Source: Lepidurus packardi
Taxonomy: Eukaryota > Arthropoda > Branchiopoda > Notostraca > Triopsidae
Assembly: GCA_023053545.1 (NCBI GenBank)
Contig: JAKZAN010000006.1
Span: 10,882,351 to 10,946,350 of the forward strand
Direction of reading: 5' to 3'
Length of the DNA: 64,000 nt
This document shows, in pieces, positions 1-64,000 of this stretch (position 1 is the first letter of the stretch; the number at the start of each line of letters is the position of its first letter). Below the pieces are notes generated by a model. The model made no database searches. It had not been told where the DNA came from and saw only the letters and a program-made list of their open reading frames with translations. The translations under genes were made by a program, and so were the position numbers.

Positions 1-834
1 CACGGAATAGTTCACGGAAGGTTCTCACGTCTAACAACTTTAACCTGTAAGGAGGCTCCGGCATGCAAAGGTTGATTAGGTTGAATGCTGAACAGTTGCT
101 TCTGGCTATTATGGTATTATCCTCGAAATTTTACATAATAGAATCTTCGTAAATACAAAGGAGGCAACTTAACGATTCAATTTTGGTAATTTTTCTTTCA
201 TTTAAATTTGTATCCCCTTTTGTGCCAGACAAAACATTTAATTTTGAAAACAGTCTCATGTTATATCTTCCTAGCTCTATAGAATTCTCGAAACGCACAA
301 ACCGTACTAGGCGTTCTTTTATTTTAATTTTAAAAAATATAGAAAGCCAGATAGGGCACATGTAGCTGAAAATGCACTAGGCTTTTCTTTCTTTTGCAGA
401 GTTTGAGAATTGGCCCATTCGCTTTGCAAGATTGTTTTACAGTTAAGTGATTAATTGGAGCTAGTAATTAACCCAAGAAATGAAACCCTTACCGATAGTT
501 TATGTGTTGTGCATAACGACGAGGCAGCGAAAACAAGAAGATTGTTATGCCTGTTACTGCGTCGTTGCGGTGATATTTGCCAATTTCTACCTCTAAAAAA
601 CTGCGATTGCCAGGTTTTGTTTTCAAAATTGCATGTTCAACTAAGTAAGAGTAAGTAAAGTAAGTGGAATTTTAAGGGAAAATTTTAACTTCCCAATATT
701 AGGGGTTTAGTCTTGCCCTAGCAAGTTCTATGATTTTAATAGAAATTGCGACGGAGCTGTTTGGGCCACGAAAAGCGCCGGGGGCCAGCCAAGGGTAGGA
801 ATTCCTGCTATTGATCTTATGGTGTAGTTTTCGT

Positions 835-930
835 CCTTCCTCTTTCTCTCTCCCTCTCTCTATCTCTGACTCTCTCTCTCTTTCTCCCAGTCTCTCCGTA
901 TTTTCTCTTTGTCGCTCCCTGTCTCTCTCC
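835..930. repeat. CT-rich microsatellite-like tract
   Basis: An imperfect (CT)n pyrimidine run, interrupted by short A- and G-containing spacers. It is visible directly in the sequence and no function is inferred. Confidence 0.8.
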
Positions 931-3924
931 ACATCAGAAAAAAAGTTTGGGCGCCATCACTAAAACCTCCTTCCTTTTTAGACTTACGCTCACCCTTAGT
1001 TGCATACATGGAGATTTAGTGACGGAAGCGAAAACATCCAAAAGCTGGAAACAACTTTCACTTTAACTCTTGCAAGCACCCGTCTGCTGCGCTAGCCGAC
1101 AGACAGTAAACTCCCTTGGGAGTTTTGCAAACCTAATGCGATGTCTTCTTTCGGGGAGAAGAAATGATGAACTAAGCACAGATCCTGTTTGCTTTTTGTC
1201 TTTGTTGTTAGTAGGTAAAAATCCGATGGACACCAGCTGGCAAATTTCTGTTTCGGTCGGGGCACATTTTGTCGGGAAACGGAAAGCTACATAAAAGCAA
1301 AAGCTGCTGAACTAAACGCAGAACAAGTTCCTAGTTGCTGATAGTTACGGAGATAATTATTACAGGGTAAGAATCGTCCAAGTTGAAGTTGAAGGAGTTC
1401 TAGGCCCATTCAGTAACCTTTACAGGTCGTTTTCTTGGTATTATTACACGAAAATGAGGGGAAAACCAGACGAGTGGGAACGAAAGGGAATTCGATTGTA
1501 TTTTGCAAATAGATAGTAAGTATGCAATTTGCGGTTAGCCGATGACATTGACACTTTTCCTTGGACAGACATGACCGGGAAAATACTTACTCAGATGACA
1601 GGACAAACTGCTATATAGTTGGAAATTCTAATCTTTTACAAAATTCAGAAAATCTAGTCGAGTTACTTCTTTTTTTGTCACTTTCATGATTATTTCTTCA
1701 GATAACTTAAATAATGTTTATCCCGAAGTTTGGAATGCCATTTTTCAGTAAAATTCTACCCTAACTTATTCTATAGTATAAACTAAAGTTTCTTAAAGGG
1801 TTTCAACTATTTTTTGCTTACCATAAACTTTAAAAAAAAAATATTTTCGCGTGAAGAGCGTGAAACTTTCCGTTATAGCTATAATCAACGTCAATAGAAT
1901 ATGCTCTGTTCCTGGACCCTCGGAATAATAAAAGTATAGCCTAGAGTTTTTAATGAAACGAGTTATTTCAAGTTCTCTTCATTTGTGGTTACCATCTGAA
2001 CTTCCTAAGGATTTTACTCATGCTTTAGTCCCTTGAATCAAGTATATTTCTAAATGCAAGACTATGTTTTGACATTATGTAATGCTAACCACCTGAAATA
2101 TGAAAACTGGCAAACAAACGCGCATCACGTGCATTTGGAATGTGGACAAGCAGGTGGCGCTCGTCTTTTGTTTTCTGGGATTGTAGTTTTGAAAGGGAAG
2201 CAGAGCCTCGATCCGTGAGTCATTAAGCTTGGCATTGACACAGGAAAGGAGATAAAAACTAGTCAATATTTCTTTAGCTGAGAGTGCTGGCTTTGAGGTC
2301 GTGTTGGCTTGGGTGGGGAAAGCTATTCACCGAAGCCAATAGCCAATGTGCAAGTTCTATGCGTACAACACAGTCCCTGGAAAAATATGGCTTACTAAAC
2401 GAGTACAATATTCGGAAGTAGAAACACACACCTGTGCATACACCTCGTACTTGGGTATGCTTATCAGACCAGACGTGCCTAACAGCTGCAACACCGTTCT
2501 TCGTTTCAGTTTCTCACTATTTTGTACTCTCTGTAGGAGGTCAGGGGAGGAAGAAGAGAAGGATGTATCCACATGTTAGTAGAAGAGGCGTATTATACGC
2601 AGAATTTCCAAACTTCCACAAAGATCCAGATTTGCACGTCCCACACGTGCGATGCTCACAAAAAGGAAAGCTTTCTGCTATGTATGCATTAAAAAGATAC
2701 CTGGAATTTAAGCATGGTTGTTTTGCTTAACTCGTTTATTTACATTCAATTTATATTTCGAACCAAAAGTTGTGTAACAGCGCGATTCATCCATCTACTG
2801 GATATTTTTTTATTTTTGTTTTTTTAACTAAGATTTAGGTAGAAATATATTTTTGATTATAGAGAATAACAAGCACATTGTATAGCTTTACATACTGTGG
2901 GACCGAGCTATTCACAAAGCAATAAAAGTACTAAACTAGTGTGAGGGGGGGGGGGGGAACAGATGTATTGGCGACCGTTGCCGATAATATAATAAATACT
3001 GATATAGGTTGCCTTTACCTTACAAGTAAGGAGTTTATCATGGCTGAATATCTCCTTTCATCCTTCTAGTAACAAAGTTCAGCATTAGTGCTAAGGGTCC
3101 AAAGATGCTGTAGAGGACCCCAGGGAATCTTACCGTAGTGCAACTCAGAAGAACTTTCCTTGGGTTACTATGGTAGCTTCTTACCAATAGTCCAGTTGCT
3201 TTCAACCGGACATCTAACTTGAATTTCCGAGTTTGAAAAAATTAGAAAATAAAGAATATTTCACGAGAAATCGCGCCAGGTAGCTTACTAATGTGCCTTA
3301 ACATTGCTGCCTGGGAAACGTTTTATGAAAGACTTCTGCTGAAAGATCTGCTTTGATTATCTGAGGCCTACTGGCGCTCGTTCGTGTCAGAAGTTTGTCC
3401 AGGCCGCAGTTTTCGCCAGGAACAATGGTACGATTAACATTCAAGTTTTCTCATAATTATATTAGTAATTCTTCGTTTTCCTTTTTTTTTACAGAAGAAA
3501 AATGTACGGTGGTCAAGATGAATAACAAGTTAAGATTTTTTTTTTTGGAATTTCGGCAAAGTTTACTTTCTAACAAAAGCTTCAGTCCGTTTCTCCGAAA
3601 GTTTTGATTCAAACTAAGTTCACATCCGAAGATGTTGCATTGTAGTAAAACAGCTTACCACAATGTTTTACTCGATTTTGATCTTACACATTTATAAGAA
3701 TATTTGAGCTCAATCGCAGTCTTCTTCGTGAAATCTATTAATTCTTTTTTACTTACGTACCAATCGTTCATATGCAAACTAATACTGTTTTAGTATTACT
3801 ATGTTTTCTAATTAATATCTATTAACTTATGTAAAAGTGTTTCAATTTGTACCAAATATTTCAGTATTGAAAGTATTCATAATTTCTGGCTCAACAGTTT
3901 ACAACACTATAGATGTTTGATGTG

Positions 3925-4110
3925 AAACTGTCACTAATAGATGGCGCCGATGTTTGTTAATGTTTCGCGAAAGCCTTGTCTAGAAAAATAAAAACAAAAT
4001 AGATGGCTAATTGTTGGTAAATTTTCTACACTTCTAAAAAGCACAACTTGTCACCACAGTTTGCTAAACCAGTACAATTTCCCAAATCAATTTCCCAAAT
4101 CAAGGAGCCT
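3925..4110 (+). repeat. Interspersed repeat family R1, copy A
   Basis: This stretch aligns by eye, with many substitutions and small indels, to the reverse complement of 29255-29440 and 54640-54825. Shared blocks include GATGGCxCxxATGTTTGTTA, AAAGCCTTG, GCTAATTG and ACAACTTGTCACCA-like segments. Three dispersed diverged copies in 64 kb indicate an old mobile-element family. I cannot assign its class, since no clear terminal repeats or target duplications were found. Confidence 0.65.
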
Positions 4111-7100
4111 AACTTTGGAAACACGATTTCTTGAAAACGTCTTGTCACATTTGAAAACAATAACAATTTGTGACATACACATTTTTTAGTACCAAGCACA
4201 ACCAATGAAAATTTTTTTAGTCCACGTATTTCACGTAGTTGAAAACTTAATTTACACACTACTAGTTTATTATGCCTGAAAAATTACACCTGTGAATATG
4301 CTTAACTTTAATGTTAGTCCATTTTGTATGAAATATACTGGTTTTCGCAAAAAGTTGTTTCGAAATTCCACGTGGTAACGGCCTATATCTAGCTAAGTTA
4401 TACGGGAGTCGCTGTTGTCTGATCAAAATGTTTTTACACAATACCCAACGTTGAAGTATTTTCTTCTTCAATAAGTCGTCCGTTACACAAGTGTAACTTT
4501 TGCTGTACAGTACCTAATTTTAGCTAACGTTGGATACATTTTGAGTTAGTCAAAGAGGTGATTTTGTATCATTGAAACTGGCGATAGTAAAACAAAAATG
4601 AGAAATTGGTACCTTGGTACGTGATACATTTTCTAATATTTATGAGAATAACTTAAATCATGGGGGAAAGCTGCAGATCTCTGCAGATGTCAGTATGGGT
4701 CGAAAACCCTCTTTCAGCCGGTATTTCTGCTCGGACTACAAGTCATAGGAAAAAAACTTGAAACCCTTCTGAAGTGCCCAGAATTCCCAGTGGATTTCTC
4801 ATAGTTTGGGTATGTGCTGCCATAGGGATTTCGCAGAAGGGCTCGGCATGGGTGGATTTAGAATGCCAAGGGTGTGGCTCCTCCTACCCCGGTTTTTAGA
4901 AGTCTCATTAAACCTTTTTATTGCTGGTCGCTGTGATCTTGGATATAATGTGTGGATGAGTTTTTGTCAAATTCTCTTAAGACTCCAGCTTCTTTCTGTG
5001 TACAAAAAAATGGCCAAAGAGGCATTTTTAGAGTTTCCGGGATGTGGGTGACTTTTCCTGGAACCGAAAAACAAGCCTGGGAAAACAGGGTGAGCCTCGT
5101 AGAGGGAGGCCGAGGGAGGCTAACGTATCAAGTTGACAATAATTTACGCTGGGTTTTCCCTCGTGAAGTCAAGGGCTTTTAATCGCATCCGCGAGCTCGG
5201 CGCTCTTCCAAATATTGATTCTAAAGTTGGGGAGTTGCTGATGCTCCTTCCGAAGCTCTGGTAACTCGTTCAGAAGCTTTAGACAAAATCGAACAAGTTT
5301 TCTCCCCGGAAGCTTACTTACAGGCACCGACCTCACTTTCTTCCCAAGTAAAAAAGTACCACCAACTTTTACAACATACATTGAAGAAACGATGACTTGG
5401 GCTCACAAACTTATCATCACCTTTTGGGGGGAGCTGGGACTAGGAAGGTTGGGGGAAGGGTGCATAGTTTCTGGTCCTGGAAGTTTTTTAAGGGTCACGG
5501 AAGTGTATGGTTTAACTTTATAAGAAAAAAAAAACTTTGCCCCCAGAAATATGCATATAATAATTTGATGTTCGCTTTCTTTCCCCTAGAAAATCCCTCT
5601 CGGACAAGGCCACGTAAGGGGATTTCTTATGGTTTTGTCCATCGTAGAAGTGGGAAGATTTCTACATAACACTGCGTATGGAATAGATTTTTCTTTCTCA
5701 TTGCTGTGGCTTGCTTTGGGGTGGCAGTAATGGCCCTTGTCTCTTATTCTGACTGGGTGTACTCTGCAGAGAAATGGAGGGGAAAAGAGAGGATGCCTAT
5801 ATCCTTTTTTGCCGTTGAGGAGAGGGAGAGATAGTGTGGATCCCTTTTCCAAGGGAGAAAAAAAGTTTTAACTTTTTCTTCAGTTTGTCTCGGCTTCACG
5901 AAAGTGCTGCAATCTATACGCTTTAGGCAAAAAGCAATTAATCTAAGCTTTTGGACTTTCGGTTATAGGGTATGTGCCAAAAAACAAGCTACGCTACTAT
6001 AACTTGGAATTACTAGCTTTCTTGCTTGGGTAGAAAAGCGAACATAAATGTAAGTGATCGGAAACGGGTCCAAATTTCTCCAATAACTGCAGCGGAACCT
6101 CCGTCATGGGTAGTCTATAATAGCACTTACAAGTACCAAAAAGACATTGCTCGAAGACTCCTATAACCTTCCTGACAAAAGAACATTACTGCGGAATCCA
6201 AGCTAGTAGTACTGTACCAAGCTCCCGTGTCCTCGACACACTCTAAGTATTGGCTACTTGAATCATCCTGTGGATGACAAAGGATGAGGGTGCTGAAACA
6301 GAGAAAGTTCCGATAGCTTCAATACAAATAGCTTCAAGACCTTTATAATGAGCTAGCTATTGAAGTTAATTATGTCGTAGCTAATGGCAATGGAGGCTTT
6401 GGGGGATCCTTTATTTCTTGTGAGCTCTTTCTATTATACAAAAGAACTGAAACAGCTTAACTCCTATTACTTGAGAAACCTGCCCAATCGCCTTGGGCAA
6501 TGGGGGTAGGAATATATCAAGCCGAATAAACGGCCCGACAGAGAAACGAGGTAAGTGCCCCATTGCTACCGCTAGGGTTGCCATTGTTCCTTCTCTTCTT
6601 TTGATACTATTAGGCCCACACAGCTTAATCTTTCATATACATCTTTATTTCCGCAGCTATATAAACGTAAATGTAATCAGTTCGAATAACTATTGGTCAG
6701 TCCAAAGAAATATTTCAGTCTTAAGGAAATAATTACAACACAAAAAATTATAGTCAATATTACTAAATCACTATTGATAGATAATATAAAGCTGGCTCCG
6801 CTATATAAAAAAAATCGGGAGAAGATAGATCATTCATCTGTATACAGGTATGTATACAGGTACCGGGAAGTGGAGAAGGAAAAACGTTGTGTGCCTGCCG
6901 CAGTCTTTTTGGTAGAGTCCATCCATAAAATATAAGATAAACCGTAAAGAATTTCTAGAATTTGCGTTTACTGTGCCGTACTGCCTGAGGATTATGGTGC
7001 TATAGGCATCTCTACTCCCACGCATAATCGATGGCGGATTCCGTGCGCACCAAGAAATTCATACTGGCAAGCTGCACGGCTGCCGATGCGTGAACTGTTT

Positions 7101-10100
7101 CAGCAGTCATAGCTGACAGGAAACAAGGTCTTGGCTCGCGTGACAGAGCCTCTTATTAAATACAATGCATTCTCGCTACACAAACGCAAAAAGAGAAGTT
7201 TTTCTTAGGTCTTAGTCAGCATGAAAACTCTGATTCACTTCGGGCCCCAACGTCTTCATACTTTGTTCGGTCCAAAGCTGGGTTGCTGAGCATCGCAATG
7301 TGAGTTTACAATAAAGATGATATATTCCCTATCCTGTTTGCATTATTTGGTATAAACGACCCCAGACAAAGCACGTGAGTAAAAAAATGTTCCTAATATT
7401 TTAGTGAAACGAATGATTCTCGAGGAACAAGATATCGGTATCCAATTTCCAGCTTCAAGTCTCTTGAATTGAAGGCAATATCGAACCGACAACTGGAAAA
7501 GGGCGGGTCCTTCATCCCATTTCTTCCCCTCCACCCTTCTGTGTTCATCCTGATGGTTACATTGACTGTCATGCTTTCTACTGAAACGCTAGAAATTCCT
7601 CTTCCTTTGGCTTTCAAATAGAGCGTTTTCTTCACCTGCAGGCGATTTATTTCGACCTAGACCCCGTACGATGGATTCGAAAGGAAGCTCATCTCATCTA
7701 ATTCCTGAACATTCATTGTTCAAGCAAAATGCTATGTGCCAGTTGCTCGGTGGTCGAAAAGGATATTGCGGGTGTACAGATAAAGGGAGAATGTACAGCA
7801 TTAAAAAAAACTAGCTAGGTAAAATTTCCCATACCAAGTAACTTTTGAATACTTATTTGGCTAGCACGGTGCATTTTATAACCCCGAGACAATCATACTT
7901 CTGCTATATTGTGGATTTGTGTCCCCATGACGAAACTTTACAACACTTTGTCTACAGGAGTGTGTGGGTCGTATTACCATGGATACAGCTAGAGGGAACT
8001 ATTCTAAATAGTTGATTTCTTCTTTTGCTCTGCGTACAATCTTCTTAGCATAAACCCTTGTGTTTACTTCATAAGGGAAAGGGTGAATAAAGAGAGAATA
8101 GGGTAAGGGTCCAGTAGTTCTTAGCATGATCCGATTGCTGTTTCAGCTAAAAGCAGGAAGCACTTTTGCTTATTTGATACAAGTAAACTCGGGTTGCCAG
8201 TAAAGTGTAATTTCATATTTGGTAAAATCTCTGTTTCCTAAGCCCTCTTCGCTTTCCATTCCTGGAACACACAGCAGAGGAATGTTCTGCAGAATCATAA
8301 TTCAATCATAAGGCACACTGCAGAAATTTATAAGCCTTATATCATTTTTTCACGTGAAGCAGATACTTTCACGGTAGTCTTGGATACTTAATTATGAACG
8401 CTTTCTATTTAGCCTAAAAATCCTTCTTGTTGGGGATTTTTTGTATATACAAAAGCTTTTGATAGAATGCCAATATGATTCTCCTGTTTTCATTTCGTCT
8501 TCGAGAAAAACAGGACGGGCTTTACCCAGCATGAGATTAAGGAGAAGGGATAACAGGCAAGTTTGCTTTGCTAAATTGAAATCGAGTTATATTATGGGCC
8601 AGAAGGCTTAAAGGGCCAGATAAGTATACGAAGCCCTGGGGCAACACAAGTTTGTCCACAAAGTAAGGTAAACTGTTCTATCTGTTTCAATTCGGCGAAA
8701 GAAAAAAAAACAAGTCTTATGTAGATTCTGATGTTTATCAGAATTTAGGGTATTTCCAAGGTTCCCTGAAATTCCAAGCCCGGTTTGCCAGTGTGACGTT
8801 GAAACAGAAAGGGAAATTACTGTGACTTATGCTGGGAGGCGAGCAGGGGTGGGTAACATTGAGCAGGATAGATCCCTTTAGCAATTAACCACACCTACTC
8901 TGCATCCCTTAATGCGTTAATGGAAAATAAGGGATTTACCCAGTAGTGCATTAAGAAGTTCGGTAGGAAAGCTAAGAAAACAGGGGGAGTTAGATTTGCG
9001 TTTCACGGCGTGGTCCATTAGAAGGTTTGGCCCAGTAGGATCCCTGTATTCTTACGCTTGCGATATGTATACGGCTAGGGAAAAACGACGACAAGATGGT
9101 TCTTGCCGATCAACCCACTACAGTATATTTATTCAAGGGGAATTGATGCTTGTGGTGGAAGTCCAATTTCCTCAGAGGGCTGTAGTATTAAGAGAAAAGG
9201 GAAGGGAGTCTTGGCTCATTTTGCTGGCCATGAGGGTGGGGCAAGGTTGATAGTTTAAGGAAGATAGTAGGCGACGCACTACATGAGGGATAAGTTGAGT
9301 GCGTTGGTTGGTCGAGCCTTTGCTTGCGAGCCAAATAAGGAGGTCGGGATAGTAGTACACAGTTAAAATAATAAAGACTCAGATGTAATACGATATAGGG
9401 GAGGACAAGACTCCGTAAAAAAATAGCGATACACATCATAATAGCTCAACACTACAGCGAAAACTTGTACACTTGTACATTAATCAGTAGAACGTAAAAG
9501 TGATTACATTAAAATTGACTAACTGGAAATACAGACGGAAAATGGAAAAAAGTGATTTTTTTAGATTTAAATATATTGAAACTCTCAAGTTGTAGATAAA
9601 CAGAACAACATTTAAGAAATCTCGAATTACTTCTACAACAATAAATTTTGAACATGAAATTTTTGAAATGGAGTTAATTTGACATTTCTTATGAAGTTCT
9701 TCGTCTACACCAGTATAGCATGCTTTTTAAACAAATTCAGTTGAGTTTAAAAATGACTATCAATATACAAATAAATATTAATAAAAGATAAAAATTGATA
9801 TTTTCTTGCATAGTTAATAAGAGAAATAAAATAAGCGAGCAGCAGACTGCAGATTTCTTTTTTATTTGGCTGCCTTAAATTGAACCGGAAATCGAGAGTA
9901 AGCGTTTTGACAGAAAGCACTAGGTTCAAATCATGGCGGATATTTGAATCGACGTGGAGGAAATGCGAGGTTATAAGCCTCGGGGCACAGTTAGGCGACT
10001 TACCTCCTAAATCAGCATCCAGAGCCTTTGGGCAACACAAAACATTGGGAGGGTGAAAACATTTTGGCAAGTCAGTTGTGGTATCGACGGAATTCACGGT

Positions 10101-12277
10101 GTGTGTTATATATCCTAGAGCAAAAATTCAGTCCTTTTCGGCACTATGGGTAGTCAGTCAATTTGTTTACTGTCCCTTAACAAGAAAAGTCTTGATTCCA
10201 ATAGAGACCATTTAATCAGTTCTAATTATTGCGTCCAGCAGGAGAGAAATCGCAGCACAGAATCAGCCGGTGCGCCACGGGATGTGCGTGGACGTTGACA
10301 CCACATCCAAGGCCCATTAGCGGCAACAATGTTATGGCGAGTGTGGTGGGAAGAAAAGAAGGGTGTTCGTCCACCTAAAGTCTCGCTCACGAGTTCGGAA
10401 CCTCAACTGCGGGGCAGCCAGGATCTGCGTGAAGCGCTACAAGCGCAGTCGCATCTGGGCCTGCTTACAGAGAATAAATATTTATTACGTCTTGCTTCCA
10501 AACTCCGCTTTTTTATCTTGGAGTATTTTTCTCTTCTTCGCTCTACGCGAGAAACCCTTACCGTTCGCTTCTACGCTTCTCCATGGATCCTTGCAACCCT
10601 TTGTCTTCCTTTTTTTATTTTCCTGAAATTGCAGGCCTGCATATGCATGCGCACTCCTCCAGAAAGGAAATGTGGACTACTCACTGTTGGTAAAAAAATA
10701 AAAAGGTACTGGCGTCATAGCATAAGCTTCGTAATGAGCAGGCAAGGACAAAATCGACTCCATTTATCATCCCCACATCGAAGCTTCCTCTCCTGATCCC
10801 TTCCCTCTCAATAATAGTTTATACCCCGCAGACTCCACCCCTGTTTAGGGTATTTAGGGTTCTACATACTCTGAAAAAGCAAAGGAGAAAACTTTGGGGA
10901 TTGAAGGGTACTTTTTTCATTAAAACTTCATTTCACAAGTTCTACTGCCTCAGGTTGAAAACGGTTAAAGATCGTACGATAAAGGATGAGGGCAGGGGCA
11001 TTTCTCTTGGGGCGTTTAGGGACATGGGACAAGAGCATCATGGAGGAGGTAGGACGTTGGATGCTGATACATGGTGGTCCTGGTCCTGAGGTTGATGGGT
11101 AAAGCCAAGCCATAAGGAAAAGCAGCTCAACCCTGTGTATTGATCGTTCCCTTGCTCCGCTGCATGCTTCGTACCGCACTACTACTCGCAAGGAAGAACG
11201 AAGGGCTGGTATAATATACTGCCGCTGGTACGAATATTCACCTTATTTGCAGGCTTCAATTTTTATCCTGTTAGTACGAAAAAAACAGCGGTAAGAGAGT
11301 TCTTTAACAATTGTTTTGCAGAACTTGTATCCTTTTTTTAGGCTGCCATTGAAACCTCAAATTGTAATTTCCTTTTTGAGTGAGTGTAAAATGCAATCCT
11401 TAATTTCTTTTTCAGTACAAGCAAGTAACAAATTTCACTTTTCTTCTAAGTGAGATAGACGTCTTAACATCCCTAAGTAATCTCAAAATACTTTCATGCT
11501 TTGAAAGACATTCCAATATGTGTACTATTCCTATTTGTTGCAAAACGTTTGAACTTGCGTCTCTGCCATCCTGGCGTATTCGAAGTATGTAGAAGAAGTA
11601 TTTTTTCGGGTGGTAGGGGAAGCCTTGGGGCAGTAGGACGAACCAGAGATTGGGGACTGGAAGGTGTTGTCTATATAGTCTTTTTATAATTCCTGGTTAG
11701 CTCCTTTTAATACAGTTCTAATTACAGGATCTTTCGTGGAGCTTCTGGTTAGGGTTGCCTTTGATGTATGTGACGCAGTTGCCAAGTGACAACTTCTCGT
11801 TTATTTACGGGTGGAGTCTTACGACTGTGTCGAGCCCATGTCAAGCTTTTGGGAAGACTCAATTACGTTGCCTTGGCGAGTCGGAAGGCTGGCTATAATT
11901 TGGCTCAGCTGCTCGACTGTCAGAGAAAGAAACGGGTTAAATACCTTCTTCAAATTAAAGCAAATGGAATTTGGAATGTGGAATTTTCTTAAAAAATGCA
12001 GCGAGTTACTCTAAAATATTATCCCACATTAGCCGACAACCATAACTTTCTGGAAACTGTTCGTTAATCGAAGTGGAATTGATTCCGTGCCCCGTGTTTG
12101 CCACCGACAGCCCTTGTTAGTCGTTGACGATAAATGACTCTCGCTTTTCTATGTTGTTGCTTTTTCTCTTCCTCCCACCGTTTCTGCAGCGGTAATTTTG
12201 AAGGAAAGGTAGAGCTTATATCAATCGTTCTCATCGGTACTTTCGTAACCTGTAACTGCTATGTATCTAGAAGTAGT

Positions 12278-13589
<1,312 letters not shown>

Positions 13590-14774
13590 ATGTTTTACCA
13601 CGTAGGTCCTCCTTTTTTTTAAAAAAAAAAATTGTCTTTCGTTCTATTGATTCTTGTACTAAAACGTTCAAACTCTTTAATTTTTACCCTAATGTTTAGT
13701 TGTTATTTTATTTTATTTCACTGCTGTGTTCGTTTAACCACGTGTTGTACGAAGTCCGAATATTACAAATGTCAAATATTTTCTTTGAAGGATGCTCGTT
13801 TAAATAGTGAGATTGGCAATATTATTTATTTGAAAGCTTATTTTCTGTATTTTTTCTGCATTCCAGATTGCACTGGAACATGAAATTATGCTCCATCCTC
13901 GCTACTTTGGACCCCAGTTGCTAGAAACCGTCAAACAGAAGCTCTTTACTGAAGTCGAAGGCACGTGTACAGGAAAGTACGTATTGGGTGTACCAGAATA
14001 AACTATTTAAACAGTTAGTGTAACTATATTTTAAAAGGTACGGCTTTGTGATTGCTGTGACCACGATTGACACCATTGGCTCCGGAATTATCCAACCTGG
14101 TCAGGGCTTTGTAGTTTATCCCGTCAAGTACAAAGCTATAGTTTTCCGGCCTTTCAAAGGTCAAGTGTTGGATGCTGTGGTAACCCAAGTTAACAAAGTA
14201 ACTTTTTCATAAAACTCCGTTAAAAGAACGTGTTGCTTACTAGCCTCGTGGTTTGTAGGTCGGTTTGTTTACCGAAATTGGACCCTTGTCGTGTTTCATC
14301 TCTCGACATGTAAGCCTCTCTTTTTTTTATTATTTTTCTTTTTAAATAGGAGCAACTTGTACTAAAATTGTCATTCGCTCTGTAGTCCATCCCTTCGGAT
14401 ATGCAGTTTGATCCCAACTCGACTCCCCCTTGCTATAAAACCCAAGATGAGGCACACTATACAATTTTATTAGTTTCGAATGTTCAAATGTCCCAATCAC
14501 TAAATCTTTTCTCTTGTGGCTAGGACGTCGTTATTCAACAAGATGATGAAATCCGGCTCAAAATCGTAGGAACTCGCGTAGATGCAACCGACATTGTAAG
14601 CACTACTTCCTTAACTGAATTCTTTCAGAAATCCCGACACAAAGAACTCAAAAATTTCGTTTCTCTTTTCCGACAGTTTGCCATTGGGACGCTGATGGAT
14701 GATTTCTTAGGTAAGACGTCAAAAACCGTTCGTTTCTTACTAACCATAAATGATCTCCAGGTCTTGTCAGTTAA
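13590..14774 (+). CDS. RPB7: DNA-directed RNA polymerase II subunit RPB7
   Basis: This is subunit 7 of RNA polymerase II. In the known family it pairs with RPB4 to form the stalk that contacts nascent RNA and supports initiation. Coding exons: 13590-13601, 13867-13976, 14038-14197, 14259-14309, 14386-14451, 14524-14595, 14677-14710 and 14761-14774. All phases agree and the joined frame is 172 codons plus stop, the length of the human protein. The first exon encodes only MFYH, which is the conserved N-terminus and fixes the start. Very strong family segments include [51 protein letters not shown] and the C-terminal DDFLGLVS. The N-terminal tip domain and C-terminal OB (S1-like) domain are both complete. 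Intron 5 (14452-14523) starts with GC rather than GT. The stop lies 210 bases from the convergent SR gene stop. Confidence 0.97.
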
Positions 14775-14984
14775 GTTCAAGTGTATTCAACATTCTCTGC
14801 AACCACATTACATCAAACCCCTTCTCCAACTTCAATCTGTCACTTTTTCTTAGCAAGCTTACGAGATTACCTGTCTTCCACGCCATGTCTGGGTTATAAT
14901 TTACTTTTGCAGACAAGCAAACTTTCTACCAAAAGTTGCAGTTTTGTCAACGGCAAAAGAGGAAAGAAAAAAAAAAGCTAATTT

Positions 14985-17900
14985 TCAGCGAGTCGTGGTC
15001 CTCCGGCGATTAGGCCTCGCCCAGGTCAAACGACTCCGAATGTTGGGTCTACTGATGGTCGCCGGGTCGTAGGACGTGTGTTCGGGGTACTTGACAGGCA
15101 CGTTGGGTCCATGTGTGGCCACCCAGGCTCGCTCATATCCGCGTTTCCATTGCTGGTACCTCACCCACCAATCCTCCCACTTGGCAAACTCCTCCATGGT
15201 GAAATCCCGCGGAAAATGACCTCTCCTGATATAATATTGATGGCGTACCCCAATATCGTCCCAGTCGCGCGGTAAATCCCGGGGAGGCTCCGGCTGGCGC
15301 GTCATCGGGTACCGATGGCTCCACTCCGCACGCTCGGGAGGAGCGTGGTCTCTCCCACCCGTCAAAGCACTTAAAGGAGCAAGTCTTCCTGGCGGCGGAC
15401 TTGGACTCAATCGTCCGCGAATGTTCGCTCTTCCCCGATAAAATTGCTCTTTACCACCCATCGCTCCTTTCAACATACCCCACCCAGCTCCTTCTCCAGT
15501 GGAACGCAGGGAGAGATTCCTGTGAACAACCGCAGGCGGGGAAACGGACATGACTTTGACTCGCTCTAAACTAGGTCCTCGGATCCGCGGTTTCACACCC
15601 TCTTCCACCGATACCTTCTTGTCTTGTGCGCCTACCGCTGGTGCAGTAATGCGCAACTGTACCAGATCCATTTCGCGTCGTTCGCCACTCAACTGAGCCA
15701 ATTTCGCAAAGCGCTCAGACAAAGGGATCGTCTTCACTTTAGGGACTGCTTCCTCCTCTTCCTCTTCTTCCTCCTCCTCTTCTTCTGACGAAGATGAAAA
15801 AGAACTACTCGAACTCGACTCTGAGCGCTTGGATTTGTTGGTTTTACGTGCTGGAGGGGTATTCGAAACCTTTCGCTCTTCGGTGGCAACGACTGTAGGT
15901 TTGGAGTTCAACGTCTTTTCCTCGCCTTTGGCCGGCATAGTCTTACGAACCACCACGCTGTCATACTCTTTCGCTTTGACTTCAGCCCCCTGGGCGCCCG
16001 TCAGTCCCTTTTTGCCCACCGTTGATGATGCCGGTCCTAGCGACACCTTGGAAGCTGTTCCAGCATTGGCTTTCGCCTTTCCTGACGCTCCTATTGGGTT
16101 TTCTTTACCCTCTGTCGGGGCGGCGGTGGCGATGGAGGCCGAGGGGCGGGGTGACGGAGACAACTTATGTCGAGGACTCGGTTCTGAGTCAGAGCTACTG
16201 TCCAGACGGCGTTGATGTCGCCGGTCGGAAGACGAACGCGACGAACCACTGGAACTGCGGGAAGTACGCGAGCTTGACGAGGAAGGGGAGGAGCTTGAAT
16301 AGCTTGAACTTGAATACCTACGGACGCGTGTGGCTGTTCCTTTGGGCGAACGGGACCGAGATTTCTTCTTGCTTTTCGTGACGTTCTTTTTGGGAGCAGG
16401 TAAAGCGGAACGGTTTTTTTTCTTGGGCGCGGGACTGCGCGATACCGAAGAATTCGAGGACGAGGAGGGGGAGCGTGAAGTTTGCTTCCATTTCTCCGCA
16501 GCGATGCCTTTGCCTTTGTTAGGAGTTTTAATGGGTAATGCTTTTTTCTTGTCATTGGCGGACGAGGGTTGAGTCCCGGAATTAGCGGAAGGAGCGTTTT
16601 TTTTGGTACGAAGTTTGGAGGGTGAAGGAGAGGGCTTCTTTTTCGTTTTGAGTGTTGACTTTGCAGATTTGGATTCGGAAGGGGAGTTCCTGGTAGGTTT
16701 GCGCTTGCCTCGTGAAGGACTGGGAGAGTTGGGGGAAATGGAGCGCCCCGAAGCGAAACGTGGTTTGGGTGACAAGGATCTCGACTTGCGCTTGGCCCCA
16801 CTTTTGGCCGCAGAGGCTGAGGCGGTGTTTTCTGTGCGACGTTCGCGATGAAGTCGGTTCCAGGAACGACGACGAGGGGAGCCGCTGGAATCGCGGGAAT
16901 TACGACCAGGAGAGGAACTGCTGGACGGAGATCGCGCATGCGCCTTACGACGAAGTGGGGATAACGAACGCGAGCGGCGATTGCGAATGCGGGCAGAAGT
17001 GGTCCCTGTTCGCGACGGGGAAATGGAGCGCGATCTGCGTTTAGATTTTAGAGGTGAGCGCGAACGGGATCTCGCCCGTTTCTTATCATCGTCTTTCAAA
17101 CCAAGCTCTTTCTTGTACATTTCCTTGAAGCCGCTGTGATCCCACCTACGTGACAATAGCAACTTGAGTTCTCTTAAATATATAGTCATTCAAGCCAACT
17201 GTAGCCTCTTGGTAACTACCTGAACATTGAAGTTTTTTTTAATTCTTATAAATCTATTTCTTAATTAGCAAAAAATAATCTTTCTCATAGGAGAGCCCTA
17301 CCATAGCAAATTTGATTTACTATAAGCCTACTGTGTACTGCAAGTGGTTGATATTTTTGTCAAAAGACAAAGAAACATACTTTTGCCATTGATGTCATAC
17401 TGCTTTGTCTTAAGAATGCAGCAACTTGAAACAAGAATTTAAAAAATGTTTTTTAAAAATATCTTGGTAGGCTGCGTCAAAAGGCTTTGATATATGATTT
17501 ATTTAAAATTTTCTTACTTTGTTTAAAGTTGCTGCATTCTCATGATAAAGGGGTTTGACATCAGTGCCATCTTTTGACAAAAAATATCAACTACTTGCAG
17601 TACACCATGGCCTTAAACTTAACAAATAATACGAAGCAAGTACTCTTTTTAAATTCTTTTCACTAACTAATTGAAGTTATTTCTGACTAACTGACTATTA
17701 ACACTAATTTCACTAACTACCGACAATAGGCGGGAATACATGGGAAAAAAATTTCACTAACTGACTCAAGTTTCGCATACAAAATTAAGTTAAAGACAGC
17801 TTATCCCGTTTTCTAAGAATGAAAAAACAAGCGATGGACTTAATCCTAGATAGATCAACTAATAGTAAATGTTTGCGTTTACTTATCATCCTTTGAGGAA

Positions 17901-18420
17901 AACTTGCGATTAGGTTCAGACTTGCCCTTCTCCTTACCACTTTTGGCAGTTTTACCTAGATGAATACAACGAACCATTACGTCTTCGACTTTCAAATCAA
18001 TTTCGAGCCAATTTTACCCGAAGGAGAGTGACGAGAAGCTCGGTTAGTGCTGTTATTACGGTCCGCTTTATTCATCTTTGACTTGGCAACGTCCGGATCT
18101 TCGTGCAAGAAACCCATAGCATCCATGCGGAGGTGTCGGACGGCAGTTCCTGCTGAAGTTTGCGAAGTTTGACCCCGCCCAACTCGACTAGCACTTGTAG
18201 AAGCTTCGCTTTTACGCTTAGGAGAGGTTTTGCGAGTTGCAGCTCGTTCGCGGGACCGGGACCGGCTATGACGTGAGCCCAAACGCGCTTGAACGTTCGA
18301 CTGCCATATTAAAAAGTACACAATGTGTCAAAGAAGATATCTATACTGTATTTTTTTATTTAAAATAAAATTACTAACCGCCCTAGAACGTCCGCCAGAA
18401 TTTCGTCTTGGTGAAACCAT
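14985..18420 (-). CDS. Large Ser/Arg-rich nuclear protein
   Basis: Coding exons on the minus strand: 18379-18420, 18018-18300, 17883-17955 and 14985-17145. Phases agree and give 852 residues. The start MVSPRR is the first ATG of the frame, and its codon overlaps the start of the divergent gene at 18419. Residues from about 130 to 470 are dense RS, SP and KS repeats like those of spliceosome-associated SR proteins. About residues 590-620 carry a Ser-rich then poly-Glu stretch. Non-repetitive islands that look conserved are WDHSGFKEMYKKELGL after the third splice junction and a C-terminal aromatic segment with GHFPRDF and WEDWWVRYQQWKRGYERAW. These suggest a structured C-terminus rather than a pure low-complexity protein. 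I do not recognise the specific family. A role in pre-mRNA processing or nuclear speckles is inference from composition only. The donor of exon 1 (GTTAGT) is not optimal. Intron 3 (17146-17882) contains a foldback element. Confidence 0.85.
17322..17616. mobile_element. Foldback MITE-like element in SR-gene intron
   Basis: Two inverted arms of roughly 95-110 bases (about 17322-17432 and 17520-17616) flank a loop of about 90 bases. Shared blocks between the left arm and the reverse complement of the right arm are GTGTACTGCAAGT, GTTGATATTTTT, TGTCAAAAGA, TGATGTCA and GAATGCAGCAACTT. Arm similarity is high but imperfect. This is the architecture of a non-autonomous DNA transposon (MITE) or foldback element. 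I could not define a target-site duplication. Confidence 0.75.
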
Positions 18421-18422
18421 GG
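18417..18422. promoter_or_regulatory. Shared CCATGG: overlapping divergent start codons
   Basis: The palindrome CCATGG holds the SR-gene ATG on the minus strand (18420-18418) and the ATG of the 18419-19550 gene on the plus strand (18419-18421). Both give good start contexts. If both models are right, the two transcripts must overlap in antisense through their 5' regions, because each leader lies inside the other gene's first exon or intron. Confidence 0.5.
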
Positions 18423-19550
18423 CCTTACGATTTATCAACCTAGAAAACGTCCAAAGTAATAGGTGTTGTTATAAGTAAGAGTGCTTAAACCACGGGTAAT
18501 ATGACAATCTGATCCACAAAGTTTTTTTAAATTATTTTTTTTGTAAAGAGTTAACAGGAATTCTACTCAGCCGAAGTGAGGAGAGAGTACCCATTTTTGC
18601 GACAATTCTGGGGGATTTGGGGGTAGATAGAAATGGGATTGAGACGGATTTGGGCTTAGACCAAGCACGACGTCCAGCAGTGGGAATAGAAGATTCGTAA
18701 GTACATATTTTTTTTTAAGTATCCCAGTTTTTATCCATGCTCGTCTTCTTCACAGCTATGACGCACGTCAGAACACTCAAGCCAGAGAATCGAATTTTTT
18801 TCGCAATTTCCCTTCATGAGACAGCCTAGTAGTAGTGTTCCATCAGCATAGTGGTCCCGTTTGGTATAATTCGTCATCCTGGGCTTTCAAGGATCCGTCG
18901 TATTTTTCGGTGTTTCACACCACCGACTGTAAGCTCTGGACATTCAAGTGGAAATCACATATACGAGGTTTTTCTGCACACCAGCCCATAAGGCCATATC
19001 CCTGGAATGTCTTCTGCACGTAAATTGATACCCCTGATAAGCTTGAAATGCTTGAAAAAAAATTAAAAAATAGCAGAAGGAAACACTCTCACACAAGCCC
19101 AGTTTTTTGTTTTTTTTTAGATTCAGTATTCAGACACTTTCTTTAGGTGCACTACCATCAAGTATCATATGGAACTAACAGAGTCAGGAAAACTGATGTG
19201 CTTCTTTGACAAAGAAGTACTTTGACTTTGTAGTATTCACTAACTTCATGCACCTTGGATTTTAGTGTCCCAGCACCTTTGGTATCGCTTTTCGGCCAAA
19301 ACTGAACGCGACACACCTTAAATCTCGTTACCAGTCACAGCAGCACATGAGTGATGAGAGGAGAATTTTGCTCAGGAGTCATGTAAAACAAGGTCGAACA
19401 CAACGAAGTTATGAACCGCCAAGAAAGCAACTATACAAACCATTTACCTTGCCCGTTTTCTCTGGTTGTTACGAAGAAAACGTAAACACTAGAGAGGCTA
19501 CCCAAAACCTCGATTATTTCGATCACTTTCAGCAGACAATGGTTCCCTAG
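18419..19550 (+). CDS. Unrecognised protein, head-to-head with SR gene
   Basis: Five phase-consistent exons: 18419-18474, 18571-18696, 18825-18928, 19134-19216 and 19266-19550, joining to 217 residues and a TAG stop. Donors are GTAAGA, GTAAGT, GTAAGC and GTACTT, and every acceptor is AG. An alternative middle pair (exon 3 to 19019, exon 4 from 19147) is also in phase and would insert extra residues. The last exon is the most convincing part: 94 open codons rich in Arg, Gln and Tyr, including QQHMSDERRILLRSHVKQG and YEPPRKQLYKPFTLPVF. No signal peptide, membrane segment or named domain is visible. Using an acceptor at 18754 instead would bring a TGA into frame; the acceptor at 18824 avoids it. 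I do not recognise the product. The gene ends 330 bases before the SNAPC4 start on the same strand. Confidence 0.5.
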
Positions 19551-19880
19551 CCTTAGCGTCTTTAATGGTTCAAAGACTAATGGAGTAAGAATGCAAACTC
19601 AGACTGTCGCGGACAGCTAACATAGGTGGCGCCAATTTCGTGAAGCAAATGCCACATGATACCTTAGCGTCGTTGCAATGAACTAAAAGCATGTTCTTTT
19701 CGTCAGTTCGTAAATTAACAAGTTCACGGTTCAATTTACCAGGAGCGAATAGACATCCCTGTTTTTTCCTTGTTACGGGTTTGTTACCCACGTGCGGATG
19801 GTTGGAATTGGATTTGCTGGTATTTAGCTTAACTGCAACCACAATATACCATACATTTCTAATCGAATAGGTATAGCAAA

Positions 19881-22800
19881 ATGGAAGACTTGGGTAGTGA
19901 CTGTGATTTAGACGACATTAAAAAGCTTGAGGGTGTCCTAAACTGGTCATCTTCGGGGAATAACACCAGGTTGAACAAGGATGCAGGGATGCAAAGTTCA
20001 GATGATGAAGACGAGTCAGACTCAGAAGATGCGCCTTGGCACCCCAAAGCTGCTTCCTGTCAGTCCATTGGATCTGTCGTTCGACATTCTATGTCAGCCA
20101 TCAATGATGGTACTTCCCTTGAATTTTTTTAAGATTCCCTATTAGGAATCTTCATCATTTTTAGATGATAATGGGCCGCCATCACTTGCGAGTAGTTATC
20201 AAAACTACCTCAACTCCCCTTCCGTTCCTAGTACTTCTTACAGTACCCCTTTCGGCTATGGATCCCAGCACGAGACTCCGTCTGTGGAATACCACGAGGA
20301 GTCGGACTCCAGTAAGTTTGTTTCCTTTTTGTTTAAGTATTTTAATTGTACGCCTTCTTGCTAGGTGAAAGCAGAAACATTGCAGGGGGATCTCTCAATA
20401 ACATACCGGTTTGCGTTGAAAACTGTTTGGCCTTGAATAGAGCATACCAAGAAGTAGTTCTGGACAGTTTACAGCAACTCAGATTGACGCTAACAGAAAA
20501 CCAAGAAGCTCAAGTAATATCTTATTCACTGTGTGGTAATTTTCACGACATAAACGTTCCTTTTCCCCTAGGCGACCCTAAGAGAGGAGTTGGATGAAAT
20601 GGTTGCCCATGGAAGTAAGACGTGGCCTATAGCAAGTGCTATGAAGGCTGTGAAAGAGACTCGAGGTTATGGCCAGTTCACAGCTCCTTATTTCAAAGAC
20701 ATTTGCCATAAAAGTCCCCCAGAAAATGACGACAGTCGTTTGATCCGAAGCATGGGCTGTGTAGATATGGCCAAAGCCGAGCGAAAGCGATGTAAATTCA
20801 AATTGAACCCTATTTTTTTATACAAATGCGTTTAAGTTCATTAAGCAGGTCATTATTTTAATGTCTAGGGTTTATTCCACAAATTATTGCTCTTAGAAAG
20901 GCAATCAAAAAACAAGCGCTTCAAGAGGCAGTAGAGAAAGTTATGGCAGAGAAAGAACGCCTAGCCAAGCAGCTTCAAGTTCCAGAATTAAGCGAAGAAG
21001 AAAGGGAGGAATTAAGAAATAGCTACAAGCAATGCAGCCGATTGGTGGTCAAAGTCAAAGATCTACCCTTGGACGTTATTTTGCAGGGTAGGAAGAAGGA
21101 ATGGGATTGGACTGCTGTATCTCGTCAGGTAATTATTTTAATATCTAGGAACGCGTTTTTTTTTACATATAATATTTGTATAACGTTAGGTCGATGCCGG
21201 GCGAAGTCCTGTGGAGTGTAAGCTTGTGTGGCAAAATTATTATCATCCTTCCGTCAGTCTCAAGGGATGGAAAGGGTCCGAGAAGACCAAGTTGAAAGTA
21301 ACATTTACATTTTTCATTGTGAAACGTATTACAAACTTGGCAGTATAGGCTTTGGTTGCTGCCCATGGGGATGAAGGAGACGCGTGGGAAACCATTGCGG
21401 AAGAGCTAGGAACTGGGCGCACGCCGTGGCAGTGTTTTGAACACTATCAACGAAACTTATGCGAAGCTTTGCAGCCCACACGTTATACGTGGACTGAAGA
21501 AGAGAATAAACTATTGGCCTATTTGGTTGAAGAATTAAATCCTGGGGGCGAAGCTAGCAAGATTCCATGGAAGAAAGTAACAATATTCTTTAGGGTTTAA
21601 TTTTCTAGTTTTCGCTCAAAATTGCATTTGTATTAGATTGTTACATATTTTCCTGGTCGTAAGAAGAACCAGGTGTATAAACACTGGGAGTTTGCAAGTG
21701 TACCTCGCTTAAGAAAGGGTCCTTTCACGCCGGCAGAAGATGCTTTGATCATTGGATCCGCGGAAGCACACGTGGAATTGAACCAAATGAGCAAGCTCTT
21801 GCCCAATAGACATAGTACGCAAATACGGAACCGGTACATTGCTTTGATTCGTCGTGGAGTTATACCTTGGAACTGGACCCAGTAAGTACCCTATATTTCT
21901 CAAGTTTTGGTATATTTTGGTACTTACGGAGTGCTTAATAAGTTTGGATTTCTTGTAGGGAAGAAGACGAGAAACTTCTGGTTTTAGCCAAGAAGAATAG
22001 CCAGCGTTTTTTAAGGATTCTAAAGGAGTTTCCCGGCCGAACTCGGGGTGAATTAAGCATCCAGTACACAATGTTGACTTCACGAAATCCAAAGTTTCGC
22101 ATTCCCGACAAAGTATTGGAAAAGCATATTTTCTCAAAAAGTTGGGTTTTCTTACTCTATTTTCCTTTGCCGTAGAAGCTTGGCGTGGCACAAGGACGCC
22201 AAGGCAGGACCTTGAGGAGCCATGGCGGGATTACTCTAGCCATTCGTCGTTATTTGGAATCAGCTCAAGCAAATGGGGAAGAGGTACTTGAATTTTTGCC
22301 TATTAGACTTGCCAATATGGAATTTTTGCTATTTTTTGGGTTACTCTTAGATCGTGTTACCTCCACAGCTCCAATACATAGTGAGAAGGGGTAAAACAAC
22401 CCCTAGGCGGAGGCCACTTGTCAAGAAACGGAAGAAGAGTCAACTAGATGATGATTTACGGAATATGACACGCTGTTATCTTCAGGTCCTTCGTGGGAGA
22501 CGTCTAGGCACGATATTTCATTATAAAAATATCTGTAGATTTCACATTAATTGTTTATCTTTTACAGGGAGCAAAACTCTATTTGATAAGCGCCAATGGT
22601 CGTTGAGTCTAATGCATTTGGCGTCCATACTGCGGTTCAGTTACGAGAAACTTAACGACGGAGCCATTACGGATCTCGAATCCGATGGAACTCATAAACG
22701 ACTAAATAATGATGAGCTTGAGACGTTGGATGTTATACTGGGACTCCTAACAGAAGCTAAAGCTCCCAACAGGCAGTTAGTTGAGAACGATTCAGCTTCC

Positions 22801-23934
22801 CGAGTGCAGACCGTTCCTACGTCTCTGCCACCAGTGAGCAGTTCTCCTGAAGTAGAGCACTTCGGAATCCTGCCACCTTCCTTGTTCAGTTTGGTGGGTT
22901 TCAGAGGCTTGCTCCTTCAACGTCGCCATTTGCAGAATATCGTCTTACGAGCAGAGGAAAGTCAAAGCGATGTTCCAGTACCTGATCTGTCTGACCCTGA
23001 AGTGAAAAGGGCGGATGAGTTGCTTTCCGAGCGTTTCAAATCCCTCTTTTTCTGGCCTGGAGCGATGGCGAATATGCCGTAAGTATATCCGAAGTAAAAC
23101 TTAAGTTTTCACGAAGGTAATCGGATCTTTTGGTTTCCTTCTTTTACAAATTAGGCCCAGTTTCCCCGAAAGTTTCAGTGTAGGACCAGAAGAGTCTCAA
23201 CTTAATGAAACCAATGGAGACAACGCGTAAGCCCAGTTTTCATTTTTTTGCCATGTTAAATTTCTCTAATGGATCACCCTTTATAAGTTTGTTTGACGAT
23301 TTTTCTGTCTTAGAAGTAGCGTGGCTGAAACAGACGGTATCCAACAGGGAAAAGCAGCGGTAGAATCGCAAACTGAAACTTCGGCAATCCATAAGTAAGT
23401 CGTCTGAATCAGGGATTTTCTAAATTTTTCGCTGAGGTCATCAATGTATTCTAGTCATGCATAATTATCTACGACAACGTGTTGTTAACAAAAGAAATGT
23501 ATAAATGTTAGATTGGGAAGAAAAGGCAGTAAACTTAAAGAAGAAATAGCTCTTATTGCTTTACTTTTATTTTAGCCTAAACGGCAAACTATAAAACGTA
23601 AAAATATCAATTCTTTCTTCAGCGAAGTTGTGATATGGCTTACCTTCAGACATTGTTTACTAAAATTGTTTATTTTTGTAGGGGCAGAAATGCATCCAAG
23701 GCCAGAGTTACAAAACGGGAAAAGAGAGCTCGACTTCAGAAGCTACTGGAGTTTAATAAGCAGCGCCATCTCAAGGAATGTCAAGAACAGGGCCGTGATC
23801 CAACTCCCAAAAAACAGGTTAAACCTAAACGCCCTTACGTTCGCAGTGGTAAATTTGCCAAGTCCAATCCTGCCACTCCCGTTAGACAGATGTGTCGACA
23901 GACCAAACCGACAAAAAGGGATATCGATGAGTAA
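19881..23934 (+). CDS. SNAPC4: snRNA-activating protein complex subunit 4 (SNAP190-like)
   Basis: This is the large Myb-repeat subunit of SNAPc, which in the known family binds the proximal sequence element of snRNA genes for RNA polymerases II and III. Exons: 19881-20109, 20165-20311, 20365-20513, 20572-20791, 20869-21128, 21190-21297, 21349-21576, 21637-21881, 21959-22112, 22176-22283, 22351-22492, 22568-23078, 23155-23226, 23314-23394 and 23682-23934. Every junction is in phase, giving 968 residues. The N-terminus is acidic and Ser-rich. The central part holds tandem Myb/SANT repeats with spaced tryptophans: KKEWDWTAVSRQV, DAWETIAEELGTGRTPWQC, YTWTEEENKLLAYLVEEL, KGPFTPAEDALIIGSAEAH and WNWTQEEDEKLLVLAKKN. 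The C-terminus is basic. The intron at 22493-22567 uses donor C|GTGGGA and is itself open in frame, so retention is possible there. The protein is shorter than the human one (about 1470), mainly after the Myb region. Confidence 0.92.
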
Positions 23935-24240
23935 TTTTTCTCGCAGTGCTAAATTCCCTCAGAAAGTATATTCACTTTGTGTTATTCTTTTTGGCTTTGT
24001 ATTGTGGTTATTTCCTAGAAAAGGAATGGTCTTCAAAAGCCACTTGATTAGTGTTGTAAAACCATAAACGCAATTAAGTAGCGGACTATGGCACTCTGAA
24101 ATGCATTATCATGTCATTGGTTTGGTCGTTTTTTGACATAAACAAAAGCAAGTATGTTTAAATTCAAAATAAGATGTATATGCTTTGTCTTCCTTTTTTG
24201 TCCTTTCGCGTTTTTTTTACTTTCTTTCACAAGCTGGCAA
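23935..24240. other. SNAPC4-MED27 convergent intergenic region
   Basis: About 300 bases hold both 3' ends. I see T-rich tracts but no perfect AATAAA on either strand, so the polyadenylation signals are probably variants or the transcripts overlap. Confidence 0.5.
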
Positions 24241-25468
24241 TCATGGTCGGCAGTCTTCATGATAAGCTACTAAAGTGCGCATGTCGCGCCACGTTGGCGG
24301 CATTAAAGTATGCAAGTAACGGCCACATTTTTTGCAAGGGTCCGAGAACATCATTAAGTAGCTCCGGAACCATGTCTAGATGGTAAAAAAAAAAATTGTA
24401 GACGCGTAACTTATAGGAATAGGAATTATTACCACGAAGGAGCGCAGAGCCAGTTCGGGATGGAGAGGCGAATAAAAGTGAAGCATAGCAGCGTTGGCGT
24501 TCTCAGTCACTCGGCGAAATACTTTATACCGAGATTCGCTCCAAAGATCCAACTTGCCATCCTCGGAATGAAGATCTTCATTAAATGCTTTGACTTGAAT
24601 CCACTCGACCATCAAGCCTTTGAGCACCACAACCGCTTTAAGAACGCGTTCTAGCGTCACCTGTAAATTGCGCAGCTTTCAAATTTAGAGTACTCGGTTC
24701 GTTTGATTGTTGTGCTTTATCTCACTTGAAGGACTGCATTGGTGCCATAGGGTCTCGAAACTGTTAGACACATATCGGCAGCATGCGCATGATTAATGGC
24801 AGCTATGATGTTATCGACAACTCTAAAGCAAAAATACTCGTTACTCGATCTTGTTAAGGAGTTTTTATGTACTGAGGCGCAACATTATGACTGCTCGGTT
24901 GGGGCCGTCTTCGTTTCGCCGAAAGGCTCAAGGATAAAGTGGAACGTTTCAGAGTATTCTGACTGAAAATCGTGCTAGCTGGATTCGCATACTCGTGTAC
25001 CTAACAACATTAGTATTCATTTACGTCAGATTGAAATTAAGGCAGTTCCATTACTTTATCCGACCATTTGTAAGTTTCCACCAAGCTATGGTAGAGGTTT
25101 ATAACTTCGGAAGAGCTGTCATGGCTCAAAATGCCCACATTTCCCAGTTGAAGATTTGCTGATGCCGGGTGTAATACTGAGACGTGCTGTTCCACTTCTC
25201 TACAATGAAATTGTGCGGTTTAAAAACTTCTATGATCAAAGGAAACTGACTTTTTATAATCTTACTTTAAGTTCCCTTGGATAGATTGGAGGTATTGTTG
25301 TAGCTCAGAAAGGAACATGGCTTCCCTGCTCTCTTCTGCTGTAGAAGCTGGCAAACCATCGCCAATGTGCTGGAAGACGCGGCTTACATTCGATCTGAGT
25401 GTTTTGAGTGCTTTCAAGGCAGCCGTAGCTTGATTTATGTCGAATGCAACGGGGTTAGCGTCACCCAT
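24241..25468 (-). CDS. MED27: Mediator complex subunit 27
   Basis: This is a subunit of Mediator, the coactivator bridging transcription factors and RNA polymerase II. Exons on the minus strand: 25266-25468, 25055-25199, 24873-25000, 24726-24822, 24433-24660 and 24241-24375. Phases agree and give 311 residues, the length of human MED27. Recognisable family segments are the SAKRRRPQP region in exon 3, EDGKLDLWSESRYKVF in exon 5 and the terminal exon with DPCKKCGRYL and PPTWRDMRTLVAYHEDCRP. That terminal exon includes the paired-cysteine motif typical of the MED27 C-terminus. The start is the first ATG (MGDANPVAFD). Introns are short (55-160 bases). The gene is convergent with SNAPC4, with stops about 300 bases apart. 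Confidence 0.96.
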
Positions 25469-25731
25469 AATTAATTAGAAAACTTTGATGAACTCTTTAA
25501 CTACTTTGTAACGTGATTCATATATTCCAGCGTATGCCGCTAATACAGCTGCGCTTTGAAAGTCTCGAAGGGTTTGTTTGTGTTTATTTGCACAGTTTCC
25601 CTTTCAGTCCAGCTTTTCTTCCTCGAAAATGCACCGTCCCATTTCCAGTGTGAACTGTTGGTTGCCAAGCAACAGAATGTACATGGCTTCCAAGCTCCAC
25701 CTCCTTTGTTAGTTTTCCACGAAGGCTGTTT

Positions 25732-25865
25732 TATAGCGCGTTCTACTGGCTGCACTGGTGCATATATTTGGCCCTCAGTGTGTGTACACAGTATGTAAAG
25801 ATATACTCGTTTGCCATACTGAGTGCCAAAAGTATTGCACCAGTGCAGCCAGTGGAACGCGGTAT
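25732..25865. mobile_element. Foldback palindrome upstream of MED27
   Basis: The left arm (about 25732-25781) and the reverse complement of the right arm (about 25817-25865) match almost throughout. Both contain CACTGGCTGCACTGGTGCA read outward and are bounded by TATA. The loop is about 35 bases. The structure fits a short MITE with TA-type ends, but a functional palindrome is not excluded. It lies about 265 bases upstream of the MED27 start codon. Confidence 0.75.
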
Positions 25866-28800
25866 AAATTTGTGTAGAAGTGGCTACGCATTAGTTCTTC
25901 CTCGCCAAGGTTTAAATTACTAGATTAGCCATTTTAGTCAACATTGTAGTCGTTTAATAGAAAAAAAACGGTTCTAATTTACTGGGTCCTCATTAAGTTT
26001 TTTACTTAAGTACCACTTCTGTGTAGGTTTAAGTTGGCAAGCGGCGAGTCGCATTGTAACTCTTGTTTTCAGCATCATTGAATGCACTCTTTTTACGCGT
26101 TTCTTTCCCAAGATGACAGCATGCCAGTGACTTGTAAAAGAGCGTTTAGTGAGATCTACTTGTTCAGCTGCTAATTCCCTGGACGACCTTGATAAACTTC
26201 ATAAGGCAGCTAGAGCTCTCAGAGCTATTTGAAAATTCCCATATTTCCTAGCAAGGATTCCGGCATCGCGAAGAAAATTCAAGAAAAGAAAAGGCAAAGC
26301 AAGCTCTTTATTCACACAGGGTACTAGGGCTTTCCCATTGTATTCGCCGGAACTTTTATGTTTCACGAAAGCAGCATACGCTGCTCTTTTTTTAGCTCCT
26401 CAGTCGAAAATCCCAGGCCGGTTTTCCTCTGTCTTCGCGATGAAAAGAGAAGCGAGTAAAAACACACTAGTCCCACATTTCCTTCATGACAGCTTATTAG
26501 TCAAAACAACTTGTCGGATCACATCATTAAGACGCACCAAGTTAATCCCATGGCGTTGCACGTTTTAAAGCACATAGCTCCCTCATCCAAAAAAAAGTTA
26601 AATAATAATAATAGAGGAAGAAAAAACTTTTGGCTGTCAGGTGCATGAAAACTCTTGACACTCCAGACTGTTAAGCTAAGAAAACACCATTTATGGAGTC
26701 AAGAACTCAAACTTCCATGCACGATCACGTCTAACTTTTAAAACTCGCATTCTTTCTCTCCTTAGGTTGTTTCGTTTCCTTTCTTTCCCCTTAAATAAGA
26801 AATTAACTTCTGTTACAGCGGTCAAATCACATGCACTGAATTCCGAATGTGAACCGCACCCTACTGCACAGAAAAGACTTTTTTTACTCAAAAAAGTAGA
26901 ATAAGGAGAAGAAAAATAAGAAAAACTCGGGTTTATCCTCTCAAGTTAGGATCTAAAAGAGTGCATTCCTATGGAAATCGAGCGTGTCCAATCGTCCTCG
27001 AGTCGCTCAATTCAGTTGAGCCCCATGGATAGCGAAAAGTGCACATCCATAAAGGACTTGGAATCTTTCGGCCGGCTTCCCTTCAAGCTAATTGAGGATG
27101 AATATAAAAAGGGGCGCGAGGGACGACATCACACCTGGGAGGAAGAGGTTTCTGGAACTGGGCTCTCCCAAATTGTATGCAGGTGAAAGGGCTTTTTCGT
27201 GAATAAAGCTCAGCAGCCAGCCGGTCGGGGTTCAGATCCCTAAAGGCTCTAATGCTCTTGTATTCCATTCGTTTTATGGGTTTCCCTGGTGGATTTCAAC
27301 TTGCTTGGTGCACTGTATTCATTTTTTTGTCGGAAAATGGACAAAGTTTTGGGGGAGACCCCCCACTTCTACCATGTATAATGCCCGAGAAACAACTTTG
27401 GCACCTGTATAACACCTGGGATTCATTCTCCCTTGTCGGATTGTTCACACCTGGCTCACCTTTTCAGTTACCCACATTCCAAGAGGAATGTACTACCTTT
27501 TTCATCAAGAAAACTTGCTCTCTTTAAGGCTCAGGGGAAACCTGTGTAGTAACCATAAAAGTGGGCGACAACAGCAATCAAGTGTAACTTCAAAGTTGAA
27601 GCTTAGACAGAGCAAAGACTTGACGACGGAACGATAAAATAAAAATAATTTTACAATTTGGACACCGTTGGGATCATTCTCCTATAACGAACGGCACGTT
27701 TGGCTTTATTGGGTAAAACATTCCAAAGAAATTTGATAGGAAATATGGAATATACTAAGCATCAAAATAAGGGTACAGTTTTGGAGCATTGGATATGAGT
27801 AGTTGAATAGTTTGTTGTTTTTTGGAGGCTGAGCTAAGGGAATTTATTTCCTGTTCAGACCTATATTTGCACCCATTTTCTGCATTTTTTTTCTTTACCT
27901 TTGGTCTTGGTACATGACGAGTAGATGATTAATGTGATCATGTGATCGATGCCGGTGATGAGGGAAGTCCTGGCAAGACGCAGGCGAGAAACTATCACAG
28001 AACCAAGTTCGGTCTCCCTAGGAAATTAGCATAGATCAGTCATTTCCTACTTGTGAACCAGAGAAGAGAAAACTGAAGAAAAAGGAAGAAGGGAAGACCT
28101 GAACAAGAGCTCGCTGGGCAGCACTGAAGGCAATAGAATTGGCGGTAGTACGATCTCGGATTGCCTATGAGAAATATTCATCGCATCAAATCGAATTGAT
28201 TCTGTCTGTTAAGGATACCTTAAGTTGACACTAGATAAGAGGGTAGTCGGACGTCATTATTACGCAAGAGGGAAGTCCAATGAAACGGAGGTGTAATATA
28301 AACGTTTCCTCCTTTAATTTGCTAACCTGGTCGCTTTGGAATGGGTGCTGAAAATTCTCTTTGCTGTCATAATGTCTTTGAGGTTCAGCTGCAAGTTAGC
28401 GACTTCGGGAGCTTGATCCGAATGTTAACTAAATTGAGAATTTAGATACACTTGTGTTGTTCAAGCTAGTATTTCTAGCTTCATTTAGTAAAACATTTCA
28501 ATGGTCGTAGACTATTTTCATTTAATTGTTATAAGCATTCATGCGCATTTTCTTTCAAATTCGAGTGGTCGAAATGGACTCCGGCGTAGCTTATCGCACG
28601 AATAAGTCTTATGGCAATCAAAGACATTTTATATTCGAGGTCCCATCATGTCTGCAATCTTCTTAGAGTTAAAGTCATCATTGGAACATGTAGCTCAAGA
28701 GAAATAGATTCAAGCGTAGGGATGCCTTTTTTTTGTAGCAAAAGCTTTGATCTATAAGATGTAATTTCTTTCCAATTGCGGTTTAAACCTTTGACTAGAA

Positions 28801-30896
28801 GGAGTTCTGAACGAAAAACGGGATATGGAAGGCTACATTACTTTCAACATTACGGAAGGATCTAATATAACGTCAGAAATTGATCATGGCAAGTTCATTG
28901 TTTAATATAAATCCTCAATCAAATTGGCTCTTTTTCGTATCACGTAGAATATTTTAATTATTGTTCAATTAAAATTCAAGGCGGTTAGCATGGGGAATTT
29001 GGGAACAATTTTTCCTTAAAACTAGCACATTTAATAAGAAAAACTCTTTGACAGTTAGCATAGTAACATTAGTGCACAACCAATCCATCTTTTTTTGAAT
29101 CAATAACAGATTACTAATATGCAAATTAAATTTGCAAATATGTGAAATATGGTACTTAAAAATGTGTCCTTTGCTTGTGCAGAACCTGCTAAAAAAAGAA
29201 AAATATATGTTTTAGATTACTTTCAAATCTGGCGTGACAAGCCTAATGTTCTACGACTTGATTTGGGACATTGTGCTGCTACATCAAACTGTTGTAGCAA
29301 GTTGTCCTTTTCAGAAGCAGAGCAAACGTAAAAACTTTGCCGGCAATTAGCTAAGTGTTTCTTTTTTCACTTTCTTACGCAAGGCTTTCACAAAACAATA
29401 ACAAACATGAGTGCCATCTGTGTCTGTTTCGCGACAATAAACTAATGTTACGGGAATATGGGAGCCTAAATGCCTGATGTTAAATATTGTGTGTGTAGTC
29501 GTTTAGTTGCTGAGTCCTGCAAATATAATAGCGTCTACCTATATTTAATCAGTAACTATACGTTAAATTATCACCAAGTTACCAGTGTTTGGGAATGACC
29601 CAAAAAGGCACCCGCAGGTAATGAGCCCATAATGCTACTTCAATCTTCGTTACCATAATATAACAGTCAAATAACGTTATTGTAGCACAGTTTCTCTTCA
29701 TCGTCTATTTATAAGATAACTCGGTTAACATAATTGTAAAGGTATATTGTTGGTAATAGATTTAAAAAAATGCAGCACGCCGTTACTCTGCCTTGCTGTA
29801 ATCTGCATAATCCAAGACTGGTCCTCTCTTCTTTCTATGCAAGACTGGCGGCCGTTCAGGTCCCGGGCCATTATCCCGGCTACAGCGATGGGTGACAAAT
29901 GGTCTTGTATTCCCTGTCAACTGTTGCGTAATGCAACGGTTTGGGTGATGGGCACACTACACATCCTACGACACTGCTAAATTCCGACCCTCGACGAGTA
30001 TCCCGCTTGCCCAATTTCAGATTCAAGGGATCTCTTTTGCCGTTCCCCGGTTATAGAAAATCCCCGGAGTTAAAACAACATAAAAAAACGACATCAAGCC
30101 CCCTTCCTCCCCCCTTTAAATAAAATAAAAACTTCTCTGTTGTCCCGTCCTCGAGGCCGCATTTTTCGGAGACCGAGGAGGACCACGGGACGCAGCCAAG
30201 GGATTTCACGAGCTTGTCCAGCTAAAGTTCTTTGAAAAAAGAAGAAAAGAAAAAAGTCTCCGTCTTCTTCCTCTCTTACTTACTCTCCTGCCTTGCTCCA
30301 GCCTCTCTATCTTCTACTTCGCTCTCGAACTCAAAGAGCCCCGGGTTCTCCACGAGCAACTGGTCAGTATCTGTCGTCACAGCCAAGACGAAGCATCTCG
30401 ATCGGGGGTTCTCTGTGCTTTTAAGAAACAGCTTACCTGGACAACTTCTTGCAGAGTTTTAAGAGCGTCGTAATTTTCAATTTAGGATTTTCATTCTAAC
30501 ACTTCTGATATCGAATAATTTTAAGCGAATAATTTGATTCAGTGGCATGTGATGGTGATCAGCCAGATTAGGAGCTTAGAATGTAGTTATGTCGTGGTTA
30601 TTACTACGGTACAGTCGCCACTTGAGCCTGGACTTGGATCTGCATAGTGAGTCCAGGAAGAGAAGACGAGGTGAAGTGTGTGGAGTTTACTGTGTCATTG
30701 AGCGAGTGCGTTTTGGCTGCTGGGGAGAAAACTGTTGACTTTTTAAGGGGGGTCAGTTTTAGGATTTCTTTGCAAGTTTTGGGGGATGCTAAATGGTGAT
30801 GAACGAGTGACATATGTGGTCTATTTGCCGAAGCCAAATTTGCCTCTTTGTCTTTTACTTAACGTTTTCGGGCCCATGTGTGTATGTGCTACCCAA
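25866..30896. other. Intergenic region between MED27 and the SMOC-like gene
   Basis: No supported coding exon is seen in these 5 kb. It contains copy B of repeat family R1 and many short unconvincing open frames. The last 700 bases may include the promoter and 5' untranslated region of the SMOC-like gene. A pyrimidine-rich stretch lies near 30250-30360, but I cannot place the transcription start. Confidence 0.5.
29255..29440 (-). repeat. Interspersed repeat family R1, copy B
   Basis: Copy B shares with copy C (54640-54825) the blocks GCCGGCAATTAGCTA, CAAGGCTTT and CAATAACAAACAT, followed by GTGCCATCTGTG and CTGTTTCGC. Copy A is the inverted, more diverged relative. B and C are the closest pair. 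Confidence 0.7.
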
Positions 30897-33800
30897 ATGG
30901 ATCCCCGATTGTGGCTATTCTGCTGCCTCACCTTGGGGAGCTTCCTCGTGCAGTCGGCACATCTCCCATTAGTCGAAAAGGTCCGTAGACCATCTTTTTT
31001 ATGCTTGTCTAATTTTTTTTTTCTGAGAAAATTGCGGAGTATGTTGATGAATTTTATTTTGGTCTGAGTTGGAATTGAAATGTTGTAAGAGTTATGATTG
31101 ATTGCAGGCTTCCGACAGCTCTTATTCAGTCGTTGCAATGCTTATGACCAACATGCCTGGTTGAGATTTTTTAAAAATGAAAGGAAAAGACAAAGACTTG
31201 TGTTCTTAGGTATACAGTACGGACCAAGGTTTATTACTGTGCTTGGGAATTATTGTTCTAGTAGCCTTTGCTAGGGTAACGTCAGACGTAAACGTGACAT
31301 CTAGTGTGACGTAGCATAAGCAAATTTGTGTTGATATTTATTTTCCTAGGAATTTGGGTTGGAAAAGCCGTTTGAATAAGTAACAAGTTTTCCCTATTGT
31401 GCTCACATGTTATTATAAGACGAGCGAAAAGAAGAGCGAACAAAAAGCATCAATTTTGTGTTTCAGACTAATGTTAAGTTTCCTCGCCAGTATCGCCATT
31501 AGGACTTGCGATCGAACTTGTGACTGACATGTCTACTTAAACTTTAAAGGGTATAAAAGGGTATAAAAGGGTTAAAGGGTATGATACATGTAAAAAGGAA
31601 GTTGTTCCACACATGTAGTGTCATGTCGCAATGTTTGTGGTCCTGTTATTTTAATACTGACAGCTTTCTGATTCTTATTAAGCCGATTGTTTGTTTTAAC
31701 CTTCATGTTGACGTCACCGTTTTTTTTGAGGGCGAATAATATTGGCACTGACTTCCAGACCTGACGAAAGGAATGACTGGCAATACAAGGAACTTTTTTT
31801 TTAGCTTTTCCTTAACTGCAGTTAAGGAACACTGAGGAAAGCATGCTCGAAAATGTCATTGTTGCTCCCGCCCATATGCACGCCTCTAGAAACCTGAGAA
31901 AATTCATTATCGCAGCCGCTTTGTGGTCGAGAAGAATGGTCTTCCGAGTTCTTTGACACAGGGTCTTGGGCCTAAGGGATAAAACGGAGGGTGGTTTTCC
32001 TGTAGTTTGACACTCACTTTGACGCCATGCAGTCTGGTCCGGGTCAAATTGGGGGTAGGCTGGTAGGGATAAGGGTAGAGAGTAAGGGAAATTCCTTTGG
32101 GATAGGGAAGACAAAACTCATTTTGCTTTTCCCTCCCCTTTTATCGCTCAAGATGGGTCGGTTTACCTCTGGTGTCCCTTCACTCCCATTTTTCCGCGGT
32201 TAAAAGACACCTGCACAGTTCTTGGAGTTTGGAAGAAGATGGAAAAGACGTTGGTTCTATGCAAAATAGTTCGGTTTCACCCCCTGTTGGAGGGAACTGA
32301 CCAGAATTCCAGGCGTGTTGTGGGACTTCTTTCAGGGGGGTTTGCTTGCCAGTTTTATGAACGGGGTAGATATAGACCACCTAGGAATGTTGCTTCCATT
32401 ACAGTGAGCATGTACAATTCGTGGCTTGATGGACGTTGCGTGCACACGAGGATGACATGGATGAATTGAGAGACGATTGGAGTTTAGTTGTAACAGAGCA
32501 ACGACGGTACTTCCATTGTCTGAAGTAATTGTGCGCGCATCGTTTCACTTGACACATTGTCGTCTTTCAAGTGTGTTCGAGACAATACGTAAATTCAGTA
32601 GACTTTTTTGTTGGCTTCTGAACTGTCAAGTTTTATTTTCCGCTGTCGTCAAGAACACAAGCTGCGTGCGAGGAAAATTAATGAAGGCACCAGACAAAAG
32701 CAAAATAAAAATTACCCTCGAGTCACACGTCCAGTCCAAATGGCACCTTTAAACGTCACCCAGACCTTATCTGAATATTAATTGGAGCTAACCTAAGCGG
32801 TTACGATACCTTTTTTAACGTTTTCCAGTGTGTTTCTAACTGTCAAAACTTGCGTCCTGACTTAGCTAATTAATCACTTATTAGTGAATGTGGGGTCTTT
32901 TAATTGAAAAACGACGAAAAGCAGGTTAGATATGATCACAAACAGTGGTATATTTCTAAGCAATAAGTTACCTTTTTTTTAAAGAAAGCTATTTAAAAAA
33001 ATATGGCGGGGAAGGGCCAGGGTCCTGGTGACCAAGGTCTTTTATCAAAGCCTGCGATTGTTAAGGACCCAAACTTGTTTTCTTTGGTTCCAGTGATGCC
33101 TAGCTTATCGTTTGATTCCATTAGAGAAAAAGGTTTTCTTTTTTTCCTTTTTTTGGAAGGGGGGTGTAAATGTACCTGAGATGTGGTGCGGATCACAGCA
33201 GCCAGTCGTCAGGTTTATGTAAATAGGATACACCTAGCCTTCCTCGACCGAGATGGGTCCCATGTTTTGCTATTGTTTTGCATTCGCCTTCTTTCCTGGC
33301 AGCATTCTAACTAGTTACTTACTGTCACCAAAGGCGCCAGACACTTGACATTGCACTTCTTGTGAACGGAACAACGCTTTTGGCTTTCATTGTTACGGCT
33401 TGTTTCTGGGAGCTTTGAGGTCTGACCTCATTTCACTACTCTTGCACTCTTCTTGCCATCAAAGAAATAATTAACCTTATTACTTCTGAAATCGGAATTC
33501 AAATTAGTTTAATATTTTAATTAATTTATACTATTTTGCTATTCCTGTTTATGTTACTGTTGCCGGTTATAATCAAGGATTCGCTTATATTAACGAGAAT
33601 TTTGATTTAGCTTGAAAGCTACCTTACAAGATACAAAAATTATTTTCATAATAAGTCTATTTTTATTTACATGTGTATTTGGAAACTTTTTAATGTTGTC
33701 AGATGTCAGCCAAAGACGGAAATTTTTGTTGCTTTTTTTAATAAAAAAAGTTTGGCACCGGAAATGATTAATGAGTTATTGTACATGTTGCACAATGCAC

Positions 33801-35420
33801 GCGTGCGAGGAATAGAGGCAGACAGGAAGTAATCGGATCTTTTTTCAGGCCAGTGTGAGCCGACTCGACAGGATGTCGCGATTATCGAATAATCAGTATT
33901 GCTAGCGGATGGGAAATTCAATCGCGGTGAATCCTTTATCTTTAGGAGGAGCAAAAAAGTAAAGAGCGGTGGGTTTAAAATTTATGACGTCAATCGAATG
34001 GACATAGAGGAAGCTTTTGCAAAAAAGTAATAACATTAGGGGAAGGTGTGAGGGAGGCTTCCAACCGGAATCCGCCTACACGCCGCCAAAATGTTTGCCT
34101 TTTTCTAATACCCTGGTCGGGCCCAGTGGTACCTGGAAAGAACATGAAATGCACGACGATCGTTAAAATGAACACATGACACATCGATGACCCAGCAGGA
34201 ACCTTGCGATGAAGAAATGTTCTAAAAATGACGTCATATTTCTATTGTTTAAAGCGTATGTATATCTTTCTCTAATGTGTTGTGTGTGTTTTTTTTTCAC
34301 CTTTTTTAGCCTTTGCACATGATGGCGGCAGAATGTACTACGCTACTGCACCAGTGTGGAGAAGAACTGAACCTATCCGGACCTTCATTAACCATGGTGG
34401 GTATGGTAGCTGTCAGCGAGCCGGCATTCCCACCGTCCCCAGCCCCAGAATCGGGCCTCTTTGCATCGGAATCTCCGACGAAAGCTTCAACCGTAGCCTT
34501 CGCAGCCAGTTCCACCATTGACCCTGAGCAAATGGAACCGGTGTGTGGTTCCGACGGACGCACATATAGCTCAAGATGTGAATTGCAACGAGCGAGGTGT
34601 GAGGGCCACCCTGTTCGCGTCAAACACCGAGGAACGTGCCATGGTAAAGTCGCGTTTCGCTTTCATGCGTCATGTAAATTGCAAAGTCCAGGATTTTTGG
34701 TACGAAGTAAAGAGACACAACTCATGATTTACCTTAGCGTGATAGTCACGGTTTATATAAAGCTCCAGTACATGAAAGAAGAATGTGTGCTACCTCGTCT
34801 AACTTTGAAGAAAAGAACCAATTATTGAGGATAATAGTGTCTGAGAAGCGTTTTGCTTTTCAAGGAGCTCCCTTTTGCTTTTGGCTTCTTTGGAGTGTAC
34901 GAGTCTTGTCGTTCCCCAACACCAACACGCTCAAATACTCGCTCGTCACGAATTCAAGTAGCACGTTGTACTTTCTCAAAGGACGTGGAAAGAAAAGGCT
35001 TGTATAGATTTAAGAAAAAAAAGTTTAGAATCGACAAGTTAGCAAGTCTTGAGGTATACACAACTATTCCATGCGGTGGAAAAGGTGAAAGATAAAAAGG
35101 GACACAATTAGTCCAAGACCTCCCACGAGATAACCAAAGCTATTGCTCTGCATCTCCCAGACTGATGAGCGCTTTATATGAACAATTGGGACTCGGAAGC
35201 TTTTCGAATGCTCCTAAATGACCTTCACGACCTAGAGTTGATTAACACAAAAATCTTTAAAAAAAAAAATAATAAAAAAAATAGCGTCAGTCACTCAAAG
35301 GTTTCTACAAAAAAGAAAGTCTAGCTCCGAACTCATTTTTTCTTTATTTTCTTTGAAAACCATCCAGTTTAACTGGCGAAGCAGTTGTTCAGAGACACAC
35401 TTGAAAACGTCTTTCTCAAA

Positions 35421-35498
<78 letters not shown>

Positions 35499-38400
35499 AA
35501 GTCAAAACGCTAATATTTCTCTAACAGATGGAAACTGAGATTATCTTGTTGATTTGGTTCTTTACTTTATTTTCTAATGTGCTGGCTTGTTTGCCATGAA
35601 TGCAAAAAAACGTATCTAGCCAAGAATCTCTGTTCTAGCTTGCAGGGAATATCCACAGTATATAGGTTTGGCGGCAGTTAAAAGCCCGGAAATCTCTCCT
35701 AGATTGTAAAAGTCGACCCGGCTGGACCCGCCAAAAATTGTAGATAATTGTGGTAAATGTCTTATGCGTATAGACCAAGCGCTGTTTGGCCTCACAGCTT
35801 CATTAGTATGCAACGAACGCAAGCAGGCTTACAAGTCTGCCGCAGCAGACTGGACTCGGTAATTAATTGGCATTTCCTGGGGACCGAGATGCTGTGGACC
35901 ACTGAGCCAACTTGGGGATCCTAAAAGAGAAAGAAGCCAACGTTGGCGTGACAAAGTGTTATAGTCGAAAAAATGCCATTGCTATTTTTTTACCCATTCC
36001 GATATTAGGACGTATACTTTGGTATGTGTATACTAATTTGTCTGCCTTTCACCTTTTTTTCCTATTATATACCACTTTAGGCCGAAGCCTATTACTGAAG
36101 TTAGAGTAATAAGTTATTCTTATGTTTATGATAATGTTAATTTTCTTTTTGTTTCTTCACAGGAGAAGAAAAACGGTGCTGGTCTGAGAGACGTGTCGCC
36201 TTGAAGACGGCCAAACGACACCAGGAACAGCAAGGGTTGAGGTCAGGTCCCAGCCGAAGTAGCAGTAGCAACAGCAGCAATAGTAGTAGTAATGTAGGCG
36301 TGGCTGGCCAGCAAACTTTTATTCCCGAGTGTGCCGAAGATGGTCGCTTTGCGGAAGTGCAGTGTCATCTGGGAACGGGCTATTGTTGGTGTGTGACTCC
36401 TGACGGCAAACCCATTCCTGGCTTTTCTAGTCGTCACAAGAAGCCCGACTGCAAGCGAAAAAGTGAGCTAAGGCATCAAGTGTTTCCTTTACCGTACGGC
36501 TGCCGCCAGTATCTTTCTTTGACTCTTTGTTGACCTTTCAAAAATCGTTAAAGATCTCCTAAAACCCGATATTAACATTGCAGCGCAAGTCTTTAAAGAC
36601 TTACGCCGCAGCCAAATTAAAAACACCCGATCTCATAAAGAGAGACGAAGGAAACTGCTTCAGTTTTCCCTGCCTTCAAGGAAGTTCAAAAATTGACTTA
36701 GTCCAAATTGAAAATTAAATTTCGGATATGAAAGAGGCGACTTTCAACATTAGAAAAATTGGACGTTCAAACTATTCTATTGCTCTTAAGCAATTCAGTT
36801 TCCCATACAAGTAGCTTTCCGTTGCCGCTTTTCATGCAATGAATGGCTGAGTAACGAATTACTTTTGATGAGAAGTAGCAAAAGTTATCAAAGCCCGAAA
36901 TTGCTCTTTCTGCTACCATATGGAATTCAAAATGGTAACTTACCCATTTAGCTCCCAATAGTGTAACCATAAAACAATCATAACGGGATGAGAAGCAGTT
37001 GACGATCGAATCTTATGATCAAGGAGTCAAAAAAAGGGATGAAATCGGTGATGGCGAATACGGCTTTTGATCATTGAGTGGTGACATACTTGTTCTTGTT
37101 TCAATTTACAGACAGTCCGAATCGGCGCTCTCCTACGAAAGCGAAACACCCACGCAAAGGTAAAACTAAATAAAATAAGAGAGGAACAAGTTAAGCTATA
37201 CAGAAGCTGTTTGACGTGTTTTGTCATGTTTCTCATGGCGGCCGCCGGACTGGAGTGTTGCATGTAATGAAATCTTTTATGGGATCGTGTTAGACAAGCG
37301 TTATTTCGTAGGGTTCTTAAAAAATTGCTGACGAGACGTTGTTGTTGGTCCGCTGGCTTCTCACTGTTTCTCATTTGCATGGATTAGAAGAAAAACTTAC
37401 CGATGAATTCTAAGGGGGGGGGGGGGAGATGAGGTCATGGGTTTTTTTATTTTATTTTATTTAAATGATAGATGGCGGAGGGTGATGTATATTGACAAGC
37501 ATTTGCAAGGCTATTATGTGAATTTTTCTACGCTGGTTTATCCCTTAGTACTAAATTACTTTTATGACACGCGTAGGTTGCTCACCCAGTGACAGAGCTT
37601 CGTTTAATGCCAACCTGTTGAGGATCTTTACCACGGAACATAATCGTTCACCCACCCCTGCAACCAGGCCCGGTAAGTTTGTGATCTTTCCATTTTCGAA
37701 AGTTCTCTAACGCTAACAATGAACAAAAATCTTATAAATTTTTGACAAATTTCAATAATCTTCTATAAAACGTTGTTTTCTCCGCTTGGCAGATCATTCC
37801 GCCCCTGATTCGTTCTTGGATACGCTAGACAGGCGTATAATTACCTGGAAGTTTGATCAGCTGGACTTCAACAGCGACGGGCAGCTGAATCGCAGAGAAT
37901 TTAAAGTGTTGCGACGGATAGTTCGCAAGTTAGTTCGGCCACGCCGTTGCACAAAGAATTTTCCACGCTACTGCGACACGGACCAAGATCGCAAGATATC
38001 CGAATCCGAATGGTTTTCATGTTTAGGCATCGATATAAATAGTAAGTACACTTTCTTGCATGACTTCAAACATTGTGACACAAACATTCCTTTGGATTTT
38101 AGTTGTTATGCATTTGTGATCATTTGTGATTCCATTGATTATGACTTTGGGTTCCCGAGCTCATCAAGGATCGGGAATGCATCGGAATCCAGAGCTGGAA
38201 CGAAGTTCTTTGATATCAATGAACTGTTCCCTAATTTGTACTTAATCCTTTATAACTTTGGGATTTTCGTGTCGCAATTATCTTCGAGTTTGTTTCGCGA
38301 GCTGGGACGCAGGTTGGCTTGTTTATTTTTTCGTGTTAGTTTTTTTTCTTTATATGTGTTGGTGAGCTCTAGTTCGTTTAGGGCGGTCTGCCAAGTACCC

Positions 38401-39920
38401 CCTCCCGCCCCCTACTGTTAAGCTTTGGATAACTTTTGGTTATTTATGACTAGTTACATTGCCAGCTTAGCTTGAGCTTGGTTAACTAATGACCAACCAA
38501 CGTACTGGCCTTTTATAATGCGTAGTTTCATTTCGTTTATTCCTGTTTCTGAACTCAGAAGATAGTAGGGAAGAAGCCGATCACCTCGTCAATCTTCGTC
38601 CAGGTACAACAGCTCGTTACTTTTATCCCAAGCTTGGTTACTTGACCCGCGCCATAAATCATCCTTGAAATAATTCTGGAATTTTACGTCCTGGAAATCA
38701 AAAATTTTCTCTCTTTTATTTCTCGCTGGTAGAAACAGATAGCGTGGTATGGAGCAAGCATGTCGTCAACTTACAAGAACTCCCCAGTCCTAAGGAAGAC
38801 GCGGACCAAAACGAGAGTAGGTCAACAATGAAAAAATTCTTGATTTTAGCCCTAACTTTCGTTCTATCGTCTTGAAGCGAATGATTGTGCTTCAGACCGT
38901 CAACAAGCGTTGGATAATATTAACCATGGTTCGCAAGGAATGTACGTCCCGGAGTGTACCCCCGACAACAAATATTTGAAGGTTCAGTGTCACAGTGCAG
39001 GTTGGGATCTCAAATCTACTTTAATGTGAGGAGCTTCGGGTCATTAATATGTGGTTTATTTGTCGTTATTAATTTAGGTTACTGTTGGTGTGCACACGAG
39101 GACACTGGCAAGCCAATTCCGAGTACGTCGGTTCACAATGCGAAACCTAATTGCGACAATTTGCCGACTGTGACTCAACGTCCGGTTCAGCCACAAAAGA
39201 CAGAAGAACATCGCCCGTACGTGCCTCTAACCGCAGAAGAAGCGTGTGGGAAACGGAGGAGCCGTCTACAAAGCGAGTTACTGGACCACTTTTACGAAAA
39301 TATGTCTCCCAAGAACTCGAGCTCGTCGAGAGCTTCAGGATCAGGGTAATTTGCATACGGGTTCGTCCCACTTCATGATTGAGATAACCGAGCGTGTGTT
39401 TTTTCTGTTTGCTTGAAACAGGGCTGCGAGGGGTAGATGGAATGCATCATTGAAGGAACGGGTTGCCAACTGGCAATTTGCGCAGCTAGATACCAACAAG
39501 AACAATGTAGGTTTTGGCGGAATAATTTCAGTGATCGCACTCCAAGCTTTAAATTATGTGTGACTTAGGTCATGGATCGCCATGAGCTACGAGCGCTGCG
39601 CAATCTGGTCAAACGCAGCTCCAAGCTGAGGAAATGTAGCAAAAAGTTACCTGCGTTTTGTGATTCCAATGGCGATAGGAAAATAAGCCCGGACGAATGG
39701 TCACTGTGCCTTGGTTTAGTAAAAGGTATAAAAACCTCAAAGTTTCTCTGGCTCATTTTTGCTTTCTCAAAAAGAAAACCTTCCGGCAAGTGAATCGGTT
39801 TGAAAGTTCTGAAGATGTTTGTTTTTGTATTTAGGCGTGCCACTAATGTCCCCTATAGCTGGCCTTTCATCGGGCAAACGACGAGGACCAAATCCCTTGA
39901 GTACATATTTGAAAGAATAA
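30897..39920 (+). CDS. Secreted SMOC/Pentagone-like modular calcium-binding protein
   Basis: Exons: 30897-30980, 34310-34643, 36163-36462, 37112-37159, 37577-37672, 37793-38041, 38559-38603, 38733-38816, 38878-39000, 39078-39345, 39422-39506, 39569-39725 and 39835-39920, joining to about 652 residues. Exon 1 encodes a signal peptide (MDPRLWLFCCLTLGSFLVQSA). Residues about 105-140 are a Kazal/follistatin-like domain (PVCGSDGRTY). Residues about 170-238 are a thyroglobulin type-1 domain (YCWCVTPDGKPIPG), and about 257-368 a SPARC-type EF-hand module (DFNSDGQLNRREF, DTDQDRKISESEW). A second thyroglobulin domain (YCWCAHEDTGKPIP, about 415-478) and a second EF-hand module (DTNKNNVMDRHEL, DSNGDRKISPDEW) follow. 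This matches SPARC-related modular proteins. In flies the SMOC relative Pentagone/Magu modulates BMP signalling; a similar extracellular role here is inference. The exon 1 donor (GTCCGT) is poor, so exon 1 is the weakest part. Extra small exons in the 3.3 kb first intron are possible. Confidence 0.88.
30981..34309 (+). other. First intron of the SMOC-like gene
   Basis: This is 3.3 kb with no supported exon. It includes a short tandem array (31549-31583, unit near AAGGGTATAA) and several poly-T and poly-A runs. Its length, compared with the short introns elsewhere in this window, would suit regulatory elements, but I see no specific motif. Confidence 0.5.
35421..35495. repeat. Homopolymer run of 75 G
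   Basis: An uninterrupted G75 tract lies in the intron between the Kazal exon and the first thyroglobulin exon of the SMOC-like gene. Long G runs can form stacked G-quadruplexes, and they are also a known sequencing and assembly problem. The length should be regarded as uncertain. Confidence 0.95.
37414..37426. repeat. Homopolymer run of 13 G
   Basis: A short G13 run in a SMOC-gene intron. A similar G13 occurs at 2945-2957. Confidence 0.95.
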
Positions 39921-40314
39921 GTACCATGTCTGAACGAGTGGCACACACGCGACGGCGTTTTAGTATATTTAATTGGACTTGACGGTGCTTGTCTAGTTGG
40001 TGTACTCGAGTTGTGGTGGTCAAGGAACCATGTGTGGGGCAGCCTCAAGTGGCCTTACAATCATAGAAGTCGCATTTTCCCCTGTAACCCTGAGACTTGT
40101 GCGCGCGTGCCTTCAAATGACTGTGAGCCGGAAAACTCATTTGCTGGGCGCTTTTGATCTCGGTGGACAGTGCAGAGGACACTGGAAAGTTTCGAACAAG
40201 AAAGGGAAACCTTTGAAGCTTGATAAAGGCTGGGAAGTTCTCTGTATTAGGATTATATTGAATTTTGTATATAATTATTATGCAATGACCGCCTGATTGT
40301 GAAACCGTAAACAA

Positions 40315-40320
40315 AATAAA
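40315..40320 (+). terminator. Candidate poly(A) signal of the SMOC-like gene
   Basis: AATAAA lies about 395 bases downstream of the SMOC-like stop codon, followed by a T/G-rich stretch. It is the first perfect hexamer seen after the stop. Confidence 0.5.
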
Positions 40321-40770
40321 ATTGTACCTTATAAGTGCTGTTGCTTGACTGTAGTAATTTAATCTAAGCACTTATAAAATGTTCTCGGATATTGTTAGTC
40401 TGTTTGTCTGAATGTTTATAAAACCACGTCTCTCTTATTTCTATTAAAGTGTGGTCATTCAAGTTAAAGTACAAAGTGCAAGCCGTTTGTAATATTCAAT
40501 ATTCGGTTTTACAAGTACAGATAAGAAGAAAACTCCCGCGATTTCCGTACTTGGGTTGTGAAACTTCAAATTATGTACATGTATTCCACTGTCAAATTTT
40601 CGAGCTTTCTACTGGATAAAAGGTACCATAATATTTTAATTTAAAATCACAGTCATTTTCTTAGGGTGAAAACATTAAATATGATGGTGCAATCCAGTGT
40701 TCATTCACATTGTACTGAACTATACCCGTACGTGGCCAAATGACGTAGCGGGTGGTGTGGCTCACTTATA

Positions 40771-41668
40771 GAGGAGGGACAGGACAGTTGACACGCCGGA
40801 CAAAAATCATAACTAAGGAACTACAAGCGTTGTTGAACTGCAAAAAGTCAGACACTTTGTGAATACGACGACGTCCACATGGGGAATGTTTCGTCCAAAA
40901 AGAGTACCTGCCTGAGAAATTAAATAAACACTAAATCTGTGGCTTTTTTTAAGAAACGGGTCCTGTTAATTTCGTTGCACCTTTCAACATAAGTATCTAA
41001 AAATGAAGTAAAAATACCTTTGTTGTAGAAGACAAGTCAGAGAAAAATCCTTCCAAAGCTTAGCTCCTAATTCACTGTACTGATTTTGCACGAGATTTTA
41101 GAAGTCTAACGTTATGATTTAGTACACTTTGGCCATTTTTACCACGAGGAACACCACCGTGGAACATGGATTGGCAACGCTGCGCTCACCAACGCTCACC
41201 AACTCCCGCGCTTGAGATACAGCCGCTCCCATACAACGTTGCCTTTTCATGTTTTCATTAAACTTTTGGACAAAATCGTGCATCTTATTGCACAATTCAG
41301 AGCTGGAATGTTTACATCATCGACAATGAGTATACCTAGTAAGCTTTCATTAAGATATTTTAAGTCCATCATGCAATTTTTTAAAAAGGCAATCGTCTTA
41401 GTTTCCTTATGGCAAAACACACGGACAAATCGTCCTACACCCAAGTCCAAATTGTCTACCCCAGCATTTCGTTCTTGTACACTTGGAAGAGCCTCTAGTT
41501 TTCGTGGTCGTTTGGTCTTATTTTTCGTCTTCTTGAAACGTACAATGCATCGTTTGATAACCAGGACACTAGCACGTCTAAGGAGTATAGTTTTGGGCTA
41601 GAGTTTTGTCTGCACGTGACGTGAAAAATAAAGAGCAGAAAAGTGGCCACACTGTCCTGTCCCTCCTC
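40771..41668. mobile_element. TIR element with TA target duplication
   Basis: Perfect 18-base terminal inverted repeats, GAGGAGGGACAGGACAGT and its complement, lie at 40771-40788 and 41651-41668. Each is flanked by TA (40769-40770 and 41669-41670). The 898-base body has a minus-strand open frame of about 118 codons ending at 41247, containing VFCHKETKTIAFLKNCM and ILIVDDVNIPALNC. I cannot match it to a transposase. TA duplication is typical of the Tc1/mariner superfamily. The element is too short for a full transposase, so it is probably non-autonomous or internally deleted, possibly carrying captured sequence. Confidence 0.75.
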
Positions 41669-42877
41669 TATTTCTCAAAATAAGTAATCGGAAAGAAAAG
41701 GGTGCCATCAGGCGGAGGTTATTCCGAAGATAAAGTTTTAAATTCATTTGTAATTCGGTACTTAATATTTCTTGGCACATTTTGGCCCAAAAGAAAGCTG
41801 TTTAAAAATTAAAAATGACTTCACCAGCAGATATTGTGTATACTTTTATATCAAATCAAAGTACTATTCAGTGGAAAAAACCCCCAAATATTTGCCATTT
41901 TTTTAAAACATCCCAACACATAGATTATTATGCTTTTATTTCAGAACTCTTCGTCGATAAGATGCTGAATATTTCCGAAGTTTTCAATTAAGTTAGATCG
42001 AAATCAGAATAATCTTCTTGAAGATTATTCAGAATAAAGTTCGGTTAAATCAGAAAAAAAAGTTCTTCTCAAGCGTAGAACATGGCCACTATATGCCACT
42101 CCTTTCTATAATCATATTTTGCACAGTTATATATTTATGTACATAATCTTGCTTTTCCGTCGCGCGTTAAGTGTCAAAATGAAACTGAGTATTTTTAAAG
42201 CTTGAAAATGAGCTCCACATTAGTAAACTGTATACAGTATTTTCAATGATTTGAAGTCACCCAAATTAAAGTTTCAAGGTTAGTGTAATTTAATAATTAA
42301 TGTACAATTAAATTAAAAACCCCTGAATTTTCTTCGTAAGTAACTGAAAGTAGTAATGCTGACGGGAATATGACATTTTTTGTCCAATTTGGCAACGTGG
42401 TTAGAAAACTATTAGGAATTAAATAAAAATAACGTTCCGAGTCACCCTGCTTGACGGTATTATAAACAAAATCAGCGGTTTGTTCAACTAAATTATTTTG
42501 AAAAAATAAAGGACCTTTATGCCATCTGGCGGAGAATAACGTCGGGCTGTGCAAAATATGCATAGATCTTATACACCTAGAGAAAGGATCTGCCTGTTCG
42601 GACGGCCATGCGTAGCAAAACTCAAACTCATAGCGGCCACTGTTCTGGCAAAACCTGGGCCCGCTTTTCGAATTTTTGCTAGGAAGACCTTCACTCTAGA
42701 TAATTTGTTTATGCTACAAGCGAATTAGACACCCATATGATACCAGGAGAAAATAAACTTTATACATTTTATTGTTTCTTAAATTCTACTTTACTGACAT
42801 ACTGTATATGGTCACAATGATCACATTGTACTTAACAACGTTTATTATTATCGTTAATGTAAACCTTAAAGAAACCC

Positions 42878-43066
42878 TGCCAGGACCAAGCCCGAGCTCA
42901 AGCCCAAGCTCAAGGAGAACGAGGCAACGAAGCCCAAGCCCAAGCTCAGGCCCAAGTTCAAGCTCAGGCACAACTTTGGGCGCAAGCCCAAGCTCAAACC
43001 CAAGCCGACGAAGCCAATGCACAAGCTCAGGCCGAAGCTCAAGCCCAAGCCGACAAAGAGTAGGCG
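42878..43066. repeat. Hexamer-based minisatellite (CAAGCC/CAAGCT)
   Basis: An imperfect array of CAAGCC, CAAGCT and CAGGCC hexamers. All three forward frames are partly open: one reads PSPSS, one KPKL and one QAQA. The QA frame is preceded by a CCAG acceptor-like site and ends in TAG at about 43065. No conserved flanking exon was found, so I treat it as a repeat. Confidence 0.6.
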
Positions 43067-43577
43067 TATGCTCGTTTCTAACGTTCATTAAGATCCCTAG
43101 GTTAACACACCTCACAATCCAAGTTTATCTCTTCTTCCCTGTCTCCGTATTATTTAATATTTATTTCAGCAGGATGTTAGGATCTTGTTGACAGTAATAC
43201 AATTTATCAATCCAAATCAAGAAGAATCTGCAGTTTTACCTGCGATTGTTTGGAAAGATTGTGTGATACAAAATGCACTTCAATGCAACAAAACGGATTC
43301 CTTTTCTTTTGGTAACTGTACCGCAGTAATCGGCTTCCATGGGCACTGGTTAAAATGGACTTACTTGCCAAAAATGTCTCGATTATTCGATACCTGAATG
43401 TCTCAAATCTTTTTAAACTAATAATACTTTTTTAAGGTGTTAGTTAAATTTTGGTTCATGAATATAGTAAAAAGCCGATAAGTAACGTAACCGTATCCCA
43501 AGTAAATGAATCCATCGTTGCTGAAATTAAGGACTTCGAAAACTTCGAAAACAAGATTTGGTTAGCTTAGCTTAGGA

Positions 43578-43597
43578 CTAGGTTAGGTTAGGTTAGG
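43578..43597. repeat. Interstitial TTAGG units
   Basis: Four consecutive TTAGG-phase units, preceded by related TTAGC units. TTAGG is the usual arthropod telomere repeat. An array this short may be chance or a repair scar. Confidence 0.6.
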
Positions 43598-43604
43598 GGT
43601 ATGT

Positions 43605-43880
43605 ATTCCTTGGGTTTCGCAGCCTTTAAGTCGGGGTTCGTAGTCCTTAAGTCGGTGTTGGTAGGCCTCGTGACGCAATTTTTAACACGGCTGAGGTACC
43701 TTTTAATCTCGTTTGTGCTTAACCAATGAGCAGAGACATTTTGAACTCGAAATGCTGTTGGTCCGTTCAAAGATTAAGGACCGTAGTCCTTATGTCGGAG
43801 TCCATGGTCCTTGTGTCGGGGGTCCGTAGTACTATTGTCGGGGACCCGTAGTCATTTTGTCGTGTAGTCCTTGTGCATAC
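43605..43880. repeat. Degenerate tandem repeat (GTAGTCCTTxxGTCGG)
   Basis: Two blocks (about 43605-43672 and 43776-43880) carry six or more diverged copies of a unit near 20-25 bases with core GTAGTCCTTATGTCGG. The spacing between the blocks suggests an interrupted array. Confidence 0.65.
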
Positions 43881-44918
43881 GTCCCCGCATGGGGACGACC
43901 GTATGGGATACGGGGCATCACGCACAACGAGTTTAATTGGAGAGCCCGTTGGGAAAAACGCCAACGAAAAAGTATGGAGTGTAAAATTTAGATAGTGCAA
44001 AAAGACTCCTAAACTGTAAAATCTAGACTTCGTGCGAGTTAAAAAGCACATTGTGTCGAGAAAAGATCTACCAAATGGCCAATATGTTATTTTTTCCTAA
44101 CTCATGCGCTCTTTTTCGTGCTCACTGGCTGAATGTTAACTGATATTGAAAACTTCGGATTAGCCGTAGCTGTAGCCTCCGGCGTATTGCTACGGTGACG
44201 GAATGGTCGGTAAGGTTGTGACAATCTTTCTGTGATTATGGAGTTTTTGTCTGTCTCATGGAAACTATTATAAACTCGTTTATCCTTAGGTGTGCTCTTA
44301 CAATTACATGCAGTTTATTTTATTTCAGTAACCACTGTGCTTAGCTTCTTCAGCGTATGCGACAACCGCTAATATTAAAAAAATTAATTAAAAATTAGCA
44401 AATTACCAGAAAAAATGTCCCCTGAGGCTCGTAAAAAACTTAATCCTATGGCCATTTTTAAAAAGTGGATCTCTCTAGTGTGAGCTTTTTAGATTGTGCG
44501 AAAAAACTTCTCCTCACCAACTACCTTACAATAAGGCAATACTATTGTGTATTGTTTTGAATTTTATTGCGTACCGTGAAATTAGACAATACGATAGACA
44601 ACAGAGGATTTTTGTTTGGCATTTTAGTTTAAATTGGGTGGGATAGTGATATAACACAATAGGCAATAGAGGGGCTACGATAAAATGGTAATAGCGAACC
44701 AAAATTTACCACAGATTTACCCAGGTAAACTTTGTTATTTTTCTAATAGGCTAATCAAATACATTTACATGTGGATATATATGCCCGGCTTCTCTCTATT
44801 CCAGTATTGACGGGAAAATCCTTAACGACACTTGTATACAAATGATACGTAATATTTGCTGTGTAATACACAGTGGCTGTGCATTAGTAATACAGACAAC
44901 TTGATTAGCTGCACTGGC

Positions 44919-46488
44919 TCAGATGTCCAAATAAATAAAAGTTGAATTTCTAGAACAGTAGGACTTGGCGTCTTCGTTTGCGGAGAATTGTACAATGATA
45001 ATGAAATATGTTGTAATCGCTCCCAATACCTAAGAGGGTCTCTCAATAGGGCAACATACTGTATATCTAAGGCACAACTTACCGGTGGAATAATTTTTCT
45101 ACCAATGGAGAACATTCCTCCGCAGCTGATCTCTCCTTTTATTTCCCAAACTTGGTAACGGAACCAATGCAACTGAAACCCACAAAAAGGGGTCATCAAC
45201 TGTCAATAAATTAGTGATAGATTTGCTTTGTTTTACTTGAAGTCCGTCTTCGGCTCTCAGGCCATGATAGAAGTGACCTCCAATTCTTCTCTTGCAACTC
45301 TCTGTCTGTAAATTAGGGCAGAGTTACGCATTTAGATGATAATTTAACATAACTTACTGCATAAGAAAGTGTGTCGGCTGCCCATATCACCAAAGCAAAA
45401 CAGGCAAAATCATGAGTCAAATTCAAAAACACAGTAACAATATTGACTCTCATTTCTTGAAAGGTAAACACACAGGTCAGCATTTGGGATAAGTCGGTAA
45501 ACAAAGCATGAAAACCGCTAATGAGATTAATTAGTTTAGCCGACATGAAAAAGAGCAAGGGGAAACTGAAGTAGTTATTGATCGCTTGAACTGCCTCGGT
45601 CAACCGACTTGAAATCTCTTGTAAAGTTTTTAGCCGTAAGGTATAATAATTAAATGTGACGCTAAGCTCCTCTTTCTGTTCTACCATGCCAGAGGGGTAC
45701 CCGAACTGCAATTCCTTATGAATCTTTTCTTCGAAGTGTGCAAAGTACTGGCTCAACGTACGGCATACGACATATAACTGTAGAGGTACAATCCAAAGCG
45801 TGAGTACGCAATACAACTTCGCTAGTGAGTAATAGAAGCGTCTAAGTCTGGAGAAACCAAGGGCAAAGATTAAAGTAGAGCTATCATCCTCCCCAGCCTG
45901 AAACGGCCCCACGAAGCCCACGGTTCCCTATATAATATAGAGAAATAATAAAAAAATAAACGAGGATTCTAAGTTATCCATTTGCTTCCGTATTACCGAT
46001 ACGATATTAAGGACAGCGATGAAGATGAATACTGTGGAAAGGAAAGAATTCTTCTGTAGCTCGTCACACCTTAGGTCTTTGCTGGCAAACATTAGTTTAA
46101 TGGATAAGTTGAGAAATGAAATGTTCCATAATGTGAAGCGTGGGACAGCAACTGATGAGATACCGAAGCATAGGAAATCAAACAGGGTGACTGCCTTGGC
46201 AGTAACACCAATCGATGATGTGAGTATAATGTACGTACTATCCAGCAAATAAGTCATTTGAAAAGCAAGCGTCATAAGCCAGAGACAAGTAGAGATGGAA
46301 AATCCAGCGAACGAAATGTTGGGTCTGTTTTCCTTCTTCGCTACGTTAATAGGTAACACGCCCATCCATTTAGAAACCTGCAGAACACTTAAAATTTCCT
46401 CTACAGAACTAAAACAAAACTTTGGGCTTAAAGAAGGATTAAGATCTTCAACTTTAGTTTCACGACGCTTCTTCAAAAAAGCCATCAT
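44919..46488 (-). CDS. Gustatory receptor family protein
   Basis: This is an arthropod Gr-type seven-transmembrane chemoreceptor, a family known to form ligand-gated ion channels with an intracellular N-terminus. Exons on the minus strand: 45997-46488, 45358-45927, 45237-45305, 45083-45172 and 44919-45029, all phase 0, giving 443 residues. Hydrophobic helices are seen across exons 1 and 2. The C-terminal family signature is complete: exon 4 has EISCGGMFSIGRK and exon 5 begins VLGAITTYFIIIVQFS, the TYhhhhhQF motif at the end of TM7. The phase-0 introns before the last exons are usual for the family. The first intron is 69 bases and its unspliced frame would stop. The start is the first of two adjacent ATGs. 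The ligand cannot be inferred. No second Gr gene is seen beside it, although such genes are often clustered. Confidence 0.93.
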
Positions 46489-48402
46489 ATATGTGCAATT
46501 GCTGGACTCTCCTTAAAGCACTATAAAGGTTCTTCATGGAATACTGCTGCGATACTGTCCCTAACCCCAAGAATTCGTCGACACCCGCAATCATTTCTTG
46601 CGCATCGCTTGCCTTTATGTTCGCTTATGAAAGAACCACTCCCTTATACATGACATCGTACTCTAACGCTAATTGCCCTAATTTATTTTATTTGAAAAAT
46701 ATTGATATTACCCAGCTTCTCAGCCCACTGGCCTTTTTATGATGCAATAAACGACAGTAACAGGCTTAAGCCTAGAAGCCGTATAAAATAAGAATTAATA
46801 CGAAATACAGTTGAAATCGTTTAATACGAAACCATGGGGACCGAAATATTTTTTCGCGTTAAAAGAATTTCGTGTTAAAAGATGTATATAAGTGTACATT
46901 GTATCTTGTCAGGACCAGAATATTATTTTGTCTTAACCGACTTTTCGTGGTAAACATTTTCGTGTGAAGCGATTTTCACAGTATTGATATTAAGAAACAA
47001 CATTTCATACATTTGTAACATTTCTTTATACCACATTTGAAATATAAGGAGTTATTTCAAGACTTCACATGCTAGTCTTGCGAATTTTAATTGCTAAGAT
47101 GACTTAAGAAACAGCAGACTTATAGTTTAATTTTCTCTAAGAGTGATTTTGAAAAAAAATTCTACAGGGCACAATTTGAAAAATTCACGTAAAAGCAGAG
47201 GGAAAATGCAACAGCATCAAGCAAAGTGAATGTCAAGGATCGTCCCATTCTTACACACGATTTGAACACAACAACAACATATCTAAAACAGTCTACAAGG
47301 AATTGATTCTTGTGTCTCGTTCTTCAAGAGAAAGGGGATAACAGATTTCTACTTTTGCCTCTCTAGAGCTTTCTGGGCGAGCCATTAATGTAGTGTGGCT
47401 GGCTGTCCTTGCATTTAAAGAACAATGGCACCCTTTTCATTCATTACGGGCTTGTCACCGACAAGCTACCACGTCCAAGTAACTCCCTTAATCTTATGTT
47501 TTACTTAGTAGCTCATCTGGATTAAAGAGATAGTCCATTATTCTAATATGGTTTTCAATGTGTGGAAAAAAATGTTACAGAATACATGCAAATGTAAGAC
47601 TAAGGGCTTTTAGGAAGGTCAAAATGCATCCAATTTGAAAGTATTACACATGAAAAGTTCGAGAAGGTTTTGAACGTGCCTAATACCATTATGTCGTCTT
47701 TAGATACATGTCGAGTTCGGCAGCGTCCTTCCGATGAAGCCAAACTTCACGAAGACTTCCAGACTACCAGCGGCGAATACAGCGTCAACTTGCCGATGGA
47801 CGCACTCCAATCGTTCACTACAAGACAGATGACCACGGTCATGTCGCAGATATCAAGTGTATTAGAGAAGCCAAGTACCCCGAAAAAAACTTACAAAGCA
47901 ATCCCTCAATACCCTACCCCTGCCTACCTTACCCCCGCCTATCAGGGCACCAAATTGTATGCTCCTACCCCGATTTACACGCCCTACTAAAAGTACTAAA
48001 AGTGTAAATTTATGATCATAACTTTTGGTTACAAATTATTATTATTATCTTTTGGTCATCTAATTTTGCCGCTTTCTTAATTTTGCTATAAACGGGAATT
48101 TCAGTATGACTCACCATTTTTCTTTCGTTAATATAAAGTCTCTTAGATTCCAACGATTCGGAGTGGTTCGAGTGTGGGGCAACGACATTTATGGGGCTGT
48201 CATTCACGTCTGATGCGAAGCCACTTTCTTTTGGGATTAGGAAGGTTTTTCGACCACGAATAAGAAAATATTTTTCTTGTGGCCAACAAGTATGGCATGC
48301 CGTGTACAACGACGCATTAGTCATACGATTCCGGGAATGTTTAACCTTCACGTTATTAAGATAAGCGCAATTTTGTTACATGTGAAACCGGATTATGAGC
48401 TG
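46489..48402. other. Upstream region of the Gr gene
   Basis: I see no confirmed gene. The only notable frame is 47670-47990 (+), listed separately. AT-rich sequence with repeated TTTCGTG-like words occurs near 46850-46980. Confidence 0.45.
47670..47990 (+). CDS. Uncertain short ORF with Pro/Tyr-rich tail
   Basis: This is an open frame of 106 codons starting MNVPNTIM, with a second ATG seven codons later and a clean stop. The C-terminal third is rich in Pro, Tyr and Thr with short repeats (YPTPAYLTPAYQ, YAPTPIYTPY), reminiscent of structural or cuticle-like proteins. Codon composition is more GC-balanced than the flanks. A possible acceptor (TCTTTAG at about 47702) would make this a terminal exon. 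No signal peptide or neighbouring exon was found. It may be a small gene, an exon or a gene remnant. Confidence 0.3.
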   Translation: MNVPNTIMSSLDTCRVRQRPSDEAKLHEDFQTTSGEYSVNLPMDALQSFTTRQMTTVMSQISSVLEKPSTPKKTYKAIPQYPTPAYLTPAYQGTKLYAPTPIYTPY

Positions 48403-48699
48403 TTAAAGGGGAACTAAATCCTAAAGCTGTATTTCTTCTGTTTTAGCACAAGTTCGTAAGGTGCAACTTGGCATCAGGATGTATATAACTAAAGTTAAAA
48501 GTAAACGAGATATTGAAGAAAATGTCTCCCAAAGGTTTTCTTATGGCGGCCCGACGAGGTCTGGAGTTTACAACATTGCCATAGTGGCTATTACCTATTA
48601 GAGAAAGAATTCCTTTAATATCTCGGTTATTATAAAAGTTAGGTATATATTTCTTAATGTCGAGCTGTTTAGTAAGACTTGCTTGATGACATACTAAAA

Positions 48700-48901
48700 C
48701 AGGGCTGTCCAACTGGCGGCCCGCGGGCCGGATCCGGGCCCCGACCACGTCGACCAAAGTATTTGGAAATTTACACCGTCACATGCATTAGGACTATACT
48801 TTTGCCATAAGTGTAGCAAAGGAATAAAATACTTCGCGTAATCGCAGAAAACTTGAAAGTCGAAAGCTTACATGTTATTCTATCTAAACTATATGATTGC
48901 G

Positions 48902-48936
<35 letters not shown>

Positions 48937-49015
48937 TTAACGGACTTAGTACGGCCCCGGGTTGATGCTTGCGTAGTATCGTGGCCCTCAGTGGGTCAGA
49001 AGTTAGACAGCCCTG
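48700..49015. mobile_element. Non-autonomous hAT element with 8-bp TSD
   Basis: Terminal inverted repeats CAGGGCTGTCCAACT (left) and AGTTAGACAGCCCTG (right) are flanked by perfect 8-base duplications TACTAAAA (48692-48699 and 49016-49023). CAG...CTG ends, 8-base duplications and GC-rich subterminal GGCCCGCGGGCC words are typical of hAT elements. The 316-base body holds a C34 run (48902-48935) and no transposase. It sits inside the TTAA-flanked MITE, so it inserted later. Confidence 0.9.
48902..48935. repeat. Homopolymer run of 34 C
   Basis: An uninterrupted C tract within the hAT element. Its length is uncertain for the same reasons as the G75 run. Confidence 0.95.
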
Positions 49016-49052
49016 TACTAAAAGATAGTTTTAAGGTTTAGTTCCCCTTTAA

Positions 49053-51062
49053 ACCATCGAAAACGAGCAGATTTGAATGGAAAGAAATTCCGATTTAAAA
49101 CAAGAAATCCAAATTAATTAAATATGGACTTTAATGTTAATTTCTTTAGCAGATTATTTTTTTTTAGAGAAAAATAGATTGAAACCAAAAATCTGGGCAA
49201 GAGAATGAAAAGGGGGTGATGGGACCCTGAACTGCAGTATTGCTGTGACATTCTCGTATAACTTTCGCTTTCATTGAATTGTTGTCATGGAAAGGACATT
49301 TATGGTTTATTTGTACGCCTAGGAAAATAAATTAGAGGATCCTACACAAGTAAATTGGCCAAGCAAGTAGAAAGTGCACCACCCCGAATCTCTAAACTCA
49401 AGCTTGCAGGGAGACGACTAGCGTGTCTACAACTTTAAAGGCCGAAAAGCTTACCGTTAGGCGTTCGATCACTGGCGCGCCATCTTATTAGCATTTCTGA
49501 CACCTTCATCTGTCGCAATGAACTGACTTTTAGAATGATACAGTTTCATACAGAATATGCTGTGTATTATATCATGTATAGTAATATATAGAATTACTAT
49601 AGGGAGTAATACTGTGATTATACTGTATAATTAGAACTTCGGTCATGCACATCTTCCCAGCAATTGCAAATTCCACCCGTGTTTAAGCAATATAACAATG
49701 ACCACAAAATGCAACTAAATCCGAAACGATCGGATGGCAAAGCTCTTAGTCATAGGTTTTATACATCACGTTATTATAAAGATGATTATAGGGCGACGAA
49801 CAACGAGTCAAAAACGGAGCCATGGTTCATTCTTTAAAAGTCCACCGAAGGCTATCAATTGCTTAATTCGCTTTCTAGTACAGTACTTCATGGTTGTCAA
49901 TATTTCCTGCCTAAATCTGTAGCATTACGTATTGCATATATATTACGTTCGGTGCCCATTATTTTTTTCAAAGTTGTCCTTTTCAGTGATGTATGGCTAC
50001 AACCGGTAAAGCAGGTCCTGCCACCTAGTTTTTATTTACTTCACTAAGTTGCCTCTTGCTTCGGCAACTCTGAAAGCTTTTCGCACCAGCTTGAAAATAG
50101 AGAAATCTTAAAAATATCATATTAAAAAATGAATAGTCTGTTGTCACTTTTTCGAGAATATCATGTTCCCGCTTGTAAAAGAGCGCATGTACAAATTTTT
50201 AGCCAAGGCAGAATAATGACCATACCATGACTCACAACACGAACCAAAACAAAGGGGGTCGAACGAATAAGCATACCAAGAGAATAGTTTGTCCAAAATT
50301 GCAACAAGCTCATAATTGTCTAATGTCACTAATGTCTCTCACAATCAATCAATCTTAACTTAAAAACACTATACAAGGATGAGTGGCAGGAGCAGCCATC
50401 ACTTTACCGACTATCTTTGGTATTAGTGCCCTTCTCTTTTATTCTTTTTAAAAGTAAGAGTGCTTTGGGTAAAGACAAGAAATAGATAGAAGAGGAAGAA
50501 GAAAAGAACTTTTATCCACCTAGCGATTAAAAACTACAAAGGTGAACTAGCTTAACCCACCCATAAAAATTTCCTATTAAAAAAATCTAACACTTGTTTT
50601 CCATAATGAATATTCTTAGAATACATATTGCCAAAAAGACACTTTCACCAAAAGAAGTGCCTATTCTTCTTCGCACGCGTTGCATACTAATTTCATCCAG
50701 TTTCTCTTTTTTTTTGCAGGAAAGCCAGGGCATAATCTTACAAAACCCTTCAGCCCAAAAAATGCGATGATTGAGATTTGAGATCTTTGAAGGAGGGCGG
50801 GGCGATAATATTTTTTTTTTGCGCTGATAAAAATCTCTGGCCAGCTCAAACGGAAATGTGGTAAACTTGTTGCACATTACACGGCCTCAGGACAATCCAT
50901 CAAAGGCAGAGGGAAGGCTTGACTTGGGCTTTTTTTTATCACTTGTATACGTCAACAAGGACAATCCAAGGTTTTACTCCGCTCTTTTTCTAAGGCCGTC
51001 TGGACTAGTGTAGCGCTTCGGACTGCTTTAATAGAATGTAATGAAATATTAACCATTAAACC
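49053..51062. other. Intergenic region downstream of Pax2/5/8
   Basis: Nothing supported as a gene or named repeat. AT-rich. Confidence 0.45.
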
Positions 51063-51068
51063 TTTATT
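51063..51068 (-). terminator. Candidate poly(A) signal of Pax2/5/8
   Basis: AATAAA on the minus strand, about 35 bases after the Pax stop codon. It sits in a short hairpin (AAACCTTT pairs with AAAGGTTT). A strong 5' splice-like CAAG|GTAAGC lies between the stop and this site, so an alternative 3' untranslated exon is also possible. Confidence 0.45.
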
Positions 51069-51102
51069 TAACAAAGGTTTGTTGCTTAGCTTACCTTGAA
51101 CG

Positions 51103-54100
51103 TTATTTGGTGAGCAAACCGCCAGTTCCAGGACCACTGTACGTATAACCATACGTTGGCCCGTACTGAGTATAATGCGAACTATACGAATATTCCGATC
51201 CGGGCATAACACTTCCACTTACAACGCCACTGCCTGCAAAGATTCCCAAGAGTACGGTAATTAGTCATTTCATTAATTGGAAACGTGAGGGCTATATCTT
51301 GTCCTATATCCCACCCCCTTTTCATTTACTAGATTCAAATCAAGCAAGAGAAAAGCCAAACATGCAACAACAAAAAATGCAAATGAACAAATTACGTCCT
51401 TTGGGTAAAAATGTTCTTTCTCATTTCTTTACCTGCGGCAGAGTAAGGGGCTAAACTGGGCAAGGCATAGGACATGGTGGAGCCTACTACGGGTTGCAAT
51501 AAAGTAAGAGAAGAAGGTCGGTGCGCAGAAGGCGAATCTGCCTTTTGCGGCGAAAGAGGCATCGAAGAACAATGGCTAGGCGAGTTCAATCCCGTAGGGG
51601 GCGTGGCCATTCCTCCAGCTCCGGCTCCGGCCACCATGTGCGTAAGATCTGCGTGCGGGAGGTGAGGATGCGTGTTGGTGCTGGGACATGGCTGACCTGA
51701 GACGGGCGTTCCGGGGAGCGGAGATGAGTGACCCAAAGGTACCACGTAACCGCTGCCGTCTGTGTGCACAAGGACACAAGGCCATGCAACAATCAGCACA
51801 ATAATCATGTACAAATCAAGCCATATGTACACAATTTATTTTTTAAAAATAAATTAAAAGGAACTAAAAACATTCCAAACGAAAATAACTACAAAACTAG
51901 AATACTCCAGACGAACGTAAAAAAACCTTCTCAGAAAATTAAAAAAACGATGCCAAAATCAATATTAAGCGTACTGTAATGGATATTTACGATACCGGGA
52001 AGCAGGGAGAGGGAAAAAAAGCGTCGGCTTACCTTGTTGATACTGCATCGAGCTATCCACCGGGGCTAACATATGTGCCTTGATCTCTTGCATGCTGATG
52101 GGCGTCAAAGGTGTTAAGGATCCGCTGCCTATGAATTTCACACAGCAAGACAAAAACAAAAGGGGACATGCCCATCAGTCAAGAACATAAATAAAAAAGT
52201 GAGCGAAATGGAGGGATGCACTGAAATTTTGCATGCGCAGTCTTTAGAAATTATATTGAAGAAAATAATATTTAAGAAGAATTCATTTAAGAAAATAAAG
52301 TCAAAACAAATCAGAGCAAAAAGAAGAGGGCGAGCAAACAAAAAAGTGGCCAGTGCATGGCAAAACATACAAACTGAAAATGACATGGCAAAAAACCGGG
52401 CCTTACCTAGCGAGGTGCCTAGAGGTGGTGTATAAATGGCCGTACTCTGGGACTGATGGGTCATATTGCTGATGCTATCGTAAAGCGGATCACCGGAGGT
52501 AACGGACGTAACAGCTGTACTGAAGACTCCTTGGTGATCTGTCACAAAACTCGGCAAAGTGTACGGCGAGCCGCCGTTGGTTGTATTCACACTACCCAAG
52601 TCCGGTAACAATTTGGAAGAATCGTCTTTCAAAGAACTCCATTTAGATGGCCAGACCTGTCAAAGAACAAATAAGAAAAAATCTTGAATTGGGTCCGCTT
52701 GCAATTTTCAACTTTTCAAACTTCGTTTTTTTTCCCAACGGAAAGTTTCGTAACTTACGTTGTAGAGTTGGTCGGTGTTATAATGCAGTCGTTGACGCTT
52801 CAAGTCTTCTTCAGGATTGCCCGTCATTTCACGACCATCATCTATTCAGGCGAAAAGGGAAAAGTTGACTATTAAATCAGTGCAAAAAGCCACTCGATTA
52901 GTCTAATTTCCCTCAACATGGACGAAAACAAGCTGTCGCAAGATAAAATCCCCTTTCATGCTCCCTCCCCCTAGTCAAAATATAGATCGAGTTCATTTCC
53001 CTTCACCCCCTTACTTTTGTTGCACCCATTACATACGCATAAGAATCGCGGCAACACTTTTCTCTGCTGTTGCCATATAAGCTACAATCTGTCCCCTCCC
53101 CACTCAATCCTCCCCTTCCCTCACATAACACACCCAAGAGAGTGCGAGTACAAGTTGCGAGGATCGATGCATTACACTAATGTACCCAACAAGTGTCCCA
53201 ATGGGCCAACTCACATACAAAAATTTGCCCACTTAATCCCAACTTCAATTGCTTCATTAGTCTCCAACAAAAGTTTAGTAGTCTCCAACAAGTAGTTCTC
53301 CAACATAAACTGAGACTTAAAGAAAAAACAATCTATGAAAAATCTTTCGAATACCAAAGGGAAAACAACGAGTGGAAAGGATTGGGAGGTGAAAATTCAT
53401 TAGATGATTTTGGGTGGCAAGAGGCGGTTGTATATCGTGGGGGTATCACATGTCACTTGGGGTTGTATTAGCAAGTGCTCCAAATGAGCTCTCCCAACAA
53501 TTGCCCCCTCACACTCTTGGCGGGAGCTTTATCAGCTTTGGCTTGGTCCAAAAGCACCAGGAGGGAGAAGCTGAAGTGAAGGTCCTTGAAATACAATGAG
53601 GGCGGACACTAACAGACCGCCCTATTGTTTGAATAACGCGATTACCAACCCGAGGAATCAAATTCCCTCTATGTAGAGGGAATTTCCCTCTGTGTAGAGT
53701 ATCCAGGGCTCCAAAATCCTCTCCACAACTTCCCCAAAGTGGCACACAAGCAATACACAAAAGGTGTAATGATTCACGCTTCTATGCAGAGTCGTCAAAG
53801 CTCAAAAGGGCATAGAAAAGGGACCAGCCTAATCAATCACGAGGTCCGTGCATCTGCTCTACATCCCCGCAACGGAATGAAAAAGACAGTCTTCTTCTGA
53901 GGAACGTGAAGGGAAAAGAGGCTCGTGCCATTTTTGCCACCTTTGAGGTAACAGCAGAGAGGAGGCAGGAATGTTCCCACATAGCACACATGTGTGTTTG
54001 TGTGAATTTGCTGGTGTCCCTTTCGGGTAACTTTTGACTCACCAAGTTCAATACACAACACTACGCTTGCTTTTGTCGGTGGGCAAAAGCAACGAGAGAA

Positions 54101-57100
54101 AGGGGGCTGATAGCCTGGTGCGAGTTTTGGGAGTCGTTCCAATGCCTGATTTTGCAGAATGCATCGTTTGTCTGCGTCCCGTGGCTTGTAACGGACAAGC
54201 AGGGGTGTCAGTACAAAACTCCGCTACACGAACGAAGCTGCCGTTTGGTCTTACGAGTCTCAACACATGCACAATTGACACAGTTTGCAAGTATTTACAA
54301 CACACATGACTGTGTCAAAAAGCCTTTGAAGGGGAATGAACACCAGACAAAGACATCTATTCTCAGTTTCTGAAACGTGAAGGCTCTTTAAGGCTGTGAA
54401 ATTAATCTGTCATAATAGCATTGTTTACGACGGAGGGAAAATCTTTCGGACGTTTCCATCAAGGAAAACAAGTAATACACATGAAACCATAAAAACAAAT
54501 TGCCGAAACTTCAGTATAAAAAATTCTCCTTGCCTGAAATGTCAGTCATTCTAATTCCACTGAAACATTTTCTCCATTTATGTATACTGCAATTCCATAT
54601 TTTATATCCTTAAGGCTCCCGTATACCATAGCTCGGTACAGACGACTTGATTTGCCACACTGTGTTGCTACAGCAAACTTTGGTGACAAGCTGTACTTTT
54701 CAGAAGCAAAATAAGCATAGAAACTTTGCCGGCAATTAGCTATATATTCATTTTTTACTTTCTTAGGCAAGGCTTTAGCAAAAACAATAACAAACATCAG
54801 TGCCATCTGTGACTGTTTCGCATCTATAGGCTAAGGCAAACAGGAGCTTAAAACCCAGTTTACCTTGTCCATATGACTCGCATCGCATCTCTTTTCTAAC
54901 GTTCTAACCTTTGCCTAGGTGTCTTGTCGTGTCGTGCTCTTAGTTGGTTTAGTGGCATCAAAGTGATTCGTGATTTACGAGCAGTGGAATTAGGGAACGC
55001 AAGCTGAGGACGATGGTTGCCTGATGCAATTAAACGGGGTCAGAAAGGTCATTTACGGGTTGCAAAGCGTGTGCATAAGAGAGAAGCTGCGTCATCGCTC
55101 CCGGTCGGAGTCTTTTATAAAGACATCTCTTCTCCCTTTTCTGACGTCGTCGACGGCAATGGCTGGAGGGGCTGACGCTCGTCGACGACAAGCTTCGACC
55201 TCATCCGGACCTCCGGCCGTTGCGCCACGCTTGGTCGGTTACAGGCTCTCGACCTCGCCGGGTTTCCTCTCTCTCCCTCTCTTCTTCTTCTCTTTGACAT
55301 CTCGATACCCAAAACCCTGAAACTTCCCCTAGCCTCCTTAGACCTTAGTTCACAAGGAAAACAAGGCGGAGTGAAGAAAGAATAACCCGGGTACAACCCA
55401 CGTTGCGGCATAACTTTGCTTTTCGGTACCCAATGTACGGTCTATACATGAGCATAGGGTTTTCACCCTATATGCGGAAGACACCCCGGGTTGGGTCGAA
55501 GACGGAGTGCTTTTTGGTGGGGGTTAAGGGGGCCAACATTGTTAATGATGCTTTCGGACGAGAAACATCTCAATCTGGTCTACGTCACTAAATAAGTAAG
55601 GAAGTAAGAAAGAAAAAAAATGCTCTGTTGGATAGCTTCGGGAATGCGAGCAACAACGAAACAAAAAGAGAACTCACTTGGTGAGTTTACTCGCGGGCTT
55701 GTGGGGACAGACTTAATCAACGTATCTGTGGTACGGCGAATAATTTATTAACTATGGGGAGTGAGGGACACACGAGAGGGGAATACAAGTGCCTTTCGTA
55801 CTTAAAAGGAACCTGTATTTGATTAGCCTTTGCGGTATAGTGTCTCCGTTGCTTTACAGGCGTACGGGTAGCTGGAATTGTGTTGGGCTTCGAGTCTTGA
55901 ATTACAGCAACGAAGCGAGTAATTGCTAAGCAGAAATACAGTACTCTCGAAAAATTTTGGTATCAGGTTAAAAAATCTTTGGGGTTTCTTGGAAGAATAA
56001 TACCTAAACCTTCCTGACAAAACTCGGGTCTCCTTTTTAAGTAGCTCTTACTTTGGCCATAAGACATTACACAAAAGCCGGAAATGACGTTTCCTATCCG
56101 GAAAGGACTTTTCCTTGTTTTCGAGAGGCAGTTATATCTTCTTCCAAGCCCTTCTTAAAAGTAGATAATAAAAATAAATAATCCCTCGGCAGGTTTAGCT
56201 CGCACAGAAATACGATGAGAATTTGACCAGATTTGTCTACTTATTTTCATGCTGTTGCTACCAAGGTTTAAATTGGCCTGAAAGAAAGCGTACTAGCTTT
56301 AGGGAATTACATTTTATACGAAAAAAATTAAAAGAGAATCCTTTGTTCTTTCGCAGTAATACGTTCCAATTACAACGCCGGAAAGAGCGAAAAATAAAAT
56401 TTAGTGGCAGACTTACCAATATCATCTCGCTTCCGCTTAATGTTGCCGTTGGGGTCTGTTTGCGGAATGCCCAAGATTCCGTTGATGGAATAGGATCCTG
56501 GACGATGGACTGGCGAATCATGAGGATGTAGATGATGGTGATGTTGTACGTGTAAATTGTGGCCAGTCCCGTGGTTGGGTCCCATGGATGCCGCAGATCC
56601 ATGCGTAATGACAGACGTGGTCTGGGAAATTGGACTCACTGGACCCGAGTTGGAGCCGTGACCACCATGGCCGCCTACATGTTTTGCCTTTTCCGCTGCT
56701 TTGTTTCTCACAATTCTGCCAAGGACAAATTTAAAAAAAGAATCATTAAAATCGGCCTTTTCACCATAAACCTATCCTTGAAAACATCTCAAGTTTCCCC
56801 AGCGAGCCAAAAATTCCTGAAAAAAATCAATGTTAGAAGTACATGAGCGCTATTTGGGAGGCGCAGCAAGTGTAGAAAAGTCAGCGAAGACATTTGCTTG
56901 CGAGCTGTCGTCTTGTGGGTGCCCTCTGCCCTGTTTCATTCCTTTTTTTTCTTTCCTTTTCTCATTTTTTCTTTTCTTTTTTCCGATGCTCTGGTTCAGC
57001 AGCCAACCAGAACGAGAGCCCGGGACAGTTAAGGGCTCCATGAATTTCTTAAAGCTCCATACTGGAGGAAGATAGCTTCTCCGCCAATAAGAGTCCGCAG

Positions 57101-60100
57101 CGCACCGCAGAATGCAGAACACAGTATTAGAAAAGCAAAAGTCTCTTCGCAATTCCCCTCTAATTCCCCAGCCATGTCCAGACAGTCCTGTAGCGTACGT
57201 CAAGACATTGGCTTAAAATCATGCACATGATCTACCCACACGAAGGCTCTTTTGCCATTACTGCCACGAGCCTAGCTGCGTTGTTACACCCGAGACTAAC
57301 TAGAGCCCTTTCCTCGTGGCATAGATGGCCATTTCTTCACAGAGCTTTTCTTCTTTCCCCTTCCACATTCGGTTAACCAAAAATTAAGTGAAGTACAGAC
57401 TCCACGGGGTATTCAGTTACTGGTTTTACCGGGTCCACCTGCTGAACCCGTGCTTATTATTAATGAAGGTTGGTATAGTAATGATCCATTGCTGCATACT
57501 CTCCGCGTTGGACTAACAATTTGCTTGATTGACTGCATATAGCGAGTGGCCGAGTATAGGTATAGGCGAGTGGCCGAGTATAGGCGAGTATAGGTATAGC
57601 CTGTCTTGTCTTTTCATGGGTCTGCAAAGATAATTCAGGTACCACATCAAAGCGACTAACTTACTACAGTCCTTTATAGACTTATATGAATGGACGTCCC
57701 TTTGCGCAGAACCTATAAAACACCCCAGGTTTTGCACTGAGGCGAGCCTTTTAAGATCTCAAGTAATGCAGTCCTATGGGAGGAGGCAAAGTCATTATCA
57801 TGGCACACGAAAGGCCTAAATTTATTGTTTACAAGGAAAATCCAAGCGAATCTGCGTGGCTGTGGCAGTGTGGCTGCATGTCTGTGCGTGCTGCAAGGAA
57901 GCAGTCCAACAAATAAGCTTCGATACAAAAACCGGTGTTGCTGATCCTCTAATTGAATAAAGCGCATCTTTCCATCGCCACGTCACGCACCAGGGTGGCT
58001 TTCGCTTCCTTGCTCTATACAATTGAGCCTTATCATCCCTTGTTTCCCTTCTGCTGCAGAATACCGAATGCTTCCCTCAAAACCACAGACCGCTGACTTG
58101 AAATCCTCTAACGCTAAAAAATAACAACTAATTTACCTTGTAGTGAAAGTATCCTTCTGACCGATTTAGAATTCCCGGACCAAAATCTTTTTAAATTAAG
58201 ATTTTTACTGAAGACTACGAAAAGATGTTGAAGATATTGAAGACATGAGAAGGTCCTTTCTTTCCTGATTTGACACAAAACACAATGTATGCTTTATCTG
58301 CTTCTGACTGATTTTCTTCCTGTAGTTCCTAAGATCTAAAGTGAAAAAAAAGTTCGCCGAAGAGACTGGGAAGTGAAAAGAAGGAAAGTCACGGGTCTCG
58401 TGTTTTCCATGGCACGGTTGTTTGCGCATCAAAACACGGGGAACGCCTTTCTGATCAATAAGTCTCAGCTTCCACGTGATTGGAAGACCATGTCGACTTT
58501 ACAAGCTCCCTGCAAGTTCCAAAAAAAGGCCAAGTGCACAGCGCCAAGGAAAAGGACAAGCCAAGAAGCTTAAATAGCTCGGACTCGTGGAAGACGAGAA
58601 AAACACCGGAAAATCCCCTTTCGCGTGTGTGTGTCCCCAACTTCTCCCCACGTGAGGGTCTAAACATTGATTGAAATCTCAGTCCAGCGGAGTGGAAGTG
58701 CGCTGAGGGCGGCAATCGAGCTAATTTCAAGCAATCCCCCTCGTAATGCCGCTATCATTTGCCTGACACATGGCAGCAGTTGAGCCTCGATTGGGGGAAT
58801 ACACACCTCCCAGGCTGAATGAATTCCCCGAGTATCAAAAGGGGTTGTTTAAAAGTAAAAGAGGAAAATTTGGCAAGTTCTCTCCCTTTTTCAGGCTGGC
58901 ATAGGTACAGAAGACCCAATCGAGAGAATCTTGCTCTCTTCTTGCTCTCCTGTGGGGGTCCCATGTGCTACTCTTACACGAAAGAGGCTCGGCGGGACCA
59001 TCTAGGCCCATTGTAGCCGGAGTTGTTCCCAATTGAAAGGAGTAGACGGCATTACAACGTTGTTGGGGTCCGATCTTTGCGTCTCCAGGGACGCGTTGAC
59101 ACAGACACAGCCTCCCCAATCTCTCCGCGCTAAGCAAATGTGGTCATTTCCATGCAAAACTCCCTCTCTCTGTTCTACTCTGTCCGACGAGCGACGCTCA
59201 CGCCCGTAAAAGAACACAAAGAAACATCCCAAAGAAATCTGCAATCTCTTGGTTGTTTTGGCCATCGTTTATACCTGTTGATAGAGCTGACACTGGGGAC
59301 GTTTTCTTGATTGCAGATGCCTTCTGCCAACAATCGGTCTCGGATCTCCCATGCGAACATGGTCGGATTTTCGCGTTTATAGGCGGCAATGGCGTCCACC
59401 ACATGTGGCGTGGCCACTTTAGGTTTGCTGCCTCCGATCACTCCAGCTTTGAAGCTCCCCGTCTCATAATACCTAGAAACACAAACACGGACAAAGAAAA
59501 GAAGCCCCAAATAAACTTTAATTCCTCCTGAAATCCAATCTAACATTTCTTTGCAAATGAAGAGTTTCATGCAAGGTATACATTAGAAGATTACGAACAT
59601 AGCCAAAAAAATCTATATAAAAAATGGAGATCAGCCCATAAAAATGATCCACATTAATATGACTTTGGTGTATGATGATGACTGCATCTTCGGGTCCATT
59701 ATGCAGCCCATCAGAACCGCATCCACGAGCCATACATCATCCTCGGGAGATATTATGGAGGGAAACTATGTTTTTTCTCCATTTTTCTTCGCTTCCCACC
59801 CCTGTTTTTTAGGGGGAAATATAAGAACTCCGGAAAACTTACTTTTCTTTGCCTCGACCGTGTGGCAAAGAACATTTGGACCAACACCGCTGACATGTTG
59901 CTGGTTGTTGCTAGAGTGCTTTCGCATTTGCATTTACATAACAAAAGACAATGTTAAGGAACAACTCTCGCGTCTACCCGACTCAAAAAGGAGGAAAGAG
60001 GGAGCCGGGAACGAAATTGGCTTATTCCTAAATTCTGCTGGGTCTTGTTGCACAACAAACCTACTCGGAACGATTTATGCGCGCTATGTTCTAAACTAAT

Positions 60101-62345
60101 ACGTACAAAGTGGGCATACTGCTTTGCACTTGATTAAAGCGGTTAGGAATCGGATTTCCTGCGTTATGGCTACTAAAAAAACTCGACTAGGAGAATCTGG
60201 CTAATAAAAAAAAGACACAGATCCTCCCCTGATTTAATACGTTCGACGGTTGGGGTCGCGTATACGACGCTATGACGAGCTTCGGCTGGTACTACTGTTT
60301 TATGACACGTTGCAATGCAGCGATGAGGTCTGACGACTCCCGACTCGTCCGGAAATGCTTAAAAAAACAAGAGGGATACCTCTTTCTGTCTTTTTTGTTT
60401 TTTAAGATGCACAGGCCGGATCTTCATTTTTTTTCCTATTCCTTTCTCTCTTTCCCCTCTTGCGCTCGTATATACTTCCTCGCAGTATATATAAACATAA
60501 AGAGTATTTCCCTGGCTCGTTCCCTCCCAACGTTATGGCCCTTTTTGGTTTCTAAATGCAAATCTCATGTCCAAAGCCACCGAGAAGAAGTGTGCCGCGG
60601 ATTTCCGTAACGGATTATTCCCGGTGTCGCAGGAACTTACGCATTGATGGGGCCTTATACATTTATGATTATGACCGACGAGTGGTGGATATGTGGCACA
60701 GGATCAGGGGTGAGGGTTTGAATGAAATGCATAACAAGGTTATTTCTTTTTTTTATCGAAACCGAATAAACAAAAAAAATACCATCCCAGGGTTAGTTCA
60801 AGAGAAAATCATGGCACAAAAAATCCCATTGATGGAAGAGGCAATTGGTCAAAGATTCCGCGGACATTGGTGGTTGTTGTTAAATCGGTTTTACCTGCCC
60901 AAAATTTTAGACACGCAGCCATGGGAAATGAGCAGTTGTCTGGAAATGTCGCAGGGCCTGACCCCTTGGCAGGCAAGGCCAACAATTTGCTGGCGGATGT
61001 GATCAGGTAAAGGTCTTCCATTGACGTAAAGTCCGCCGTGTTGATTGACACCATCTCGGCCTACATTGGGTTGTTGGGTTGCAGAAACAACGACGGTGGG
61101 CAAGCAAGGGGACAGACAAAAACCACACACAGAAAAACAACAAAAAAGGGTGGATTAGAAAAACCAGTGCATCCCCCCTCACCTGGATAAAATCTTGGAG
61201 ACGCAGCCGTGGGAGACGCGAAGTTGGCGGGAAATGTCACACGGTCGCACCCCGTTGTGCGCCAATTCCACGATGCGTTGTCGCACCAGGTCCGGTAATG
61301 GGCGGCCGTTCACGAACACGCCCCCGAGTTGGTTAACGCCCCCGTGGCCTGTAAGAGGAACACCTACGGTGGGTGCTACTGCTATCCAACATTTCTCGCC
61401 AAAATAAATTTGGACTTGCTAACATTACGCTAATCTTTCCAAACTAAGGTTTTTCGTTTACTCTTAAAAACTTGGGTGCAAATTGAAAACAAACAAAAAT
61501 ACCCCAAATGTCCGAAAAGGAGATTTGGGCTCAACTGAAAAACAAAACAAACAAAAAAACTGTGCCTAAGCTTTTCAATACTGTGCGCCATGCTCTTTTT
61601 TAAGTTTTGTTGGGGGAAATGCGTCGCCCACGGTTGAATCGTGCTCAAGGTGGATCAATCCGAACACCAACTTCCATACAGCTATAATACCACACATATT
61701 TTTCCCTTTCCCCAAATATCCCGGAAGCGTTAGTTAAACCAAAATAAAACCACGTTAGATCATAGAGGTCCTTTTGCAAAGAAACACAAAAGTTGATGTT
61801 TGGATTGAATCTAAATAACATTGTGCTCATCTAACAATTTCAACGAGGCACCTTTTCAAGAAACACAAAGAAAAGATAGAAACAAAGGTGCGTCGTCAAA
61901 GGAAAAATAGTCTGCCCAATCCAGCCAATGTAAATCACAGCTGACTAACTGATGACAGGCCACAAGTCACACAAGTGCCGTTGTCAAACTCATTTCTTTG
62001 GGCTTTCCGCCCCGTCTTTGGTCTAGTACTCTGAATTGTTTAATTGTCATTGCCAAACCTAGGGCTTTCCTGTTTAAGACAAGGGAAAGTCGACTCACAA
62101 AGGGCGGCTTAGTAGCTCTCAAATTTGTAGATGTGAAAGAATCTGCTAAATGAACAGACTTTTACTGATACTAAGCTACTAAGCCCCCTCCTTGACCGGC
62201 GGAAAGCCCGTCCTGAGTTTTAAGAAAGTCTAATGTCGCCCGTCAAGTTTAGCACATAAAGTCATAGATATGGTTCTCACTCACTCTTACAAGTGTAATA
62301 TTCCATCATGTTCTGATTGTATCGATAAGCAGTCGTCAAATCCAT
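51103..62345 (-). CDS. Pax2/5/8: Pax2/5/8 paired-domain transcription factor
   Basis: This is the arthropod Pax2/5/8 (fly shaven/sparkling) homologue, a nuclear DNA-binding regulator of eye, sensory-organ and nervous-system development in known animals. Exons on the minus strand: 62291-62345, 61183-61348 (2a) or 60895-61060 (2b), 59275-59472, 56417-56715, 52759-52841, 52407-52656, 52033-52128, 51433-51759 and 51103-51233. Every junction is in phase and gives 534 residues with either exon 2. The paired domain spans about residues 19-144. Its RED half in exon 3 has [13 protein letters not shown] and [17 protein letters not shown], diagnostic for Pax2/5/8 rather than Pax6. The octapeptide YSINGILGI is at 215-223, followed by KRKRDD. 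A His-rich stretch precedes it. The C-terminus is rich in Ser, Pro, Gly and Tyr, like the family's transactivation region. I see no clear partial homeodomain. Exon 1 has MDLTTAYRY as start. Total span is 11.2 kb with long introns. Confidence 0.95.
52842..56416 (-). other. Pax intron 4
   Basis: This is a 3.6 kb intron with no additional exon found. It contains repeat R1 copy C, a short hairpin at 53662-53683 and a GC-rich patch at about 55090-55330. On the minus strand TATAAAAG lies near 55110-55120. An internal promoter there is only a possibility. Confidence 0.45.
54640..54825 (-). repeat. Interspersed repeat family R1, copy C
   Basis: This is the closest relative of copy B at 29255-29440, within Pax intron 4. 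The minus strand is open for 86 codons here, but the frame is broken by stops in copies A and B, so coding is not supported by the family. Confidence 0.7.
56716..59274 (-). other. Pax intron 3
   Basis: This is 2.6 kb with no further paired-domain or octapeptide-like exon. Apart from the tandem repeat at 57535-57602 I see nothing definite. Confidence 0.45.
57535..57602. repeat. Short tandem repeat (GCGAGTGGCCGAGTATAG)
   Basis: Two to three copies of an 18-24 base unit, with internal GTATAG variation, in Pax intron 3. Confidence 0.8.
59473..60894 (-). other. Pax intron between exon 2b and exon 3
   Basis: This is 1.4 kb. I searched for a third PAI-like exon on the minus strand and found none. 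Any element controlling the 2a/2b choice could lie here or in the 122-base spacer at 61061-61182. Confidence 0.45.
60895..61060 (-). other. Pax2/5/8: Pax exon 2b: variant PAI half of paired domain
   Basis: This exon is also 166 bases, with acceptor CCCAATGTAG and donor CAG|GTAAAA, and the same entry and exit phases as 2a. It lies 122 bases downstream. It reads [18 protein letters not shown] and [18 protein letters not shown], about 41 of 55 residues identical to 2a. The frame is fully open and the changes are mostly outside the fold core, so it looks functional and selected. Notable changes are Leu8 to His, Arg25 to Gln, Glu28 to Gly, His31 to Cys and Arg44 to Leu. The acceptor lies in a CA-rich (ACCCAACAACCCAAT) rather than pyrimidine-rich context, suggesting regulated use. 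Confidence 0.93.
61183..61348 (-). other. Pax2/5/8: Pax exon 2a: canonical PAI half of paired domain
   Basis: This exon is 166 bases, with acceptor CTCTTACAG and donor CAG|GTGAGG. It begins in phase 1 and ends in phase 2. The translation follows the Pax2/5/8 consensus ([18 protein letters not shown], then [18 protein letters not shown]). Paired-domain positions 42, 44 and 47 are Gln, Arg and His, the Pax5-type set. The acceptor has a better pyrimidine tract than that of exon 2b. Confidence 0.95.
62000..62209. repeat. Nested inverted repeats in Pax intron 1
   Basis: GGGCTTTCCGCC (62000-62011) pairs with GGCGGAAAGCCC (62198-62209). Inside it, GGCTTAGTAGCT (62106-62117) pairs with AGCTACTAAGCC (62174-62185). 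The two perfect pairs nest but are spaced asymmetrically (94 and 12 bases between the outer and inner arms). It could be a decayed MITE or an RNA hairpin in the intron just upstream of the duplicated exons. Confidence 0.6.
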
Positions 62346-64000
62346 GGTCGGATGGGGCCGAAAGGAGAAGAAGCTGCTAAAATTGGCGGGATCCAGTTTG
62401 AGGAGTCTTTTCACCCAATTTTTTTTTACTACGACCGCGTCCCACGACACTCACTGATCAGTTCCCAGTCCTTCGAATCTTTCCTAAGTAAGGAACTTTG
62501 GGACCACCAAGAGGTTCCACTTTCGCCCAAACCTGACACAACGCGTTCTTTGGAGGTTCAAGCTCTGAAAAGGCAATACTGTGATTTTAACACGAGAACC
62601 ACACTTCTCATTAACCGTGTAGCAGCAGAATAAAATCCCACAGAAAGGTTCACACCTGATCCAGATTCAGGTTAGAAAAAGTTACAACCTCGTCGCCAAG
62701 TCTGCGGAACCACACTAACTTCGCACTACCTTCCAAAGATGCTTTTTCTTGGGGGGTTAAACGACAGAAGCTGCCGGAGGATGGAAAATGTCGAGGGTCT
62801 GGGCGAAAAAGGACAGCTCGGTAGTAGCTACCAACTTGAATTGAGAAAGTATTTCTCAAAGTCCTAGTGCACAAGGCCTTCTCCACAAACCCCGGATTCC
62901 CGATGTGCGACTGCGGTGCTCGGTGCTCCGGACCGGTGCGCGTGGTCGCACTTGGTTAACCCCTTTTAGCCACCCTCGCTTGACCTCGGTTACGGTGCGC
63001 TCCTAGGAACTACCGACTGCTTTTTTTCTGTGGCGCTCAAAGAACGGAATCTAATACTACCAATAGTTTTTAAACCTTTCAACGTCCGTCAAAATGAACG
63101 TGAATCTTTCCACCGATTTTTTTTTTATTTAGAGAATGAGGTTTTGAGCTGTAAAAGTGGGATGCTGTGTAGACCTTACGGAGTGTGATAATCAACTGCG
63201 AAATCATCATAGGGGCAGGCTTCCCGAAGACAAGTCTCCTCCTCCAGGAAAGCTTTGTGGGGGCGATGGAGGAAATGAAAGGCTTCTCTTTCAAAGTCTT
63301 TCGACGTTCACAGCATGGGAAAGAAATATCTGCCCAATGGCGGCGCAAAGCGCACGTCGACGTCGACGACGCTGCGCTCGGATTGGCCCACCCGTCGACG
63401 CTACGTCGCCGGGATGTTAAAAGTCGCGTGACTTAATAGAAAAATTGGAGCTTGTCATGGCGCCAAGAGACACCCGTTATTCGCCCCGTTACGAGGCAAA
63501 CCAGAAAAACTTGTCAAACATAATATGCAAATTTGGTTCTAGGGAGTAATATACCGCTCAAATACACTGAAGTAATGCAACAAAAGAAAACAAAAATACG
63601 AAACTGGATTGAAAAGTGGTTTGCGTCGTCCAAAAAGGTGGCGACATATGCAAATGTGCATGCGTTAAGGACTGGGATCCCAACGCTGGATTGCGGGCTG
63701 ATTATGTCGTTAACGCTGAAGGCTTATAATAGTCCCAGAGCAGCCTAAACGGGGCCAGGAGGTTCGCAACTCGCTTAGGACTTCGTACACCCTGACGAGC
63801 CGGTTAAAACTTTTGTATAGGTATAACCTCAACTGAACAGCATAAACTCTACAAATTCGTACATCAAAGAACCGAGTTACTAACCCTTAGCTCGAGGCAG
63901 AAGAAGCCGGATCCTCCAACACGTAATACGGCTATAAGTCTGTAATTTCACGTTTTGTTCGTTGCCATGTCACGGATCTACGTCACGCTCACCCAAACCT
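62346..64000. other. Region upstream of Pax2/5/8
   Basis: This is a presumed promoter and upstream region. I see no coding exon and no clear TATA box. A CpG-rich patch with repeated GTCGAC words occurs near 63345-63410. Confidence 0.4.

Follow-up and report, generated by a model that had tools for sequence, protein, structure and literature searches.

Closest described systems

Mutually exclusive exons inside a DNA-binding domain are already known, and the closest designs to the one presented here are those of exons 18 and 18b of FOXP1 and exons 4A and 4B of Drosophila serpent. In FOXP1, exons 18 and 18b (FOXP1-ES) are exclusive exons of the DNA-binding domain, the exchange of which keeps the reading frame and changes the preferred motif (PMC11701043). 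Like these, the exons of the crustacean Pax2/5/8 gene analyzed here fall inside the part of a developmental factor that binds DNA, but the FOXP1 case involves part of a single forkhead domain in mammals, whereas in crustaceans one of the two halves of the domain, a complete helix-turn-helix, would be replaced and the change in binding is predicted. The serpent gene shares with our case an arthropod exon duplication, exclusive splicing and the swapping of a DNA-binding module; the 4B form is devoid of a zinc finger, so that loss is set against presence, whereas both of the exons studied here, 2a and 2b, encode intact PAI halves of the paired domain (PMC8844375).

In the Pax family itself, splicing is known to alter the PAI half in the Pax6(5a), Pax8(S), medaka Pax2.1(2a+) and medaka Pax2.2(ext24+) isoforms. 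These forms insert residues (in medaka, into helix 3 or towards its end), whereas 2a and 2b amount to the full replacement of one exon by its paralog (PMC4488758). The chordate Pax2/5/8 splice events in the paired domain are described there as insertions, extensions or a deletion (PMC4488758), which agrees with a sequence-only reading of this DNA, according to which the known Pax isoforms insert residues. That reading knew of no published description for this gene, and the literature searched yielded no account of Pax genes exchanging a PAI or RED half either; since most subscription journals lie outside its coverage, this absence is not proof.

Structure of the Pax2/5/8 gene

The whole stretch of Lepidurus packardi DNA analyzed (the window) is 64 kb long, and its last 13 kb are occupied by a single Pax2/5/8 gene on the minus strand. 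Homology and splice sites define nine coding positions in this gene (exons 1, 2a/2b and 3 to 9), the stop being located at 51103:

62285..62345, minus strand: exon 1, phase-1 exit; the longer form ends in ...CKS
62291 (CTT/GTAAGA) and 62285 (AGA/GTGAGT), minus strand: exon 1 donors, 6 nt apart, both usable and in frame
61349..61363, minus strand: exon 2a, possible 5' extension of 15 nt (VPLTG) through use of an in-frame acceptor further upstream
61183..61348, minus strand: exon 2a, canonical PAI half, 166 nt, paired-domain residues 2-55, phase 1 in and 2 out
61061..61182, minus strand: intron between 2a and 2b, 122 nt
60895..61060, minus strand: exon 2b, alternative PAI half, 166 nt, phase 1 in and 2 out; orthologue in Artemia P0010/P0011
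59275..59472, minus strand: exon 3, RED half, 198 nt, phase 2 in and out
56417..56715, minus strand: exon 4, including the octapeptide YSINGILG
52759..52841, minus strand: exon 5
52407..52656, minus strand: exon 6
52033..52128, minus strand: exon 7
51433..51759, minus strand: exon 8
51103..51233, minus strand: exon 9 and stop codon

The best of four PDB matches of 2a joined to exon 3 was Pax5 (E 6e-71), followed by Pax8, and the octapeptide of exon 4 is of the YSINGILG type found in the Pax2/5/8 class. For the partial homeodomain of that class, no match to the homeodomain family was obtained with the frames of exons 4 and 6 or with the Artemia proteins P0010 and P0243. The form of exon 1 ending at donor 62285 (...CKS) has counterparts in Artemia P0010 (...YYTCKS-RDG) and Daphnia P0246 (...YYTCK-M), and that ending at donor 62291 (...YYTC-HGG) in decapod, amphipod and barnacle proteins. 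Use of the 5' extension of exon 2a is suggested by extra residues at the same site in isoforms of Artemia (SFAG) and Daphnia (MYHSSGTG). An alternative first exon, which in Artemia gives the start MISMEV...KKK, has a counterpart with a phase-1 donor about 14 kb beyond the end of the window.

The genome assembly (108,557,554 bases in 344 contigs) was searched and the best candidates alone were scored. Seventeen stretches among these candidates match the PAX family. Besides the Pax2/5/8 gene, tblastn with the exons of the window gave eight other Pax places, which from their sequences we name three Pax3/7-like, two Pax6-like, and one each eyegone-like, Poxn-like and Pax1/9-like; none has a second PAI exon in the stretches fetched, where each shows one PAI match. 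Among the best candidates in the 108.6-Mb genome, one Pax2/5/8 locus and one copy of 2b were found; no further copy of 2b appeared, the next best match being the Poxn-like exon (76%). A second Pax2/5/8 gene was set aside, a single locus having been found among these candidates, as was the idea that 2b is the remnant of a lost Poxn, since a Poxn-like gene exists separately.

The pair of PAI exons

The sequence-only reading had singled out two exons of 166 nt with the same phases, each encoding the PAI half, and such a pair is indeed present: 2a and 2b are tandem, homologous, equally long (166/166 nt), identical in phase and flanked by AG and GT. Both are intact, and the earlier figure of about 75% protein identity holds, with 40 of the 54 full codons giving the same residue. 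Both also fit, as had been claimed, between exon 1 and exon 3, with the amendment that exon 1 has two donors: via donor 62291, either exon yields a frame of 534 aa with one terminal stop and no internal one. The 2a and 2b frames score 108.1 and 90.6 bits against the Pfam PAX family, and 238.6 and 221.5 bits across the length of the domain when joined to exon 3. Since the two exons have the same length, an insertion of the Pax6(5a) type is absent.

At the nucleotide level 108 of the 166 positions are identical (65%), and the differences are distributed over the three codon positions as 10/10/38 (chi-square p = 1.3e-6). Their concentration at third positions indicates that coding constraint has acted. 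Random alteration of 58 of the 162 bases was simulated in 20,000 copies of 2a: 4,279 copies stayed stop-free, and none retained 40 of the 54 residues, the best reaching 32. The dN between 2a and 2b is 0.22, and dS was not computable by NG86; with this and the 65% nucleotide identity, a recent duplication in the assembly was set aside. On these comparisons exon 2b is an old coding exon under selection.

We propose that a single branchiopod Pax2/5/8 gene very probably gives rise to two kinds of transcription factor through the mutually exclusive splicing of 2a and 2b. Either exon would supply residues 2-55 of the paired domain, that is, the N-terminal hairpin region and the PAI helix-turn-helix, and exon 3 would supply the RED half common to both isoforms. 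The exclusivity that we infer in L. packardi would be enforced in part by the frame: joining of 1-2a-2b-3 or of 1-3 shifts it and leads to an early stop, which in the case of double inclusion falls inside exon 2b.

Isoforms in Artemia and other branchiopods

The layout of mutually exclusive exons had been read from the anatomy of this locus, and it finds further support in orthologous isoform models of the anostracan Artemia franciscana, one pair of which differ at this exon only. P0011 (isoform X8) and P0243 (QYM36_000817), each of 448 aa, differ at 16 residues, all located between residues 35 and 88, which correspond to the PAI exon. P0010 differs from P0241/P0242 by the same 16 residues, along with a 4-residue insertion before the PAI half and a later missing segment. 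The 2a of Artemia (P0242) is identical to that of the window at 55/55 residues, and the 2b at 44/55. The 2b carriers are P0010 (start ...MDLTAAAYRYNQ...) and P0011 (start MISMEV...KKK), and the same two starts are combined with 2a in P0241/P0242 and P0243, respectively. All five proteins are listed on contigs of one and the same size (51,680,706). These isoforms are annotated database gene models, and their pattern is that of a cassette swap that would not depend on which promoter is used.

In a search with the 2b region, P0010 and P0011 rank immediately after nine multi-copy proteins and above the remainder (best 120 of 5,904 matches); those nine score through several whole or partial copies of the paired domain and are uninformative about 2b. 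The marks NQHGG and [EG]LAC[QN]G were present in 2 of the 328 proteins collected, which are the two Artemia 2b forms, and among 49 proteins picked as crustacean or unnamed, the same two carry 2b and 47 carry 2a. An alignment-based search covered the best 120 of 6,642 matches, and no 2b marks were detected among the 120 matches listed of 301 in a search of short open reading frames; the length limits of the searches for 2b took in proteins below about 99 aa and above about 293 aa. Viral and prokaryote sequence collections held no relatives of 2b, a result with little bearing on animals.

The representatives of Daphnia, P0246 to P0249, which stand for 13, 4, 1, and 18 sequences, respectively, at 90% identity, are all of the 2a type, and 2b forms may be hidden among the sequences clustered with them. 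The RED half of the window gene is 99% identical to that of Daphnia magna, and its short C-terminal end is common to Daphnia and not to Artemia, two features from which the gene was taken to belong to a phyllopod branchiopod. The earlier suggestion to look for 2b in other branchiopods thus led to the orthologue in Artemia, and 2b looks old within Branchiopoda as judged by sequence.

Possible control of splicing

The earlier description of both donors as good applies to 2a (score 11.3); that of 2b is only moderate (7.2, both according to a generic matrix), and its acceptor is weak too: pyrimidines fill 8 of the 17 positions from -20 to -4, one of them being T, the fewest among the nine main acceptors.

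In alpha-tropomyosin, a branch point near the upstream donor blocks the joining of the exclusive exons 2 and 3, and by the AG-exclusion rule the stretch free of AG before an acceptor is where a branch point is sought. The intron between 2a and 2b has 115 nt without AG before its acceptor, and base composition alone would give an AG-free interior with a chance of 0.026. The only YTNAY in this stretch is CTAAT (61158-61154), which would place the branch A 28 nt beyond the 2a donor and 94 nt short of exon 2b. The likeness to alpha-tropomyosin is one of branch-point geometry, which for 2a/2b consists of a consensus motif and distances: the sole branch-point consensus of 2b might lie too close to the 2a donor for 2a-2b joining, and steric hindrance may thus help exclusivity. 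Since introns 6-7 and 7-8 likewise run for 90 and 102 nt without AG, so that the 2a-2b intron is not unique, and since arthropods splice short introns, we regard such a block as possible rather than probable. No convincing RNA pairing was found between the introns: three of the five inverted-repeat pairs are A/T-rich runs, and one of these, I5, has its arms in the 2a-2b intron and in the one that follows 2b.

Predicted DNA reading by the two isoforms

Residues were counted in 90 distinct PAI sequences, which came, once the two Artemia 2b forms had been set apart, from 321 of 326 proteins; these proteins had been recruited by 2b- or Artemia-based queries and are not a random sample. The numbering of PAI residues was set by N14-G15. 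Positions 42, 44 and 47 help to separate the Pax5 type from the Pax6 type of DNA recognition. The 2b of the window has L44 and I45, and that of Artemia has L42, I50 and R44. If the rule on positions 42, 44 and 47 holds, 2b should have a shifted DNA preference.

In the predicted structure of the Artemia 2b isoform, the PAI half forms three helices (57-68, 73-80 and 84-97) with a mean pLDDT of 75-93 in 10-residue blocks; confidence is low for most of the protein, the pLDDT of the hairpin region being below 50, the mean of the whole model 52.9 and the pTM 0.28. Its best matches among solved structures are 6pax, 1k78, 2k27 and 1pdn (Pax6, Pax5, Pax8 and Prd), as expected from its sequence, and are not independent proof. 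The 2b protein would keep the PAI fold and read DNA differently or more weakly, as suggested by the changes at L8 and at one of the positions 42 and 44.

The main rival to a shifted preference is that of a weakened PAI half which lets the RED half dominate. More generally, 2b might work as a switch-off, either as a dominant-negative or RED-only binder or through an unstable message containing both 2a and 2b, in which case the exon would set the dose of the factor and no new targets. The stop that arises within exon 2b when both exons are included is compatible with this idea, as is H8, which replaces in both 2b exons a leucine present in 90/90 of the other PAI sequences and could weaken the contact with DNA; insertions in the PAI recognition helix are expected to inactivate binding by PAI (PMC4488758). 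Against it, residues R16, S46, H47, G48, C49, S51 and K52, through which the PAI half contacts DNA, are unchanged in both 2b exons. Moreover, 36 columns are conserved across more than 95% of the 90 sequences, and from these the window 2b departs at 3 (8, 12 and 45) and the Artemia 2b at 4 (8, 12, 40 and 50), a conservation which a dead domain does not need. A switch-off is unlikely, while deserving to be kept in mind alongside the production of two DNA-binding factors.

That 2b should be a functionless duplicate, in decay or seldom used and spliced no more often than noise, is highly improbable. Its weak acceptor, its not being seen in the four Daphnia representatives and its faster change as compared with 2a (44/55 versus 55/55 residues identical between the window and Artemia) might point that way, but the differences between 2a and 2b are concentrated at third positions, the 44 shared residues have been kept between the window species and Artemia, the frame is open with fitting phases in the window, and the 2b isoform models of Artemia are intact.

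Ancestry of exon 2b

The two 2b exons share several residues that are absent or rare in the 90 other PAI sequences: R2, D3 and H8 (each 0/90), C31 (1/90), Y12 (4/90), Q25 (10/90) and L11 (11/90). A tree built from 30 PAI sequences over 55 columns unites them at 96/91, a value to be read with the small number of columns and the unsettled bootstrap in mind. By plain identity the nearest sequence to the window 2b is P0118, a Pax protein from a metagenome (45/55, versus 44/55 for Artemia 2b), which joins the pair at 94/75. P0118 is a separate Pax2/5/8-like protein that has L8 and is without R2, D3, H8 and C31.

The least likely reading is that 2b was captured from another Pax gene, such as Poxn, and not copied from 2a: it draws on L44 in the window 2b, as in Poxn, and on AU tests over 55 columns, which reject a direct sister relation between the window's two exons (p = 0.029) and leave the grouping of 2b with the Poxn rows unrejected (p = 0.187), but the free tree, also based on 55 columns only, places 2b elsewhere, Artemia 2b has R44, and the position and phase of 2b are those of the neighbouring exon. 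Exon 2b retains the Q32 and G55 of Limulus and human Pax5, and N32 and S55 occur in the 2a of the window, Artemia, Daphnia magna and the fly.

RED exons in malacostracans

In malacostracans it is the RED half of the Pax2/5/8 paired domain that appears, from gene models, to be swapped. P0261 and P0269 of Macrobrachium rosenbergii differ by 13 residues in the RED exon and by one missing 36-residue segment, and in Cherax the members of each of the pairs P0271/P0278 and P0266/P0254 are set apart by 14 residues of the RED exon, along with other isoform differences; P0012 of Petrolisthes carries both RED versions in tandem. A tree of 26 rows and 68 columns unites the "SIRPG" type of RED (five decapod rows, Hyalella and Meganyctiphanes) at 93/94 and places it on one side, together with Limulus, a millipede, a tardigrade, a snail and a fish; the "SYKAG" type, united at 97/92, stands on the other side with the insects, a barnacle and the branchiopods. 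The split between the two sides is moderately supported (89/92).

Crustacean Pax2/5/8 might tentatively be seen as a two-slot, interchangeable DNA reader, in which branchiopods swap the PAI half and malacostracans the RED half, the duplicates possibly going back to the stem of the pancrustaceans, after which different lineages would have lost different copies. The hints at such an age are Q32 and G55 of 2b and the placement of the malacostracan "SIRPG" exon.

Significance

Developmental factors have been thought too pleiotropic for their DNA-binding domain to change, gene duplication being the usual way round this constraint. The new aspects of the present case are its unusual target, its apparent great age and the mirror-image case in decapods. 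At the one locus found, a conserved regulator seems to hold, beside the original, a second, separately evolving DNA-reading half that is chosen by splicing. This opens the question as to what the PAI half alone decides about the choice of Pax targets in vivo, and that as to how exon duplication can replace gene duplication in the evolution of transcription factors. Artemia being a laboratory animal, both questions are testable there.

Starts and acceptors of the Pax2/5/8 gene

Two features bear on the upstream side of the tandem PAI exons (2a and 2b) of the Pax2/5/8 gene:
L018 (a stretch of the same genome outside the window), about 4105-4207, minus strand, 14 kb past the point where the window ends: first coding exon for an alternative start, reading MITMDVNGPHH...EEPKKK
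Window 61349-61363: an acceptor that exon 2a may use as an alternative, 15 nt upstream of it

The alternative first coding exon, which is the counterpart of the second start present in Artemia and Daphnia, ends in a phase-1 donor, and it could be spliced to either exon 2a or exon 2b. The use of 61349-61363 as an alternative acceptor for exon 2a is possible; isoforms of Artemia and Daphnia have additional residues at the corresponding position.

Pax2/5/8 proteins from other sources

An unnamed Pax2/5/8-like protein from a metagenome (P0118) is identical to the window exon 2b at 45 of 55 residues and has a 19-residue stretch in common with it, while the remaining residues typical of the Lepidurus and Artemia 2b exons are absent. 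The likeness may reflect either convergence or deep kinship.

In decapods, it is the RED half (exon 3) that is exchanged between Pax2/5/8 isoforms, in a "SIRPG" versus a "SYKAG" version, and both versions are present in tandem in Petrolisthes (P0012).

Decapod isoform pairs with exchanged RED halves
Macrobrachium: P0261/P0269
Cherax: P0271/P0278
Cherax: P0266/P0254

Other Pax genes of the genome

On contig C6, near 7.38 and 7.36 Mb, two Pax6-like genes (L009 and L010) are oppositely oriented and separated by about 26 kb. Two Pax3/7-like genes (L013 and L014) are located 14 kb apart on the same contig, near 761k and 775k, and their paired domains seem to carry some 20-40 inserted residues between the linker and the RED half, which is unusual given how conserved this domain is. 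A long linker insertion, which includes HHHH, is also present between the PAI and RED halves of a Poxn-like gene (L015, contig C5 near 11.81 Mb).
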